DNA of 64,000 nt from Paenibacillus sp. R14(2021). Lineage in GTDB: Bacteria; Bacillota; Bacilli; Paenibacillales; Paenibacillaceae. This document shows, in pieces, positions 1 to 64,000 of this stretch (its first letter is position 1; each line of letters starts with the position of its first letter). Both the position numbers and the translations under genes were made by a program. Under the pieces are notes generated by a model. That model searched no databases. It was not told the DNA's origin and was given only the letters and a program-made list of their open reading frames with translations. The stretch is taken from NCBI RefSeq assembly GCF_019431355.1, contig NZ_CP080269.1, positions 1,612,001 to 1,676,000 of the forward strand, given 5' to 3'.

Positions 1-474
1 TTCTCGCGTCGGGAAATGGCGAAGCAGTGTGGCCAAGCCGACGTCGGCCCGGCGGGCGATATCTCGCATGGACGCGTCGGCACCATGCTCGGTGACGACG
101 TCACGCGCGACTGCAAGTAGATGGCTGTAATTTTTTCTGGCGTCGGCTCGCATAAATCGCCTTGACAAGGGTTGCTCGGTAATCTTGCCCAGTGGGCCGG
201 CTTCGCCCGTGCCAGCGCTCGCTCGGAAATATTTTCTAGAATCTGAGTACTGGCCACTGTATTCTTCGTTAATGCGACCTAATAAAAAGTCTATAGAAAC
301 CCCAAAAAGAGTGGCAATCTTATCGATCGTTTCCTTCCTTGGTGTTCTGCCTTTTTTGTCAGACTCGTATCCAGCTATGGTAGGTCTAGATATTTTCAAT
401 CGTTCTGCAGCTTGCTCCTGCGTCCATCCTCGCTCTTCACGAAGCATTTTAAATCTCTCGGCGAATGTAGCCAC
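1..474 (-). CDS. Chimeric XRE-TetR regulator ORF, partial at window edge
   Basis: One frame stays open from a GTG at 474 to the left window edge (at least 158 codons). Residues about 1-70 form a Cro/C1-type helix-turn-helix (GWTQEQAAERL, ISRPTIAGYES). Residues about 83-98 read SAGTGEAGPLGKITEQ, which matches an internal piece of the SDR encoded at 713-1447. From residue 108 (ATG at 153) it reads as the N-terminus of a TetR repressor (MRADARKNYSHLLAVARDVV, then RDIARRADVGLATLLRHFPT). The GTG has a good ribosome site (AGGGGTG, about 12 bases upstream). Either a true fusion is made, or tetR starts separately at 153 and the XRE part simply runs into it. The fusion looks like recombination debris between repeated tetR/SDR modules. 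The end lies outside the window. Confidence 0.7.
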   Translation of the reverse strand, partial: MATFAERFKMLREERGWTQEQAAERLKISRPTIAGYESDKKGRTPRKETIDKIATLFGVSIDFLLGRINEEYSGQYSDSRKYFRASAGTGEAGPLGKITEQPLSRRFMRADARKNYSHLLAVARDVVTEHGADASMRDIARRADVGLATLLRHFPTRE

Positions 475-506
475 CTAAATCACCCCTATTAATATATTAC
501 ATTATA

Positions 507-563
507 AATGTTCCTTTTGGAAACATTCTAGCAAATATTATTACTAATGTTCCGAAAGGGAAC
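507..563. promoter_or_regulatory. Paired operator-like inverted repeats upstream of the XRE ORF
   Basis: Two similar inverted repeats lie just upstream of the GTG at 474. The first spans 507-527 with arms AATGTT and AACATT. The second spans 549-563 as GTTCC-GAAAG-GGAAC. Both contain GTTCC/GGAA half-sites. Their position fits autoregulation by the XRE-type protein. No binding data; inference from symmetry and position. Confidence 0.45.
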
Positions 564-615
564 TGCAATCAGGTTGTAAGTAATTGTTTTATGGCGTGAT
601 TTCGCATAAATTTCC

Positions 616-671
616 TTGACAATGGATCGCTGATCCATATAAAATGAACCTGTATCTGGATCAGCGATCCA
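616..671 (+). promoter_or_regulatory. TetR-controlled promoter of the SDR operon
   Basis: A -35 TTGACA (616-621) and -10 TATAAA (638-643) are 16 bases apart. The spacer is almost exactly the perfect palindrome ATGGATCGCTGATCCAT (622-638). A second site, TGGATCAGCGATCCA (657-671), follows 34 bases downstream, centre to centre. The same layout occurs at 28059-28102 and 16373-16420 beside other tetR copies, so the TetR proteins are the likely binders and would block RNA polymerase directly. The bases just upstream (604-614) still resemble the start of a tetR gene (CGCATAAAT), which suggests a divergent tetR once stood here. Confidence 0.7.
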
Positions 672-712
672 CAATATACAGCAAATTTGTGCAAACGAAG
701 GGAGAAATCATC

Positions 713-1447
713 ATGGGAAAGCTTGAAGGTAAGGTTGCAGTCATCACGGGTGGATCGAGCGGCTTGGCGCTGGCGAGCGCCAAGCGGTTCGTTGAAGAAG
801 GCGCCTATGTTTTCATCACGGGCCGGAGGCAGGAGGCGCTCGACGAGGCCGTCAAGCTGATTGGCCGGAATGTGACCGGCGTGCGCGGCGACTCGGCCAA
901 TCTCGACGACCTCGACCACCTGTTCGATACAGTAAAGCGGGAAAAGGGCAAGATCGATGTTCTATTCACGAGCGCTGGCACGGGCGAAGCCGGCCCACTG
1001 GGCGAGATTACCGAGCAGCACTTCGATGCGACCTTCGGCCTGAATACGCGCGGAACGCTTTTTGCGGTCCAGAAGGCGTTGCCGCTGTTCAACGATGGCG
1101 GATCGATCATCATGACCGGGTCAGTTACTTCGGTGAAAGGTTTTCCTGGTTTCGGCGTGTATGCGGCGAGCAAGGTGGCGTTGCGCTCATTCGCACGCAC
1201 TTGGCTCAACGAACTGAAGGGCAGGAATATCCGGGTGAACGTGCTGAGCCCGGGGCCGATCGCCACACCGATGCAGGACCAAGCTCTCGACGAGGAGACG
1301 AAGCGGATGTTCGAATCCGTGATCCCGCGGGGAAAGATGGGCCGTCCTGAGGAAATTGCTACGGCCGCGCTTTTTCTTGCTTCAGACGATTCGAGCTTCG
1401 TGAATGGGGTGGATTTGCCTGTCGACGGCGGCTTATCGGCCATCTGA
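713..1447 (+). CDS. SDR family oxidoreductase
   Basis: A 244-residue classical short-chain dehydrogenase starting at ATG 713, with GAAGGGAG about 10 bases upstream; a longer reading from 644 has no comparable ribosome site. It would use NAD(P)H to reduce a carbonyl or oxidise an alcohol; the substrate is unknown. The Rossmann motif is TGGSSGLA, so the third glycine of the usual TGxxxGxG is Ala. The catalytic YAASK and the C-terminal PVDGG are present. It heads a unit with the reductase at 1589 and lies behind a TetR-type operator promoter. A paralog lies at 27222-27956. GC-rich composition differs from the neighbouring small genes and suggests acquisition from outside. Confidence 0.88.
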   Translation: MGKLEGKVAVITGGSSGLALASAKRFVEEGAYVFITGRRQEALDEAVKLIGRNVTGVRGDSANLDDLDHLFDTVKREKGKIDVLFTSAGTGEAGPLGEITEQHFDATFGLNTRGTLFAVQKALPLFNDGGSIIMTGSVTSVKGFPGFGVYAASKVALRSFARTWLNELKGRNIRVNVLSPGPIATPMQDQALDEETKRMFESVIPRGKMGRPEEIATAALFLASDDSSFVNGVDLPVDGGLSAI

Positions 1448-1588
1448 GGTCACGCCGAAAAGCGTGTGTGGGGCTTGTCAACTTGACGAAGATGATCCGA
1501 GTTGTGTCGATAAGTATGGAATCCTGATTAGTTACCAATTTTAACATGGGGCCGTGGTTGATCAAAACGTCCCCTGAATGGAGAGTTC

Positions 1589-2185
1589 ATGAGCTATTCG
1601 ATTATTGGCTTTGGCGAGGTAGGCCAAGCACTCGCCCGAGCATTTGCAAGAAAGAACATCGATGTGACCGTCGCCAGCCGTCGCCCTCCCGGGATGTTGA
1701 TGCAGCAGGCACGAGCGATCGGCCCCACCGTTGTCCCTAGGACGCTGCAGGATGCAATCGCGTCCGACACGATCTTCCTGGCGGTTCCGTTTTGGGAACA
1801 TCGCGAAGTAGCGAAGCAGATCACAACCTGGCAGGGCAAGACGATTATCGACGCGACAAATACATTTGCTCCCGTTGAAGACCTGGATGGTCAACCGTCG
1901 TCCGCAGTTGTCGCCAAAGCGTTTACCGGCGCCAGGTTCGTAAAGGGCTTTAACCATCTGCCCGCTGCCGTTCTGGCCGCTGATCCGAGCGTGAATGGCG
2001 GCAGCCGCGTCGTGTTTTTATCAAGCGACGACGAAAATGCGGTGGCGCCGGTCGCGGTTCTGGCCGAACAACTCGGTTTCGCACCGATTGCGCTAGGACC
2101 GCTCAAGGATGGCGGCTCGCTCGTCCAGGCCAGGGGCAATACCTGGGCTGAACTGATCTTCCAGGATTTCGTCAAGTTCAAATAG
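1589..2185 (+). CDS. NADPH-dependent F420 reductase-like protein
   Basis: A 198-residue protein with an N-terminal Rossmann motif (GFGEVGQALARAFA) and the layout of the F420-dependent NADP oxidoreductase family (residues VKGFNHLPA and LVQARGNTW are typical). These proteins bind NADP(H); in Firmicutes the partner is usually not F420, so the substrate is open. Start ATG 1589 has TGGAGAG 4-10 bases upstream. It follows the SDR by 141 bases on the same strand and probably shares its TetR-controlled promoter. The paralog at 26547-27146 is similarly paired with an SDR, which shows the two genes travel as a module. Confidence 0.82.
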   Translation: MSYSIIGFGEVGQALARAFARKNIDVTVASRRPPGMLMQQARAIGPTVVPRTLQDAIASDTIFLAVPFWEHREVAKQITTWQGKTIIDATNTFAPVEDLDGQPSSAVVAKAFTGARFVKGFNHLPAAVLAADPSVNGGSRVVFLSSDDENAVAPVAVLAEQLGFAPIALGPLKDGGSLVQARGNTWAELIFQDFVKFK

Positions 2186-2447
2186 CGGCGCGTCAAAACA
2201 AAGTCACAGCCGCCACGCGCATAGCCAAACGCGTGCTGGTGATCTGACCGAGATTCAGTTAGTGCTTCTGCGTGGGTGCATCATGGCCGCTAGACTCGCC
2301 GGATACCACTCGAAATATGTATCATGTAATAATGCTTAACGATTGTTCGTTCAACATGAAGGACTATTCAATGACAATAGGTACATAAAAAGGCGTGCCA
2401 TTAAGCCAATGTCATTAAGTTAAGGCGCAAGGTTAAAAATCAAGAAC

Positions 2448-2486
2448 AAGAGCAGGTTATCGAAAAGATAGCCCGCTCTTTTTTTG
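2448..2486 (+). terminator. Rho-independent terminator
   Basis: AAGAGCAGGTTATC pairs with GATAGCCCGCTCTT (two weak positions) around a short GAAAA loop and is followed by a run of T. It lies about 260 bases after the reductase gene, in an otherwise featureless 383-base gap (2186-2568), and could end that operon. Confidence 0.6.
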
Positions 2487-2568
2487 CACGAAAAAGAAAA
2501 AGGTACTTGCTAAGCAGGTAGAAAGGTGTGGCGAAGCCCCTTGAAAAACGAGAAGGTTACACCAATGA

Positions 2569-2835
2569 ATGAGCACGCAAATTCACCATAAAATTCGTAA
2601 AGCAATGGCGGATCGTGATGCGCAGTACAGGCTGTCAGGCCTTGTGAAGATTGATGATTTTTATATCGGTGCCCCGACTGAGAATAGCAAGCGCGGACGT
2701 GGCACCGATAAAAATCAGGTCCTTGTCGCCGTGTCTAAAAACAAAATGGGGTATTCATTGTTCGTGAAAATGGAAGTCATTGATGAGATGAAAAAGGAAA
2801 CGGTAGAAGCATTTGTAACGGAAAAAATAGAATAG
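2569..2835 (+). pseudogene. IS1595-family transposase fragment
   Basis: 88 residues that match the middle of IS1595/ISXO2-type DDE transposases: LSGLVKIDDFYIGAPT carries the first catalytic Asp and GRGTDKNQVLVAVS is typical of the family. A TAG at 2833 stops it; the frame then continues with recognisable sequence (STLIADGRASNQ, around 2840-2875), so the gene was broken by point changes as well as truncation. The N-terminal zinc-ribbon and the C-terminus are missing. No IS ends were found. Dead remnant. Confidence 0.7.
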
Positions 2836-3060
2836 AAATCAACGCTCATTGCTGACGGACGGGCCAGTAATCAAAAATGGATGAAGTGTTATGTATACTT
2901 TTTAATCCATTTTTAAAATTAATAAAATCTTCCAATAAATGTTCTAAGTAATATTGAAATATCTCAATTATCAATGATAAAAAAATAAAGGGCGTTTCAA
3001 TTGTATCCCCACCCAAATCCCTTCAGTGAATTCCATAAATTAGAATGCATAAAACAAACG

Positions 3061-3205
3061 ATGTTGCGTTAAACTCCCGTTACTTCAATGAAAAAAACAG
3101 ACTGCCAATGCAATCTGCTCAATTCTGCTATTGTTCCCAGTTAGTGCAATAGTTGAAAACTGCTAATACGCTAGCCGAATGTAGACTGCCTGCTCGTTTA
3201 ACTAA
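3061..3205. repeat. Dispersed hairpin repeat, copy R1
   Basis: Contains two cores, TTAAACTCCCGTTACTTCAA (3069-3088) and CTATTGTTCCCAGTTAGTGC (3128-3147), and ends in CGTTTAACTAAT at the stop codon of the gene at 3202. It resembles the copies at 3736, 7967, 8881/10842/12680, 13388, 23128, 23556 and 24050. The stretch 2876-3060 before it is AT-rich and shows nothing I recognise. Confidence 0.6.
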
Positions 3206-3681
3206 TTACAAACGTCATTACTTTCTTTCTCTAACCATTGAAGATAATTAAATAGCTCTTTAGATTTAGCTTGAAACGTCTTCGAGTCATACCGAATCAC
3301 TATTTCATCTTTAATACCGGAGCTTGATGAAAATCCACTTCCATCGGCATTTCTTGTATGTAACCAATTATAAGCTTTCGAAATTGTCATTGTCTTTCCA
3401 TCATTCATAATAATTTTAATTACTGTCGGGTACTTATTAAATTCTGCTGAGCCATGGACAGGTTTTGAAGAGTTTATTCTACCGATTAAATTGAGAATGA
3501 TTGTTCTCTCTTGTTCATTAGTCATTTCGCACAATGGAGAATCCGGTGCTCCTGGAAAGTTCCTGACAACCTGCATTGATACAACATCTTCGACCTGTAC
3601 AATTTGCTTTGATGGTGACTTCCAAGCTGTCAGGATTGTGAGTGACAAGATAATTGTAAGTGCAATTTGAAAATTCTTCAT
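3202..3681 (-). CDS. Small exported protein of unknown function
   Basis: A 159-residue protein starting at ATG 3681 with GGAGG six bases upstream (a TTG two codons earlier lies closer to the ribosome site). Residues 1-20 are a signal peptide-like hydrophobic stretch (IALTIILSLTILTAW). Where a lipobox cysteine would be expected after LTA there is Trp, so the lipid anchor may have been lost or never existed. The rest is a soluble domain with a Cys near residue 50 and one at the C-terminus (NDVCN); I do not recognise the family. It stands alone between repeat copies R1 and R2 and its stop codon lies in the edge of R1. Confidence 0.65.
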   Translation of the reverse strand: MKNFQIALTIILSLTILTAWKSPSKQIVQVEDVVSMQVVRNFPGAPDSPLCEMTNEQERTIILNLIGRINSSKPVHGSAEFNKYPTVIKIIMNDGKTMTISKAYNWLHTRNADGSGFSSSSGIKDEIVIRYDSKTFQAKSKELFNYLQWLEKESNDVCN

Positions 3682-3735
3682 TACCAATCCTCCATTTTTG
3701 ATTTGGTATTATTTTCTCCAAATCAAATCGAAGTA

Positions 3736-3800
3736 TCCTGCCGTTAGCGTAATGAAAAATTGAGCAGTTGCCGTTGGCAACTACTCCAAGATGCTTTGAA
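3736..3800. repeat. Dispersed hairpin repeat, copy R2 (left part)
   Basis: Core CCTGCCGTTAGCGTAATGAA followed by the hairpin GCAGTTGCC/GGCAACT, then CTTTGAA, where IS110-type copy 1 interrupts it at the core CT. The right part of the repeat resumes at 5573 (CTATCGTTC). Confidence 0.6.
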
Positions 3801-3837
3801 CTCCCTCAGTACGATTCATTTTTCTCACGAATACTCG

Positions 3838-4152
3838 CTTATTCGCAGGATTTCACCCTTGCTAGATTTGCGGAAAGACTGTTTGGGCAACCCTGTTGAA
3901 GACCAGGACAACATGAAGGCGTGAGGAAATAGAGGGGGAGATTAAAACCCCATATCCTTCCATATGCTGCACGCATTCTCCACGCCGCCCCTGGAGGTTT
4001 TCACTCCCATGTCGGGGCGGGTTGATGCCCTCTCATTCCTTCGTTACGCCTGTCCAGGGGGTGGAGGCCGGTCTTGCTATCGTTACGGGTCGGTGCCCTT
4101 TGATTCAATCACATCCGGTACCCCGTGCTTTCTTTGAAATCCCGCGAATAAG
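3838..4152 (-). ncRNA. Candidate IS-encoded bridge/seekRNA, copy 1
   Basis: The non-coding end of the IS is bounded by an 18-base complementary pair, CTTATTCGCAGGATTTCA (3838-3855) with TGAAATCCCGCGAATAAG (4135-4152). In between, TGCTATCGTT (4075-4084) is identical to the right-hand target flank at 5571-5580, and CTGTTGAA (3893-3900) resembles the left-hand target TTTGAA. IS110/IS1111 elements are known to encode guide RNAs with two target-pairing segments. The strand is assumed to be that of the transposase. Confidence 0.6.
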
Positions 4153-4186
4153 CCAAAATTCGTACGACGAACGGTAAGTTATCGAC

Positions 4187-5457
4187 TTAAGCTGCTAGCT
4201 GAAATGGCATCGTTTTGTGGGGATTGTAGGCTTCACTACTACGAGCCATCGCTACAAGAATGCGAGCCAGTTTACCACAGAGCTTCATCAGAGACCTCAT
4301 TTTCTTCATCTTCTTCACCTGAACATTGTATGCATGCATCGCCTTGAACTCCGGATTATTCGCTGTCAAGCTCAATGTCATCATGAATATGAAACGTCGA
4401 AGGCGAGATCGTCCGCGTTTACTAATCTTCATCTGTCCAGTCCATTTGCCCGAGCTTGCCTCTGCGAGGTTAAGACCAGCATGACGCAACAAAGCATTGC
4501 CATGAACAAAGCCGCTTAAATCCCCAGCTTCGCCCAGAATACCAGCCAATGAAATGGCACTAATCCCTTTGACAGCAAGCATGGATCTAGCAAAAGGGAT
4601 GCGGTCCAAAACTGCAATAATCTCTGTCTCCACATCTTGCAGCTGCTCACACGCTAAGTCATATTCAGCGAGAAGTTGCTTTAAGTGAAGCTTGTACGCA
4701 TGCGTTGCTTGAGTAGAGCCAACAGAATGTCTAGCAAGAGCAATTAGGGCCTGAGCCTTCTTGTTTCCAGACTGACGTTGCATAATGGATTTCCACCCTC
4801 TCACCACGTCCTGAGGCGTTAAATTTCTCAGTTCTTCTGGTGTCGGGAACAGACGTAGTGTCGCCAATGAACCTCTGCACATCAGCTTCTTAAAAACTTG
4901 ACGTAGCTCAGGGAACACGACGTCAACCCAACGATGAATTTGGTTCTTTGCACTAACGAGTCTTGTAACGACGGAGTCCCGGTTTGAGAGAAAGACCCGA
5001 AGCTCTTCAAAAGCTTCAGACGTTTTGCGAATGAACGAATAGTAGCCGTTTTTAACCATGTCTGCGATGACAAGAGCATCTTTTTTATCGCTCTTAGATG
5101 GCGTATTGTCTCGGTTTTCCTTATTCTTTTTCACGAGATGAGGATTAACAAGAACAACTTCAAATTGCTTCTCAGATAGCCATCTGGAGACGCTTAGTCA
5201 GTAATGCCCCGTTGGTTCCATACCTATGATAGCGGAATTAAAGTTATGGGCTGCCTGCAACGACTGGATCCAGCGATGAAGAATCTGAAAACCTTCTTCG
5301 TCATTTGAGAAAGATAGGGGATTGCCGATTACGATCCCGCGAAGTTTACTGCACGTGCAACGTGCGTTAGTTGTGCGATGTCGATCCCGACGACGAGATG
5401 CTGAGCGGTAATTTTTTCAATGAGTTGATTTTGTTTGTCCTGCGATTTAAACTTCAT
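4187..5457 (-). pseudogene. IS110-family transposase, copy 1, disrupted
   Basis: Same gene as 11291-12562 (DEDD-type N-terminal catalytic domain, C-terminal transposase_20 domain with RHAGLNLAEASSGKW). Two lesions relative to copy 2: a TGG to TGA nonsense change at 5198-5200 (in the HYWLSVSRW stretch) and loss of one A near 5342. The intact frame only resumes at 5134, leaving 315 residues without the N-terminal catalytic Asp region. It cannot make an active recombinase, but its RNA region is intact and could be served by copy 2. Confidence 0.85.
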
Positions 5458-5574
5458 AGTAGAGCGTCCTCCTGGATGATGGGATTTTAAGGGCTATGAC
5501 CCGTTGCGTACTCCCATCGTACCGAGGCGCTTTTCTTTTTGCAAAGCTCTTAATTAACGCTCTACAGGAATGCT

Positions 5575-5889
5575 ATCGTTCTCCGTTACTCGACGATTTT
5601 AATCATAATAGTCTAGACTTGCCCCTAAAACCAGTTAGATAAAGCAAGAATTTGATTGATTCAATGCACCTGTAACTATGCCAGTTGGGAAGAACATACG
5701 AACGAAGAAGGAAGATACCTGCAATTATTGCGTTCAGGCCAACGCATTAAAACCTCACTCTTCTTTCCTTCGCTCGTTATATGCAATTAAAGCTGTTTTC
5801 ACTCGGTATATGCCATCAAGAGCCGTGTCCCGCAGGAAAGTCAGCTCATATTCTACAGTGAATGCCTATGGCAGACACAAGGAGCTGAG
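5575..5889. other. Gap between IS copy 1 and glycosyltransferase genes
   Basis: The first 20 bases are the right end of repeat R2 (ATCGTTCTCCGTTAC). The rest shows no convincing gene. A 73-codon frame at 5678-5899 overlaps the next gene's start, lacks a ribosome site and resembles nothing known to me. Confidence 0.4.
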
Positions 5890-6921
5890 GTGCGCTTGAG
5901 AATTGTACAAATCTCGACGAATACGATTCCTGTCCCGCCAAAGAAATATGGGGGTACCCAGCGTGACGTGCATTATTTGACAGAGGAGCTTGTTAAACGG
6001 GGGCATGAGGTGTTTCTGTTCGCCAAGAAGGGCTCGACGTCGCACGCGACCCAAACGTTCGAATACGATTCGAACGATCGAACTAAGCAGTTGGATTTCA
6101 TTATCAAGAATATGCCAAAGGACATTGACATCATCCATGATCATTACGGCATCGTCGCGAAAGCGAACCCTCCAATTCCGACCATTTGCCAATCCCATTC
6201 GAATTGGATCAGGTCGAACGTGCAGACCCGGGTCTACGTCAGTAAATTCATATTGCGGAAGTACGGTAAAGGAAAAGGTTACGCCATTCACAACGGCATG
6301 AGCATGGACGACTATACGTTCCGGAAAAAAAAGCAAAAGTACCTGCTCTTCCTCGGAAGGCTAATCAAGGAGAAAGGCGTTCACCTGGCCATCAAGGTAG
6401 CCAAGAAGGCAAATCGAAAGCTTATCATCGCTGGCACGCTGAATGACAAGAAATACTACCGCGCCAAGATCAAGCCACATCTAGGTAAAAAAATCCGCTA
6501 CATCGGCCCTGTCGGCGGCGACCGTAAACGCAGGTTGCTGGCCAACGCGCACTGCGTCCTGTTCACCTCTACCTGGGATGAGCCGTTTGGGCTCGTCCTC
6601 GTCGAAGCAATGGCGAGCGGCACGCCCGTACTTGGCTTCCGCCGTGGCGCCGTTCCTGAAGTGCTTCGCGGCGTGCCGCGGCTCGTATGCGACACGACGA
6701 CCGGAATGGCAGCGAAGGTCCGCAACCGCAAGCGGCTACCCAGTGCCCGCGCGTTAAGGAGGTACGCTCGAACCCGGTACTCCGAGCATAACATGACGGA
6801 TGCATTCTTGCGGCTGTACCAGAAGGTGATCAACAAGAAGCTATACAAAATCAAGCAAAAAACGTTATGGAATCGGCGCCAAGCAAAGCTTCAACCTACG
6901 TCGAATGGAGATGAAGGTTAG
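5890..6921 (+). CDS. GT4-family glycosyltransferase
   Basis: A 343-residue GT-B glycosyltransferase (group 1). The N-terminal domain has the GGTQRDVHYL acceptor-side motif and the C-terminal domain has LFLGRLIKEKGVHLAI and the nucleotide-sugar binding EX7E region (DEPFGLVLVEAMASGTPV). It would transfer a sugar from a nucleotide donor onto a surface glycan or spore-coat glycoconjugate. Start GTG 5890 has AAGGAG five bases upstream; TTG 5896 (MRIVQIST) is an alternative. The C-terminal tail is rich in Lys/Arg. It abuts the GT2 gene (TAG-ATG), so the two form an operon. The pair is flanked by direct IS110 copies, which fits horizontal acquisition. Confidence 0.85.
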   Translation: MRLRIVQISTNTIPVPPKKYGGTQRDVHYLTEELVKRGHEVFLFAKKGSTSHATQTFEYDSNDRTKQLDFIIKNMPKDIDIIHDHYGIVAKANPPIPTICQSHSNWIRSNVQTRVYVSKFILRKYGKGKGYAIHNGMSMDDYTFRKKKQKYLLFLGRLIKEKGVHLAIKVAKKANRKLIIAGTLNDKKYYRAKIKPHLGKKIRYIGPVGGDRKRRLLANAHCVLFTSTWDEPFGLVLVEAMASGTPVLGFRRGAVPEVLRGVPRLVCDTTTGMAAKVRNRKRLPSARALRRYARTRYSEHNMTDAFLRLYQKVINKKLYKIKQKTLWNRRQAKLQPTSNGDEG

Positions 6922-7611
6922 ATGATTACCGTAATCGCATGCACGAATAGGTCCTCCTGCATCGACAACGTGTTCAAAAATTACGACCGACAGCTCTGGA
7001 AGAATAAGAAAATGATCATCGTCCTGAACAATGACAAAATGGACATCGAGGTTTACAAGGAGCGAGCCGGCCACTATTCGGAAGGCGAAGTGACTGTTTA
7101 CCAGCTGCCTCAGAAATACCGGCTCGGCAAATGCCTGAATTACGCTATCAAATACGCGGACAACGGCTTCATCGCCAAGTTCGATGACGATGATTACTAT
7201 GGCCCTAAATTTCTTCGAGAGGCAGCTCGCGCAATTAAACACGGTAGAGCATCTATCGTCGGTAAACACACGGCTTACCTCTATTTCCAATCTAAGCGAG
7301 CGCTGATGGTGTTCCGGCGCGGCAACGAGTGGAAATACAAGCGTAAAGTCAAAGGCGGCACACTGGTATTTCGCAGATCAGTATGGCGACATGTCAAATT
7401 TCCCGCTAACCGGAAAGCCGGCACGGATGCCAGATGGCTTTCTCGCTGCATTCGGCGAGGCTTCCGCGTCTATTCCGTCTCCAAACGACACTATGTCTGC
7501 ATCCGCCGTAAAAATTGGAAGAGCCATACGCAGAAAAAAAGCACGCACCGGTATATGCGGCACTGCAGGTTCGTACGCCGTACAAAAAAATTCCAACGTT
7601 ACGTCAAATAG
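6922..7611 (+). CDS. GT2-family glycosyltransferase
   Basis: A 229-residue GT-A glycosyltransferase: residues 1-10 (MITVIACTNR) begin the nucleotide-binding fold, and KFDDDDYYGP at about 89-98 is the metal-binding DXD region. A later GTLVFRRSVW segment is typical of spore-coat type glycosyltransferases (CgeD-like). The C-terminus is unusually basic and may bind polyanionic polymer. The start codon directly follows the stop of the GT4 gene. Substrate unknown; a role in spore-surface or exopolysaccharide glycan is inference from resemblance and from the partner gene. Confidence 0.82.
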   Translation: MITVIACTNRSSCIDNVFKNYDRQLWKNKKMIIVLNNDKMDIEVYKERAGHYSEGEVTVYQLPQKYRLGKCLNYAIKYADNGFIAKFDDDDYYGPKFLREAARAIKHGRASIVGKHTAYLYFQSKRALMVFRRGNEWKYKRKVKGGTLVFRRSVWRHVKFPANRKAGTDARWLSRCIRRGFRVYSVSKRHYVCIRRKNWKSHTQKKSTHRYMRHCRFVRRTKKFQRYVK

Positions 7612-7740
7612 TGCCTGAGAAATAGATAACGAAAACAAAGTCAATCGAACGGCCGGTTGACCTTAATTGATTTTCCAATGGGAAGAAAGAAATCATCCCA
7701 TTCCCTAGCTGGGTACGGAAACGTTAGAATGATTAACATA

Positions 7741-7775
7741 CCGTCACACTCCGAAAAATAAGTATCAGGCTGACC
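7741..7775. repeat. Second dispersed repeat (CCGTCACACTCCGAAAAATAAGT)
   Basis: CCGTCACACTCCGAAAAATA followed by AGTATCAGGCTGACC recurs at 23033-23068 as CCGTCACATTCCGAAAATTA followed by AGTATTAGACTAACC. Shorter relatives lie at 22972 and 23094. Function unknown. The surrounding gap 7612-7966 otherwise holds only the terminator at 7823. Confidence 0.5.
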
Positions 7776-7822
7776 AACAAATTTTAGAATGAAGAATCTG
7801 AAAAATTTCGCTACGAAGCAAC

Positions 7823-7860
7823 AAAAAAGCAACTTCCTTCGTGGAGAAGTTGCTTTTTTG
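7823..7860. terminator. Bidirectional terminator
   Basis: AAAAAAGCAACTTC pairs with GAAGTTGCTTTTTT around a short loop. The A/T runs on both sides suit termination from either direction; it probably ends the glycosyltransferase operon. Confidence 0.7.
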
Positions 7861-7966
7861 TGGGTTGTCTCTATTATTTCATCTCCAGGGTTTCTAAGAT
7901 TGGTTTAGTAGCCTTCCAGTTGAGTACACCATTATCTTCAATAATGCCAATTGTTAGATCATGTCG

Positions 7967-8012
7967 GCAGCCTGATGACGTTATGCGAATTCCGATAGTC
8001 TAGCCGTTGCAA
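7967..8012. repeat. Dispersed hairpin repeat, copy R3 (partial)
   Basis: GGCAGCCTGATGACGTTATG, then CTAGCCGTTGCAATCGGCAAC. It matches the hairpin half of the repeat family (compare GGCAGCCTGATGTCGTTGTG at 24098). It has replaced the end of the phosphotransferase-like gene at 7981. Confidence 0.5.
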
Positions 8013-8400
8013 TCGGCAACAACTTCACGTCTTTCGAGAGTTGTGCTGCGTTCTGTATATTACGGGCTAATTCCACTTTCTGTTTTAGGACAGGCGATCT
8101 TCCATTTCGCTCTACATCTAGTTCATATTTATGAATATGATAATGTAGTTCAGTAAACTCTTTTGTTAAACGATATAGTTCGTTAGGATGTTGAACAATC
8201 ATACGAAGCATAGTCGAGCCCTCGATCCGTTCAAACACGATACCTTTCCTAGGTTCAAAGTCGATTAAATCGTACGCTCTGGGCGAAGGGATTCCAAGGA
8301 AGGCGACAATTTGATTTACCTCATATTCATATCTGATCGCTTCCACAATCACAGAATTTAAAATTGGAATTGGTTCCAGGCTGAACACCTTGTTTTAACA
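7981..8400 (-). pseudogene. Aminoglycoside phosphotransferase-like fragment
   Basis: About 135 residues with the pattern of APH/choline-kinase family N-lobes: YEVNQIVAFLGIPSPRAYDL and GIVFERIEGSTMLR. The N-terminal strand region is in another frame or lost, and the C-terminal catalytic lobe (HGDxxxxN, DxD) is absent. The last 13 codons (LLPIATARLSEFA) are read from repeat R3, so the gene was cut by the repeat. No kinase activity is expected. Confidence 0.55.
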
Positions 8401-8421
8401 ATAGGCTTGCGTGAGTATGCC

Positions 8422-8811
8422 TTAAATCATGAAATGTAAAGTGAGATCTCTTATGGCAGTATGCATTTGAGTTGCTGTATCAATCGATCTATGGTCCTGA
8501 ACAATCACCTCTTCAAAAGTATCCTCAAATACCTCTCTGATTTGTCTTTCAAGTTTTATTACATCTAAATCGTCCATATGTTTTGTAATATAAATCGATA
8601 TTGTTCTAATTTCCGATTCATATTCGTCCTCGGGGCATTCCATTGCTAACAGCAGGACGGGATCCCAAAGATCGATATATCTTTTTACAATCTCAATGAC
8701 AGGCTTTGGATCAAAGGAAAGGTTGTTCAGATATTCCTTTTCCTCGCTTACTTCTTTCTGGACAATCTTCATTTTTTCATCAAATGAAAGGTCTTTATTG
8801 AATTTTGTCAT
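8422..8811 (-). CDS. DUF1871-like small protein
   Basis: A 129-residue acidic protein with WDPVLLLAMECPEDEYESEI, the pattern of the DUF1871 family of small Firmicute proteins of unknown function. No signal peptide or membrane segment. Start ATG 8811 has GGAGG upstream. The C-terminus beyond about residue 105 is unlike the family core and may be altered. It lies between repeats R3 and R4, the usual setting of the small orphan genes here. Confidence 0.6.
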   Translation of the reverse strand: MTKFNKDLSFDEKMKIVQKEVSEEKEYLNNLSFDPKPVIEIVKRYIDLWDPVLLLAMECPEDEYESEIRTISIYITKHMDDLDVIKLERQIREVFEDTFEEVIVQDHRSIDTATQMHTAIRDLTLHFMI

Positions 8812-8880
8812 ATGTCCTCCAACTCCGTTTTATTAACCTCCAAATTCTCCAAGTATATCCTATACATAATTACAATGGAT

Positions 8881-8892
8881 TTGTTGCGTTAA
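8881..8892. repeat. Dispersed repeat R4, outer part beyond the intron
   Basis: TTGTTGCGTTAA matches the start of the other cores (TTGTTGCGGTAA at 13430). Joined to CTGCCCGTTAG at 10841, it rebuilds a normal repeat core once the group II intron is removed. Confidence 0.5.
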
Positions 8893-10841
<1,949 letters not shown>

Positions 10842-10905
10842 TGCCCGTTAGTTGAACGAAAGGCTGCCGTTCGTGCCCGGCAGCCTTGACCTGGTGACTG
10901 TTCAA
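10842..10905. repeat. Dispersed repeat R4, central hairpin part
   Basis: Between intron and IS copy 2: CCCGTTAGTTGAACGAAA, then the hairpin GGCTGCCG/CCGGCAGCC, then CTGTTCAA next to the IS core CT. It continues after the IS at 12680. Confidence 0.6.
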
Positions 10906-10942
10906 CTCCCTCAGTACGATTCATTTTTCTCACGAATACTCG

Positions 10943-11256
10943 CTTATTCGCAGGATTTCACCCTTGCTAGATTTGCGGAAAGACTGTTTGGGCAACCCTG
11001 TTGAAGACCAGGACAACATGAAGGCGTGAGGAAATAGAGGGGGAGATTAAAACCCCATATCCTTCCATATACTGCACGCATTCTCCACGCCGCCCCTGGA
11101 GGTTTTCACTCCCATGTCGGGGCGGGTCGATGCCCTCTCATTCCTTCGTTACGCCTGTCCAGGGGGTGGAGGCCGGTCTTGCTATCGTTACGGGTCGGTC
11201 CCTTTGGTTCAATCACATCCGGTACCCCGTGCTTTCTTTGAAATCCCGCGAATAAG
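10943..11256 (-). ncRNA. Candidate IS-encoded bridge/seekRNA, copy 2
   Basis: Closed by the same 18-base complementary arms as copy 1 (10943-10960 with 11239-11256). TGCTATCGTT at 11180-11189 is identical to the right target flank at 12676-12685. It differs from copy 1 by a few bases, including one deletion near 11218. Transcription and strand are assumed, not shown. Confidence 0.6.
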
Positions 11257-11290
11257 CCAAAATTCGTACAACAAACGGTAAGTTATCGAC

Positions 11291-12562
11291 TTAAGCTGCT
11301 AGCCGAAACGGCATCATTTTGTGAGGATTGTAGGCTTCACTACTACGAGCCATCCCTACAAGAATGCGAGCCAGTTTACCACAGAGCTTCATCAGAGACC
11401 TCATTTTCTTCATCTTCTTCACCTGAACATTGTATGCATGCATCGCCTTGAATTCCGGATTATTCGCTGTCAAGCTCAATGTCATCATGAATATGAAACG
11501 TCGAAGGCGAGATCGTCCGCGTTTACTAATCTTCATCTGTCCGGTCCATTTGCCCGAGCTTGCCTCTGCGAGGTTAAGGCCAGCATGACGCAACAAAGCA
11601 TTGCCATGAACAAAGCCGCTTAAATCCCCAGCTTCGCCGAGAATACCAGCCAATGAAATGGCACTAATCCCTTTGACAGCAAGCATGGATTTAACAAAAG
11701 GGATGCGATCCAAAACTGCAATAATCTCTGTCTCCACATCCTGCAGCTGCTCACAAGCTAAGTCATACTCAGCGAGAAGTTGCTTTAAGTGCAGCTTGTA
11801 CGCATGCGTTGCCTGTGTAGAGCCAACAGAATGACTAGCAAGAGCAATTAGGGCCTGAGCCTTCTTGTTTCCAGGCTGACGTTGCATAATGGATTTCCAC
11901 CCCCTCACAACATCCTGCGGTGTTAAATTTCTCAGTTCTTCTGGTGTCGGGAACAGACGTAGTGTCGCCAATGAACCTCTGCACATCAGCTTCTTAAAAA
12001 CTTGACGTAGCTCAGGGAACACGACGTCAACCCAACGATGAATTTGGTTCTTTGCACTAACGAGTCTTGTAAAGACGGAGTCCCGGTTTGAGAGAAAGAC
12101 CCTAAGCTCTTCAAAGGCTTCAGACGTTTTGCGAATGAACGAGTAGTAGCCGTTTTTAACCATGTCTGCGATGACAAGAGCATCTTTTTTATCGCTCTTA
12201 GATGGCGTATTGTCTCGGTTTTCCTTATTCTTTTTCACGAGATGAGGATTAACAAGAACAACTTCAAATTGCTTCTCAGATAGCCATCTGGAGACGCTTA
12301 GCCAGTAATGCCCCGTTGGTTCCATACCTATGATAGCGGAATTAAAGTTATGGGCTGCCTGCAACGACTGGATCCAGCGATGAAGAATCTGAAAACCTTC
12401 TTCGTCATTTGAGAAAGATAGGGGATTGCCGATTACGATCCCGCGAAAGTTTACTGCACGTGCAACGTGCGTTAGTTGTGCGATGTCGATCCCGACGACG
12501 AGATGCTGAGCGGTAATTTTTTCAATGAGTTGATTTTGTTTGTCCTGCGATTTAAACTTCAT
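11291..12562 (-). CDS. IS110-family transposase (DEDD recombinase)
   Basis: A 423-residue intact transposase. The N-terminal RuvC-like DEDD domain begins VVGIDIAQLTHVARA, with PTGHYWLSVSRWL and later KSDKKDALVIADM supplying acidic residues. The C-terminal transposase_20 domain (KGISAISLAGILGEAGDL) is followed by RHAGLNLAEASSGKW and a basic RGRSRLRRFIF stretch, with the serine nucleophile region at ASSGKW. With a guide RNA it would catalyse insertion at CT. It may also mobilise the defective copy 1. Start ATG 12562 follows GGAGG. Confidence 0.93.
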   Translation of the reverse strand: MKFKSQDKQNQLIEKITAQHLVVGIDIAQLTHVARAVNFRGIVIGNPLSFSNDEEGFQILHRWIQSLQAAHNFNSAIIGMEPTGHYWLSVSRWLSEKQFEVVLVNPHLVKKNKENRDNTPSKSDKKDALVIADMVKNGYYSFIRKTSEAFEELRVFLSNRDSVFTRLVSAKNQIHRWVDVVFPELRQVFKKLMCRGSLATLRLFPTPEELRNLTPQDVVRGWKSIMQRQPGNKKAQALIALASHSVGSTQATHAYKLHLKQLLAEYDLACEQLQDVETEIIAVLDRIPFVKSMLAVKGISAISLAGILGEAGDLSGFVHGNALLRHAGLNLAEASSGKWTGQMKISKRGRSRLRRFIFMMTLSLTANNPEFKAMHAYNVQVKKMKKMRSLMKLCGKLARILVGMARSSEAYNPHKMMPFRLAA

Positions 12563-12679
12563 AGTAGAGCGTCCTCCTGGATGATGGGATTTTAAGGGCT
12601 ATGACCCGTTGCGTACTCCCATCGTACCGAGGCGCTTTTCTTTTTGCAAAGCTCTTAATTAACGCTCTACAGGAATGCT

Positions 12680-12705
12680 ATCGTTCCCAGTTAGCGTAAT
12701 GATTT
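12680..12705. repeat. Dispersed repeat R4, right core
   Basis: ATCGTTCCCAGTTAGCGTAAT resumes directly after the IS and completes the core that begins left of the element. Confidence 0.55.
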
Positions 12706-12789
12706 GACGCCTTTCGATTTTCTTGCCTAAGGTCCACCTTATACATAATTCGATTTTAGATAAAACACCCTATTTATAAACAGACTTTG

Positions 12790-12818
12790 TTGATTGATAA
12801 GAACATTTGTTCTATAAT
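12790..12818 (+). promoter_or_regulatory. Promoter with LexA-type SOS box
   Basis: TTGATT (12790-12795) and TATAAT (12813-12818) are 17 bases apart. GAACATTTGTTC (12801-12812) fits the GAAC-N4-GTTC core of Gram-positive LexA boxes and touches the -10. It precedes a DinB-family gene at 12866, which makes SOS control plausible. Confidence 0.5.
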
Positions 12819-12865
12819 ATAAATAATATCATAGTTCGAAATACTATCAATTGGAGGTTTATAAC

Positions 12866-13330
12866 GTGGCAACGATTTCTGATGTCTCTAAAGACTTAGA
12901 AAGCATGACGGTGTTTATTTCCGATTTAATCCCTTACTCTGATGATGTCCTTAGCAAACCACTAGTTGGTACATGGTCGATTCAAGACCTTATCAGTCAT
13001 ATTATGGGTTGGGACAAGAACTTCATTAAGACAATTAATCAGATCATAAACAATGAGGAAGCAATACTTGAAGAACATCACGATGTGCAAGCATTTAATG
13101 AAGCATCCGTTACTTTCGGTAGAAAAATGAAATCACATGATTTATTGAAGGGAGCAATTTCGCAACGCAAACAATTGATCTTAAAACTCAATTTGGTTTC
13201 AGAATCAGCATTCATTAGACAATTCCATAATAGTGCGTATACGTTGGAAACCTTTTTACAAGAAATGTTTATTGGTCATGATAGGCATCACGAAGCACAA
13301 ATAAAGAACTACCTTGAAATGGTTAGTTAG
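12866..13330 (+). CDS. DinB-family protein
   Basis: A 154-residue four-helix-bundle protein of the DinB/DfsB type: LVGTWSIQDLISHIMGWDKN is the first signature and GHDRHHEAQIKNYL the second, with His residues placed for a metal site. Such proteins are often damage-inducible or thiol-linked; the substrate here is unknown. GTG 12866 is preferred because GGAGG lies eight bases upstream; the longer TTG start at 12851 would include the ribosome site. A consensus promoter with a possible SOS box lies upstream and a terminator follows. Confidence 0.78.
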   Translation: MATISDVSKDLESMTVFISDLIPYSDDVLSKPLVGTWSIQDLISHIMGWDKNFIKTINQIINNEEAILEEHHDVQAFNEASVTFGRKMKSHDLLKGAISQRKQLILKLNLVSESAFIRQFHNSAYTLETFLQEMFIGHDRHHEAQIKNYLEMVS

Positions 13331-13338
13331 TATGAGTC

Positions 13339-13367
13339 AAAGAACCGCCAGCGATGGCGGTTCTTTT
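13339..13367 (+). terminator. Rho-independent terminator after DinB gene
   Basis: AAAGAACCGCCA pairs with TGGCGGTTCTTT around GCGA and is followed by T, eight bases after the stop codon. Confidence 0.8.
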
Positions 13368-13387
13368 TAATTCTTAATATATAAAAT

Positions 13388-13528
13388 TCAGTTAGCGTAA
13401 TGATGGCTGCCGAATCGGTAGTTCACACCCTTGTTGCGGTAAACTGTCTGTTACTTCAATGGCCAGGAGCAGGTCGCCGCGGCATCTTTTCCATCAATTT
13501 CACTATCGTTTCCCGTTAGCTTAATTGA
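13388..13528. repeat. Dispersed hairpin repeat, copy R6
   Basis: Three cores in a row: TTCAGTTAGCGTAATGATGG, TTGCGGTAAACTGTCTGTTA and CTATCGTTTCCCGTTAGCTT, with hairpin GGCTGCC/GGTAGTT after the first. It ends one base before the stop codon of the gene at 13529. Confidence 0.6.
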
Positions 13529-13924
13529 CTATGCGTAAATATCAATCCCTACAATACGATTATCGCTTGAATCAACTACAAGAATAAGTAAACGTGCAAA
13601 AACAATGAAGGTACGAATAGTAACGGATTCACGCAATTTTTCCTCAAGAACCCAACCTGTTGGAGCAAGAAAAACAGACCCTGTGTCAGCAAAAAAAGGG
13701 TTATGGAAGAAGTCTCCCAGCTTTTCGGTTTCCAGAGTATTTAGTGGGATAATAGCTTCTTTACGAACTGAAAAGTACTTTAATTTCCTTCTCCCTGTTG
13801 CAAGATTTAAGTCAGCGTTTCGATATAAATCTGTTACAACAGGATAAATCCCGTCACTAAGCTTATTTTCGATTAATTTTCTTGAGTTTGGCTTTAATCC
13901 AATTACATTAATACTTTGCAGCAC
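13529..13924 (-). CDS. Hypothetical protein
   Basis: A 131-residue protein I do not recognise. GTG 13924 is the only start near the beginning; AAAGGGG lies about 15 bases upstream. The sequence is mixed alpha/beta in look, with a hydrophobic segment at 105-120 (TFIVFARLLILVVDSS) more like a buried strand than a membrane helix. The stop codon directly adjoins repeat R6, like the other small minus-strand genes beside this repeat. It may be truncated at the 5' end. Confidence 0.5.
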   Translation of the reverse strand: MLQSINVIGLKPNSRKLIENKLSDGIYPVVTDLYRNADLNLATGRRKLKYFSVRKEAIIPLNTLETEKLGDFFHNPFFADTGSVFLAPTGWVLEEKLRESVTIRTFIVFARLLILVVDSSDNRIVGIDIYA

Positions 13925-14269
13925 ACCATTATAGTAAGCCCCTTTAACATTTGTATAATGCGGGGAGATTTCAGTATTAATTAGACTTATTGCATGTTCT
14001 TATTCATTTTGTACACCATATAAATATATTTATTTTCATTTTGGTTTTTTATAAGTTCGTTTTTTAGGGAACTAAGACATTAAAATAAAAAGCCGCAACT
14101 TATGCGGCTTTCAATGTTATTATATTTTTGTCACCCAACATTATTGTTGCTACTAAGTTTACAGCATTTAGTGTCATACACCCGCTTAGTGTCATACCCT
14201 ATAAGCTAGCTAGCGGTAATCCCATGGATTAACACATCTCCGGCTCGCCCTGACAACCCCTCTTCTATA
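13925..14269. other. AT-rich gap with one terminator
   Basis: No gene seen. It holds the hairpin at 14089-14111 (AAAGCCGCA/TGCGGCTTT), a probable terminator, and a short doubled word TTAGTGTCATA near 14168-14200. Confidence 0.5.
14089..14111. terminator. Terminator-like hairpin
   Basis: AAAGCCGCA-acttA-TGCGGCTTT; short and symmetrical, usable from either strand. Confidence 0.5.
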
Positions 14270-14611
14270 TTAATCTAGGACTGCTGTCATATGCTCTTTT
14301 GTAATTGCCCAATGGGAAGTAGCCCAGTATTTGGCCTTATCCTTGATGAAAATCATTTGAGGGGATTCGTGTTTTACATTTAATTCATCGGCAATCTTGT
14401 TTGACACCGGACGTGATTCGAGCACTTTGACAAGTGTGTAATCTATCTTTTGATTCGGTGTACTTTTCAAATAATCTTCAAATTCACGAAGCGCATTAGC
14501 GCTAACCGGACATGTGGTACTATGTTTTAAAATAAGCTGTCCACGTTCTGTAGATTTGTCAAATATTTCTACCCATTCATTTAGCGTGGTTATTTCATTC
14601 CATTCCATCAT
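14270..14611 (-). CDS. ytxJ: Bacilliredoxin-type protein YtxJ/BrxC
   Basis: A 113-residue thioredoxin-fold protein of the YtxJ (BrxC) family found in bacillithiol-making Firmicutes. TTCPVSANAL carries the single active cysteine in a CPxS motif, and ESPQMIFIKD holds the conserved proline loop. Family members remove bacillithiol from thiolated proteins in the cytoplasm after oxidative stress. Usual length is about 108-115 residues, so it is complete. Start ATG 14611 (a second ATG follows at 14608). It lies upstream of and on the same strand as nothing related; the SDR at 14741 is 130 bases further up. Confidence 0.85.
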   Translation of the reverse strand: MMEWNEITTLNEWVEIFDKSTERGQLILKHSTTCPVSANALREFEDYLKSTPNQKIDYTLVKVLESRPVSNKIADELNVKHESPQMIFIKDKAKYWATSHWAITKEHMTAVLD

Positions 14612-14740
14612 AATTCTCCTTATTAATAGCTTTTTCTATTATCTCAGGGTCACCGGGATATCGACAATTATTTGCTTTTGGATTTGATCTAAAATGAAGT
14701 CCTTTTTGATTCAATTTTAAAGAATCGATGGCTCCTCTTC

Positions 14741-15487
14741 TTAATGCATGCCGCCGGATGCGCTGATTCTCTCACCCGTAAGCCATGCAGCTTCATCAGA
14801 GGCAAGAAAGACTACTGTCGGGGTTATATCTTCCGGTTTTCCGAATCGGCCGCCCAGCGGGGTAGCAGCAGCAAGTGTCCTTCCGGCCTCACTGGCCACG
14901 AAACCGGCGTTGCCTTCCGTATCCGTAAAGCCCGGAGCAACGGTATTGACTCGGATGTTACGCGGTCCGAGTTCCTTCGCGAGTGCCATCGTCATCGTAT
15001 CTACCGCGCCTTTACTCGACGCGTAAAGCATGGTAGTTGGAACAGGATTTTTACTTGCGATCGTGCCGATATTAATAATGCTTCCGCCTTCTGTAGGGAA
15101 ATGTTTCAACGCTTGCTGCGAGGTCAGTATCGGCCCAAGAACGTTAATGTTAAAGTGGCGATGGAACAACTCCTCCGTCACGTCCTCTAATGGCTGGAAT
15201 TCGAAGATGCCGCCGTTGTTGACCAGGATATTCGGCGTGCCAAGAGTGTTTCTAGTCTCCTCGAACAACCGCTCGACGTCCGCCGCTTTGGACATATCAC
15301 CCTGAACCGCGATTGCTCGGCCTCCTCCTTTGGTAATTTCAGTTACGACATGTTCCGCCCCCTGCCTGCTAGAGGAGTAATTGACAACGACGGCCGCACC
15401 AGCCTCCGCCAATCCCTTTGCGATGCCAGCACCGATCCCCTTCGAAGCACCCGTTACTATTGCCACTTTACCTGTTAAATTTGCCAT
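14741..15487 (-). CDS. SDR family oxidoreductase (glucose 1-dehydrogenase-like)
   Basis: A 248-residue classical short-chain dehydrogenase. TGASKGIGAGIAKG is the cofactor loop, NNGG the structural motif (usually NNAG) and YASSK the catalytic Tyr-Lys pair. The C-terminal LTGERISASGGMH is typical for the glucose/beta-ketoacyl-type subfamily. It is more distant from the 713 and 27222 SDRs than those are from each other. Substrate unknown. Start ATG 15487. A fragment of a second SDR tail lies just upstream at 15585. Confidence 0.88.
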   Translation of the reverse strand: MANLTGKVAIVTGASKGIGAGIAKGLAEAGAAVVVNYSSSRQGAEHVVTEITKGGGRAIAVQGDMSKAADVERLFEETRNTLGTPNILVNNGGIFEFQPLEDVTEELFHRHFNINVLGPILTSQQALKHFPTEGGSIINIGTIASKNPVPTTMLYASSKGAVDTMTMALAKELGPRNIRVNTVAPGFTDTEGNAGFVASEAGRTLAAATPLGGRFGKPEDITPTVVFLASDEAAWLTGERISASGGMH

Positions 15488-15584
15488 TTATAAACTCCTT
15501 CATAATATGTTTTAAACCTTTTCTGTTTTTCAGTTATAAATCGTTATATTATCCATGTGAACAAGGGAACTTATCACGTATTCC

Positions 15585-15655
15585 TCAAAAGATACCATCG
15601 GAAGCATTGATTCTCTCACCTGCCAGACATCTGGCATTAGCGAAAGCGATTGTGC
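15585..15655 (-). pseudogene. Remnant of an SDR C-terminus
   Basis: The minus strand reads ARCLAGERINASDGIF then a stop at 15585, clearly related to AAWLTGERISASGGMH of the neighbouring SDR. Only about 20 codons remain. It suggests that a second SDR gene here was deleted. Confidence 0.5.
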
Positions 15656-15679
15656 GCTTTTTTTCTGGTCAAAGGTGTA

Positions 15680-16153
15680 TTAGGACAATATTCTTTTATA
15701 GGTGGAGAGAACACCGGCATGAAATCCTTCGTGGTACATATTGTAACGCAGCGATTGCTCCGGAGTTACCAGAGAGAGTCCAGTGGACGTATTAATAGGA
15801 TCTACACTTTCGTTCAAACGGTCTAATGGATATTGTTTGCGGATTCTGTCCAGTTGTTCCGTAAGCAGAGATTTTAGTTCTGGGAATGTCGCGTTAGGAA
15901 GCGAAGCAGGGTAATCCAACGGACCCTTACCGGATCCGAACCGTTCAACAAACCCTTCCGGCAGATTCATCGGAAGATTCAGTTGCGAGAGCGTCATATA
16001 CTCTGTAACGAAATAGATATGGCCAAGCTGCCAATGGATATTATTGCGAAAACCATCGGGAAAACGATTCACGAGTTCCTCAGTCATGCCTTCCATTGCT
16101 AGCAACGTTTGTGCTCTAATAATGCCTAATTCATCAAAAATCGTAGCATTCAA
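15680..16153 (-). CDS. DinB-family protein
   Basis: A 157-residue DinB_2-type protein: HWQLGHIYFVTEYMTL early and MYHEGFHAGVLSTYKRI at the C-terminus supply His residues of the probable metal site. Function unknown; related proteins act as thiol-dependent transferases. ATG 16153 has AAGGAG upstream. A strong minus-strand promoter with a TetR-type operator at 16391-16420 could drive it with a leader of about 240 bases. Confidence 0.78.
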   Translation of the reverse strand: MNATIFDELGIIRAQTLLAMEGMTEELVNRFPDGFRNNIHWQLGHIYFVTEYMTLSQLNLPMNLPEGFVERFGSGKGPLDYPASLPNATFPELKSLLTEQLDRIRKQYPLDRLNESVDPINTSTGLSLVTPEQSLRYNMYHEGFHAGVLSTYKRILS

Positions 16154-16372
16154 TTGTATCGCTCCTTAATTTTTTATGATTTAGTTTGTCGTCATAAATG
16201 CATAACGATTCATCCATCTTTTGTCACGAAAGTAACTAATATATTTTCAATTCACAGGCATTCAAAATCCGCTGTCGAATTCATGCAAACGTCTTATTGT
16301 GCCTGTGGACATCCTGCTTTCTCCTTTCATATAGATGAGTTATATTTACCTGAACAGTGACCCACTTTAAAA

Positions 16373-16420
16373 GGAGCATTGTTCCGTTTATATTATACGG
16401 AGCACTGCTCCTATTGTCAA
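16373..16420 (-). promoter_or_regulatory. TetR operators and divergent promoter
   Basis: On the minus strand TTGACA (16420-16415) and TATAAT (16397-16392) are 17 bases apart; the spacer contains the perfect palindrome GGAGCACTGCTCC (16399-16411). A second, imperfect site GGAGCATTGTTCC lies at 16373-16385. Same architecture as at 616 and 28097, with changed half-site letters, so this TetR probably has its own specificity. Confidence 0.65.
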
Positions 16421-16431
16421 GGAGGAAGTAT

Positions 16432-16989
16432 ATGCGAGCCGATGCAATGAAAAACTATGAGCACATACTGGCAGTCGCGAACGAGGTTGTAACACAGCAC
16501 GGTACCGATGCATCGCTGCGTGATATTGCCCGCAGAGCTGGCGTCGGGCTCGGCACATTGTATCGTCATTTCCCGACCCGAGAGGCGCTACTTGAAGCAT
16601 TGCTACGTACAGGCTTCGACGAGCTAACGGCTACGGCACGTGAACTCGAAACTGCGAGTTCATCAGATGATGCACTTGTGTCGTGGCTGCGCGATGTCGT
16701 TACATTTACGGGCAGCTATCAAGGTGTTGTAGCAGCTATGATTACAGCCATCGAGGATACGGAGTCCGCACTCCATGCCTCGTGCGTCACGTTACGAATG
16801 GCAGGCGCTCGGCTTCTCGCTCGCACTCAGGCCGAGGGTCTAGCGCGTACTGACATAAATGGTGATGACTTGATCTCACTAACTACTGCGCTCGCGTGGC
16901 TCGGTGACCAGCCCTCGTCCGCGCCAAGAGCTGAGCATCACTTCAGTATTATAGTGAGCGCGATTTTGACAAATCGAGCGAGCGGTTGA
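16432..16989 (+). CDS. TetR/AcrR family repressor
   Basis: A 185-residue repressor. ASLRDIARRAGVGLGTLYRHFPTREALLEALL is the helix-turn-helix (quoted in part: RDIARRAGVGLGTLYRHF, residues about 27-45). The C-terminal ligand domain resembles the TetR at 24902 but is diverged. Start ATG 16432 has GGAGG nine bases upstream; the longer frame from 16357 reads through the operators and is unlikely. It probably represses the divergent promoter at 16391-16420 and itself. A GC hairpin at 17040-17061 may end its transcript. Confidence 0.85.
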   Translation: MRADAMKNYEHILAVANEVVTQHGTDASLRDIARRAGVGLGTLYRHFPTREALLEALLRTGFDELTATARELETASSSDDALVSWLRDVVTFTGSYQGVVAAMITAIEDTESALHASCVTLRMAGARLLARTQAEGLARTDINGDDLISLTTALAWLGDQPSSAPRAEHHFSIIVSAILTNRASG

Positions 16990-17039
16990 TCAAGCCATTT
17001 GTAATCCTGTGAAAGAATTGGCTGTTCGTGCCATGGTCC

Positions 17040-17061
17040 GCTCCCACCGCGAGGTGGGGGC
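17040..17061 (+). terminator. Hairpin after TetR gene
   Basis: GCTCCCACC-GCGA-GGTGGGGGC; strong stem without a clean T run, so termination is uncertain. Confidence 0.4.
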
Positions 17062-17238
17062 TATTTAACATACAAATAAAGCAGTTCTAGGTATGGTCTT
17101 TGAGCTGCTTTGACGGAAGTATTTTTCCAAGAGATTTACATCTATTATATTTTTTTACATATTCTGAGATATATTATCGGTGGATCCGCAACGTCTAATG
17201 ATTCTAAACACGGAATAACGATGTTGACCCCAATAATC

Positions 17239-18510
17239 TTAGGCTAAATTAGCGTAGCGACCTGAGGCCATTGCGTAGTTCATCCACATAGAGCTTCGGC
17301 TGCTCCCACGACGCGAAGTGTCCGCCTTTGTTGAGTTTTTTGAAAAGATTAGATTTGGATATGCCTTTTCTGTCCAGGTTTTCGGCGCTTCATAGACCTC
17401 GTCGGGAAACACGCTCACGGCAACAGGAAGTTTGATACCCTTAGGGGCAAAGAACGGATATTTATTCTCCCAGTAGAGGCGAGCAGCTGAAATCGGCGTA
17501 TTCGTCAACCAGTAGAGCGTGATGTTGTCGAGAACATCATCTCTGGAAAGGCCTTCTAGTGGTCCGTTGAATGCCTTAGTAATCAAGTCCAGGCTCTTCG
17601 CTTCATGGTCCAGCATAAAGGCGGCCAAACCCACCGGCGAATCCGCGAGTCCCGTAAGCGTCTGCGGGCGCGTTCCCATCATCAGAGCGTATGCAACATG
17701 CTTATAAAAGAAATCCAACTGCTCGCATGCTCGTTTTTCTTCGCCTGACAGTCCCGGCGGGTAGCCCTTTCCGGCTTGAACTGCCTTCTCTAGATCGGAC
17801 GGAACCACAAAGGGCAAGTTGGTGTGAATGCCGATTAGACCACTAGGCTGTTGAATACCCATTACATCTGCAATAATGGCGCCCCAGTCGCCGCCTGACG
17901 CCACATACTTCTTGTAGCCAAGGCGATTCGTCAGCTCTCCATAAGCATGAGCGATCCGATCAGGGCCCAGCCGGTCGTAGTTGGTTTTCCTGAAAACCCA
18001 TAGCCAGGCATCGATGGAATGACTACATTGAACGCGTCCGACGCCTTCCCGCCATATGCCGTGGGATTGGTCAGTGGGAGTCGATAAGCTTCAGCTTTTC
18101 GACAATCGAGTCTGGCCATCCGTGCATAATGATGATTGGCATCGCGTTCTCATGCTTCGATCGGACATGAATGAAGTGAATGTCCTCCCCATCGATATTG
18201 GTGACGAACATCGGCAGAGCGTTCAACTTAGCCTCAAATTTACGCCAGTCGTAATCGTTTGCCCAATAATGGGCTAGGTTCTTCATCGTTGCAAGCTGCG
18301 TGCTTTGCGATAATCAGATACCGTTTCTTTGTCTGGCCATCTTGTAGCAAGTATACGCCCACGTAAATCGGTAAGATCTGACTCGGGAATATGCACCTGA
18401 AAAGGCCGAATCGATGTTGAATCTGCACTTGATTCTTGTGGGATTCCATAAGAATTCGAATTCGCATTAACCGTTTTGTTCAGCGCGCCAAACGTCGTGA
18501 ATTCCAGGGA
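17239..18510 (-). pseudogene. Epoxide hydrolase (alpha/beta hydrolase), multiply frameshifted
   Basis: The pieces of a juvenile-hormone-type epoxide hydrolase can be read in order on the minus strand in different frames. First comes the EHN domain (RPFQVHIPESDLTDLRGRIL, TRWPDKETV), then YDWRKFEAKLNALPMFVT and IHFIHVRSKHENAMPIIIMH with the oxyanion HGWP motif. These are followed by VVIPSMPGYGFSGKP, then GGDWGAI with the nucleophile Asp in GGDWG. Near the end GGHFASWEQP, with the catalytic His, is out of frame with the main reading. At least four frameshifts; no functional enzyme. Confidence 0.75.
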
Positions 18511-18729
18511 TAAGTGCCATAAACATAACCATACGAAACCAGAACTGGCTGCTTTTCAAATTCAAATGTTATAACGCTCCTTTCAATCGTATTTTCCACA
18601 AAGCCTGAGTAGTTATTCCACTTTATTCAAATTTATAAACCAGCGGGTACGGCGACTTTTTCTCAGGCTGATGGCTGGCATTATCGGTATATTCTTCTAA
18701 TGGTTTGTGCACAATAACCCATGTTCGAT

Positions 18730-18829
18730 TTTCAGTTGCCGAGCCGATGCAGGAGCAAATCCGTAAATGATGGAGGGTTCAACAGTGCCTAAACTTTCCG
18801 TTACCGAGCCGATGCAGGAGCAAATCCGA
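18730..18829. repeat. Direct duplication at the gerA start
   Basis: CCGAGCCGATGCAGGAGCAA followed by ATCCG occurs at 18738-18762 and again at 18805-18829, 67 bases apart, with related flanks (TTCAGTTG/TTCCGTTA). The second copy is codons 7-15 of gerA, so the first is a duplicated piece of the gene's start lying upstream of its ribosome site. Confidence 0.75.
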
Positions 18830-20230
18830 AATCGTATGAAGGGGGCCCCTGACTTCGTCATTCGGCAGTTCCCTCTTCGTGGATCTTCGGCTTTCACCTG
18901 CCTCTATCTATCCTCGATTGTGGAATCGGCTCTCGTAGATGAATTTGTAATCAAACCCATTCTTGCCGCCGTACCAATCGAAAAGCAAGAGGAGTACGAT
19001 CTGGACGACCTGGGCTGGTTTCACCGCCACATCCCCTTCGTCCAAAACACGGAATGGTCAGATGCCGATGAAGGCATCTGTCTGCTGCTGGAGGGCCAGT
19101 GCTTGCTGATTCCAACCGTTGACCGTTTCTTAAGCTTTGACGTCAAACGCAGTGACTATCGCAGTGTAACTGAGCCTCAATCGGAAGCCACAGTACGCGG
19201 ACCACGAGAAGGTTTCGTCGAAGACATCGGTCGGAACGTAGCTCTTATCCGTAAACGTCTCAAAAGTGAACATTTAGTTTTTGAACAGATGATCATCGGA
19301 ACTAAGACGAAGACCAAAGTGTATTTGACCTATCTGCCCGACATAGCCTCCAATGGCGTCGTATATGAATTTCGTCGTCGGCTGCAGGCCATTCAAGCCG
19401 ACAGCATTCTGGAAAGCTCTTATCTTGAAGATTGGATCCAGGACAAGACGTTATCACCATTCCCTCAACTCATCGGGACAGAACGACCGGACGCGGTGAC
19501 AGGCAAACTGTTGGAAGGGCAAGTAGCTCTTCTTACCGACGGCACTCCGATTGCATTGATTGGTCCAGTGACATTTTTCCAACTTTTCTCTTCACCAGAA
19601 GATTACTACCAGAGGCCGGATATAGCCACACTTACACGATGGTTGCGATTTTTCGCGTTCATGCTCTCGATCTTCATCCCTCCTTTATACATTGCGGTGG
19701 TCACATTCCACCAAGAGCTACTACCGACTTTGCTCTTGATCAACCTGGCCGCGCAGCGGGAAGCTGTGCCTTTTCCAGCATTCCTGGAAGCGATGATCAT
19801 GATGGTCACGTTCGAGATTTTACGTGAAGCCAGTTTACGAATGCCTCGAATTGCCGGTCAATCGATCTCGATCGTCGGTGCTCTTGTACTTGGCATGACC
19901 ACAGTCGAAGCGGGACTCGTCTCCGCGGCCATGGTCATTGTCGTTTCGATTACGGCCATCTCCAATTTTGTGTCTCCAATATACGGCTTTGGCAATGCTC
20001 AGCGGGTCCTCCAGTTCGTATTTATGTTCCTTGCGGGCTTTATGGGGTTATACGGTATTCTGTGCGGAACATTGTTTGTTTTGGTTCATCTAGTTTCATT
20101 GAGTTCCTTCGGTGTGAAGTATATGTCTCCCCTTGCGCCTTTGCTGGTGTCAGACTTTAAAGACACTATTCTACGTGTTCCTCGGTTCTGGTTGAATCAA
20201 AAACCTCAGATGTTTTCTAGGAAAAAATAG
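18785..20230 (+). CDS. gerA: GerA-family spore germination protein (A subunit)
   Basis: A 481-residue A subunit of a germinant receptor in the spore inner membrane. The N-terminal half is the soluble domain (about 1-270, with DWIQDKTLSPFPQLIGTERP at its end). The C-terminal half has four to six membrane segments, with SPEDYYQRP and PFPAFLEAMIMMVTFEILRE, both diagnostic for the family. GTG 18785 is chosen because GGAGGG lies seven bases upstream; ATG 18767 would include that site. It is followed by gerC and gerB in one operon; together they sense a nutrient and trigger ion and dipicolinate release. The ligand cannot be told from sequence. Confidence 0.92.
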   Translation: MPKLSVTEPMQEQIRNRMKGAPDFVIRQFPLRGSSAFTCLYLSSIVESALVDEFVIKPILAAVPIEKQEEYDLDDLGWFHRHIPFVQNTEWSDADEGICLLLEGQCLLIPTVDRFLSFDVKRSDYRSVTEPQSEATVRGPREGFVEDIGRNVALIRKRLKSEHLVFEQMIIGTKTKTKVYLTYLPDIASNGVVYEFRRRLQAIQADSILESSYLEDWIQDKTLSPFPQLIGTERPDAVTGKLLEGQVALLTDGTPIALIGPVTFFQLFSSPEDYYQRPDIATLTRWLRFFAFMLSIFIPPLYIAVVTFHQELLPTLLLINLAAQREAVPFPAFLEAMIMMVTFEILREASLRMPRIAGQSISIVGALVLGMTTVEAGLVSAAMVIVVSITAISNFVSPIYGFGNAQRVLQFVFMFLAGFMGLYGILCGTLFVLVHLVSLSSFGVKYMSPLAPLLVSDFKDTILRVPRFWLNQKPQMFSRKK

Positions 20231-20241
20231 GGGGACGAGCA

Positions 20242-21390
20242 TTGCGAAAATTTTGGCTCTTGATCTTACTAGTCGCCTTACTTGTCTGTTCAGGATGCTG
20301 GGACAAAAAAGAAATCAACGAACTGGCAATTGTCACCTCAGTCGGCATCGACCGGGAACCGTCGACTGGCATGTATATTGCTTATTACCAAGTAATTAAC
20401 CCACCGGCTCTCTCCTCCAGGCAAAGTGGCGGCTCCAAAGCGTCGGTTTACACGTATCGATTTAAGGAATATAGCTTGGGCCGGTTCATGCAGAAAACGA
20501 GCACCATGATGCCGCGTTTGCTTTTCACCTCACATTTGCAGTGCTATATATTATCCGAAGCGGTGGCCCGACAGGGAATCATTGATATTCTCAACTACTT
20601 GGAAACGACTCCCGAATGGCGCATGAATGTTTATCTGTTTGTGACGGATTCCCCTCTAAAGGCCGTAATGAACAGTTTTACGACACTCGAAAAGGTCCCC
20701 GGGCGTCATGCCACCTCGCTTGTTCGCCTTTTTTCGCGGGGGGCCTTTGCGGGGGGCGTAGAACCGATCCGTGTCAAAGACATCGTGACAGGTATGCAAT
20801 TCCATTTGCCGACACTCATACCGATGATCCATTACCGCGGCAAACCGGCAGAAACTACAGAGAGAATGGAGCAGATTGACGCCAGCGAACAAGCGCCATC
20901 CTTTTTTGCGGACAGCGCGGTGTTCTTTAAAGGACGCATGGAAGGACTCTTGGACAGTCAGAATAAATACTATTTTCACATCCTGAACACGAATTATCGG
21001 AAGTTCACAGAAACGCTTAAAGTAAGCGGAAACTATGTTGACGTCGAGACGAATAATGTCAAAGTGAAACGGAAATGGGACCGATCCGCCAATCGCCTCA
21101 ACATCCTCATTCATGCGGATCTCCGCATATTGAACAACCAACAGAATGCGAAATTAACGTTGGAAAACGTACACAAGATCGAAAAGACGTTTAATCGTGT
21201 CGTAGAGGATAACGCGAAGAAGATGGTAGTGTTGGGAAAGCTAAATAACTGGGATCTATTGGGTTTGCAGGATGAAGGGGCTACTTCGAATTCATGGCGG
21301 CGGACATCTGTGAATTTCACGATCACTTCTGACGTTACGATGACCGGGAACAAGAGTGATCCCTATACCAAGGAAGACAAGGAAGGATGA
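20242..21390 (+). CDS. gerC: Ger(x)C-family germination lipoprotein (C subunit)
   Basis: A 382-residue lipoprotein. The signal peptide ends in LLVCSGCWDKKE, with the lipobox cysteine at residue 19, so the protein is anchored on the outer face of the spore inner membrane. ELAIVTSVGID and RLLFTSHLQCYILSE are typical of the Ger(x)C family. Start TTG 20242 with GGGGGACGAG upstream. It begins 11 bases after gerA and ends seven bases before the likely gerB start, so the three are co-transcribed. It lacks internal oddities and looks functional. Confidence 0.9.
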   Translation: MRKFWLLILLVALLVCSGCWDKKEINELAIVTSVGIDREPSTGMYIAYYQVINPPALSSRQSGGSKASVYTYRFKEYSLGRFMQKTSTMMPRLLFTSHLQCYILSEAVARQGIIDILNYLETTPEWRMNVYLFVTDSPLKAVMNSFTTLEKVPGRHATSLVRLFSRGAFAGGVEPIRVKDIVTGMQFHLPTLIPMIHYRGKPAETTERMEQIDASEQAPSFFADSAVFFKGRMEGLLDSQNKYYFHILNTNYRKFTETLKVSGNYVDVETNNVKVKRKWDRSANRLNILIHADLRILNNQQNAKLTLENVHKIEKTFNRVVEDNAKKMVVLGKLNNWDLLGLQDEGATSNSWRRTSVNFTITSDVTMTGNKSDPYTKEDKEG

Positions 21391-21397
21391 TGAGCTT

Positions 21398-22501
21398 ATG
21401 GAATCCGTCCGGCTCAGCGCGTGGCAGTTTCACTTATTGACGCAAATCTATGTCATCGGTACTGCGTTTATTTTGTTACCCGGCCCAATCATCGCGAGCG
21501 CAAAACAATATGGTTGGATTGTTGTCATTTGGGCGACCTTGTATGGGCTAGTGCTTGCTTTCGGATACTCGTACCTTGCTAAGCTGTATCCAGGAAAGAC
21601 GCTTATTGAGATTGCTTTGCAGGCATTCGGCAAGTGGGCCGGCGGCCTCGTCTCGTTACTCTATATCGTTTTTTTCATCCAACTCGCGTCGTGGGTAACG
21701 CGCAACCTTGGCGATTTCATGCATATTAACCTCATGCCACGTACACCTATTTCTGTGTTCCATTTCATGATACTACTCTTCGCTGCGTACGCCGTGTCGA
21801 AGGGCATCGAATCAATCGCCCTGATGAACGAACTTCTGGTGCCATTCCTCTATCTTGCGTTCTGGGTTCCGGTAGTCATCATGCTGCGGGAGTGGAATTG
21901 GCATTATTTTAACTTTGCCTACCCTTTCCAGATTAGCAACGCCGTTATTCAAACTCGATACGTGTTAGCATTCCCCTTTATGGAAACAGTTGCGTTCTTG
22001 ATGATCATTCCGTTCGTGCAGAGGAAAGTAAATTTCGCGTTTATTACGGGAATCACTATCGCCGGCGTAATGTTGGCCGCTTGCGTTTTTATTTCTATTG
22101 GTGTTCTAGGCGTGTATCGCGGACAGCACTTGGTTTACCCAATCTTTTCTATGTTCCGCGAAATGAGATTTACCGGTTTCATCGAGCATTTGGAAGCGAT
22201 TCTGTCTGTGAATATCGTGCTGGTAGTATGTATTAAGCTTTGCATACTATTCTATTGTGCTGTTTCGGGTGTCTGCCAATTGTTCAAGATTGAGAGGCGA
22301 TACACCGTCATTTATCCGATGGTGTGGGTCATATCTGCGTATTCGCTACTTTTTATGAATATCGTCGAAAATCTCGATTGGATAAAAAAATATTTGTTCG
22401 AGTACTACTCATTATTCGCTGTTGCTTTTCCCGTTCTCTTCATCGTCGTGGCCAAATGGAGAAATAATGATCAGCGGATGAAGAAGGACGGCTCTGCATG
22501 A
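21398..22501 (+). CDS. gerB: GerB-family germination permease (B subunit)
   Basis: A 367-residue integral membrane protein of the spore germination/APC superfamily with about ten membrane helices. LLTQIYVIGTAFILLPGPII opens helix 1, and KGIESIALMNELLVPFLYL lies mid-protein. B subunits form the ligand-binding channel of the receptor. ATG 21398 has GGAAGGA ten bases upstream; a longer frame from 21356 would overlap gerC by 35 bases. It ends the ger operon. No terminator was found before the RNA-like structure at 22581. Confidence 0.9.
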   Translation: MESVRLSAWQFHLLTQIYVIGTAFILLPGPIIASAKQYGWIVVIWATLYGLVLAFGYSYLAKLYPGKTLIEIALQAFGKWAGGLVSLLYIVFFIQLASWVTRNLGDFMHINLMPRTPISVFHFMILLFAAYAVSKGIESIALMNELLVPFLYLAFWVPVVIMLREWNWHYFNFAYPFQISNAVIQTRYVLAFPFMETVAFLMIIPFVQRKVNFAFITGITIAGVMLAACVFISIGVLGVYRGQHLVYPIFSMFREMRFTGFIEHLEAILSVNIVLVVCIKLCILFYCAVSGVCQLFKIERRYTVIYPMVWVISAYSLLFMNIVENLDWIKKYLFEYYSLFAVAFPVLFIVVAKWRNNDQRMKKDGSA

Positions 22502-22580
22502 CGATTCTGGTCGCCGTTTATGCCCCAACCATCGGAATTTTTATGTGAAAACCTTGATCCATTTGAATGATGACTTGGTG

Positions 22581-22752
22581 GGTGACTCGGGGAAGGCGCT
22601 GACTTCATATAACTCGCTGCGGGCTTACGCCCTTGGTCTAGGCCGATGCAGAAGTGCCGAGGGTGAATTCAGCCGGACAACTCCTATGCGAGGCTAAGTC
22701 TGGCGACCCGTCCCTCCGGCGGTTAGGTGGTGCGGGTGTGTCCGGCTGAATC
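22581..22752 (+). ncRNA. HEARO/omega-RNA-like structured RNA (orphan)
   Basis: A GC-rich island in an AT-rich gap with several nested pairings: a perfect 12-base stem TTCAGCCGGACA (22668-22679) with TGTCCGGCTGAA (22739-22750); CTCGG (22586-22590) with CCGAG (22657-22661); CTGC (22617-22620) with GCAG (22648-22651); and GGGC-TTAC-GCCC (22621-22632). Single-stranded-looking blocks such as GGTCTAGGCCGATGCAGAAG and GAGGGTGAATTC recall the HEARO RNAs that serve as IscB guide scaffolds. No IscB-like gene follows. Identification is from memory of the family and needs a covariance-model search. Confidence 0.5.
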
Positions 22753-22971
22753 TACATCGAAGTTTCGTCCAGGAAAATCAGCTTCAGCACTTATTCGCCT
22801 TCGGGTGCCCAACTCTATTTGGCTTACCACAACCGTAAGAAAATGCTGGTATCTTGCCATAAGGTTGCAATTAATTATTATTCCTGCCCCCGCCGTCTCC
22901 CAGTGTTAGCCGGCTCATCAATGGACCCAGTCAAAATTGAACATGTCATCTTCGTATTTATACGACTGTAT

Positions 22972-23126
22972 TGAGAAAATAAAGTATTAGACTGGATGTA
23001 TTGTAGCCGCGCGGTTTTTTCGATATACAAACCGTCACATTCCGAAAATTAAGTATTAGACTAACCCCAAAAACGAAACAGCAGCAGCTATGGACTGAGA
23101 AAATAAAGTCCTAGACTGCTGCTGCT
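22972..23126. repeat. Second dispersed repeat cluster with nested hairpin
   Basis: GAGAAAATAAAGTATTAGAC (22973), GAAAATTAAGTATTAGAC (23044) and GAGAAAATAAAGTCCTAGAC (23097) recur at about 50-70 base steps. The last sits in a long hairpin: CAGCAGCAG (23079-23087), CTA and GGACT pair with AGTCC, TAG and CTGCTGCTG (23116-23124). A T-rich tail follows, so it may also work as a terminator. The gap 22753-22971 shows nothing else. Confidence 0.5.
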
Positions 23127-23127
23127 T

Positions 23128-23165
23128 TATTTAACTAACGTTCCCAATTAGCGTAATCGGCTGTT
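23128..23165. repeat. Dispersed hairpin repeat, copy R7 (partial)
   Basis: CGTTCCCAATTAGCGTAATC then GGCTGTTGCCGG. The core overlaps the stop codon of the gene ending at 23148. Confidence 0.5.
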
Positions 23166-23456
23166 GCCGGAATTAGTCAGCGTCGCGTTGCTCTTTCCCA
23201 TTAGAATTCCCGCCAAAAGATAGCATAATGAAGTAGCTAAAAATAACTTAAAGATACTAGGCGTCATGGCTAGGTAGAGACTTAAAGGTAACGACCAAAA
23301 AAAAGCGATGAACAGGATGAAACGTTTCTTAATAATCGTGCCTATTACTACAACAAATGCGGGGGCTAAAAGAAATGCTCCCGTTCTTATCATAACATCA
23401 TTACTTAGTGAAGCAGAATTATATGGGTTATTGAAGTTTAGGATTAGCCATACCAC
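23148..23456 (-). CDS. Small membrane protein of unknown function
   Basis: 102 residues with three probable membrane helices (FLLAPAFVVVIGTII, FILFIAFFWSLPLSLYLAM, LFLATSLCYLLAGILM). I do not recognise it. The frame is open upstream to about 23510 without a start codon. A good ribosome site (AGGAGGG at about 23508-23514) followed by GTGTTGGGG would give an N-terminal helix (YFSILSSLGTIVVWLIL) if one G of the GGGG run were absent. So the gene may carry a one-base insertion. Its stop codon lies inside repeat R7. Confidence 0.5.
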   Translation of the reverse strand: MVWLILNFNNPYNSASLSNDVMIRTGAFLLAPAFVVVIGTIIKKRFILFIAFFWSLPLSLYLAMTPSIFKLFLATSLCYLLAGILMGKSNATLTNSGNSRLR

Positions 23457-23555
23457 TATCGTTCCTAAAGATGAAAGGATGCTAAAATATCCCCAACACC
23501 TTTTCCCTCCTAAGCAATAGTATTTTATAAATCATATGGTACCACATATTGGAAG

Positions 23556-23651
23556 TATTCTGCCAGTTAGCTTAATGAAAAATGGAACAGCTGCCAACGG
23601 CAAACTGCTGCATGAATCGTTGAACTATCATGTTCCCAGTTAGTTTAATTC
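23556..23651. repeat. Dispersed hairpin repeat, copy R8 (uninterrupted)
   Basis: TCTGCCAGTTAGCTTAATGA, hairpin CAGCTGCC...GGCAAACTGCTG, then GTTGAACTATCATGTTCCCA and GTTAGTTTAATTCAA. This copy shows the empty IS110 target: TTGAA-CT-ATC. The last core contains the stop codon of the gene at 23640. Confidence 0.65.
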
Positions 23652-23996
23652 AATCGCGACACATGCGATCTGACAATCCATCATGGGTATCTCCATTGAA
23701 CATTTATAAAGTGAAACACCATTGATTTCAATATCTTCAATCGTTATCTCATGCAAGAAGAAGTCCATTTCACCTGGTTTGACAGGGACATTACCCTTCA
23801 TACTTTCCAGCCAGGTGTTGATACTTACCGAAAAACAATCCCTAAAGAAAATGACCTTATCATTTTCATCATTTTCTAAATCCCCATATCTCATTTGAAC
23901 TAAATGTGATACATGATCGTATGAGAAGCCCTTTAACCTAGTATCAATATAATCTGTTCCTAATTGTTCAATCAGTACCTGACTACTAGGTCTCAT
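23640..23996 (-). CDS. Hypothetical protein
   Basis: A 118-residue acidic soluble protein without signal peptide or membrane segment; I do not recognise the family. The C-terminal half looks like beta strands (FFLHEITIEDIEINGVSLYK) and it resembles in size the orphan immunity-type proteins common in Firmicute accessory regions, but nothing in its neighbourhood supports that role. Start ATG 23996; no strong ribosome site (TTGAGAGG lies about 9-16 bases upstream). The TAA stop is part of repeat R8. Confidence 0.55.
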   Translation of the reverse strand: MRPSSQVLIEQLGTDYIDTRLKGFSYDHVSHLVQMRYGDLENDENDKVIFFRDCFSVSINTWLESMKGNVPVKPGEMDFFLHEITIEDIEINGVSLYKCSMEIPMMDCQIACVAIELN

Positions 23997-24049
23997 GCAA
24001 AATCAATCCTCTCAATTATGATCTGGTTCCCCTAAACCATTCGCTAGGA

Positions 24050-24145
24050 AATTAAACTATCCTGCCCGTTTAACTGAACGAAGGCTGCAGTTAGCCGGCA
24101 GCCTGATGTCGTTGTGCTATAGTACCCGTTAATTCAATAGAAAAT
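24050..24145. repeat. Dispersed hairpin repeat, copy R9 (uninterrupted)
   Basis: AAACTATCCTGCCCGTTTAA, hairpin GGCTGC...GCAGCC region (24082-24102), GTTGTGCTATAGTACCCGTT then AATTCAATAG. Complete copy with two cores and a central hairpin. Confidence 0.6.
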
Positions 24146-24194
24146 TCAGAGCGATTTGGTCCATGTTCGTTCTTCAATGTCGCTCACTAACACC

Positions 24195-24299
24195 TTATAA
24201 TGATCGGTTTTCTCGTACTAAGGCCACTAAGTTTACGGTAAGCTGGTCGATCTGCTCCTGGATCTGTTGTTTATAGTCCTCGAGAATCCGTCTGCGTGG
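24195..24299 (-). pseudogene. MerR-type regulator C-terminal fragment
   Basis: The minus strand reads RILEDYKQQIQEQIDQLTVN, LVALVRENRSL and a stop at 24195. This looks like the dimerisation coiled coil at the end of MerR-family regulators. The DNA-binding part is missing. Tentative, because a short coiled coil is weak evidence. Confidence 0.3.
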
Positions 24300-24387
24300 A
24301 ACCTACCGGGTTCTTTTCGAAATTCAACATCATGAGAAGACCGTTTACATACGTGTAATCAATTAGCGTGGCGGAATATATCAAATA

Positions 24388-24416
24388 AACCCGATTCAGT
24401 TTTAGAATCGGGTTTT
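24388..24416 (+). terminator. Rho-independent terminator
   Basis: AAACCCGATTC-agtttta-GAATCGGGTTTT; ends a transcript coming from the left or, as a remnant, one from a lost gene. The IS110-type remnant begins about 18 bases after it. Confidence 0.7.
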
Positions 24417-24434
24417 GTTGGAAAATCGATTGCA

Positions 24435-24790
24435 CTCCCTCAGTACGCTTTGATTTTCTAGCGAATACTCGCTTATTCGCAGGATTTCATCCCCTTTGCA
24501 ATAGGATGAAGGATGTGACGAGGCCAGAACCTTCAGATTCAACTGTTAGAAGGTATCCGGGAACAGAGGCGAGGTGAATATCGCTAAATAGTTCCATATT
24601 ACTGCACGTATTTCTCCACACAGTCTTTGGAGGTTTTCGCTCTCAACGGGGCATATGCCCTGTCATTCCTTCGTCACACCTATCCAAATGGTGGAGGCCG
24701 GTCTTTCTAACGGAACGGATCGGTGCCCTTTTGCGCAACGCATCCGGTACCCCGTGATCTCTTTATGAGATCCTGTGAATAAGCCAACAA
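24435..24790 (-). mobile_element. Diverged IS110-type remnant (non-coding end only)
   Basis: Starts CT-CCCTCAGTACG like the two full copies and keeps conserved blocks (CGAATACTCGCTTATTCGCA, GGTGGAGGCCGGTCTT, CATCCGGTACCCCGTG). The closing arms are CTTATTCGCAGGATTTCA (24472-24489) and TGAGATCCTGTGAATAAG (24766-24783). Changes in the right arm keep pairing as G-T wobbles, which supports selection on an RNA stem. The guide positions are different (TTTCTAACGG where copies 1 and 2 have TTGCTATCGTTACGG), so it had another target. The transposase is gone. Confidence 0.7.
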
Positions 24791-24831
24791 TCGAATTACA
24801 TGAACGCTGTCAACATCGTTTTATTCAGCCT

Positions 24832-24899
24832 TTCCCATGACTTTTCACCCTTTCGTTGTGTTGGACAGCGTCTCTGGCCCATTTACACAGATTGCTGTA
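24832..24899. repeat. Duplicated SDR leader segment
   Basis: Sixty-eight bases nearly identical to 27951-28018, which are the start codon and leader of the SDR at 27222. Here they sit just beyond the stop codon of tetR (24902). The homology ends within a base or two of that stop codon, marking a recombination joint. Confidence 0.75.
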
Positions 24900-24901
24900 T
24901 C

Positions 24902-25453
24902 TTATAGATCATTCATCCAGATGGCGCTCGCGATAACATTGAAAAGATGATCAGTCCGTGGCGCAAATGAAGGTTGGCCGACAAGCCAGCCGACCGCCGA
25001 TATCATGGCGAACAAGTCGTCCCCATTCATATCGGCGCGCGCCGTTCCCTCGGTCTGAGCACGGAGCAATAGTCGCGCGCCCGCTGAGTGCACCGCTACG
25101 CATGTAGCGTAAAGCGCGGAGTCCGGGTCCGCGTGGGCGCTCGCCATCAAGGCGACAACGCCGCTATAGCTTTGGACGAAAGCCACCACTTCGCGAAACC
25201 AGGACACGAGCGCTTCGTCAGGTGGATTCGACGTTTCGAGTTCGCCTGCCCTCTGCGTCAGTGCCTCCAGATTCGTACGCAGCAACGCTTCGAACAAGGC
25301 TTCCCGCGTCGGGAAATGACGAAGCAGTGTGGCTAACCCGACGTCGGCCCGGCGGGCGATATCTCGCATGGACGCATCGACACCATGCTCGGCGACGACG
25401 TCACGCGCGACTGCAAGTAAATGACTGTAATTTTTTCTGGCGTCGGCTCGCAT
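24902..25453 (-). CDS. TetR/AcrR family repressor
   Basis: A complete 183-residue TetR repressor. SMRDIARRADVGLATLLRHF is the DNA-binding helix-turn-helix (about residues 26-45); the rest is the ligand domain. Its first 50 codons are almost identical to fragments at 1-153 and 28109-28261. Start ATG 25453; no clear ribosome site directly upstream, and the operator-promoter that accompanies the other copies is missing here. This is the only full copy and is the likely repressor for the operators at 622, 657 and 28079. It appears inverted relative to the SDR operon it probably once faced. Confidence 0.85.
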   Translation of the reverse strand: MRADARKNYSHLLAVARDVVAEHGVDASMRDIARRADVGLATLLRHFPTREALFEALLRTNLEALTQRAGELETSNPPDEALVSWFREVVAFVQSYSGVVALMASAHADPDSALYATCVAVHSAGARLLLRAQTEGTARADMNGDDLFAMISAVGWLVGQPSFAPRTDHLFNVIASAIWMNDL

Positions 25454-25963
25454 ATGTTTTCACCTCACTCAAATAGCGAAAGCTTACTGTCACGTTTAGG
25501 CGTTGATTTTCCCTGCGTTCCCGATACGCGACTTTTCTCGGCATGTTATAACTTGATCTGTAAAAACCACAAAAAGATTTGTTATTGGGACATTCCATCG
25601 AAAGCTAATATGTCATTTCAGTATCAAAGGGAATGGATCTCAACTATTCTTCTAATCGGTATTGATCAATTAGACGTTACTGTATGCGCTCTTGGGCGTG
25701 GGTAGTTTAGGAAAAATTGTAATGCACAATTTATCGTTTTTAGCCTCCCGCCGGATGCGAACTCTCATTTCTTCCCAGCCAAGCGAAATTGAAACGTTAG
25801 TATTGCCCACGTAACATTATCCCTTAAAAATAGCGAATGCTAGCATGTGGTAAACCACAAGCCACGCTTTTATTATGAATCGAGGGCAGGCCGACTCCCT
25901 AAGGAGCCAGCCAGCCATGATCCAATATCAACTCCAATGTGCTACATAATCATTATATCAAAT
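25454..25963. other. Gap without recognisable gene
   Basis: I see no convincing coding frame, repeat or promoter. Short frames present on both strands have no ribosome sites. Confidence 0.4.
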
Positions 25964-26146
25964 TCAATCTTCCTCGTCAGTATCTCCATAATTTCTTCCT
26001 TGGTCGTCATAGCCTTTCAACTTTTGTCCAATTACATCATTTCGCACTTGTTCACGGATGGTGTTCCAGTCGGATGCAGGTAAATTTGTTTTAAAAACCC
26101 CGAAAGATACACCAACAGTATTGGAAGTAGATTGGTAATAGGCCGT
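25964..26146 (-). pseudogene. C-terminal gene fragment, unknown
   Basis: A coding-looking frame of 60 codons without a start codon: YYQSTSNTVGVSFGVFKTNL, then PASDWNTIREQVRNDVIGQK and an acidic end (YGDTDEED). A TAG precedes it. The composition is that of a real protein tail, possibly an exported or phage-type protein, but I do not recognise it. Confidence 0.3.
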
Positions 26147-26149
26147 CTA

Positions 26150-26546
26150 GGTATGTTGCGGTTTTCCGTCGATTCTACGATCTGCTTGAATTCTTTGATT
26201 TCATACCATCGGGCAGCCGCAAGCGCGACGGGTGCAGGCCACGACCGAAGCTTCATCGTCTCGGCGTTCAAACAGCTGCGTAGCGCCTTCGCCATCGCAC
26301 AGCTGGCGAAGGAGGCGAGGGCCGAGCGCCTTCGCCCGACCCTCACGCCCGACCAGGTGCGGAAACAGGAGTGTCAAGCCCATCAGCTTCCCGAGGCTGG
26401 AAGGCGTCAGACAGACCCACAAGCGCGCACACGCCAGATGATCGGCAAGTGTCTGTCTACTACCGGCGTCGCCCTCGCTTCAATCAAACTGTGGCTGCTC
26501 TTTGTCCACGAGGCAGGATCGCATCGAAATTTGCGATCACGATTCA
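26150..26546. other. GC-rich stretch of foreign composition, unassigned
   Basis: About 400 bases much richer in GC than the preceding kilobase, like the SDR/reductase module it adjoins. Several frames are open simply because of composition; none shows a domain or ribosome site I can support. Probably part of the transferred segment. Confidence 0.35.
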
Positions 26547-27146
26547 TCAGTCGAACTTTACCAAATCCTTAAAGATCAGTTGACCCCAGCTATTTCCGCG
26601 CGCCTGCACAAGTAGTCCGCCTTCAGAAAGCCCGCCAAGTTTGATCGGCGCGAAACCGAGATTTTCCGCAAGCGCACCAATCTCCGCTGCTGCGCCGTCA
26701 TCGTCGCTCGCCAGGAACACGACTCTCCTGCCACCATGAACGGCCGGATCTTGGTCAAGGACGGCAGCGACCAAATGGTTGAAGCCCTTGACCAGTCGTC
26801 CACCAGTGAAGGCTTGCGCGACGAACTTGGAAGAAGGCTGTCCTCCCAGTTCCTCAGGGGCCACGCCGTAGGCATTGGTCACATCGACGATGGTCTTCCC
26901 CTGCCAGGTGGAGAGCGCCTTCGCGACATCCGGGTGCGACTCGAAACGGACAGCCAAAAAGATGATGTCCGCCTTGACGGCGTCCGCCAATTTTTTGGGA
27001 ATGATCTCTGGTCCGATCGCGGCCGCAGCGGATGCAAAGCTTTCCGGGTCGCGAGTGGTTGCAACGGATACTTCGATGCCGCTTCGGGCAAACGCCTTAG
27101 CAAGAGCCTGGCCGATCTTGCCGAAGCCAATAATTGCGTAGCTCAT
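26547..27146 (-). CDS. NADPH-dependent F420 reductase-like protein
   Basis: A 199-residue paralog of the protein at 1589 (GFGKIGQALAKAFARSGIEV at the N-terminus is the Rossmann motif; KGFNHLVAAVL and LVQARGNSWGQLIF are family features). It would bind NADP(H); substrate unknown. Start ATG 27146 with GAAGGAGAAG upstream. It lies 75 bases after the SDR on the same strand and shares its TetR-controlled promoter. The ending (KDLVKFD) matches that of the 1589 copy (QDFVKFK). Confidence 0.83.
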   Translation of the reverse strand: MSYAIIGFGKIGQALAKAFARSGIEVSVATTRDPESFASAAAAIGPEIIPKKLADAVKADIIFLAVRFESHPDVAKALSTWQGKTIVDVTNAYGVAPEELGGQPSSKFVAQAFTGGRLVKGFNHLVAAVLDQDPAVHGGRRVVFLASDDDGAAAEIGALAENLGFAPIKLGGLSEGGLLVQARGNSWGQLIFKDLVKFD

Positions 27147-27221
27147 ATATTCTTCTCCTTCAGTTTACCACGCCCTACGGGCTCCGAATATCGAATGGAG
27201 TGACCGGCCGGGCGTAGCGCG

Positions 27222-27956
27222 TCAGATTTGCGCTAGGCCGCCGTCGACGGCGACTTCGCTGGCGGTCATGAAGCTGCTGTCCGATGATGCGAGAAAGGCG
27301 GCCACCGCCCCGATCTCCGCCGGATCAGCCATGCGCTGGAGCGGAGTCATCGAGGCGAAGACTTTTTGGCCCTCCTCGCCTAGCGATTCCTTCGCGAGTT
27401 CGGTTGCCGTCGCTCCGGGCGACAGCACGTTTACCCGGATGCCGGTGCCCTTCAGGTCCTCCGCCCAGGTGCGCGCGAGGTTGCGCACTGCCGCTTTACT
27501 CGCGCTGTAGGCGCTCATTGCCGGGGCGCCCGTGGTGCCGGCGCTCGATCCCGTTAGGATGATCGAACCTCCCTGGCCCATCAGCGGTAGCGCCTTCTGG
27601 ACCGTGAAGATCGAACCCTTCACATTGGTGTCGAAGATTTCGTCAATGTGCTCAGCGGTGATCTCGCCGAGCGGAAGCTGGCTTCCCGCCCCGGCATTGG
27701 CAAAGACGATGTCGAGGGTTCCGCACTCGGACTTCACCGACGCGTAGAGTCGGTCGAGGTCGGCCAGATCGGAGACTGAGCCCTTCACCGCGCGGGCATT
27801 GGGCCCTAGTTCGGCCACAGCGGCGTCGAGCGCTTCCTGCCGGCGGCCGAAGATGAAGACCAAGGCGCCCTCCTCGATGAACCGCTTTGCTGCAGCGCGG
27901 CCGATGCCGGTAGCGCCTCCCGTGATGACTGCAACCTTACCTTCAAGCTTTCCCAT
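27222..27956 (-). CDS. SDR family oxidoreductase
   Basis: A 244-residue classical SDR, paralog of 713-1447. It has the canonical cofactor loop TGGATGIGRAAAKR (here all three Gly are present, unlike the 713 copy), NAGAG, the catalytic YSASK, and VDGGLAQI at the end. Start ATG 27956; a weak ribosome site (GTGAAAATTC region) precedes it. It is first in the operon with the reductase at 26547. The leader runs back to the operator-promoter at 28079-28102. GC-rich codon use suggests origin outside Paenibacillaceae. Confidence 0.88.
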   Translation of the reverse strand: MGKLEGKVAVITGGATGIGRAAAKRFIEEGALVFIFGRRQEALDAAVAELGPNARAVKGSVSDLADLDRLYASVKSECGTLDIVFANAGAGSQLPLGEITAEHIDEIFDTNVKGSIFTVQKALPLMGQGGSIILTGSSAGTTGAPAMSAYSASKAAVRNLARTWAEDLKGTGIRVNVLSPGATATELAKESLGEEGQKVFASMTPLQRMADPAEIGAVAAFLASSDSSFMTASEVAVDGGLAQI

Positions 27957-28058
27957 GAATTTTCACCCTTTCGTTGTGTTGGACAGCGTCTCTGGCCCAT
28001 TTGCACAGATTGCTGTATCTTACGGATTTCACTGACCCAGTTACCGAATACCGCATTC

Positions 28059-28102
28059 GGATCAGTGGTTCAAATATAATGGATCAGTGATCCATTTGTC
28101 AA
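28059..28102 (-). promoter_or_regulatory. TetR-controlled promoter of the second SDR operon
   Basis: Minus strand TTGACA (28102-28097) and TATATT (28078-28073) flank the perfect palindrome ATGGATCAGTGATCCAT (28079-28095). A weaker site GGATCAGTGGTTC lies at 28059-28071. The promoter fires toward the SDR at 27956; the truncated tetR starts on the other strand seven bases beyond the -35. Confidence 0.7.
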
Positions 28103-28108
28103 GGCATC

Positions 28109-28288
28109 ATGCGAACCGACGCCAGAAAAAATTACAGTCATCTACTTGCAGTCGCGCGTGACGTCGTCGCCGAGCATGCTGTCGATGCGTCCATGCGAGA
28201 TATCGCCCGCCGGGCCGACGTCGGGTTGGCCACACTGCTTCGTCATTTCCCGACGCGGGAAGCTATTTATCTGTCCAACTTGCTGTAG
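28109..28288 (+). pseudogene. Truncated tetR
   Basis: The first 51 codons match the TetR at 24902 (MRTDARKNYSHLLAVARDVV through RHFPTREA). The homology then stops and the frame ends eight codons later at TAG 28286. It keeps the divergent operator-promoter arrangement of the ancestral module but lacks the ligand and dimer domain. The following 28289-28534 shows no gene I can name. Confidence 0.8.
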
Positions 28289-28534
28289 CCGTCCCATATA
28301 ATCATATTTAGCTTTCAAATGACTAGCCTCATCCACGGGGGGGGCTCTATATAATTCCAACCGAAACCCTCTGTTAGAAAACATATCCGAACTCCACTCT
28401 CTTTTTTGATCTTGAATAATGCTACTTATAACCGGAGTTGAGTCAATATGGTTTTGAAGCGTTTTAATTGAACCGTTGCAATATCCGAATCACTCATCAG
28501 CATGTTGCTTGAGGTTGTGCTCGCAATCTTATAT

Positions 28535-28762
28535 TTATCGATCCGCCACCGCTTGAAGCTTCAGTTCAGCGTTGTAACTTTGATTATGCGTACGACGCTC
28601 GAGCCCTTCATAGCCATAGAGCTTGTACCGACGCTGCCATTTCATTAAAGATGTTTTATTAATTCCGTACTTTTTTGCTGCGGCTAGGAAACCCAGTTCC
28701 CCTTTTGAAACTGCTTCGAGAATCGCGAGTTTCTCAACCGCGCTATATTTTCCTATAGACAT
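28535..28762 (-). pseudogene. IS3-family OrfA fragment
   Basis: 75 residues with the helix-turn-helix of IS3-type OrfA (EKLAILEAVSKGELGFLAAA, KKYGINKTSLMKWQRRYKLY). It is cut off after about 75 residues and no OrfB follows. The ribosome site AGGGGAG is present. AGCTCCCC near 28768 and GGGGAGC near 28826 may belong to the IS end region. Inactive. Confidence 0.65.
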
Positions 28763-28901
28763 AAAAAGCTCCCCTTACAGTAACAGGTTTTTATTATTTC
28801 ACCTGTCCACCGTATGGGGAGCATATCATCCTCTGGTTGCCCTCTTTCTTGTTAGTAAGGTGTAGAACAATACTTTATTGTAATGAATCAGCACGTATTA
28901 T

Positions 28902-29222
28902 TTGCCGAAAAGTCAAGTACTTCTTCTGGGCACTGAATACCGATGGCACACGGTCGTTGCTGGCGATATGGTCGATATCCCTGGAGACGTAAACCACGCT
29001 TGGAATAATACCATAGAACGACACTTTGATGATGAATCAAAACAAAAAAGGAGGATTTTTCAAAAAACTCGACCGGCCGAAATCGTTCCACCGGGTCCTC
29101 CTTCTCCAAAAGTGTTGCAGCGTTTTCTTCAATTTACCCTGGCGTACGGTTATTGGCTCGGAACGCCAGACGATAATGCTTCAATCGGAACTCGCTCGGT
29201 TAATCATCGTATTGCTGTATAA
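28902..29222 (+). pseudogene. Cupin-domain protein remnant
   Basis: Two pieces of a cupin protein can be read: HTVVAGDMVDIPGDVNHAWN, the metal-site strand pair, and PPGPPSPKVLQRFLQFTLAY, GYWLGTPDDNASIG, the usual tail of that group. The middle of the barrel is missing and no start codon with a ribosome site is seen. Probably non-functional. A terminator follows at 29229. Confidence 0.45.
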
Positions 29223-29228
29223 ATCGAA

Positions 29229-29269
29229 AAGCGGTTGAGTAGGATAGGTTCATCCTTCTCAACCGCTTT
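29229..29269 (+). terminator. Rho-independent terminator
   Basis: AAGCGGTTGAG pairs with CTCAACCGCTT, with an inner GGAT/ATCC stem; right after the cupin remnant. Confidence 0.65.
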
Positions 29270-29447
29270 CTATTTCACTTTATTGCGTGCGCTCATTCCA
29301 TTCAACGAATCTTACGACGGTCCAATGGAGCAGTGACTGCGCTTTCAATTTTCTGCAACCGCAATATCAGACAGAACTCTATCAGATAGAGCACTATGTG
29401 ACAGAGCAATTACTTCAGCTTATTTTCAGGGAACAGGAGGAGTATGC

Positions 29448-29774
29448 ATGATCCGAAGCGATATCATCCGCGGCCATCTCGATGCCATTATTTTGCGGTT
29501 GATCTATGAGGAAGACCGTTACGGATACGAGATTTCCAAAGAAATCAGCGTCCGGACCGACGACCGGTTCCAAATTAAAGAAGCGACGCTCTATGCGGTT
29601 TTTCAACGGTTGGAACGCAAGGAGCTGATTGAATCGTACGTCGGTTACATCTCGCACGGCGGCAAACGGCGCTACTACAAGACCACCAAGCTCGGCAGGG
29701 CCTACCTCAAGGAAACGGTGGAAGAATGGAACGAAATCAAAGAAATCGTCAATATATTCATGGAGGGACTCTAA
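29448..29774 (+). CDS. PadR-family transcriptional regulator
   Basis: A 108-residue winged-helix regulator: residues 5-80 carry the PadR fold with LRLIYEEDRYGYEISKEI, EATLYAVFQRLERKELI and GKRRYYKTTKLGRAYL. Start ATG 29448 with GGAGG upstream. It is co-transcribed with the membrane proteins at 29776 (one base after its stop) and 30197. In this arrangement PadR proteins usually repress their own operon and release it under envelope stress; here that is inference. Confidence 0.88.
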   Translation: MIRSDIIRGHLDAIILRLIYEEDRYGYEISKEISVRTDDRFQIKEATLYAVFQRLERKELIESYVGYISHGGKRRYYKTTKLGRAYLKETVEEWNEIKEIVNIFMEGL

Positions 29775-29775
29775 G

Positions 29776-30183
29776 ATGAAGAAGATTAAGACGCATGTAG
29801 AAGAATGGTTCTCGGATATTCCGGAGAGCGAATCGAAACAGGCTATTCAAGAGGAAATTATCCAGAACCTGGAGGAGAAAGTGTTTGACCTCGTAAGGAG
29901 CGGCAAATCGGAGGAGGACGCCATCAACAAGACGATCGTCGAGTTCGGAGATATTTCGGATATCAAGCAGGAGCTCGGCGTGAAGGACGGCAAGCCCGCC
30001 TCCTCGCGCAAACAGTTCGGACTGCATCTCGGCTTCTCGCTCTGGGGCAGCGGCCTAATTATTGCGCTGTTTCTGTTCATCAACGTCTATTACACCCCGG
30101 ATGTCATCTGGTTCGTCTATCCGACCTTTGCCGTAGCCTGGTGGCCGCTTGTCATGTTCTATAAGTGGCTGGGCTGGAAATAA
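29776..30183 (+). CDS. HAAS-type small membrane protein
   Basis: A 135-residue protein starting at ATG 29776, one base after the PadR stop. The N-terminal 75 residues are a soluble helical domain of the PadR-linked HAAS/permease-prefix kind (KKIKTHVEEWFSDIPESESK, then VFDLVRSGKSEEDAINKTI). Two membrane segments follow, the second ending in the unit TPDVIWFVYPTFAVAWWPLV. The same unit is repeated four times in the next protein. It probably acts as the membrane partner of PadR. Confidence 0.75.
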   Translation: MKKIKTHVEEWFSDIPESESKQAIQEEIIQNLEEKVFDLVRSGKSEEDAINKTIVEFGDISDIKQELGVKDGKPASSRKQFGLHLGFSLWGSGLIIALFLFINVYYTPDVIWFVYPTFAVAWWPLVMFYKWLGWK

Positions 30184-30196
30184 GGAGGCGATTCCT

Positions 30197-30832
30197 ATGC
30201 GCAATCACCGCGTTGCCTTTGCCGTATCCGGAAGCCTCATGAGCATCTTCTTCCTCATTCTTGTGAACCTATTGACTTCGCCCGGCATCATTTGGTTTAT
30301 CCATCCGGCTTTCGCCCTGATTCAGTGGCCAGTCGCGATCTATTTCGCGAATAACGGCAGGTTCAAAGCTTATTCCATGGTTTCGACGGCGCTCATCCTT
30401 CTCTATTTCGCCTACGAAAACATCGCCCACAGTCCGAATGTGCCATGGATCCTCTATGCGGGCTTCGCCGTCATCTGGTGGCCGATCTTCATGTACGCGG
30501 GCCGTTTCGCACGCACGCTCGCAATGGCGCTCGCGGGCAGCTTCTGTATCATCCTTTACTATGGGATGCTGAACATCTTGCTGTCGTCGCAATTTCCATG
30601 GATCATCTTCCCTGCCTACGCCTTGCTTTGGTGGCCGATGTCTATCTACTTCTCCCGCAGCAGAGAATGGTTCACCTTTGCCTTATGCGCGTCGCTGCTC
30701 ACCAGCGCCATGTTCATTGCGGTCAATGCGGTCACGTCGCCGAACGCGATCTGGGCGATCTATCCGATCTTCGCGATCATATGGTGGCCGCTCAGCATGT
30801 ATTATTACGTGAATCGCAAAAGAGCCGTTTGA
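30197..30832 (+). CDS. Membrane protein with four internal WWP repeats
   Basis: A 211-residue protein of about eight membrane helices. Four copies of a ~50-residue two-helix unit are visible: SPGIIWFIHPAFALIQWPVA, SPNVPWILYAGFAVIWWPIF, SQFPWIIFPAYALLWWPMSI and SPNAIWAIYPIFAIIWWPLS. Start ATG 30197 with GGAGG; the longer frame from 30149 overlaps the previous gene. It forms an operon with the PadR and HAAS proteins. I know no function for this repeat; a membrane sensor or stress protein is a guess. Confidence 0.75.
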   Translation: MRNHRVAFAVSGSLMSIFFLILVNLLTSPGIIWFIHPAFALIQWPVAIYFANNGRFKAYSMVSTALILLYFAYENIAHSPNVPWILYAGFAVIWWPIFMYAGRFARTLAMALAGSFCIILYYGMLNILLSSQFPWIIFPAYALLWWPMSIYFSRSREWFTFALCASLLTSAMFIAVNAVTSPNAIWAIYPIFAIIWWPLSMYYYVNRKRAV

Positions 30833-30900
30833 ACCAGCAGACGGCATGATGGTACAATAGGAGCCTGTTCATCTATTCCATCGTAAACGGAGACGACACC

Positions 30901-31443
30901 ATGCTGAATTATATTCTTCATCACGATCACGCAAACGCGCGCATCACCGCCGCACAGGCGAAGCCGGATGACGCGCCAGCCGTCATGGAGCTGCTCGTCG
31001 GCGCAGCCAGATGGCTGCAGAGCACGGGTTCGACGCAGTGGAGCGCACTTCTATCCGGCGATGACCATCATAACGTCGTGGGCCATATCGAGAAAGGCGA
31101 GCTGTTCATGTTCAAGGACGGCGCCAAACTGGCAGGCATCGTGCTGCTCATGCAAACACCCGGCGATTGGGATCTCGGCCTATGGGGACCGGACGGCCAT
31201 GAGCCTAACGTGTACCTTCACCGGCTTGCCATTAACCGCGAATACGCCGGCCAAGGGCTCGGTGCGGATATGGTGCACTGGGCGGAAACGGGCATCTCCT
31301 TTCCAGGCAAGTCGACGATGCGCCTCGACTGCATTGCCAGCAATCCGAAGCTGAACGCCTTCTACAGCGGACTCGGCTATACGTATAAGGGCACGTCGCC
31401 TACAGGATTCTGCCTGTACGAGAAGCAGCTAGCTGCGAACTAA
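30901..31443 (+). CDS. GNAT-family N-acetyltransferase
   Basis: A 180-residue acetyltransferase. The acetyl-CoA binding region is around residues 100-130 (YLHRLAINREYAGQGLGADM), with the Q/RxxGxG/A pyrophosphate loop in YAGQGLG. LDCIASNPKLNAFYSGLGYT forms the last strands. Such enzymes move an acetyl group from acetyl-CoA to an amine; the substrate is unknown. Start ATG 30901. It stands alone, closed by the terminator at 31451. Confidence 0.85.
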   Translation: MLNYILHHDHANARITAAQAKPDDAPAVMELLVGAARWLQSTGSTQWSALLSGDDHHNVVGHIEKGELFMFKDGAKLAGIVLLMQTPGDWDLGLWGPDGHEPNVYLHRLAINREYAGQGLGADMVHWAETGISFPGKSTMRLDCIASNPKLNAFYSGLGYTYKGTSPTGFCLYEKQLAAN

Positions 31444-31450
31444 ACGACGT

Positions 31451-31493
31451 AAAAAAAGCATGCGGACGTTTCATTAATCCGCATGCTTTTTTT
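31451..31493. terminator. Bidirectional terminator
   Basis: AAAAAAAGCATGCGGA pairs with TCCGCATGCTTTTTTT; serves the GNAT gene and, from the other side, the aminopeptidase. Confidence 0.85.
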
Positions 31494-31575
31494 CAGTTGT
31501 GCGGCGGTATCACCCGCTGCTTCCTGTCCTCCACGACCTCCAATCGCATGACGCGTGGAGAGCCTGAACGATGAT

Positions 31576-32811
31576 TTAGAACGCCCAATTGCCGCAACGG
31601 AACAACGGCTCTGCCGTGCCATCCTGGCGAATGCCATCAATGTCCAAATCCGAAGTGCCGATCATGAAGTCGACATGCGTCAGACTGTGGTTTAATCCCC
31701 GCGCGAGCTGCTCTTCCTTGCTCATGGACAAACCGCCTTCCAAGCAAAACGGAAACGCGAAGCCGATGGCCAGATGGCAGGCTGCGTTCTCGTCGAACAG
31801 CGTATTGTAGAACGTGAGATTCGTATCGGATATCGGCGACTTGAAGGGCACAAGCGCGATTTCGCCCAAATAATGCGAGCCGTCGTCCGTTTCGATCAAG
31901 CTTCTCAGCGCTTCATAGCCTTGTTCGGCTTCATACGCCGTAATGCGGCCATCCGTAAACGTAATGGCGAAACGGTCAATCAAGTTCCCGTTGTAGCTGA
32001 GCGGCTTGCTGCTCACGACCTTGCCATTAATGGCCGTACGAAGCGGCGACGTGAACACTTCCTCAGTCGGCATGTTCGGAATAAACAAGTTCCCCTGTGC
32101 GTTCTTCGTTCCCGCACTGACCCAGATATGCCCTTCCGGCAGTCCGATCGTCACATCGGTGCCGACCGCGTTGCGGTAACGAAGCTCCATGTACTTGCGT
32201 TCATTGAGTCTGCCTGCCTTGGAACGCAAATTATCGGCATGACTCCGCCATGCCTCCACCGGATTCTCGTCGTCGACGCGTACTGCGGCAAAGATCGCTT
32301 CCCATAATGCGTCAACCCGCTCGCTTTCCGGCAGCGTAGGAAAAACCTTATCCGCCCAAGCATCCATAGGAACCGCGACGATTGACCAGGCTACCTGATT
32401 GTTCAGCGTGAATTTGCGGAACGGCTGCATCGCCATCTGCTGCGACTTGGTCATGAGACCAATGCGTTCAGAATCGATGCCGCTTAGTAAATCCGGATTC
32501 TCGGCAACGACCCATAAGAATGCCGCGCCTTCTTCCGCCATCTCGGCCCGCCCATTGGCATGCCAAGCGGGATAGCTCGACAGACCTTCCTGCGGCGACT
32601 GCTGAAGACGCGTGCGCGTCACCTGCTCGTCGCTCCAATCCACATGCACGTATGGGGATCCGATCCCGTAGGCATGCTTGACGACCTCGCGCACGAATTC
32701 AGCCGCCGTAATCGGCGCAATGATGTACAGCTTCTGACCTGGTTGAATATTGACGCCAACTTCAACGGCAAGCGCTGCATATTGGGCCAAACGCTCTTGA
32801 AACGTTCTCAT
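31576..32811 (-). CDS. M29-family aminopeptidase
   Basis: A 411-residue metallopeptidase of the thermophilic aminopeptidase family (AmpS/PepS/aminopeptidase T). The N-terminal domain contains VNIQPGQKLYIIAPITAAEF. The C-terminal catalytic half carries metal-site segments such as IPNMPTEEVFTSPL, YLGEIALVP, FDENAACHLAIGFAF and HVDFMIGTSDLDIDG. It removes N-terminal residues from peptides in the cytoplasm using Co, Mn or Zn. Length is typical (about 410). Start ATG 32811. Fifteen bases downstream of the truncated ABC gene on the same strand. Confidence 0.93.
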   Translation of the reverse strand: MRTFQERLAQYAALAVEVGVNIQPGQKLYIIAPITAAEFVREVVKHAYGIGSPYVHVDWSDEQVTRTRLQQSPQEGLSSYPAWHANGRAEMAEEGAAFLWVVAENPDLLSGIDSERIGLMTKSQQMAMQPFRKFTLNNQVAWSIVAVPMDAWADKVFPTLPESERVDALWEAIFAAVRVDDENPVEAWRSHADNLRSKAGRLNERKYMELRYRNAVGTDVTIGLPEGHIWVSAGTKNAQGNLFIPNMPTEEVFTSPLRTAINGKVVSSKPLSYNGNLIDRFAITFTDGRITAYEAEQGYEALRSLIETDDGSHYLGEIALVPFKSPISDTNLTFYNTLFDENAACHLAIGFAFPFCLEGGLSMSKEEQLARGLNHSLTHVDFMIGTSDLDIDGIRQDGTAEPLFRCGNWAF

Positions 32812-32826
32812 GGGCTGAGCCCCTCC

Positions 32827-34011
32827 TTAGGATTGGAATTGTGCTTGATGCAATCTGCTGTAATGACCGCCCGCAGCAAGCAGCTCCTCATGCCTGCCCT
32901 GCTCGGTTACGCCTTGCTCTGTGACGACAATAATGCGATCCGCATTCTTGATCGTCGCAAGCCTGTGGGCAATGATAAGCGTCGTCCTACCTTGCGACAG
33001 CTCGGCGAGCGATTGTTGAATCGCCGATTCCGTCTCCGTATCGAGCGCGGAGGTGGCTTCATCAAGAATCAGTATGGGCGGATTCTTCAAGAACATCCGC
33101 GCGATGGCGACGCGCTGCTTCTGACCGCCGGAGAGCTTCACGCCCCGTTCGCCGACGATCGTGTCCAGTCCGTCAGGAAGCGAGTGAACGAATGCTTCCA
33201 GCTGCGCTCTTCGAGCCGCTGACCAAATCTCCTCGTCACCTGCGTTCATCTTGCCATAAAGAATATTATCCCGCAGCGTACCTGAGAACAAGAAGACATC
33301 CTGCTGAACGATGCCGATGCCTTTGCGCAGAGACACGAGCTTCATGTCTCGAATGTCGTGCCCGTCGATGGAGATACTGCCTCCGGTTACATCATAGAAC
33401 CGCGGGAGCAAGCTGCACAGTGTCGTTTTTCCTGCGCCGGAAGGCCCTACGAAAGCGATCGTCTCCCCTTGGCCAATCGATAGATTGATGCGCTCGAGAA
33501 CTTTGGCTTCGTTCTCGTAGCCAAATGAAACATCGCGGAAGACAATATCGCCGCGCAAATTGCCAACAGTCACGGCATTGGGCCGATCCGCAACCTCGGG
33601 CTCCGTATCCATCAGCTCCGCGTAACGCTTAAAGCCAGCAAAGCCTTTGGGATAGCTCTCGATAACCGCATTGATTTTCTCGATCGGACCGATGAATACG
33701 TTCGCGAGCAAGAGGAAGCCGACGAATCCGCCCGGGGACAGCTCGCCCCGGATGACGAACCAGGTTCCGCATACCATGACGAACAACGAAACGAGCCGCT
33801 TTAGGAAATAGTTAATGGATGAGTTAAACGCCATAATTTTGTATGACATGAGCTTTGAGATGCGGAAGCGCAGGTTATTGACCTGGAACTGCTCTTTCTC
33901 GAACGCTTCGTTGCCGAACGCCTGCACGACCCGCATCCCGCCTACATTGTCTTCGACGCGGGCATTGAAATCCCCGATGTCCGAGAACAGCTGATGAAAC
34001 GCCTGGGTCAT
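32827..34011 (-). pseudogene. ABC exporter, 5'-truncated
   Basis: 394 residues of a fused permease/ATPase exporter that normally has about 580. The frame begins in the intracellular loop of the membrane domain (FHQLFSDIGDFNARVEDNVG), so the first three or four helices are missing. The ATPase domain is complete: Walker A GPSGAGKTT, Q-loop, LSGGQKQR signature, ILILDEATSALD and the switch His in IIAHRL. No ribosome site precedes the ATG at 34011. The upstream 120 bases give no matching coding sequence, so a deletion joined it to the sqhC region. Probably non-functional as a transporter. Confidence 0.75.
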
Positions 34012-34195
34012 GCTATGAGAACCATTTTCATCATATAGAGTTCAAAGAAGAATGTCCATGAAATCCGCACAATCTTCAACGATTGAACAGCCGATTCCAT
34101 CATGAATGACGAGACGCCGGTCATAAACTACCGTGAACGCCAATTTCGATCAAACGGCGAAATGGCTATTCCATTCGAGGCAGGTGTTCGTTACT

Positions 34196-36085
34196 ATGCG
34201 GGAACGCATCCAATCCGGCATTGATGGTCTCACGCAGCACTTGCTGCAGACGCAAGCGAGTGACGGCAGCTGGCGCATGGGCTTCATCGAAGGCGGTACA
34301 TCCATGGATGCCGCCGCGATCATGCTGCTGCAGAGCGCCGGGATCGGCAGACCGAAGCTGGTCCGCGACTTAGCGGACAGAATATGGGCCAAGCAATCCG
34401 CTGACGGCGCATGGCGCATCCACCCGGATGAGCAGGCTGGCCACGCTTCAGCAACGGCGGAATGCTACATTGCCCTTCAATATGCAGGCGTATCGCCGGA
34501 TGAGCCTCGTATGAAGCGCGCGGCGGATGCATTTGCGGCGCTTGGCGGCTTGTCTGGCATCAATTGCCTGCTCACCAAGTTCCTGCTGGCGACGATCGGC
34601 CAATACGACTGGCCGCGCTGGTTTCCGATTCCGATCTCCATCATGTTGCTCCCGCAAGCTTCGCCGGTTCATTTCTATCAATTCTCGGGCTATGCCCGCG
34701 TTCATATGGCCCCGATGCTGCTGATTGCCCATCTGAAGCCTGATTTCAAGCTTTCCTCCATCCGCCCGCTCCCCGAGGCGGCTAGGCAAGCGATGAATGT
34801 GAGCTCGATTCAACAGAACTGGGACGCACATTTCAGACCGCTGCAGCCTGAAGAATTCGGCAATCGGTGGAAAGAACTGTTCAGCATCCCCTCAGAGCTG
34901 CAGGCGCGTGCCGTGAATCGGGCTGAACGCTATATGCTGGAACGAATCGAACCGGACGGCACGCTCTACAGCTACGCGAGCACGACGATTCTGATGGTTC
35001 ATGCGCTTCGGGCGCTTGGCTTGACCAACGACCATCCGTTGATTGCAGATGCCATCCGCGGACTTGAATCCCTCTTGTTCTTGGACGCCAAGCATGGCCG
35101 AACCATGCAAATCACGACCTCTACCCTATGGGATACCGCGCTGATCAGCGGCTCGCTCCAGGCTGCCGGCTTGCCTAGCCGTCATCCCGCGCTTCAAAGT
35201 GCCGGACGCTACATCCTTGACCGGCAGCATGAGAAGCTGGGCGACTGGAAGCTTAATGTGAAAACGCCGACTGCTGGCGGATGGGGCTTCTCGGACGTCA
35301 ACACGCGGAATCCCGACGTCGACGATACGACCGCCGCTCTTCGAGCCGTGCAGCAGCTGGAGACGCCTACTGCTCGCCATGCCTGTGATCTTGGTCTTCA
35401 ATGGCTGCTGTCCATGCAAAATTCAGACGGCGGCTGGGCGGCTTTCGAACGCAACATCAATAACCCGCTGATCAGCTGGGTGCCCTTGGATGGCGCGGAG
35501 GATGCCGCAACCGACCCGTCAACGCCCGATCTGACCGGGCGGACCTTGGAATATCTCGGCCGCCATGTCGGACTGACGAGCAAGCAGCCGTTCGTTCGCC
35601 GCGCTGCCGATTGGCTGTTCCGTCATCAAGAGCCGGACGGATCTTGGTATGGTCGCTGGGGCGTTTGCTACATCTACGGCACTTGGGCCGCGCTTACCGG
35701 CCTGCTCGCCGTACAGGAGTCGGCTCGCCATCCGCAAATCCAGAAGGCAGCAGAATGGCTCTTATCCATTCAACTTCAGGACGGCGGATTCGGCGAATCC
35801 TGCAGCAGCGACCGCCATAAGCAGTTCATCCCGCTTCCTTATGGAACACTGGCCCAGACCGCATGGGCGCTGGATGCGCTGACGGCGGTCCACGAGCAGC
35901 CGCTGCCCGCCATGGAGCAGGCTTGCGATTTCCTCCTTCGCCATCTGGGGCAGGATGGCAAAGCCGCTGCTTATCCAACTGGAGCCGGACTGCCCGGCTA
36001 CCTCTATTCGCGTTACGACAGCTATGGCAAGGTGTGGCCGCTGCTTGCGCTCGCCAATTACCAGAATAAGTTCGGCGGGAATTGA
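34196..36085 (+). CDS. sqhC: Sporulenol synthase / squalene-hopene cyclase
   Basis: A 629-residue class II terpene cyclase. NPDVDDTTAAL holds the protonating DxDD acid. Repeated QW motifs stud the protein (QASDGSWRMGF, QNSDGGWAAFERNINNPLIS, QEPDGSWYGRWGVCYIYGTW, LQDGGFGES). By its full-length pattern (FYQFSGYARVHMAPM, LYSYASTTILMVHAL) it is closest to Bacillus SqhC, which cyclises tetraprenyl-beta-curcumene to sporulenol in spores; hopene formation from squalene is the alternative. ATG 34196 gives the family length and has AGGTG upstream; a start at 34133 adds 21 residues without support. Monotopic membrane enzyme. Confidence 0.85.
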   Translation: MRERIQSGIDGLTQHLLQTQASDGSWRMGFIEGGTSMDAAAIMLLQSAGIGRPKLVRDLADRIWAKQSADGAWRIHPDEQAGHASATAECYIALQYAGVSPDEPRMKRAADAFAALGGLSGINCLLTKFLLATIGQYDWPRWFPIPISIMLLPQASPVHFYQFSGYARVHMAPMLLIAHLKPDFKLSSIRPLPEAARQAMNVSSIQQNWDAHFRPLQPEEFGNRWKELFSIPSELQARAVNRAERYMLERIEPDGTLYSYASTTILMVHALRALGLTNDHPLIADAIRGLESLLFLDAKHGRTMQITTSTLWDTALISGSLQAAGLPSRHPALQSAGRYILDRQHEKLGDWKLNVKTPTAGGWGFSDVNTRNPDVDDTTAALRAVQQLETPTARHACDLGLQWLLSMQNSDGGWAAFERNINNPLISWVPLDGAEDAATDPSTPDLTGRTLEYLGRHVGLTSKQPFVRRAADWLFRHQEPDGSWYGRWGVCYIYGTWAALTGLLAVQESARHPQIQKAAEWLLSIQLQDGGFGESCSSDRHKQFIPLPYGTLAQTAWALDALTAVHEQPLPAMEQACDFLLRHLGQDGKAAAYPTGAGLPGYLYSRYDSYGKVWPLLALANYQNKFGGN

Positions 36086-36240
36086 ACGGCCTGAAAATAA
36101 AAAAAACGTCCCAGGCAGTAATACAGCCGGGAACGTCTCTCTTACAGAAGCTTCTCTTTCAACAGTTATATCTAGCTCCGGCATATACGACATTCAAGGC
36201 ATTTCGGGTCACTTGCTTATCCTATATTGCTACATTTTTC

Positions 36241-36269
36241 TTGACAATGATACACTTTGTATCATAAAT
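36241..36269 (+). promoter_or_regulatory. Promoter with perfect palindromic operator for XRE regulator
   Basis: TTGACA (36241-36246) is followed directly by ATGATACA-CTT-TGTATCAT (36247-36265), arms of eight perfectly paired bases, which fills the spacer to an -10 at about CATAAA/ATAAAT (36263-36269). Autorepression by the XRE protein at 36344 is likely. The rest of 36086-36240 holds one GC hairpin (ACGTCCC/GGGAACGT). Confidence 0.6.
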
Positions 36270-36343
36270 TAGTAGAAGGGACCTCACGAAACCCGTTTGG
36301 ACTCGTACGAAAAAGGCTAGATTGACGTAAGGAGCTAGAAACC

Positions 36344-36667
36344 ATGACGATGGGAGATCGCTTAAGAGAACTTCGGCTTCGGAAGAACATCTCACAAGAA
36401 GAAGTCGCAAGACAAATTGGCATTACGAGATCCGCCTACAGCCATTATGAAATCAATAACCGCCAGCCTGTCTATGAAACGTTGAAAAAACTGGCTGTCT
36501 TGTTCAACGTTTCGCTAGACTACATTATCGGCGGAGAGCCTGTTAAGCCGGATACGCCAGTGACCCCTGAAGCGATCGAGATTATCCGCCTTCTCAACAG
36601 CATGGATCAAGAACGGCGGAAGCAATCCATCGACCGGATGATGGCGTTCCTCAAACAGGTCGACTGA
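36344..36667 (+). CDS. XRE-family transcriptional regulator
   Basis: A 107-residue regulator. Residues 5-65 form a Cro/C1 helix-turn-helix (ELRLRKNISQEEVARQIGIT, RSAYSHYEINNRQPVYETLK, LFNVSLDYIIGG), a layout like SinR/ImmR. A short C-terminal helix region (LLNSMDQERRKQSIDRMMAF) probably dimerises. ATG 36344 has AAGGAG upstream. It overlaps nothing but ends two bases before the convergent histidine kinase gene. Targets unknown beyond its own operator. Confidence 0.88.
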   Translation: MTMGDRLRELRLRKNISQEEVARQIGITRSAYSHYEINNRQPVYETLKKLAVLFNVSLDYIIGGEPVKPDTPVTPEAIEIIRLLNSMDQERRKQSIDRMMAFLKQVD

Positions 36668-36669
36668 TG

Positions 36670-38763
36670 TTACTTTACGATGACCGGCAGCATGAACCAT
36701 ACCATCGTGCCTTTCTCCAGCGTGCTGACCACGCCGATGGAGCCGCCGTGTGCTTCAACGATTTCCTTGGCAATTGCAAGTCCGAGGCCGCTGCCGCCTT
36801 CGGCGGAATTGCGGGACGCTTCTTTCTTGTAAAACCGGTCAAAGATAAAAGGCAGATGCTCTTCTTCGATTCCGCTGCCTGTGTCGCTGACGGTAACGAC
36901 CACTCGCTTCGAAGCTGCTTCGACGAAGAAAGAAAGCGCTATCTCCCCGCCTTTAGGCGTATGCTTGATGGCATTGTAGATGACATTTGCCAGCACTTGG
37001 TCCATGCGAGGCAAATCCAGGCTCAGCCGGATGCGGTTCTGCTGCTCCATTTCATGCGCATGCCCCTCTTGCGGCGTATGCTCGCTGTGGAAGTCGCAGC
37101 TGAACCGCAAACCGCTGCTGATGACGTCGATCTCATACAAGTCATGCAGCTGCTGAATCCACTGCGCAAGCGATACTTCCGCAAAATCAAACCGCGTCTG
37201 ACCCGCCTCCAGCTTTGTCAGCTCGAACAGATCGTGAATCAGCCTGTTCAACCCGCCAACCTTCCCAAGCATCATGCGTATGTAGAGCTGCTGCTGCTCC
37301 TCTGATTTGACGACCCCGTCCTGGAAAGCTTCCAAGTAACCCTGCAGCAGCGTTATCGGCGTACGCAAATCATGGGATATGTTCGTCATCAGATGACGCC
37401 TCGATGTTTCCGACCGCTGCAAATCCCTATTCGTCTGCGCAAGGGTCTCATTCGCCTCGCTCAGCGCTTCCGTGCGTTCCTCGATGCGTTCCTCCAAATG
37501 CGTGTTCAACTCACGAAGCTCGTGAGATACATGCTCTACCTGGTATAAAGCGATGGAAAACCGTTTAGAAATAATAAAAGACTGCATCAGCATGAAGAAG
37601 AACAAGCCGAGCGGAACGAGCTGCGCATAGACGAGCCATTCATTATAGAACAGCATGTCGTTCATGACGGTCACAACAAATACGGCTACCCCCGCCAGCA
37701 CGAAAGTAGAACCGATTCTCCGGCGGTATTTGGCCATGATGAGCACACACAGCGTATAGAGGCTTACCGAGACGACAAACAGTTGAAAGACCGGCAGCAA
37801 TCGGGAGTAAACAATAGCCGGGCAGACGAGAACAAATACGCAGAGCGCAAGTCCGATCCCGACGACTAGGCGTATGACCTTCCTTGAGGCGTCGAGCGGA
37901 AAGAGCCGGTACACGTACAAATAGCCCGTTACGGCGCTCAGCGCGAAAGAGATGTATTCGATCTTGAGCCCGCCTTCCCACGGAATGGGAAACAGCTGCA
38001 GCAAATAGTTCTCGCCCGTAACGCTTGCCCTCGCCGCAACGAATAGACACAGTAGGCCAAAATACATCGTGAACTGCTCCTGCCTGCGGAACGCGTACAA
38101 CCCGATATGATAGACGCCGATAATGATGAGACTGCCGAGGATGAGCATCTCCTGAGCCGTCGTTTTCATTTGCCCGTCGACGATGGAATCGCTGTCGCCC
38201 ATCTGAATCGGTACCCAGATGCCGCCTTTGCGATGCTGGTAATTCGATACCTGTATCAAAATGTCCACCTTGCTCGTATTGGCGTCGAATGAAACGATGC
38301 GCGGATATTGCTGCGGCACCGATGTGCTGCGGCTTGTCCCTACTTGCCCCTGTACCGCCGCCAGCTGGCCGTTGATCCAAAGCTTGTAGCTGCTGAATAT
38401 GTTCGGCACGCGGAGCGCCAGTACACGGTCATACGGCGTCAGCAGCACCTTCAGCTTATAGGTGGCGTAGCCTTGGCCGCTCTTTAGGCCAAAGCTTCCA
38501 TTATAACTGTTCCACGAGCGCGGCACCATGACATGCCTTTCGTCTGCCTGACCCTTCGTATCGCCCGGCGCCAGCAGCTGGCCTCCGTAGAAGGACCACT
38601 GCCCCGACAGGTCAATTTGTCCATCGCCCGCGAAAGACCAATTGCGTAAATCTATGATGCCCCCTTTCGCGACGGGATCTGGCTTGCCATCCTGGACTGT
38701 GCAGCCGGACAGGAGAAGTATGGGAATGAGTATGAGCATGAATAGTGCGAATAAGCGGCGAAT
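36670..38763 (-). CDS. 7TM-DISM sensor histidine kinase
   Basis: About 697 residues: lipoprotein-type signal (ILIPILLLSGC), an extracellular 7TMR-DISMED2 beta domain (about 30-190), seven membrane helices (about 195-400), a coiled coil (HLEERIEERTEALSEANETL), a HisKA domain with the phosphorylated His in MTNISHDLRTPITLL, and a HATPase domain (VIYNAIKHTPKGG, DTGSGIEEEHLPFIFDRFY, SGLGLAIAKEIV). The conventional ATG at 38739 has no ribosome site. An ATT at 38763 has AGGAGGG seven bases upstream and gives RRLFALF before the hydrophobic core; no ATG, GTG or TTG lies between it and the upstream stop. Divergent from its response regulator. Confidence 0.88.
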   Translation of the reverse strand: MRRLFALFMLILIPILLLSGCTVQDGKPDPVAKGGIIDLRNWSFAGDGQIDLSGQWSFYGGQLLAPGDTKGQADERHVMVPRSWNSYNGSFGLKSGQGYATYKLKVLLTPYDRVLALRVPNIFSSYKLWINGQLAAVQGQVGTSRSTSVPQQYPRIVSFDANTSKVDILIQVSNYQHRKGGIWVPIQMGDSDSIVDGQMKTTAQEMLILGSLIIIGVYHIGLYAFRRQEQFTMYFGLLCLFVAARASVTGENYLLQLFPIPWEGGLKIEYISFALSAVTGYLYVYRLFPLDASRKVIRLVVGIGLALCVFVLVCPAIVYSRLLPVFQLFVVSVSLYTLCVLIMAKYRRRIGSTFVLAGVAVFVVTVMNDMLFYNEWLVYAQLVPLGLFFFMLMQSFIISKRFSIALYQVEHVSHELRELNTHLEERIEERTEALSEANETLAQTNRDLQRSETSRRHLMTNISHDLRTPITLLQGYLEAFQDGVVKSEEQQQLYIRMMLGKVGGLNRLIHDLFELTKLEAGQTRFDFAEVSLAQWIQQLHDLYEIDVISSGLRFSCDFHSEHTPQEGHAHEMEQQNRIRLSLDLPRMDQVLANVIYNAIKHTPKGGEIALSFFVEAASKRVVVTVSDTGSGIEEEHLPFIFDRFYKKEASRNSAEGGSGLGLAIAKEIVEAHGGSIGVVSTLEKGTMVWFMLPVIVK

Positions 38764-38846
38764 AACGGAACCCTCCTGAAAAACGTGGATTGCTCACCCC
38801 TCCCTCCATTCGCTATAATAGTTCGAGGGAAGAGGGGGAACGGAAG

Positions 38847-39578
38847 ATGTCTGGGAGTAATATTTTGGTCGTAGATGATGAAGCCGATATTACTGAGTTA
38901 ATCCGCTTATATATGGAGCGCGAAGGGTTTGTCGTCGAGACGACGGACAACGGTGAAGATGCTGTCGAGCTGACCGCCGCGCTGAAGCCGGATCTCGTCA
39001 TATTGGATATCCAGTTGAAGCAGATGGACGGATTTGACGTTTGCAAGCAAATTCGGAGCATGTCCGACGTTCCCATCTTATTCATCAGCTGTAAAAGCGA
39101 CGATACTGACATTATACATGGTCTCACGGTAGGCGGCGACGATTATATGACGAAGCCGTTCAGCCCGAGTCAGCTGGTGGCGCGCGTCAAAGCGCATCTC
39201 CGCAGGCAATCCGTTTACGATCGGCAGCGACCCGGCGACCGTGCATTCGACGAGGTGCTTCGCTTCGACGGCCTCGTGATCGATCTGCCGGCGCGAAGCG
39301 TGCATGTCAGGGACAAAGAAGTCTTCCTGTCCGCCAAAGAGTTCGAGCTGCTCGTCCGCCTGGCCAAAACGCCGAATCGCGCGTTCGCCTTGGATGATCT
39401 GTATACGGTCGTATGGGGCCATGACAGCATGGGCGACACCCGCACGCTTATGGTGCATGTCAGCAATTTACGCAAGAAGATCGAACCTGACCCTGCCAAT
39501 CCGATGTATATCGTAACGGTGCGCGGCGTCGGGTACAAATTCAACATCAAGGAAGGAAACACCTATGTACAACGCTGA
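38847..39578 (+). CDS. OmpR-family response regulator
   Basis: A 243-residue two-domain regulator. The receiver domain (1-120) has VVDDEADI acids, the phosphorylated Asp in LVILDIQ and Lys in MTKPFSPSQL. The C-terminal winged helix (about 145-235) includes LSAKEFELLVRLAKTPNRAF and VSNLRKKIEPD. ATG 38847 has a purine-rich ribosome site (GAGGGGGAAC); the frame from 38790 is longer without support. It faces the kinase at 36670 across about 80 bases and is its obvious partner. The next gene overlaps it by 14 bases. Confidence 0.93.
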   Translation: MSGSNILVVDDEADITELIRLYMEREGFVVETTDNGEDAVELTAALKPDLVILDIQLKQMDGFDVCKQIRSMSDVPILFISCKSDDTDIIHGLTVGGDDYMTKPFSPSQLVARVKAHLRRQSVYDRQRPGDRAFDEVLRFDGLVIDLPARSVHVRDKEVFLSAKEFELLVRLAKTPNRAFALDDLYTVVWGHDSMGDTRTLMVHVSNLRKKIEPDPANPMYIVTVRGVGYKFNIKEGNTYVQR

Positions 39579-40431
39579 TTTATGGAAAGATTACGAACTG
39601 CTCGACACCGGAAATGGTGAGAAATTAGAACGTTGGGGCTCCTACGTCCTCCGTAGGCCAGACCCGCAGGTGATTTGGCCGATCGCCAATGAAACAGGAC
39701 GCTGGACAACGGCCGACGGCCACTACCACCGGAGCTCATCCGGCGGCGGAGAATGGGAATTCCGCACGAAAATGCCGGACCGCTGGTCCATCTCTTACGG
39801 CGAGCTGAAATTCCACATAAAGCCGACCAGCTTTAAGCACACTGGCTTGTTTCCCGAACAGGCCGTTAACTGGACTTGGATGATGGATAAGATCCGAAAT
39901 GCGGGCAGACCGGTCCGCGTCTTGAATCTATTCGCTTATACCGGCGGAGCTACCGTTGCCGCTGCTGCAGCCGGGGCAGAAGTGTGCCACGTCGATGCCG
40001 CTAAAGGCATGGTGCAGTGGGCGAAGGAAAATGCCGAGCTGTCCGGGCTTGCCACTGCTCCCATCCGCTACATAACGGACGATGTGTTCAAATTCGTGCA
40101 GCGCGAGGAGCGCCGCGGCAAACGCTACGACGCGATTATTATGGATCCGCCTTCCTACGGACGCGGACCAAACGGGGAAATGTGGAAGCTGGAGCAGAAC
40201 CTGTTCCCTTTCCTTGAATTCTGTTCGACGATTCTGTCGGAGAATCCGCTGTTCGTGCTGGTGAATTCCTATACGACGGGTCTCTCTCCTACCGTCCTTC
40301 ACAATATGCTGCACATGACGGTAGGCCGCAAATTCGGAGGCACCATCCACAGCGGTGAAATCGGTATTCCGATCACGGCTTCGGGACTGACGCTGCCATG
40401 CGGCATACTGGGCCGCTGGGAGGGCAAATAA
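39565..40431 (+). CDS. Class I SAM-dependent RNA methyltransferase
   Basis: A 288-residue methyltransferase of the RlmI/RlmK-like group. The SAM-binding motif I is VLNLFAYTGGATVAAAAAGA and the catalytic-side motif is IIMDPPSYGRG. The N-terminal part is short, with no PUA domain. It probably methylates rRNA; the site is unknown. ATG 39565 has GGAAGGAAAC upstream and overlaps the response regulator gene by 14 bases. It is followed two bases later by a pseudouridine synthase, so the operon combines signalling with RNA modification. Confidence 0.85.
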   Translation: MYNADLWKDYELLDTGNGEKLERWGSYVLRRPDPQVIWPIANETGRWTTADGHYHRSSSGGGEWEFRTKMPDRWSISYGELKFHIKPTSFKHTGLFPEQAVNWTWMMDKIRNAGRPVRVLNLFAYTGGATVAAAAAGAEVCHVDAAKGMVQWAKENAELSGLATAPIRYITDDVFKFVQREERRGKRYDAIIMDPPSYGRGPNGEMWKLEQNLFPFLEFCSTILSENPLFVLVNSYTTGLSPTVLHNMLHMTVGRKFGGTIHSGEIGIPITASGLTLPCGILGRWEGK

Positions 40432-40432
40432 C

Positions 40433-41191
40433 ATGGCTGGAGATCACGGGGCGGCTCCAGCCCCGCTCCTTCCCGTGCTCTACGAGGATAATCATCTGCT
40501 CGCGGTGGTCAAGCCGCCGGGCATGCTCTCGCAGGGGGATGAGACCGGCGAGTCCGATATGGTCACCCTGCTGAAGGAAGACTTGAAAGCACGATATAAC
40601 AAGCCCGGCAATGTCTATGTCGGGCTTGTCCATCGTTTGGACCGTCCTGTCGGCGGCGCAATGCTGTTCGCCAAAACGTCGAAGGCCGCCTCGCGTCTCT
40701 CGGAGTCCGTTCGAAGCAGAGCCTTTGGCAAGACCTATGTTGCCGTCGTTCACGGCGCTCCGGCAGCCGATTCCGGGCGTCTGCGCCACTTTTTGCGCAA
40801 AGACGCCGCGCGCAATATCGTCACGGTCCATCCCAAGCCTGTTCCCGATGCCAAGGAGGCGATCCTCGACTATGCGGTTGTGGCAAAGCATGGGCCTTTC
40901 TCGCTCATTGCCGTGAAGCTGCTCACGGGCCGTTCGCATCAAATTCGAGCGCAGCTTGCATCGATCGGCTGCCCGCTCGTATATGACCGTAAGTACGGCG
41001 CTCCTCCCGTTCAAGGCGAGCAGGACATCGCGCTATGGTCGACCGCTATCGGCGTCGCGCATCCCGTCACGAAGGAATGGCTGACCATCCTTTGCCCGCC
41101 GCCGGCGACTGAGCCTTGGACTCGCTTCAGCGCAGCGGATTATGAACGCTCGCGGACGCTGCTGCCTGATGAAGGAAGTGGCCGCCGATGA
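40433..41191 (+). CDS. RluA-family pseudouridine synthase
   Basis: A 252-residue enzyme converting specific uridines of rRNA or tRNA to pseudouridine. The catalytic Asp is in VHRLDRPVGGAML, and LLTGRSHQIRAQLASIGCPL is the second signature. There is no S4 domain. Start ATG 40433 follows the methyltransferase stop by one base. Its TGA overlaps the ATG of the CapA gene (ATGA at 41188-41191), so the genes are translationally coupled. Target base unknown. Confidence 0.9.
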   Translation: MAGDHGAAPAPLLPVLYEDNHLLAVVKPPGMLSQGDETGESDMVTLLKEDLKARYNKPGNVYVGLVHRLDRPVGGAMLFAKTSKAASRLSESVRSRAFGKTYVAVVHGAPAADSGRLRHFLRKDAARNIVTVHPKPVPDAKEAILDYAVVAKHGPFSLIAVKLLTGRSHQIRAQLASIGCPLVYDRKYGAPPVQGEQDIALWSTAIGVAHPVTKEWLTILCPPPATEPWTRFSAADYERSRTLLPDEGSGRR

Positions 41192-42564
41192 GACGAATCC
41201 TGCATCTGTTCAAGCAAGGGCTCGCGCCGCTGCTCCTCAGCTTGGTGCTGCTGCTTGGCGGCTGTACATCGGATCCGCATCTTGATCCTTCCCCGCCTGA
41301 ACCGGCGGCAGGTCAGGACGAACCTGTCAAATCCGCTCCTGCAGACGTGCCCTCCGCGAACAACGGCAGTACGGGGAATGACCCTGACCAACAGGGGAAT
41401 GACATGGACCAACCGGTTGACGGTGGTACCGATAACAATCCGGCTCCCGCCGATCCGAATACCGGCACCGAAGCACCGCCCCCGGATGCCGGGCATGGCT
41501 CGGCGGATGCCGAATGGGTGGCCGTCGGCGACATTATGATGCATACGCCTCAGCTTCCGGGTGCCTTCGACGAAGCCGCGCAGCGGTATGACTTCAAACC
41601 CTGGTTCACCGATGTGAAGCCGATTCTGGAGCAGGGTGACTGGACGCTCGGAAACCTCGAGACGCCCATAGCCGGCAAAGCGCTGGGATTATCCGGATTC
41701 CCTCGCTTCAATGCGCCGGCAGAACTCGGCGACGCGCTGAAATATGCCGGATTTACGACGGTGACGAATGCGAATAACCATGCGATGGACCGCGGCGCGA
41801 AAGGCATCGCGATGACGCTCGAGAAGCTGCAGAAGCTCGGCTTCGATACGAAAGGCACGGCCCGTTCAAAGGCTGAAGCCGATAAGCTCACAATCGTGAA
41901 GAAGCACGGAATCGCCATGGGCTTGCTGGCATACACGTACGGAACGAACGGAATCCCGCTTCCTAAGAACCAGCCTTATGCGGTTTCGTTGATCGACGAA
42001 GCGGCCATCATTCGCGACATTGGTCGCCTCCGCGAGGCCGGCGCGGATTTTATAACGGTATGCCTGCATTTCGGTATCGAATACCAGACGATGCCTAACG
42101 ATGCCCAGAAGACGCTGGCCAGGAACCTCATTGCGGCAGGTGCCGATATTATCGCGGGCTCGCATCCTCATGTGGTACAGCCCTATGAGCTGGCGGAAGT
42201 TACAGAGCCGGACGGCTCCGTACGGAAGGGACTTATCATTTATTCGATGGGCAATTTCATTTCCAATCAGCGGGGCAGCACAAAGGATTACGGCGTCATT
42301 TATAAGGTACACATTCACAAGGACAACACTTCAGGCTTGACTTCGATCGGCAGCGTCAAGGCGATTCCGACCTGGGTGCACCGCGTGCTGGTCAAAGGCG
42401 TCAATCACTATACGGTGATGCCGGTTCAAGCTCTGCTGGCATCCGCGCCTCTTCAAGACCTCAAGGCTTCGGATTACAGCGCGATTAAGAGCACGTACGC
42501 CCAGCTGACTAAGCGGATCGAATCCATGCTAGCGAAGCCCGTGCAGCTCCAAGCCGCGCCATAA
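41188..42564 (+). CDS. CapA-family lipoprotein
   Basis: A 458-residue protein with a lipoprotein signal (LLLSLVLLLGGCTS), a Pro/Asp/Asn-rich linker (about 30-105, low complexity, likely spanning the wall) and a CapA/metallophosphatase domain. Motifs are VAVGDIMMHTPQL, GNLETPI, NANNHAMDRG, VCLHFGIEYQ and AGSHPHVVQPYE, whose Asp, His and Asn residues would bind two metals. Homologs take part in poly-gamma-glutamate handling, but no capBC genes are near, so its substrate is open. Exposed on the membrane outer face. Ends the operon at the terminator at 42574. Confidence 0.88.
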   Translation: MRRILHLFKQGLAPLLLSLVLLLGGCTSDPHLDPSPPEPAAGQDEPVKSAPADVPSANNGSTGNDPDQQGNDMDQPVDGGTDNNPAPADPNTGTEAPPPDAGHGSADAEWVAVGDIMMHTPQLPGAFDEAAQRYDFKPWFTDVKPILEQGDWTLGNLETPIAGKALGLSGFPRFNAPAELGDALKYAGFTTVTNANNHAMDRGAKGIAMTLEKLQKLGFDTKGTARSKAEADKLTIVKKHGIAMGLLAYTYGTNGIPLPKNQPYAVSLIDEAAIIRDIGRLREAGADFITVCLHFGIEYQTMPNDAQKTLARNLIAAGADIIAGSHPHVVQPYELAEVTEPDGSVRKGLIIYSMGNFISNQRGSTKDYGVIYKVHIHKDNTSGLTSIGSVKAIPTWVHRVLVKGVNHYTVMPVQALLASAPLQDLKASDYSAIKSTYAQLTKRIESMLAKPVQLQAAP

Positions 42565-42573
42565 ACAACAAAC

Positions 42574-42608
42574 AACCGCCCCTCCTGCGTCAATAGGAGG
42601 GGCGGTTT
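42574..42608 (+). terminator. Rho-independent terminator
   Basis: AACCGCCCCTCCT pairs with AGGAGGGGCGGTT and is followed by TCT; ten bases after the CapA gene. It also faces the convergent marR gene. Confidence 0.8.
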
Positions 42609-42628
42609 CTATGTTCATGTGCTGCCGA

Positions 42629-43045
42629 TTAGGAATTCGCGACCTTGCCGAGCAAGTAGACGAGAAGCTGTTGATTGTGTGACGAAATACGGTCAAGCGC
42701 TTCGCTGATATAGGCGTCGCGAATACCAACACCGCGTGAAGCTTCCGATAGTCCCTTCTCCGTCACCGTCACCCAGACGATCCGGCGGTCGCTTTCGTCC
42801 CGTTTCCGCTCAACGAGTCCTCCGCGCTCCATGCGGTCCAGAAGCGTCGTTATGGCCGCCGGCGTGGTCTCCAAATAAGCCAGCAAATCCGATGGTTTCA
42901 TCGGTTGATGCTGCAGCAGCAGCTCCAGTACGACAAGTTGTCCTTCTGTTAGATTCGGCGCCAGCTCATCCTCCAAATGCGTCTTCCATTCCTTCGTCAT
43001 CTTCATCCACAATCGGGCAAATTCCGTAGAAACGATGACTCTCAC
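42629..43045 (-). CDS. MarR-family transcriptional regulator
   Basis: A 138-residue winged-helix regulator: LTEGQLVVLELLLQHQPMKP, SDLLAYLETTPAAITTLLDR and the wing with DRRIVWVTVTEKG. It has no obvious cysteine sensor (no conserved early Cys). Start ATG or GTG at 43045 with GGCGGGTG region upstream. It stands alone between the CapA operon and parC, so it may act on distant targets or only on itself. Confidence 0.88.
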   Translation of the reverse strand: MRVIVSTEFARLWMKMTKEWKTHLEDELAPNLTEGQLVVLELLLQHQPMKPSDLLAYLETTPAAITTLLDRMERGGLVERKRDESDRRIVWVTVTEKGLSEASRGVGIRDAYISEALDRISSHNQQLLVYLLGKVANS

Positions 43046-43232
43046 CCGCCTTCTGTCCGATTTATGCTCATACCTTATTATACCATGTGCAAATGTCGAA
43101 TTTAAGGTTAATGCAGTTAATATTTTGTCCGCCTAAACGCTATAAAAGAGAACCATTTGACAGGTTTAGACATATATTAATTCCATAGGCTGTTGTACCG
43201 GCTCGAAATCGAGAACAGGGGCGTGATGGCAG

Positions 43233-43400
43233 GTGGAAGAGCGCAAACTGGAACTGATGCGAAGACTCTCAGAACTCGGCATACAAAAAGACCCGCAATG
43301 GCTGGACCGGCTTGATGAACCGGCGCCATTGTGGGTCGTACTTGAACTCATGGTTAAATTAGTGGAGCAGAAGGATTCTCCGCATCAACCGTTTGATTAA
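43233..43400 (+). CDS. Small conserved-looking protein, 55 residues
   Basis: A GTG-started frame reading [20 protein letters not shown], then [20 protein letters not shown] and [15 protein letters not shown]. The amphipathic, charged pattern is that of a real small protein. AGGGG lies about 12 bases upstream, so translation may be weak. Its TAA overlaps the stop codon of the convergent parC by two bases. Function unknown. Confidence 0.55.
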
Positions 43401-45850
43401 TCCTGCTGCAGCAAGTCAGCCCGAATAAACACGGTTGTTAAGCTGTCCTTCTTGTCAACCGGAGTCACTGCACGTCCGGTCGACTTACGATCTTCGATCG
43501 GCGCTTTCTCGGTAGACACCGTGATGGACGCGCCGGAGGAAGTCAGCAATACCATTTCGCGTTCTTCCTTGCAATGGAGGCCGCCGATAAGCCGATCTCC
43601 ATTTGGACGAACGCGTTTACCTTCTTTGAACTCGAATGTTGCGACCCCTTTGCCGCCGCGGCCTTGGATCGGATAGTCCAGCAGCAGCGACCGCTTGCCA
43701 AAGCCAAGATCCGTCAGGACAAGCACTTCGCCCTCATCCCCGCTTACCAGATCCGCCGCGACGATTTCATCGTCGTCCTTCAATACGATGCCCCGCACGC
43801 CTGCGGCGACGCGTCCCATTGCATTGACCTCGCTTTCGGCAAACCGGATGCTCATGCCGTTCTTCGTAATAAGCAGTAATTCTTTTGCGTTGTCGCTTGT
43901 CAAGACGCGCAGCACATCATCGCCCTCTGCCAGCTTGACGGCCGCAATGGCGGTCGAACGCGACGATTTGTAATCCTTCAGCTCCGTACGCTTCACTTGT
44001 CCGCGTTTGGTTACGAACACGAGCGAGCGGTTCGGTATCTCGAAGTCCTTCACTGGAATGACGCTGATAATGCTGTCATCCTTCGGCATCGGCACTACGT
44101 TGACCACCGCCGTGCCGGTATCCTTCCACTTGAACTCCGGAATGAGATGAACCGGAAGCTGATAATATTGGCCTTTGCGCGTGAAGAGGAGCAGCTGGTC
44201 GATCGTATTCACATCCAGCAAGGTACGGATGACATCGCCGTCTTTGACGCCGGCATTGCCAAGCTCGCCACCCGAGCGGGTGAAAGAGAGCTTCGAAGTC
44301 CGTTTAATGTAGCCGTCCTTACTTAGGGTGACGAAGACATCCTCGGCTGCGACGATGACTTCCAGATTTACCTTCAATTCTTCGACTTCGCCCTTAATAT
44401 CGGAACGGCGGTCAATGCCGTATTTGTCGCGAATTTCGGTGAGCTCTTCCTGGATGACACCAATCAGCTTCTTCTCGCTTGACAGAATGGAACGCAGGTA
44501 TGCGATCTTCTTCTGAATGTCCTTCAGCTCTTTCTCGATCGACGTAATCTCGAGATTCGTCAGACGATACAGTTGCAAAGTCAGAATGGCATCGGCTTGA
44601 CGTTCGGAGAACCCGAACTTGGCCACCAGATTGTTCTGTGCGTCCTGGCGGTTCTTCGATGCCTTGATCGCAGCAATAACCTCGTCCAATATGTTAAGCG
44701 CCTTTGCAAGCCCTTCCAAGACGTGCGCCCGGTCTTCCGCCTTCTCCAGCTCATACTGGGAGCGATTCGTGACGACTTCCTTCTGGTGCACGATATAAGC
44801 CGTCAGCATTGCTTTCAAACCAAGCTGCTGCGGTGTTTTGTTGACAATCGCCACCATATTGAAGCTGTATGCCACTTGAAGATCGGTTTTCTTCAGCAGA
44901 TAAGCCAGTATGCCCTGCGCGTCCGCTTCCTTCTTCAGCTCTACGACGATACGAAGCCCGTTTCGTCCGCTTTCGTCCCGCACCTCGGCAATGCCTTCGA
45001 CTTTCTTCTCGAGCCGGATGTTCTCCATCGACGTAACCAGCCGGGATTTGACGACCTGAAACGGAATTTCAGTAATGACAAGCTGCTGGCGTCCGCCCTT
45101 CAAGTCCTCGATTTCCGTCTTCGCGCGATGATAGATGCGGCCTTTGCCGTTCTGGTAGGCTTCTCTGATTCCGTCCTCGCCCATAATGAGACCGCCTGTC
45201 GGGAAGTCAGGACCTTTCACGATCGTCATCAGCTGCTCCAGCTCGATATCCGGATTATTCATGACGGCTATGCAAGCATCGATGATCTCCTTCAGGTTAT
45301 GAGGGGGAATTTCAGTAGCGAAGCCCGACGAAATCCCGCTGACGCCGTTGACGAGCAGATTCGGGTAGCGGGCCGGCAAAACAACCGGCTCTTTCGTCGT
45401 ATTATCGAAATTGTCTTTAAACAAAACCGTGCGTTTCTCGATGTCGCGAAGCAGCTCCATCGCGATCGGCGATAAGCGCGCTTCCGTGTAGCGCATTGCC
45501 GCTGCCGGATCATCGTCGAGCGAGCCCCAGTTACCGTGGCCGTCAATAAGCATATGGGCCATTTTCCATGGCTGAGCCATACGCACCATACCTTCGTAGA
45601 TGGAAGAATCGCCGTGGGGGTGGTAGTTGCCCATCACGTCTCCGACGGTTTTGGCGGATTTGCGGTAGCCTTTGTCGGGCGTGTTGCCCGCATCATACAT
45701 AGCGTACAGAATACGCCGCTGCACCGGCTTCAGCCCGTCGCGAACGTCGGGAATGGCACGGTCTTGAATGATGTATTTGGAATAGCGTCCGAAGCGGTCG
45801 CCTACGACTTCTTCCAGATACGCCGGTAAAAACTGTTCCAGCATACTCAT
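43397..45850 (-). CDS. parC: DNA topoisomerase IV subunit A
   Basis: An 817-residue type IIA topoisomerase subunit. The winged-helix core carries [15 protein letters not shown] and the active-site tyrosine region ([19 protein letters not shown]). The quinolone region is wild-type in look ([19 protein letters not shown]). The C-terminal beta-pinwheel (about 500-810) includes [20 protein letters not shown]. The absence of a GyrA-box QRRGGKG and its place after parE mark it as ParC. With ParE it decatenates daughter chromosomes. It starts 20 bases after parE. Confidence 0.95.
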
Positions 45851-45870
45851 GCCGATACTCTCCTCAATGG

Positions 45871-47844
45871 TTATTCCTCATACTCGGTGAAATCGACATT
45901 TTCCACGATCCACCGTTTGCGCGGGTCGACCTTATCGCCCATCAGCGTCGAAACGCGCCGCTCGGCTTTCGCCGCATCTTCGATCTGTACCTGCAGCAGC
46001 GTGCGGGTCTCTTGGTTCATCGTCGTTTCCCACAGCTGATCCGGGTTCATCTCGCCTAGTCCTTTGTAGCGCTGGAGCTCGAAATTCTTGCCGAATTCCT
46101 TCAAATAATTTTGAAGCTGCTCGTCTGACCAGGCATAACGCACCGTCTCCAGCTTGCCGGATTTGCGCGTGATTTTATAAAGCGGCGGCTGGGCGATGAA
46201 GACACGTCCCAAATCAATCAGCGGCTTCATGTACCGGTAAAAGAAGGTTAGCAGCAGCACTTGAATGTGCGCGCCGTCCGTATCGGCATCCGTCATAATG
46301 ATGATTTTGCTATAGTTACACGATTCTGCGTCGAATTCCGGGCCGATCCCGGCACCGATTGCCGCAATAACCGCTTTGTATTCGTCGTTTTTTAGAATAT
46401 CCAGCAGCTTCGCCTTCTCCGGATTCATCGGCTTGCCCTTCAGCGGCAGGATCGCTTGAAACTTGGAATCACGTCCTTGCTTGGCAGAACCTCCGGCGGA
46501 GTCGCCTTCAACGATGAACAGCTCCGTGCGGGAGACATCCTTCGATTGCGCGGGCGTCAGCTTGCCGTTCAAGTTGGAGCTTTGGCTGCTCTTCTTGCCG
46601 CTGCGAATTTCGTCGCGCGCCTTGCGGGCGGCTTCGCGCGCTCTTGATGCTTGCAAGGCCTTTTTCAGAAGCATCTGGGCGACCTGAGGATTCTCCTCTA
46701 GAAACACCTGCATCTTCTCGGAAACAATCGCATCGACGGCGCTTCTGGCCGACGAGCTTCCCAGCTGGTCTTTCGTCTGTCCGACGAATTCTACCTCGCC
46801 CATCTTGATGTTAATAACGGCCATGATGCCTTCGCGCAGGTCGTTGCCGTCCAAATTCTTATCTTTTTCTTTCAAAAGCGCGTTTTTGCGGGCATAGTCG
46901 TTCATGACGCGCGTATACGCTGTTTTGAAGCCGGTTTCGTGCGTACCGCCGCCTCTTGTCGGGATCGCGTTAACGAAGGAAGCCATCGTTTCCGTGTAGC
47001 CGTCGTTGTACTGCAGCGCAACCTCGACCTCGATGTCGTCCCTTTCACCTGTGAAATGAACGACTTCATGCAGTACGGTCTTGTCCTCATTTAGAAACTG
47101 GACGAACTGCTTCGCGCCGCCCTCGTAATAAAACTGCTCCTGCTTGCCGTTGCGGTCGTCTTTGACCGTTACTTTCAAGCCGGAGTTCAAAAAAGCGATT
47201 TCCTGCAGCCGTTCGGACAGCGTCTCATAGTTGATCGACGTGCCGCCGTGGAAAACGCGGGCATCCGGCTTGAACGTAATTTTCGTCCCCGTTCGGTTCG
47301 TGTTTCCCGTGATTTCAAGTCCGGTTACCGGTTCGCCGACATGCTCTTTGCCCGCTTGATCGACCCAGTATTCGAAACGCTGCTTATGTATCTTGCCATC
47401 CCGGAAAATCTCGACTTCCAGCCATTCCGACAGCGCATTCGTCACAGAAGCGCCTACGCCGTGAAGACCGCCGGATTTCTTGTATCCGTTGCCGCCAAAC
47501 TTGCCGCCTGCATGCAGCATGGTGAAAACGACCTGGGGGGTGGGTATGCCGGTTTTGTGCATGCCTGTCGGGATGCCCCGTCCGTTATCGCGGACCGTCA
47601 CGGAGCCGTCGCTGTTGATCGACACGTCAATGGCGGAGCAGAACTTCGCCAGATGCTCATCGACCGCGTTATCCACGATCTCCCACACGAGATGATGCAA
47701 GCCTGAACTGCTTGTGCTCCCAATATACATACCAGGCCGTTTACGAACTGCGGTCAACCCTTCCAATACCTGAATGTCATCCGCATCGTAATTGCCGGCA
47801 GCCGAACTTTTATCGCCCGCAAGCAAATCCAACTGCTCAGTCAT
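45871..47844 (-). CDS. parE: DNA topoisomerase IV subunit B
   Basis: A 657-residue GHKL ATPase subunit. The N-terminal ATP site has [27 protein letters not shown] and [15 protein letters not shown]. The TOPRIM domain has [17 protein letters not shown], and [19 protein letters not shown] supplies the metal-binding DxD. Start ATG 47844 has AGGAGG; the longer frame from 47901 begins inside the upstream repeat. It precedes parC in the same operon. The 138-bp tandem repeat at 47861 occupies its leader. Confidence 0.95.
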
Positions 47845-47860
47845 AGAGAGCCTCCTAAAA

Positions 47861-48185
47861 GTTAATTGCGTTACTTCGTTGGCTTGCTTCCATGAAAGCA
47901 ATTAACTCGCTTCGGAAGCATAGGCCAAGTTTTTTTACGGTTACTTCTTCGTAAAACTTCCTTGTGAGTAAAAAAACTGACTTCGGAAGCATATGCTTGT
48001 TAATTGCGTTACTTCGTTGGCTTGCTTCCATGAAAGCAATTAACTCGCTTCGGAAGCATAGGCCAAGTTTTTTTACGGTTACTTCTTCGTAAAACTTCCT
48101 TGTGGGTAAAAAACTGACTTCGGAAGAAAATGCTTGTTTTTCGCGATACTTCTTCGTAAATCGCTTTGCTTCTTACCGAATTCCA
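47861..48185. repeat. 138-bp tandem repeat in the parE leader
   Basis: Two nearly identical 138-bp units start at 47861 and 47999, followed by a decayed partial third from about 48137. Each unit holds two inverted repeats: GTTAATTGC/GCAATTAAC and AAGTTTTTTTACG/CGTAAAACTT. The first unit ends nine bases upstream of the parE ribosome site, so any parE transcript starting upstream would carry them. Confidence 0.9.
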
Positions 48186-48214
48186 AAAAATCATCGTCGC
48201 TCGCTTCAGCTATT

Positions 48215-49201
48215 CTAATTCATGATGTCCTGTTTCGTAAAGACGGAGAACGAAACGATAAGTGCGGCTGCCGCCCAAACGGCGAGAATGAAAAGCGAGA
48301 AAGACAGCGTCATGCCTGTAATTGGAGGCGGCGAACCCGCTAAATAATCGGTTAATTGCAAATTAACGGCGAATACGTATTTGGCGCTTTGCCAGGAGGA
48401 CGACATGCTGGAGAGAATCGTCCCGGAGATGACGGCGGCCATCATCGTCACGATGCTTGCAGCCGTGCTCCGAATAAGGACGGAGACCATCAGCGCGAGG
48501 ATGGCGACTGTCATGGACGATACCCAGATCAGACCGGATTCCATCAGTATATACAGCCATTGCGGCACGGCGTGGACATAGGCACTGTCAATCGCGGAGC
48601 CTTTGATTAAGAATCCCGTAAACACCGGCATCCCCCAGCCGCCGTAGCCAAACACTGCGCCTGATATAAGATAACAGAGAACGCCGCTGACCACAACGGT
48701 TAAAGAAACGTAGAAGATGAGTGCTACCAGCTTGCTCAGCAATATTTTCCAGCGTTTAACAGGTCTGGTAAGCAGCATTTTGATCGTACCAGCCGTACGC
48801 TCGCCCGAGATCAAATCCGATGCGATCGCCAGAACGAGCAGCGGATAAAACAGCGTCACGGAGCTCGACATGAAGCTTCGTGTGAACGACACGCCGTCCG
48901 GCGAATTCGGGTTAACGTTATGGTCCAAATAATACTGCAGCTGCTGGACGGCTATCCGGCGCGAGCGTTTCCATTCCTCAGGAATTCGGTCGCTTGCGAG
49001 CATGTTCTGATTCTCGTTGATTTGCTGCACCAGCTGATTGCGCCAATCCTTGAAATTTTTCTTGTTCGTCTCGGAAATGCGAAGCTGAGCATAGGTGAAG
49101 ATCGGAATAAGCACGAGCAATACCAAGATAATGACGTAAAACCGTTTCTTTTTCCATATTTTCAGCGTTTCGTTCTGAATGAGCGGCAGCAATCTATCCA
49201 A
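48215..49201 (-). CDS. ABC-2 type transporter permease
   Basis: A 328-residue membrane protein. One helix at 20-40 (FYVIILVLLVLIPIF), a large extracytoplasmic loop (about 45-120), then five helices including SGERTAGTIKMLLTRPVKRW, the typical cytoplasmic coupling segment of ABC-2 permeases. It pairs with the ATPase at 49194, with which it overlaps by eight bases. Probably exports a lipid, peptide or drug; the substrate is not predictable. Confidence 0.88.
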   Translation of the reverse strand: MDRLLPLIQNETLKIWKKKRFYVIILVLLVLIPIFTYAQLRISETNKKNFKDWRNQLVQQINENQNMLASDRIPEEWKRSRRIAVQQLQYYLDHNVNPNSPDGVSFTRSFMSSSVTLFYPLLVLAIASDLISGERTAGTIKMLLTRPVKRWKILLSKLVALIFYVSLTVVVSGVLCYLISGAVFGYGGWGMPVFTGFLIKGSAIDSAYVHAVPQWLYILMESGLIWVSSMTVAILALMVSVLIRSTAASIVTMMAAVISGTILSSMSSSWQSAKYVFAVNLQLTDYLAGSPPPITGMTLSFSLFILAVWAAAALIVSFSVFTKQDIMN

Positions 49202-50162
49202 TGCTCTCCCCCTCCGTCATCTGCAAAAATAATTCTTCCAGCGTCGGCGCAATCCGCTGCACGGAAACGATGCCGATACCTGCAAATACAGCCTTCTCTA
49301 CCACGGCGGAGATGCGGTCCTGGCTCATCGTCGTGATTTGGGCGTCCTTCAAGCCGGCGAGAATGCTCTCGTCGATGCGATGTTCATCGTCCCCGACGAA
49401 ATGGATATCATGCTCCTTCGCAAGCAGCCGCCTGCCGGCCTCCGGCTGGTCGAACTGCCAAACGACATAATTACCTGCGCCGTTCACGAGCTCGTCAACG
49501 GTACCCACCGCAAGCACCTCGCCCCGGCTAATTATGGCGACTCGGTCGCACATGAGCTGGATTTCGCTCAGCAAATGACTGGAAATAAATAAGCTCATCC
49601 CCTGGTCGGCCAACGTGCGGACGAATTCGCGCAGCTCCTTGATGCCCTTAGGGTCCAAACCGTTCGTCGGCTCATCTAAGATAAGCAGCTTCGGCTTGCC
49701 AAGCAGCGCCTGCGCAATACCGAGCCGCTGACGCATACCAAGCGAATATGTCTTTACCTTGTCATGAATCCGGGCTTCGAGGCCGACAATGCTGACAACC
49801 TCCTCAATTCGGGCACGGTCAATACCGCGCTGCATGCGTGCGAAGTGCTCCAAATTCTCCCAGCCCGACATGTAGGAATACGCCTCGGGATTTTCCACAA
49901 TGCAGCCCACGTGGCGCAGTGCTTCTTCGGGCTCGCGCTGGACATGATAGCCGCAGATCAGGACTTCGCCCGAGGTCGGTTTGATCAAATCGACAAGCAT
50001 GCGGATCGTCGTCGTTTTCCCGGCGCCGTTCGGTCCGAGAAAACCGAAAATCTCGCCCTTTCTCACGTCAAAGCTTACATTCTTGATGATCGGCTTGCCG
50101 CTGATTTGCTTCTTCACATTTCTGACAGACAATACGACATCTGGATTTGTAGTCATGTGCAA
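49194..50162 (-). CDS. ABC transporter ATP-binding protein
   Basis: A 322-residue ATPase of the CcmA/DRA type: Walker A GPNGAGKTTT, signature YSLGMRQRLGIAQALL, Walker B LLILDEPTNGLDP and switch FISSHLL. The C-terminal 80 residues after the ATPase domain are the usual regulatory extension. Start near 50162 (ATGs at 50162 and 50156). It overlaps the permease gene and follows the SGNH hydrolase gene by 12 bases, so the three probably form one operon. Confidence 0.92.
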   Translation of the reverse strand: MHMTTNPDVVLSVRNVKKQISGKPIIKNVSFDVRKGEIFGFLGPNGAGKTTTIRMLVDLIKPTSGEVLICGYHVQREPEEALRHVGCIVENPEAYSYMSGWENLEHFARMQRGIDRARIEEVVSIVGLEARIHDKVKTYSLGMRQRLGIAQALLGKPKLLILDEPTNGLDPKGIKELREFVRTLADQGMSLFISSHLLSEIQLMCDRVAIISRGEVLAVGTVDELVNGAGNYVVWQFDQPEAGRRLLAKEHDIHFVGDDEHRIDESILAGLKDAQITTMSQDRISAVVEKAVFAGIGIVSVQRIAPTLEELFLQMTEGESIG

Positions 50163-50174
50163 TGTAGTCCCCTC

Positions 50175-51002
50175 CTATTCCAACGACTGCGCAATTCGTG
50201 CTGCAATCTGCCTATAGCCGTCATGATTCGGGTGAAAATGATCGGAAGACAAGTATGTATTTATCGTACGTTCAAACAAATCGAACGTTGGAATCATAGT
50301 CATATTGGGGTACTTATGAAGGACTGAGTAGGCTTGCTCATTCCACTGCTGGATTTGCAGTGAACCGTCCCGAAAATCCTTTAGGTCGTAAAACGGATTA
50401 TAGAGGCCCATATACACGACCTGCGCATTCGGGTTGATCTCGTGCAGCTGCTTGATCACGCTCGTTAAGCGGTTCAAACCTTGAGGCAGCTCCTTCTTCA
50501 GCTTATCCAAGCTTAAATCGCCGGTCGATTCGCTTGCCGTCGTTCCGGATGCGATTTGGAATAAATCGTTGCCGCCGATTGAAAAAACGATAAGATTCGC
50601 CTGCTTTAATGCATATCTGTACCCCTTATCCGTTTTGAGCAGACGGCTCAATTGATCCGCTCGCAGCCCATTAACAGCCAAATTGTTGCCGAGCTTGACA
50701 GGAATGTTCGGGTATTTGAGTTTCAACTGCGCGACCAGCTGCTTGACATACCCTTCGCCCGTCGAATCGCCTGTTCCTTTCGTCAACGAATCCCCGATTG
50801 CCGCAATCGTGATTTGTTTGCTGCTGCTTAGGCTGCCGCTTGGCGGAAGCTCCGGTTTGCTGTCACTCCCCATATAAGCCTGTGCCTTCGGATACAGCAT
50901 ATCTTTCACGGCATAGCCAAATCCGACAAGCAGCAGCAAGGTTGCCGCGAGCGCCGAAATTCCGATGATTCTCCACATGACGCCGGATGGAACACTTCGC
51001 AT
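50175..51002 (-). CDS. SGNH/GDSL hydrolase, membrane-anchored
   Basis: A 275-residue esterase/lipase-type protein. An N-terminal membrane anchor (IIGISALAATLLLLVGFGYA) is followed by the catalytic blocks ITIAAIGDSLTKGTG (Ser), IFSIGGNDLF (Gly/Asn) and DHFHPNHDGY (Asp/His). It acts outside the membrane on an ester, perhaps of lipid or acylated wall polymer. ATG 51002 has AAGGGGGTGG upstream; the frame from 51047 adds 15 residues including the ribosome site. Shares an operon with the ABC-2 exporter downstream. Confidence 0.88.
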   Translation of the reverse strand: MRSVPSGVMWRIIGISALAATLLLLVGFGYAVKDMLYPKAQAYMGSDSKPELPPSGSLSSSKQITIAAIGDSLTKGTGDSTGEGYVKQLVAQLKLKYPNIPVKLGNNLAVNGLRADQLSRLLKTDKGYRYALKQANLIVFSIGGNDLFQIASGTTASESTGDLSLDKLKKELPQGLNRLTSVIKQLHEINPNAQVVYMGLYNPFYDLKDFRDGSLQIQQWNEQAYSVLHKYPNMTMIPTFDLFERTINTYLSSDHFHPNHDGYRQIAARIAQSLE

Positions 51003-51178
51003 TTCGCTGCCACCCCCTTCCTTGTTATCGTTCTCTCTACACTCCATACCGCCGCTGAATACAGCTGAAAAATTTACTTATTCTTTTTAAAGTAATGCTT
51101 TCGGCATAATTTTGCAAATTAAACCAATTACTCCAAAACAAATTTAACTCTTTAGGCTCGCGGATCAAAAAAATCCGG

Positions 51179-51228
51179 GTATGCCCGCAACAGGCTCTCA
51201 CATAGGAGAGTCATCTTGACGGGCATAC
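51179..51228. terminator. Hairpin between purT and SGNH genes
   Basis: GTATGCCCG (51179-51187) pairs with CGGGCATAC (51220-51228); an inner CTCTC/GAGAG adds to it. It lacks a T run, so it is a weak terminator or a transcript-end hairpin for purT. Confidence 0.45.
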
Positions 51229-51249
51229 TCGGACATTCAATGGCTTGAC

Positions 51250-52428
51250 TTATTCATAGCGGATTGTTAGGGACTGCGCGGCTTTGCGAGCCAATTCTCT
51301 CGCTTCCGCAACATGGTCAGCCGAGCTGAGCGCTACAGCCATACGGCGCCCCGGCTTCGTAACGGGCTTACCGAATACGCGAACCTGCGTATTGGGAATG
51401 GCCAACGCACTGGACAGGCCGTCGATCTGGAACGATTCTGCTTCGCGATCTGCCTTGAGCGTGTAGGTTGCGCCAGGTGTCAACAGCCGGATCGTCGGTA
51501 TCGGGAAGCCCAAAATCGCGCGTGCGTGCAGCGCAAACTCCGACAAATCCTGTGTAGCCATTGTAACCATGCCTGTATCGTGCGGTCGCGGTGATACCTC
51601 GCTGAACAATACGCCGTCCTTCGTCAGAAACAGCTCTACGCCGTAAATGCCGTAACCGCCCAGCTCGTCCGTAACGGCGCGCGCGATCGACTCTGCCTCT
51701 TCGATTTGCTGCTGCGACATTTCATGCGGCTGCCAGGACTCGATATAGTCGCCGTCCTTCTGAATATGGCCGATCGGCGCACAGAAAGAAGTGCCGGAGA
51801 CCGAGCGAACCGTCAGCAGCGTAATTTCGGAATCGAAGTGAACAAAGCCTTCGACGATCACGCGCTGCTTCTTCGCGCGTCCGCCGTCCATGGCATACTG
51901 CCAGCAAGCCTCGGCGTCACCCTCGGTTTTGCAGACGCTTTGTCCTTTGCCGGAGGAGCTCATGATCGGTTTAATGACGCAAGGCGTCCCGAGCTCGGCG
52001 ACGGCTGCCTTCAGCTCATCGAGCGTATCCGCGAAGCGATACGGTGCCGTAGGCAGACCCAGCGTTTCCGCAGCCAACCTGCGGATGCCTTCGCGGTCCA
52101 TCGTCAAGAGTGCCGCGCGGGCGGTCGGAATGACGCGGAAGCCTTCCTGCTCCAGCTCGACGAGCGCGCTTGTCGCAATGGCTTCGATCTCCGGAACGAG
52201 CAGATCCGGCTGTTCCTTGAGTATTAATGCCCGCAGCGCTGCGGGGTCAAGCATATCGATAACATAGGAGCGGTGTGCAACCTGCATGGCAGGCGCATGC
52301 TCGTAACGGTCAACGGCAATCGTCTCTACGCCTAGGCGCTGCGCTTCGATAATGACCTCTTTACCGAGCTCGCCAGAACCAAGCAGCATGATTTTTCGGG
52401 CATTTGCAGAAAGCGGTGATCCATACAT
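51250..52428 (-). CDS. purT: Formate-dependent phosphoribosylglycinamide formyltransferase
   Basis: A 392-residue ATP-grasp enzyme making formyl-GAR from GAR, formate and ATP (third step of purine synthesis, folate-free route). [20 protein letters not shown] is the N-terminal fold; [13 protein letters not shown] is the ATP-binding loop; [20 protein letters not shown] and [10 protein letters not shown] are PurT signatures. Full length for the family. ATG 52428. GGGAGG lies 12 bases upstream inside a hairpin-forming leader. It stands apart from other pur genes. Confidence 0.94.
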
Positions 52429-52433
52429 AGAAC

Positions 52434-52534
52434 AAAAGAACCTCCCGGAAGATGACAGGCGGGCAGAGGCGCGAACAGCTTCCTTCGCAATCTTTGCCAG
52501 CCTGCTTGTTTTCTTCCATTGTGGAGGTTCTTTT
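52434..52534 (-). promoter_or_regulatory. purT: purT leader with ribosome-site-sequestering inverted repeat
   Basis: On the minus strand AAAAGAACCTCC (52534-52523) is perfectly complementary to GGAGGTTCTTTT (52445-52434), which contains the purT ribosome site. The 77-base loop holds a short frame ([17 protein letters not shown]). The 3' arm ends in TTTT. This could be a translational switch or an attenuator; no known riboswitch class was recognised. Confidence 0.5.
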
Positions 52535-52549
52535 ACGAAAAATCAAGAA

Positions 52550-54385
52550 TTATGCCGATAAAAAACGATACTGCGCTTCGATCAATCCGTTGTAAGTCCC
52601 TTTGCGTCGAATAAGCTCGTCATGGCTGCCCTGCTCGACGATTTGACCATGATCCAAGACGACAATGCGGTCCGCATTGCGAATCGTGGACAACCGGTGC
52701 GCGACGATAAACGATGTCCGTCCCTGCAGCAGCTTCTTGAGCGCCTCTTGAATTTTGAGCTCGGTTTCGGTATCGATGCTCGCCGTCGCTTCGTCAAGAA
52801 TCAATACGCGCGGGTCGGCGAGGAGCGCCCGGGCAAACGAGAGCAGCTGACGCTGTCCCATTGACAGTATGTTGCCGCGTTCCTGAACCTCCGTATCGTA
52901 GCCGTCAGGCAGATTCATGATGAAATCATGCGCGTCCACCGCCGTTGCTGCTTTGACGATTTCGTCATCAGTGGCGTCAAGCCGCCCGAAACGGATATTT
53001 TCACGAATCGTACCGGAGAAAATGAACGTATCCTGGAGCACGACGCCGACCTGCGAACGCAAGCTTTCGATGCTCACGGTGCGGATATCCGTGCCGTCGA
53101 TGCGTACAGCACCTTGAACAGGATCATAGAATCGGCATAGCAGGTTCATGATTGTACTCTTGCCGGAGCCGGTATGGCCCACGAGGGCAATGGTTTCCCC
53201 TGCCTGGACGTGCAGATCGATGCCCTTCAGCGCTGGACGCCCCTTCTCATACTCGAACACGATGGAATCAAAGGACACATCGCCTTGGATTCGAGGCAGC
53301 TCGCGTGCACCAAGCAGTTCCCCTACGGTAGGCTCCTCGTCGATGAATTCGAAGATTCGCTCCGACGATGCCATCGCGATCAACAGCTGCGCGTACATTT
53401 GACCAAGCCGATTGATCGGGTCCCAGAAGTTGCCCACGTAGTTGGCGAACCCGACGAGAATCCCTACCGTGATGGCTCCGACTTGAATAAGGTGGGAGCC
53501 GTACCAGAACAGAATAAGTGTCCCGACCGCCGAGGTGACTTCAATAATAGGTCCAAAGGCTTGGTTAAGCGCCGAAGCTTTGTTCCAGGCTTTAATATTG
53601 ACTTTGTTAATGTTGGTGAAGAAGCTGAAATTTGCTTTCTCCTGTGCGTAAGACTGCGTCACCCGCATCCCTTGAATACTTTCGTTCAGATGCGCGTTGA
53701 TCCGCGACTGCTTCATGCGCACGTCCTGCCAGGCAAAGCGGATCCGCCTGCGAAGCGCCGTGGAGACCACGAACATCAGCGGTACGGTAATCATTATCGC
53801 GATACCCAGCTTGAAATTCCAGATGAGCAGGATGATCACGATGCCGACCAGCTGCACGCAGTCCATCAGCAGGTTGACGACACCGTTCGTAAACAGGTCT
53901 TGAAGCGCATTGACGTCGTTCGTTACCCGCACAAGAACGGAACCCGCCGGGCGTTTATCAAAGAAGCGGAAGGACAGCTTCTGAATATGCCGGAACAAAT
54001 CATGTCGTAAATCATGAATGACCTGCTGACCGATGACATTCGTAAATTTAATCCGGTACGTGTTAGCCGCCCATTGAATAATATAAAGCACGAACATCAC
54101 TGCGGCATACATGTACAGCTTGCTTAGGCTTGGCGCACCGCCGTCCTTCGGCTGAATCGCTTCGTCGATCGCCATGATGAACAAAGCAGGTATCGCAAGC
54201 CGCGTCAGCGTACCCAGTACCATCATCACGATAATGACGGGCAGCAGCTGCTTGCGGTAAGGCTTCATGTAGGAGAACAAACGGTTGATCTGTGCCCAGT
54301 TAAACGGTTTCTCGATCGCGTCGTCATCCTTGTAGATGAATCTTTCGTCCGCGCCGCGGGGCTTCTTCACTTCTTGCTCGCTCAA
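52550..54385 (-). CDS. Heterodimeric ABC exporter subunit (BmrD/YheH-like)
   Basis: A 611-residue half-transporter: six membrane helices (about 45-330) and an ATPase domain with Walker A GHTGSGKST, Walker B VLILDEATASID with the catalytic Glu, and His in IVAHRL. The signature is LSMGQRQ instead of LSGGQ, which marks the subunit whose signature serves the degenerate site. It overlaps its partner gene by four bases. Together they would export drugs or lipids. Assignment to BmrCD type rests on these asymmetries. Confidence 0.88.
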   Translation of the reverse strand: MSEQEVKKPRGADERFIYKDDDAIEKPFNWAQINRLFSYMKPYRKQLLPVIIVMMVLGTLTRLAIPALFIMAIDEAIQPKDGGAPSLSKLYMYAAVMFVLYIIQWAANTYRIKFTNVIGQQVIHDLRHDLFRHIQKLSFRFFDKRPAGSVLVRVTNDVNALQDLFTNGVVNLLMDCVQLVGIVIILLIWNFKLGIAIMITVPLMFVVSTALRRRIRFAWQDVRMKQSRINAHLNESIQGMRVTQSYAQEKANFSFFTNINKVNIKAWNKASALNQAFGPIIEVTSAVGTLILFWYGSHLIQVGAITVGILVGFANYVGNFWDPINRLGQMYAQLLIAMASSERIFEFIDEEPTVGELLGARELPRIQGDVSFDSIVFEYEKGRPALKGIDLHVQAGETIALVGHTGSGKSTIMNLLCRFYDPVQGAVRIDGTDIRTVSIESLRSQVGVVLQDTFIFSGTIRENIRFGRLDATDDEIVKAATAVDAHDFIMNLPDGYDTEVQERGNILSMGQRQLLSFARALLADPRVLILDEATASIDTETELKIQEALKKLLQGRTSFIVAHRLSTIRNADRIVVLDHGQIVEQGSHDELIRRKGTYNGLIEAQYRFLSA

Positions 54386-56175
54386 TTGACGACCCCTCTT
54401 TCCAATCTGGCTATCATCTCTTCTGCCGTCAGCGGACGATCCGCATATTGAATTTCATACGTGTCCTGGTAGCGGCCTGGTACGCCCACTAGCTGCTCGT
54501 GACGTCCCCGCTGCACGATATGACCGTTATCCAGCACGAGGATTTCATCCGCATGACGGAGCGACGAGATCCGGTGCGCGATAATGAAGGTCGTTCGGCC
54601 TGCCATGACCTCCGAGAATCCGGCTTGAATCTCGTGCTCGGTTTCCATATCGACGGCGCTTGTCGCGTCATCCAAAATGAGAATGCGCGGGTTCTTGATA
54701 AGCGCTCTTGCGATGGCGATCCGCTGCTTCTGACCGCCTGAGAGTCCCATGCCGCGTTCGCCGACAATGGTATCGTAGCCTTCCGGGAGCTCCATGATGA
54801 AATCATGTGCTTTCGCGAGCTTCGCCGCTTGCATGATCTGTTCCTGTGTCACGCCGTCCATTCCATAGGCGATGTTGTCCCGAATTGAGCAGGAGAAGAG
54901 GAAGGTTTCTTGGAAGACTGTCGCAATCTGCGAGCGGAGGCTTTCCAGTGAAATATCGCGGATATCGATGCCGTCAATCGTGATTTTGCCGGTCTTCACG
55001 TTATAGGCGCGCATGAGCAGCTGAATAATCGTTGATTTGCCGGCGCCCGTGCTTCCTAGCAGGCCAATGACCATGCCCGGTTTCGCGTTGATGTCCACGT
55101 TCGTCAGCGCAGGCGCTTTGTCCGCGTAGTTAAAAGTGACGTTATGGAATTCGACATGGCCTTTCACGTTCGATTCGTCAAGAACGACCGGCGATCCGAC
55201 ATCCTTCACATGTACATATTCGTTCAGCAGCTCCAGCAGCCGTTCGCCGGAAGCCTTGGACTGCGTATAGTTGTTGATTTGGAAGCCAATGCTCCACATT
55301 GGGCCGATAATATACCAGAGCATACTGTAGAAAGCGACCATTTCCCCGAGCGTGATGGAGTGACGGATAACGAGCGTACCGCCTGCCACCAGCAGAATGA
55401 CCACGCACAAGCTGGCGAGCAGCTCCATGATCGGAAAATAACGTCCCCAGAGCGTAGCCGCTCCAATCTGATTGCTCTTGTACGCTTCACTGCGCTTGTC
55501 GAATTTCTCCATTTCAAACGATTCCCTCGCGAACGATTTCACGGTACGCACGCCGGTAATGTTCTCCTGAACCGATGTCGTCAGATGACTCATCGCTTGA
55601 CGCATTTCACGGAATGCCGGGTGAATGAGCTTCTCGAACTTTGTTGCGGTGAACACGAGAAAAGGCATGGTGCAGAGCGTAATCAAGGTCAGCTGCCAGT
55701 GAATGGAGAACATCATAATGGCACCAAAAACAATCATAAGCAGCATGTTCAATATTTGCGCAAAGCCGAAGGCGATAAAGTTACGGACCGCCTCCAAATC
55801 TGCTGTCAGACGCGACATGAGATCGCCTGTCTTGGCCGTATCGTAATACTGAAAGGATAAGGTTTGCAGCTTCTCATAACAGGCGTTGCGCAGCCGGAAG
55901 GCAACGCGGTTCCCTAGACGGCCGCCGAAGAATCCGTGCAGAAACTGCAGGCTTCCTTTTACCGTGACAACCCCTACGACGGCAAGCGACAGCGCAGGCA
56001 CCCATTTGAAAGACTTTGGAATGATAATATCGTCGATAAGAACGCGAAGCAGATTCGGATAAACAAGTCCAAGCGCCGTTGCGCAAATCAAGAAGGTGAT
56101 CGAAGCGATCAAATTTTTGCGTTCGACCCAGTAATACCGTTTAAGCTGCCTGAAGACTTCCAATGGGTAACCCAC
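54382..56175 (-). CDS. Heterodimeric ABC exporter subunit (BmrC/YheI-like)
   Basis: A 597-residue half-transporter with six membrane helices and an ATPase domain: Walker A GSTGAGKST, canonical signature LSGGQKQR, but Walker B ILILDDATSAVD, with Asp in place of the catalytic Glu. Thus one of the two ATP sites of the pair is degenerate, as in BmrCD and TM287/288. Start ATG 56175 with GAGTGGG upstream. First gene of the pair. A stretch of AT-rich sequence (56176-56400) without genes lies upstream. Confidence 0.88.
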   Translation of the reverse strand: MGYPLEVFRQLKRYYWVERKNLIASITFLICATALGLVYPNLLRVLIDDIIIPKSFKWVPALSLAVVGVVTVKGSLQFLHGFFGGRLGNRVAFRLRNACYEKLQTLSFQYYDTAKTGDLMSRLTADLEAVRNFIAFGFAQILNMLLMIVFGAIMMFSIHWQLTLITLCTMPFLVFTATKFEKLIHPAFREMRQAMSHLTTSVQENITGVRTVKSFARESFEMEKFDKRSEAYKSNQIGAATLWGRYFPIMELLASLCVVILLVAGGTLVIRHSITLGEMVAFYSMLWYIIGPMWSIGFQINNYTQSKASGERLLELLNEYVHVKDVGSPVVLDESNVKGHVEFHNVTFNYADKAPALTNVDINAKPGMVIGLLGSTGAGKSTIIQLLMRAYNVKTGKITIDGIDIRDISLESLRSQIATVFQETFLFSCSIRDNIAYGMDGVTQEQIMQAAKLAKAHDFIMELPEGYDTIVGERGMGLSGGQKQRIAIARALIKNPRILILDDATSAVDMETEHEIQAGFSEVMAGRTTFIIAHRISSLRHADEILVLDNGHIVQRGRHEQLVGVPGRYQDTYEIQYADRPLTAEEMIARLERGVVN

Positions 56176-56403
56176 TCCCTGTGTTTGTGAACTTTTTTTG
56201 AATATGACTGAATATTAACAGCATGAGTCCGGTACGGCAAACAGAGTGCTGGGGCATATAATTGACAATATTCGCTTCCGCTTCCATCTCACTTAAAAGT
56301 AAGGGGGTATTCTCCGATATCGTCTGAAATCATGGCAAATAGGGCCATATTCCTCCGTTTTTGCACATTTGCCTCCATTTTTGCAAGATCTCATTTGCAC
56401 AAA

Positions 56404-56446
56404 AAATAAGCTTAGACGCGCTGTTTCTGCACGTCTAAGCTTATTT
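56404..56446 (-). terminator. Rho-independent terminator for dynA
   Basis: AAATAAGCTTAGACG pairs with CGTCTAAGCTTATTT; on the minus strand it is followed by a T run. It lies about 20 bases past the dynA stop. Confidence 0.85.
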
Positions 56447-56468
56447 GGGTTGGAATCGCAAGGAATGG

Positions 56469-58458
56469 TTAGATAGCAAGTAGTGCTGCTTGAATATGAT
56501 GGAGCCCTTCCAGATCGGAGCTGCCGGATAACGACGCAAGCTTGCCTTGACTGAAGGCCGTGATGTCGGCTTGCAAGGCTTCTGCTGCAGTCTCGCAGGC
56601 TTGGTGCATAAGCGCATCGTAGCGGCTGCTCCAATCCCGCTCAGCCTGCTGTATCCATGCCTGCAGCGGGGCTGCCAGCTCTGTCTCCAGCACGCTGCGA
56701 AGCGCCGACTTTCCTTCACCCTCGAAGAATTGCCTTGGCGACTTAAATTTACTCCAGAGCAGCTTCGTATCGATCGTGGTCGCCGTCCATGCAGGCTGCT
56801 CCTCGGGCGTAACAAGTGCATATGCCTTGTATGGAGAAGGCGTAAAACCTGACAGCAGTTCGGCTGCATCAGCAGCCGCCTGATTGTACAGCTTCGCTGC
56901 CAGCTTGTTCAGCGTATTATCCAATCGAAGCGAAGTCGCTTCAAGCTCCTGAGCGAGCTCGATTTGGAGCAGCCGCTGCAGCTCCAGCCAAGACGTCCAG
57001 ATCGCCTTCTTCAAATCCCGGCCGTCATCCTGCAGCGCCGACGGATTGAAAGCAAAGTGATAATGATCGCCGAAGCGGAGCTGAACCCGCTGCAGCACAT
57101 AGAAGAGCAGTTCCTTGAGCTCCTGCTGCAATTGCGGATGCTGCTGCGGCAGCGCAATGGCCTTGACCAGCTTGCCGGCTTGTTCTGCGCTTGCGGACAA
57201 GGCTTCGCGGGCCAGCTCCCGGGTCTTCTCATCGCCGGAGGCGGCCTCCAGCCAGTTCGCGATCGTGTGCCGCGCGCGTTCCAGCTCCTGCGCCGCGGAC
57301 TCAACCGCGAGCGCTCCAAGATCATTACGCGTGAAGCTGAGGAACGCGTTCTCGAATGCGCCGATGCCGGAGGATGCAAGCAGCTGCGGACTCCCGTTTC
57401 GCTTACCGTCCAGTGCCTGCAGGCTCGAAACCGGGAACATCCGCGGAAAACGAATGCCATGCTGCTGTAAATTGCGCTCCACATGCCCAAGAACGCCCTG
57501 CAGCTCTTCTTCATCAGCAGCCAAATCCGCCGCATTGACGATAAAGAACATTTTATCCATCTCGAATTGATCCTTCACGCGGCCAAGCTGCATCAGAAAC
57601 TGACGGTCAGCCTGCGAGAAGGCGTGGTTATAGTAAGTGACAAACAGGATCGCATCGGCATTCTTGATGTAGTTGAACGCCACGCCCGTATGTCTGGCAT
57701 TGACGGAATCGGCTCCCGGTGTGTCGACGAGGACGATGCCCTGCTCGGTCAGCGGATTGCTGTGATACAGCTCGATTTCGCTGACGAAGCATGAACGCGA
57801 TTCTTCCGCGACGTAGAGGCGATACTCCTCGGCGCTGACGGCAAGCTGCTCGCCCAAATGCGCTTCATGTGCCGCCCAGCCCTTGGCCGCTGCCTTCAGG
57901 AAGCTGTAATGCGGGCGCCCGCCGGCATGCACGGCATCCGGCGATAATTTATGAATCGCCTGCAGCAGGGCATCATCGTTCAGCTTGCCCGTATCCTCGC
58001 CAAGAAGTCCCAGCGAGTAACGCAGATCGCCGAGCAGCGCTTCGCGCGATTTCATCCATACCGCGGCCGTGCCGTGCGGACGCTCCGCTGTCGGCGGCAC
58101 GATCCGGTTGACCGCCGCGGTCGTCGGATTCGGTGAGACCGGCAGTACGGCATCGCCGAGCAGCGCATTCGCGAGCGAGGATTTGCCCGCGCTGAACGCG
58201 CCGAACAGCGCGATGGTGAACCGGCTGCTGCGCAGACGCTCCGCCTTGTCGCGCATGCTTGCAACGGCCGCGGCCAGCGAAGCATGCGGCGCCAGCAGGT
58301 CCGCGGCTTTGGCGAGCCGCTCCGCCGCTTGGCGCTGCGGCGCGAGGGCTTCTGCGGCGGCGGGGTGATCCGCCGCCGTCGGCGCCGCAGGCGCATGCGC
58401 GTCTGCGCTGATGCGCGGCTGCGGTGCCGCCGCGCCGGAGCTGCCGGCCGCGGGGGCA
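56469..58458 (-). CDS. dynA: Dynamin-like GTPase DynA, C-terminal half (out of frame with N-terminal half)
   Basis: The second dynamin module of a double-dynamin protein. The GTPase has the P-loop ALFGAFSAGKSSLANALLGD, a switch Thr in NPTTAAVNR, VLVDTPGADSVN for DxxG, and FIVNAADLAADEEE near the G4 position. A long helical stalk follows. The open frame extends back to 58736 but that part is out-of-frame GC-rich linker. No ribosome site precedes it. A one-base change (for instance G5 to G6 at 58452-58456) would join it to the upstream half into one polypeptide of about 1,232 residues, as in Bacillus DynA. Confidence 0.75.
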
Positions 58459-60166
58459 TCGCCCGCGGCCGCGCTGCGCCAGTGCCGGCGCTTGCCGTCG
58501 CCGGCACGGCGCCATCGGCGCTGCCGGGCGCAGCCGGCTGCGGCAGCGCCGGGCGCGGCGGCGCAGGCGGCAGCAGCGCCGCCAGCCGCGCCAAGTGCGC
58601 GGCCGCGCGCTGCGCAAGCGCGGCAAGCTCGGCGAGCGCGCCAGCCTGCGATGCGAGCTCGCCCAGCCGCGCGCGCACAGGCGCGCCGGCAGCTTCGCCG
58701 GCCGCCGCAGCGCGGTCCCCAAGCGCGTCGATCCATGCCAGCGCGCGCTTGCGGTAGAGCCCCTTCACAGCCGCGGCTAATTCGCGGCTGTAGGTAATCG
58801 TATATTCATTGCCGAACACGGCACCGGTGTTCACGGCCGCAATCAGCTGATCTTTGTCCAGCAATCCTTGAAGCGACTGCGACAGGTCGGCTTCCAACGT
58901 CTCGCCGCGCCAGCCGATGCCTTCGGCAGCCCGGCGAAGCAAATCCAAGAGATGCCATTCGATGCCTGCCTGCACCTGTGCAAGGAAGTCTTCATAGAAT
59001 GCTTCCAGCCTCCGCTCTTGCTCCGCAGCCGTTTTGGCGCCAGCGAATAGCAGCCCTGCTTTAAAACCAGGCTTGCGGCTCTCCAAGAACGTCTGCGCTA
59101 AATCGCGGGTAGGTGCAGGCGTAACGTTCGCATTGTCGAGCAAGCTTTGGACATCGAGCCGCAATCTCGTCCGAAGTCCGTCGACCTCCGCTGCGTTCAC
59201 GCGAAGCTGTTCCTCCAGCGACGCGATTTCCGCGCGTACCCGCTCCGCTTCATGCTCACCGCCGGCAATGCCAAGCAGTCGCTCGCGTTCCGGCTCAGCC
59301 GCTTCTTCCATCGCTTTACCGTGCATGCGAATGACATGTCTAGCAGAGGCATCGACACTGCATATAGCAAGCGGCTTGCGAATAGCAGCCAAGGATTCGA
59401 ACAAAGACAGCAAGGCCGACCATTCCGAATGCGGATGATTCGGCTCGCGCAGCGACAAATAGACGATGCCGCTCGGCTCCAAATGCCAGTTGCCGAAAGC
59501 TTCGTCCACGCTTTGCCGATACGACTCAAAGCTCAGCTCGCTTTCACGGTGCTTATCGATTTGATTAACGATGAGATAAAGCGGTTTGCCCCATTCCTTC
59601 AATTGCTTGGCAAACGTGAAATTAATCTCCGACTGCACATGGTTGTAATCCATGACATAAAAAACGACGTCAGCCAAATGCAGCGCCGATTCGGTCGCCA
59701 TCCGGTGCGCGTCGTCTGTCGAATCTATGCCCGGCGTATCCAGCAGCACCGTATGAGCGCCAAGCCGTGGAATAGGGTAAGACAGCGAAACGGATAATAC
59801 CGTTTCCCCGTCTTTGCAGTAAGCATTTACGTCTTGAATCGGAACTTCCAGCGTCTGTTCTTGCCCGTGGACAAGCTTCTTGATCGTGGCTTTCGCTTCC
59901 CCGTTCATGATGCTGACGACGTTCGCGCTTGTTGGAATCGGACTAGAGGGCAGTAACTCCGTGCCGCACAGCCGATTAACCAGCGTCGATTTCCCCGCCG
60001 AGAAGTGACCGCAGAAGGCAACGGTCAATTGACCGTTATTCAGCTTCGATCGCAGCTCTAGCAGCCGCTTCGCATCCCCGTCGTCTCCGGAAGCCGACAT
60101 CAGCGGCGCAATGTCCGATAAAGCCGATTCCAGCGTATGGACGGTTGTTTCAATCGTTTGGCTCAT
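58052..60166 (-). CDS. dynA: Dynamin-like GTPase DynA, N-terminal half
   Basis: The first dynamin module. GTPase motifs: VAFCGHFSAGKSTLVNRLCG (P-loop), SSPIPTSANVV (switch), VLLDTPGIDSTDD (DxxG) and LIVNQIDKHRES (N/TKxD variant NQID). A helical stalk follows, then an Ala/Pro-rich linker (about 530-575). ATG 60166 has GGGAGAGAGAG upstream. The frame ends at 58052 after about 135 out-of-frame residues, because it has slipped relative to the second module. DynA-type proteins tether and fuse membranes at division septa and after pore damage. Either a real frameshift mutation or a sequence error in the C/G run. Confidence 0.8.
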   Translation of the reverse strand: MSQTIETTVHTLESALSDIAPLMSASGDDGDAKRLLELRSKLNNGQLTVAFCGHFSAGKSTLVNRLCGTELLPSSPIPTSANVVSIMNGEAKATIKKLVHGQEQTLEVPIQDVNAYCKDGETVLSVSLSYPIPRLGAHTVLLDTPGIDSTDDAHRMATESALHLADVVFYVMDYNHVQSEINFTFAKQLKEWGKPLYLIVNQIDKHRESELSFESYRQSVDEAFGNWHLEPSGIVYLSLREPNHPHSEWSALLSLFESLAAIRKPLAICSVDASARHVIRMHGKAMEEAAEPERERLLGIAGGEHEAERVRAEIASLEEQLRVNAAEVDGLRTRLRLDVQSLLDNANVTPAPTRDLAQTFLESRKPGFKAGLLFAGAKTAAEQERRLEAFYEDFLAQVQAGIEWHLLDLLRRAAEGIGWRGETLEADLSQSLQGLLDKDQLIAAVNTGAVFGNEYTITYSRELAAAVKGLYRKRALAWIDALGDRAAAAGEAAGAPVRARLGELASQAGALAELAALAQRAAAHLARLAALLPPAPPRPALPQPAAPGSADGAVPATASAGTGAARPRAMPPRPAAPARRHRSRASAQTRMRLRRRRRRITPPPQKPSRRSAKRRSGSPKPRTCWRRMLRWPRPLQACATRRSVCAAAGSPSRCSARSARANPRSRMRCSAMPYCRSHRIRRPRRSTGSCRRQRSVRTARPRYG

Positions 60167-60222
60167 CTCTCTCTCTCCCTGCTTACTCCCGATCATCCAT
60201 CGTACGATGTCCGTACGTGGTC

Positions 60223-60489
60223 TTAAACCAATTGAACCGACGGCATGCAAATTTCAAAAACTTCGCCGTGCTGCAGAATCGTAATATTGCGTTCTTTCTC
60301 TTTCATAACGACGCACTCCGGTTTCATTCGCATACGTTCAATATATTGATCCGGCACGTCACCTGCTCCGCTAACCGTTACGCCTTCAAGTACAATTTCT
60401 TCGTTCTCTTCTGGCGGAGCCTCCATAATTTGCTCATAGATATCGGAAAACAAAGCAAAATCTTTCGTGTATACGGAAATGCATTTCAT
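60223..60489 (-). CDS. Conserved small hypothetical protein
   Basis: An 88-residue protein (MKCISVYTKDFALFSDIYEQ at the start, NITILQHGEVFEI near the end). Similar short proteins exist in Paenibacillus, sometimes labelled as transhydrogenase-related, a label for which I see no support: no Rossmann or membrane features are present. Start ATG 60489 with AGAAGGATG upstream. It lies between nth and dynA on the same strand and may be co-transcribed with both. Confidence 0.7.
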   Translation of the reverse strand: MKCISVYTKDFALFSDIYEQIMEAPPEENEEIVLEGVTVSGAGDVPDQYIERMRMKPECVVMKEKERNITILQHGEVFEICMPSVQLV

Positions 60490-60530
60490 GATTCAATCAT
60501 CCTTCTCATTTTAAGTTTAGGGCCCTGCGT

Positions 60531-61199
60531 TTACTTCTTAGCCTTTCGGTTTATAGCCGGTTTCATACGTTCTTTTCCTACTTTACATAAATCTACCAAC
60601 GGGCAGACGGGACACTGCGGGTTTTGCGCCTTGCAATGATAGCGGCCGAAGAAAATGAGCCTGTGATGCGTTTCCGTCCATAGCTCCCGAGGGACCAGCT
60701 TCATCAGCTTCTTCTCGACTTCCAGCACGCTGTCGTCCGTTTTGGCGAAACCAAGCCGCTTGGATACACGTTCAACATGCGTATCCACCGCGATAGCCGG
60801 TACGCCGAATGCATTGGACACGACGACATTCGCTGTCTTGCGTCCGACACCGGGCAGCTTCGTCAGCGCTTCATGCTGCTTCGGCACTTCGCCGCCGTAC
60901 TCGTCAATGAGAATACGGCAGAGCTTCTGAATAAACAACGCTTTGTTGCGAAATAATCCGATCCGCTTTATATCATTCTCCAATTCATCCAGAGGGACGT
61001 TCAAATAATCAGCAGGGGTTTGATATTTCTGAAACAAATCCGCCGTCACTTTATTGACAGTCTCGTCCGTACATTGGGCGGACAGCAATACAGCGATTGT
61101 AAGCTCAAACGGATTGCGGTGATTGAGTTCACAATGCGCATCTGGAAACATATCCCCGATTACGCTCAATGCCTGTGCCATTTTCTCTTTCGCCTTCAA
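60531..61199 (-). CDS. nth: Endonuclease III
   Basis: A 222-residue DNA glycosylase/AP lyase removing oxidised pyrimidines. The helix-hairpin-helix LPGVGRKTANVVVSNAFGVP includes the catalytic Lys region, AVDTHVERVSKRLG has the catalytic Asp, and CKAQNPQCPVCPLVDLC holds the four cysteines of the iron-sulphur cluster. Family length and all key residues present. Start ATG or GTG at 61199 with GGAGTGAGCG upstream. First gene of a minus-strand group leading to dynA. Confidence 0.95.
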   Translation of the reverse strand: MKAKEKMAQALSVIGDMFPDAHCELNHRNPFELTIAVLLSAQCTDETVNKVTADLFQKYQTPADYLNVPLDELENDIKRIGLFRNKALFIQKLCRILIDEYGGEVPKQHEALTKLPGVGRKTANVVVSNAFGVPAIAVDTHVERVSKRLGFAKTDDSVLEVEKKLMKLVPRELWTETHHRLIFFGRYHCKAQNPQCPVCPLVDLCKVGKERMKPAINRKAKK

Positions 61200-61311
61200 T
61201 GCACGCTCACTCCTATTTGAACCATCGCTTCAAAGTGTAGCGAAAATTGTCGCATTTATCAACCGTAAAAGGGAAGGAAAATGCTCCTTTTCAGCTGTAT
61301 TTCACAGAATT

Positions 61312-61346
61312 GAAAAAAAAAATGCCCCGGCAAAAACGCCGGGACA
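61312..61346 (-). terminator. Rho-independent terminator for SLH gene
   Basis: On the minus strand TGTCCCGGC-GTTTTT-GCCGGGGCA is followed by a long T run; about 20 bases after the SLH gene stop. Confidence 0.88.
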
Positions 61347-61367
61347 CATGCACGCTTGGACAAGCTG

Positions 61368-64000
61368 TTACAGCTTCACGATTTCGATTAACGTATTCTG
61401 GGAGAAATAGAGCACGATGTTGTCCCCATCAGCCAATTGATTGATAGAGATAGACGCATTGCCTTGTGTGACCTTGGTAGCAGACGTAACGGTATACGTG
61501 TTGGCATCCGACAACGATACTCGTTTCACCGATAATACATGTGCCGCTGCATCGTATTTCCAGAACGTCTTCGCTACCCCGCTGTTCACGGTAATGAGAA
61601 ACTTATCCTTGGCATCCAATTTGGCTTCCACACGATCGCCCGGAGCCAGAACTGACGCCGATGTTCCGGTTACGCCGTTCTTAACGACACTATAGTTCAA
61701 CCCAAGCGGCACGTTCACGGCGTTCCCGCTATAGTCTACTATGGTTACCTTATCGGTAGACACGGATGTAATCCGGCCCGTCGTAACGGTAACGACCTTA
61801 AATGAAACCGGACTGAGACCTACGTAATATAAATTACCGACTTGACCAGCCGTAATATTAGCGACGGTAAGCTTGTCACCCTTCTCATTCGTCAAATCTA
61901 GCGCCGATGCTGCGTATTCTATGATTGTGCCGTCGCTCGATTTGAGCTTCACTTTCTTGCCGAGCAAATCAACGGAATAGACCTCGACTTGCTTCGCCGA
62001 GTGAACCTGCAGGCCGACCACTTTATCTTGGTTGGCATTCAATAACGCAGTAACGGTATCGCCAGACTTGACATCGCTGAGCAAAGCTGATGCTTTGCCG
62101 GCGACCTCGATGTAATAAGGCGTATCGAGCGGTACGGTAACCGATGCGCCATTGGTTTGCAGCATCGTGATTTGGCCAGCACCGCTATTAATGCTGGTAA
62201 TCGTTCCAGTATACTTGTATACGAATTGGATGAACACCGCTTTGTCATCCGTGTAACCGACAGTTATCTTTTTGTTTTTAATTAAGAACGTCGCTACGGA
62301 GCTCAGCGTAATGGGCGTTCCATTCATATCGATCTTCGTCTTGTCGCTCAGATAGACGGAAACGAGCTTGTTAGCCGCGCTTTTCACCAAAAGCGCCTTC
62401 AGGTCATTGTCATAGCTTACAATCGTTGCACCTGTCAGCACCTCAACCTTTCGGTTTATGACTTTGATGGCAGCAACTTGATCGTTGTCGTTCAGCGTAA
62501 TTTCGAGCATGTCGCCCTTTACGAGATCTGAAACGGTCGTACCGCTTAGACCATCGATCGTCACGTCAACGGCATCAATGACAAATTTGGCTTCCAGCAC
62601 CTGTTGCGCCGTCCCGCTGTTTCTCAAATATTGGATCGTTTTTCCGTCGCTGCTGGCGGAATTAAACTCACCGCGGACCACCTTAGAAGACGTTTGAAGA
62701 ATCGTGATTTTGGTAACGAGCGAATCCTTCACTTCATAAGAGACCACGTCGCCTACGCGAAGTTGGGACAAGCCTCCATCCAAGATTTGTCCTTGCCAGA
62801 TGACATCCACCTGAGCCGAGACGTTATACAAGGCAGACACGCTAGTCTTGCTGTCCGTGATTTGGATTGCTGCCGAGGATGCCTGAACGGAATCTACGGT
62901 TCCTTGACCCACCTTGTTTACCGGAGCCGATTGTACGCTGATTGAGATTGCGACCGGTTTCGTTCGATAGGTGTCACGCGTAATTTCGACCTTGCTGTCT
63001 TTCGCCAAGCTGCTCACCGGAATTACGTTTCCTGAACCATCCGTTATTTTCGTTGCAGCGGAATACGTAATTGCAACCGGTTCATCGTTGACCCAAATCC
63101 AAAGCTTGCTGTCATTAGCAATGACGCGGTCTACCGTTCCGGTTACCTTCTCTACTTGCTGCACGTCATCCAATTGCTCCACGTAAAGCGCCTTGCTGCC
63201 GCTCGCAATGACGAGCAGCTTTGTGTTCGAAACGAGCTGATCCAGCGTCGCTGGCTTCTCGGAATCAAATCGATACACGTATGTATCCGGGCTGAACTGG
63301 ACAGCCGTTTCTTTGTCGCCTTGGAAAATTTGCAGAGACTTGCTGTCCTTGCTTGTCAGTACGCCTGTTAGCTGTCCTGGGTACGTGACAGGATACTGGC
63401 TTTCCGCTCTGCTCAACATCGTAGCGATGGCCGCACGCGTAATATTGCCTTTCGGATCAAACTTATCGGCCGTAATTCCTTTGATGAGCTGAAGTGTTAC
63501 CGCAGCATTCACATAGCCGGCGTAACCGGTACCGACTTGATTACCGTCCTTGAACGCAAGCGGAGCCGATTGCATGTCATCCGCCGTTTTCTGCTTGCCG
63601 ATTGCTTTCACGATCAGCTTCGTTATCCATTCGCGGGAAGCTTTCTTGGATCCCCATGATTTGCCGGTATCGGCTTCCGCAAGCTTAAATTCCTCGTTAC
63701 GGTTAAGCAGCCCTTGTTCGAATGCAAGAATGATATAAGGTTTGAAATAAGTGCTCACATCAAAGCTTTCCGGAAAAACAATTGCGTCATCGACTTTCAC
63801 CTCGTTCTCCTTGCCGATGAAACGAATCGCGAGTGCAACAGCCTCCTGCTGCGACACGTTGTCTGCAGGCTTGAACGCACCGTTCGTGCCTTTGATGATA
63901 CCTTGCGTCGCAAGCTTCGCAATATGTTTCTCCGCCCAATGGCCCGACGGTACGTCGCTGAATCTCGACGAAATGACCGCATCTGCATGCGCAGAATTAG
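61368..64000 (-). CDS. S-layer-homology domain protein, 5' end outside window
   Basis: The frame is open through the right edge. Residues nearest the edge read NSAHADAVISSRFSDVPSGH, so a signal peptide with an AHADA-type cleavage site probably lies just outside. Three SLH units follow: DVPSGHWAEKHIAKLATQGI; the second with YFKPYIILAFEQGLLNRNEE; the third with GTGYAGYVNAAVTLQLIKGI and RAAIATMLSRAESQ. About 650 residues of beta-rich repeats come after (recurring patterns such as VTGTVDRV, LSGTTVSDLVKGDML, ITAGQVGNLYYVG). The SLH units would bind pyruvylated wall polymer, placing it on the cell surface. A start at 63857 would cut the first SLH unit. Confidence 0.85.
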   Translation of the reverse strand, partial: NSAHADAVISSRFSDVPSGHWAEKHIAKLATQGIIKGTNGAFKPADNVSQQEAVALAIRFIGKENEVKVDDAIVFPESFDVSTYFKPYIILAFEQGLLNRNEEFKLAEADTGKSWGSKKASREWITKLIVKAIGKQKTADDMQSAPLAFKDGNQVGTGYAGYVNAAVTLQLIKGITADKFDPKGNITRAAIATMLSRAESQYPVTYPGQLTGVLTSKDSKSLQIFQGDKETAVQFSPDTYVYRFDSEKPATLDQLVSNTKLLVIASGSKALYVEQLDDVQQVEKVTGTVDRVIANDSKLWIWVNDEPVAITYSAATKITDGSGNVIPVSSLAKDSKVEITRDTYRTKPVAISISVQSAPVNKVGQGTVDSVQASSAAIQITDSKTSVSALYNVSAQVDVIWQGQILDGGLSQLRVGDVVSYEVKDSLVTKITILQTSSKVVRGEFNSASSDGKTIQYLRNSGTAQQVLEAKFVIDAVDVTIDGLSGTTVSDLVKGDMLEITLNDNDQVAAIKVINRKVEVLTGATIVSYDNDLKALLVKSAANKLVSVYLSDKTKIDMNGTPITLSSVATFLIKNKKITVGYTDDKAVFIQFVYKYTGTITSINSGAGQITMLQTNGASVTVPLDTPYYIEVAGKASALLSDVKSGDTVTALLNANQDKVVGLQVHSAKQVEVYSVDLLGKKVKLKSSDGTIIEYAASALDLTNEKGDKLTVANITAGQVGNLYYVGLSPVSFKVVTVTTGRITSVSTDKVTIVDYSGNAVNVPLGLNYSVVKNGVTGTSASVLAPGDRVEAKLDAKDKFLITVNSGVAKTFWKYDAAAHVLSVKRVSLSDANTYTVTSATKVTQGNASISINQLADGDNIVLYFSQNTLIEIVKL

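Follow-up and report, generated by a model that had tools for sequence, protein, structure and literature searches.

Integrons are the textbook device for the capture of genes as cassettes. In their attC sites the R′ box has the consensus GTTRRRY and R″ is complementary to the cassette's own start, and these sites are also occupied by group II introns and insertion sequences (IS). In group IIC-attC introns, the 5′ end immediately follows one half of an attC-like hairpin. According to an excerpt of PMC9024848, integrons are very rare in Firmicutes, with one complete integron and a few CALINs. ISKpn4, ISPst6, and ISPa25 are IS1111-type seekRNA elements in integron attC sites, and IS1111 transposases have 330 to 350 amino acids (PMC11187229). 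IS621 has a repeated palindromic sequence (REP) as its insertion target (PMC11208160, PMC11208158). A search of open-licence papers (preprints excluded) found none on cassette arrays or bridge RNAs in Paenibacillus.

The window analyzed here is a 64-kb stretch of the genome of Paenibacillus sp. R14(2021). The best explanation for it, and one that is probably correct, is that IS110-family elements with an IS1111-like layout have predicted bridge RNA guides matching the attC-like junction of gene-cassette arrays, for which an array-linked XerC/D-type recombinase is the likely shuffling agent.

IS110-family copies and their insertion site

The two IS copies, A and C, lie at positions 10906 to 12677 and 3801 to 5572 of the window, each with one CT core counted in; the ends of copy A were derived from a comparison of nine genomic copies. 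In each, the minus strand holds an IS110-family transposase gene. In copy A this gene (11291 to 12562) is open and encodes 423 amino acids, with matches to PF01548 (112.7 bits), PF02371, and NCBIfam NF033542 (208 bits, cut-off of 140; copy A alone was tested). The frame of copy C is interrupted. Around the CT core, one end reads TTGAA-CT-CCCTCAG in copy C, with TTCAA instead in copy A, and the other end reads GGAATG-CT-ATCGTT. These ends bear out the initial annotation, according to which a single repeat is interrupted by both copies, in each case at the same CT. The words on which it relied were also recovered in place: TGCTATCGTT begins at 4075, 5571, 11180, and 12676, and only there on both strands of the 64 kb, CTGTTGAA lies at 3893 to 3900, and the empty site GTTGAACTATCAT lies at 23619 to 23631. 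A third, near-identical copy (1541819 to 1543597 in genome numbering) and a fourth, more distant one (copy D, 1014672 to 1016447) occupy the same kind of target site.

The IS of copies A and C is a new lineage within a known kind. Like ISKpn4, ISPst6, and ISPa25, it has a long non-coding region downstream of the transposase gene and is inserted in an attC or attC-like site (PMC11187229). It differs from these elements in its transposase of 423 rather than 330 to 350 amino acids (PMC11187229), in an apparent inverted repeat near the left end that lies about 45 bp inside, in the several lineages that here aim at several site positions, and in its host, a member of the Paenibacillaceae with non-canonical arrays. 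By eye, this repeat reads CCTCGGTACGAT / ATCGTACTGAGG in copy A, where it starts 45 bp in from the left end and, on the right, is 1 bp away from the core.

Predicted bridge RNA and covariation of its guides

The region downstream of the transposase gene is predicted to specify a bridge RNA, the core of which spans 11053 to 11238 on the minus strand in copy A, with a target loop followed by a donor loop. In the underlying alignment of 66 sequences (in two rows of which, L116 and L129, the donor-loop half extends into the end of another IS), 97.6% of the cells are paired in the fold, and double-change cells number 69, against 16.8 in shuffled and at most 10 in slid alignments. At Rfam gathering scores, no known RNA family was found at the IS ends in positions 1 to 30000 of the window and four array stretches; a group II intron alone matched.

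Both target guides lie within one internal loop, which is closed by a covarying stem. The guide for the ATCGTT side, together with the core AG and the handshake CA, is RNA 5′-AACGAUAGCA (11180 to 11189), and the guide for the TTGAA side is RNA 5′-AUGUGAUUGAAC (11207 to 11218); both are on the minus strand, and both covary with their flank. In copy C the same two guides lie at 4075 to 4084 and 4103 to 4114 (within 4075 to 4114), also on the minus strand. The initial annotation had linked TGCTATCGTT and CTGTTGAA to the two target-pairing segments of such a guide RNA and had named their placement in one internal loop as a check. The first of these stands: TGCTATCGTT is found in that loop and, as judged from sequence, constitutes a target guide plus core within the predicted bridge RNA. 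The place of the second is taken by TTGAA(T/C), a guide that the annotation did not name, about 20 nucleotides from the first guide. CTGTTGAA was rejected because this stretch is not conserved, is missing in copy D despite the same target class, and has the wrong sense for pairing with the other strand.

The putative donor loop of copy A (11107 to 11144, minus strand) was assigned from its agreement in sequence with the CATTCC and GAGGGAG ends: GGAATG (11139 to 11144) fits the element's own left end, and GGGAG (within 11107 to 11116) fits its own right end. The first handshake letter equals the first letter of the element's own left end in all 84 readable elements (5 of 89 were unreadable), and agreement between the donor-loop handshake and the flank is seen in only 34 of 78. 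The arrangement of the top-strand guide 5′ of the bottom-strand guide is that of ISKpn4, ISPst6, and ISPa25 (PMC11187229), and the two-loop bridge RNA, the CT core, and the handshake letters beside the core are shared with IS621 (PMC11208160, PMC11208158). In contrast to IS621, the RNA follows the transposase gene and, relative to CT, comes from the opposite strand, and the target is an attC-like site.

The relatives of the IS analyzed here are the best 80 among at least 583 confirmed places. In 69 of 89 elements, both guides and both flanks could be read; the guide was unreadable in three, and a flank was unreadable in a further 17, among them copy D, which was added by hand to the pair and joined-flank tests, and L095, which stayed outside the 69. 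In these 69 elements the guides match their own flanks at means of 5.41 and 6.17 of 9 positions, compared with 3.98 and 4.65 for permuted combinations (maxima of 2000 permutations, 4.41 and 5.07). The relatives yielded 25 non-overlapping close pairs, defined by transposase genes at least 80% identical, in which guide letters agree with their own target in 96 of 128 cases and with the swapped target in 18 of 128, the own target being better at 45 positions and the swapped one at 4, with 15 ties. These comparisons indicate that guide and target covary between relatives.

Occurrence of the same non-coding end in unrelated targets had been named in advance as an observation that would speak against a guide, and here the outcome is mixed. 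The means over the 69 elements favor own flanks, and four Salipaludibacillus/Alkalihalobacillus copies with one common guide diverge: this guide agrees with the flanks at 5 and 8 of 9 positions in L154 and L164, at 3 and 4 in L155, and at 0 and 2 in L157. When the IS flanks are joined, 38 of 70 score as an attC-like site, as do 0 of 500 controls. The remaining 32 have a low site score, and by eye some of them have a one-base indel or only the 5′ half.

In the proposed mechanism, the bridge RNA would be made and then loaded into the transposase. One of its loops would pair with both junction strands on either side of the CT (AG) core, while the second would pair with the IS ends in their joined form, and the IS circle would insert between the halves of the junction, duplicating the core alone. 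Abundant and widespread junctions would be a safe landing place for the IS, and a few changes of guide letters would carry different IS lineages to different site positions.

Cassette arrays with attC-like sites

The initial annotation had predicted a guide for a dispersed chromosomal repeat. The guide does match its target, and what looked like a dispersed repeat is an attC-like site within gene-cassette arrays of fixed orientation. In the window these sites are on the plus strand. One is cut by copy C into a left part (3734 to 3802) and a right part (5573 to 5595), and another is cut by copy A (10842 to 10907 and 12678 to 12701), with a group II intron adjoining its 5′ half. Conserved halves are located at 3123 to 3151, 13498 to 13526, and 23130 to 23158, and a site at 24052 to 24080 is the last in the window at 12 bits. 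The empty site given above belongs to an uninterrupted attC-like site at 23556 to 23652, which has a weak fold (z of −0.78 for 23552 to 23648). Outside the array, 36 kb of the window contains no site. Orientation is constant within each array of the genome (22 of 22 plus, 16 of 16 plus, 24 of 24 minus, and 2 of 2 minus; of these 64 scored sites, 7 have been reduced to halves by an IS), and five other stretches gave plus/minus counts of 12/0, 0/5, 0/11, 0/6, and 14/1. Site matches are present in all 22 genomes of the genus that were searched, this one included, and in 51 of 88 genomes across the family.

The hairpin types of the sites are divergent, with conserved ends. Folding gave a mean z of −2.44 for 100 sites versus −0.71 for 100 controls, and z was below −3 in 40 and 6 of them, respectively, with mean folding energies nearly alike (−12.4 and −11.3). 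RNAalifold retrieved no consensus pairs from a 25-site alignment, and the site model (R1) therefore scores sequence only.

The conserved half at 3123 to 3151 forms one boundary of a 159/161-amino-acid cassette (3137 to 3802, minus strand, with the 161-amino-acid open reading frame at 3202 to 3687), which has a second copy in another array, R2 (3440554 to 3441218; 667 bp, 97.3% identity). Four near-identical stretches (97 to 99%) were found in different arrays. Among the nine boundaries displayed, four fall within the GTTAG of a conserved half, and one is in CTGCCC(G/T)T of a 5′ half, between CTGCCC and (G/T)T. Of the other four, one is gradually lost in the hairpin, a second is truncated by another IS, and two are the ends of a stretch (1550499 to 1551533) that are not placed in a scored site on both sides. 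Sequence comparison shows near-identical cassettes in different arrays, with several breakpoints inside GTTAG. Oriented hairpin sites, gene-sized spacing, GTT-box breakpoints, and cassettes common to several arrays and species are features shared with integron arrays (attC, CALIN).

Recombinases, origin of the arrays, and other occupants of the junction

A 280-amino-acid XerC/D-like recombinase (for example, L209:4023-4865) is linked to the arrays by its distribution. A conserved leader and a lone site some 95 bp ahead of the recombinase start codon may be the analogue of attI. Sites are present in all 14 genomes that have it versus 37 of 74 that do not (Fisher p = 2.3e-4, genomes being counted without correction for relatedness), and 14 of 24 recombinase loci, or 12 of 21 distinct places, have a site inside the locus. 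At 10 of the 24 loci and at 3 of 4 further loci there is no site within 1.5 kb; these include the intact gene of the focal genome, from which the closest site to score (13 bits) is 1.7 kb distant. Two overlapping control loci contain a 13-bit site match, and G045 and G090, two genomes with 46 and 41 sites, respectively, gave no recombinase match at 1e-50.

The best match to TIGR02249 (IntI) in the genome has 110 bits (cut-off of 265), and IntI was found at 1e-50 in 0 of 22 genomes of the genus, in a search where no control scored either. The best IntI match, L193:1165-2151 (328 amino acids), was discounted on account of its distance of about 45 kb to the nearest listed site and of a match that breaks off. 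The arrays are likely moved by a recombinase other than a recognized IntI. The linked tyrosine recombinase would recombine hairpin sites at the GTTAG box, and cassettes would thereby move between arrays. With a predicted guide that matches the array junction and arrays that probably depend on another recombinase for their movement, a single DNA site is likely the meeting point of two gene-shuffling systems. A broader scheme is offered tentatively, with doubt and confidence in nearly equal measure: cassette exchange in Paenibacillaceae would be distinct from integrons, with hairpin junctions that bear a GTTAG crossover box at the 5′ end of each gene and a XerC/D-like tyrosine recombinase that owns an attI-like site and may itself travel in the array, and several RNA-guided IS110-family lineages would have reprogrammed their guides so as to parasitize different positions of this one junction.

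The sites could instead be canonical integron attC sites (CALIN) moved by an ordinary IntI that was lost here or is supplied from elsewhere, which we regard as unlikely. One site (L210:8026-8120) does fold as R″/R′, unpaired spacers, L″/L′, and a variable stem, the arrays are oriented with breakpoints in the GTT box, and group II introns and IS are housed in the sites as they are in integrons. The linked recombinase also reaches 186 bits against NCBIfam NF040815 ("site-specific tyrosine recombinase/integron integrase"), and an excerpt of PMC9024848 reports a few CALINs in Firmicutes. However, this score is under the cut-off of 220, and the IntI searches described above gave nothing above cut-off. 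In 28 of 35 intervals of this genome and 23 of 27 in others, open reading frames point the other way from the sites, and the box fits GTTRRRY in 2 of 64 scored sites, whereas 40 of 64 read GTTAG(C/T). Nor does R″ fit its own cassette start, with 5.40 of 10 for the own start, 5.76 for the next, and 5.64 for permuted ones.

An origin as a self-copying REP-like or MITE hairpin, with the arrays an accident of regional insertion, would agree with the many copies of the hairpin and with the targeting of REPs by other IS110-family elements, as described in excerpts of PMC1525189 and PMC11208158. It is very improbable in view of the constant orientation within each array, the whole genes common to arrays with several breakpoints in the site, and the divergence of hairpin types between conserved ends; a REP/RAYT origin was rejected because PF01797 (Y1_Tnp/RAYT) has no match in the genome (the control scored in 5 of 14). 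Hardly credible is recognition of the junction by the transposase protein alone, with the words in the non-coding end as relics or coincidence. A related transposase is kept in all elements here, and L155 and L157 occupy sites that their guide does not match, but guide and target letters change together between elements with 80% or more identity in the transposase gene, compensating changes preserve the RNA fold, and such RNAs are known from IS110 and IS1111 elements (PMC11187229, PMC11208160).

If the preferred reading of RNA-guided IS in recombinase-shuffled arrays is true, oriented attC-like arrays with a non-IntI recombinase would be a second route to cassette arrays and a large unexplored gene reservoir. 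The IS in their junctions would offer many natural guide-target pairs, including their handshake letters and cases in which close relatives differ in the guide, usable for learning targeting rules and for finding compact new bridge recombinases.

Other positions of the attC-like site are used by sister IS lineages and by group II introns. The intron of the window (8893 to 10841, minus strand; Rfam RF02003 and RF00029) has its 5′ end after ...CAACTAACGGGCA of an attC-like 5′ half, a placement like that of group IIC-attC introns, here in a Paenibacillaceae array. The same junction is seen in the three copies found when close relatives of one intron were searched.

Insertion sequence copies and their predicted bridge RNA

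Both elements examined in the window, copies A (10906-12677) and C (3801-5572), are IS110-family insertion sequences; each carries its transposase gene on the minus strand, followed downstream by approximately 385 non-coding bases. In the genome, a single contig of 5.98 Mb in which the window spans 1612001-1676000, PF01548 has 30 matches, and nine copies of this lineage (A to I) were compared together with their flanks. Copies A, B, and C differ little from one another; the non-coding end of D, E, and F is 87 to 88% identical to that of A, and G, H, and I are less closely related. Copy A keeps an open frame of 423 aa; in B and C the frame is interrupted.

In its transcribed direction, the predicted RNA (11053..11238, minus strand, in copy A) presents the order 5'-...GAUUGAAC-CA-AAGGG...CCCGUAACGAUAG-CA.... 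Its first guide stretch is the complement of the right flank's top strand; the second is identical in sequence to the left flank's top strand, continued by the AG core (CT on the opposite strand) and the opening letters of the IS left end. The initial annotation had proposed two target-pairing words, both of which lie where it placed them: TGCTATCGTT (4075-4084 and 11180-11189), which stands at four positions of the window, both strands counted, and at no others, and CTGTTGAA (3893-3900). Since the second RNA stretch comprises left flank, core, and left-end letters, the first word is a guide. The second word was misassigned: the matching guide lies some 20 nt away from the first one, at 11207-11218 in copy A and 4103-4114 in copy C. 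Copies E to I carry the left guide (A/T)CCGTTAG and the right guide CATTAAAC or a variant, and their flanks are mostly CCGTTAG and TTTAATG or variants, a different position within the same site; copy E departs from this pattern on the left (AACATTAG).

The fold read from 66 aligned RNAs places both guides within one internal loop. This loop is bounded by an outer stem of CCGG/CCGG type on one side and an inner GGG/CCC hairpin on the other, and the outer stem carries double changes from CG to UA in 15 rows and from GC to AU in 14. A second loop with a hairpin of the same kind contains GGAATG and GGGAG, both of which fit the IS's own ends. Among the 27 pairs scored (3 of the 30 predicted were excluded as lying inside guides), 97.6% of cells were paired, versus 94.2% after shuffling, and 69 cells showed double changes, versus 16.8 after shuffling and 0 to 10 with slid structures. 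The predicted RNA matches the two-loop bridge RNA layout of IS621 (PMC11208160 and PMC11208158) and the guide order of the IS1111 type (PMC11187229). Insertion of IS1111-type elements into attC sites of integrons has already been reported (PMC11187229). The guide-bearing IS is a new lineage of a kind of element already known; the surprise lies in the attC-like arrays and their linked recombinase, which is not a recognized IntI. The evidence consists of sequence anatomy and breakpoints; expression, transposition, and recombination are predictions. At loci L116 and L129 (Paenibacillus sp. 1_12), another IS left end directly follows the AACGAAG of the bridge RNA, at or near contig ends; an assembly artefact and a tandem insertion into the donor loop are candidate readings.

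Covariation of guides and targets

The comparison was extended to 89 elements, namely the nine copies and 80 related loci retained as the best of at least 583, from Paenibacillus, which holds the closest named transposase loci among these 80, Cohnella, Bacillus, Neobacillus, Salipaludibacillus, and others. Guides were read in 86 (L095, among these, was left out), and both flanks as well in 69. Mean guide-flank matches in the 69 were 5.41 of 9 on the left and 6.17 of 9 on the right, versus 3.98 and 4.65 with permuted flanks; the highest values in 2,000 permutations were 4.41 and 5.07. As a control for relatedness, 25 non-overlapping pairs with transposase DNA at least 80% identical and different guides were compared. 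At their 64 differing guide positions, matches to the own target numbered 96 of 128 and those to the partner's target 18 of 128; by position, the own combination was favored at 45, the swapped one at 4, and 15 were tied. In all 84 readable elements, the handshake letter beside the core is the same as the letter (C, G, or A) that opens the element's own left end; its donor-loop counterpart agrees with the flank in only 34 of 78.

The proposal of a guide programmed for its target stood for the 69 elements as a set, whose means exceed the permuted ones, but not for the Salipaludibacillus loci L155 and L157, which share their guide with L154 and L164 but occupy non-matching sites. Throughout L153 to L158 and L164 (Salipaludibacillus and Alkalihalobacillus), one guide is common to copies in several targets, only some of them matching; off-target insertion and alteration of the guide after insertion are candidate readings of these mismatches.

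The attC-like arrays as target

The target had been described as a dispersed repeat, a view that the repeat search does not sustain: its matches cluster in few regions, nearly always in one orientation per region. A weight matrix built on the conserved half (TTGAACTATCGTTCCCCGTTAGCTTAATG; cut-off, 12 bits), with the training regions being those scored, gave matches of 22/22 on the plus strand in 1536001-1676000, 16/16 on plus in 3430001-3480000, 24/24 on minus in 5763001-5833000, and 2/2 on minus in 3400001-3412000. There were no matches of at least 12 bits in the window from 28 to 64 kb, and 7 of the 64 matches are half-sites cut by an IS. The full site has the layout CTGCCCGTTAG-(L'')-variable hairpin-TTGAACTAWC-GTTCCC-GTTAG. 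The hairpin sequences differ, and many fold, with a mean z (from mononucleotide shuffles) of −2.44 in 100 sites versus −0.71 in 100 control stretches and z below −3 in 40 versus 6, the mean folding energies being close (−12.4 and −11.3). Among eight sites folded singly, one gave the complete attC-like fold, and site 23552-23648 was weak.

In 28 of 35 gene-length intervals of this genome (a few of which contain an IS or intron gene), and in 23 of 27 from five stretches of other genomes, the longest open reading frame points opposite to the sites. Different arrays share near-identical stretches, as follows: one with a 159/161-aa gene (1615137-1615802 and 3440554-3441218, 97.3% identity), one with a 304-aa gene (1539414-1540561 and 5817567-5818714, 99.1%), 1604103-1604755 with 3464050-3464701 (98.6%), and 1550499-1551533 with 5772114-5773148 (99.0%). 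The neighbor stretch of the 304-aa gene lies on the opposite side of the gene in the second array, and L249, from a different genome of the genus, has this gene as the sole one flanked by two sites. Four of nine displayed boundaries begin or end within the GTTAG of the conserved half, with the letters just beyond differing; one, separating the 304-aa gene from its neighbor, falls between CTGCCC and (G/T)T of a 5' half; one fades within a hairpin, and one is interrupted by another IS. The remaining two, the ends of the 1550499 stretch (one at ACTGCCCGTT), do not fall within a scored site on both sides. Judged by reading, genes of the arrays (window 644-2185, 5890-7611, 12851-13330, and 14741-16153) resemble typical accessory cargo, namely short-chain dehydrogenases, DinB/ClbS-like proteins, and glycosyltransferases.

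Other elements occupy the same site. Related IS lineages of this genome, read by eye, have different guides aimed at other site positions. Sister lineage J (G000:C1, the focal contig, 1579944, 3464868, 2355626, and 1040298) has a GT core, and its guides (CCTGCCC, CGTTTCCC, or CCGTTAAC) match their own flanks; lineage K (L003, L006, and L009) is inserted, also by eye, at TAACGGGC-AG-(G/A)TTAA(T/C)G. The IS110-family elements L001, L008, and L020 likewise adjoin or lie inside such a site, and L020 has apparent terminal inverted repeats (ATGAACGAGGCGG). Integrons are known to carry group IIC introns in their attC sites. Here, the window's group II intron (8893-10841) and two related ones found with it (G000:C1 1609129-1611080 and 1536742-1538697) share one junction in the attC-like 5' half, between ...AACTAA(C/A)GGGCA and GTGCG, with intron starts after AACTAACGGGCA or, in one of the three, AACTAAAGGGCA.

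The array-linked recombinase

A sequence model from 25 sites matched in all 22 genus genomes searched, this one included (E value, 0.01; 3 to 112 each among the matches listed), and in 51 of 88 genomes sampled from the family (1e-6). The integron integrase model TIGR02249 stayed below its cut-off in this genome (best, 110 of 265 bits) and at 1e-50 had no match in the 22 genus genomes, in a search in which no control matched either. A 328-aa tyrosine recombinase (L193:1165-2151) has this genome's best integron-integrase score, which is subthreshold with a match that breaks off; the nearest listed site is some 45 kb away.

Close to the end of one array, at 3474023-3474865, is a 280-aa tyrosine recombinase that resembles XerC, XerD, and XerA, under their cut-offs (196 of 335, 193 of 330, and 186 of 220 bits). 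Truncated relatives lie within one array of this genome and one of another. A scored site is present inside 14 of 24 loci of this recombinase (12 of 21 distinct places) and 1 of 4 further loci; six control recombinase loci gave one 13-bit match, in two overlapping loci. In the family draw, sites occur in 14 of 14 genomes with the recombinase versus 37 of 74 without (Fisher P = 2.3e-4, kinship ignored), and genomes that carry it have higher site counts, a difference that holds beyond the focal genus too (P = 3e-5, kinship ignored). In genomes G045 and G090, sites are numerous and the recombinase has no match.

Among 11 recombinase genes, a scored site lies about 100 bp upstream of 5, and in approximately 3 more a site is recognizable by eye; a conserved leader comes after the site. 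In the 150 bases upstream of the recombinase start in L250 to L277, this leader reads AACCTCCC ... GGGAGGTTTTGTT before the ATG, with variants, and many of these loci have a solitary site module some 95 bp ahead of the gene. We infer that this lone site is a candidate attI; together with the leader, it could possibly comprise an attI and a regulatory hairpin.
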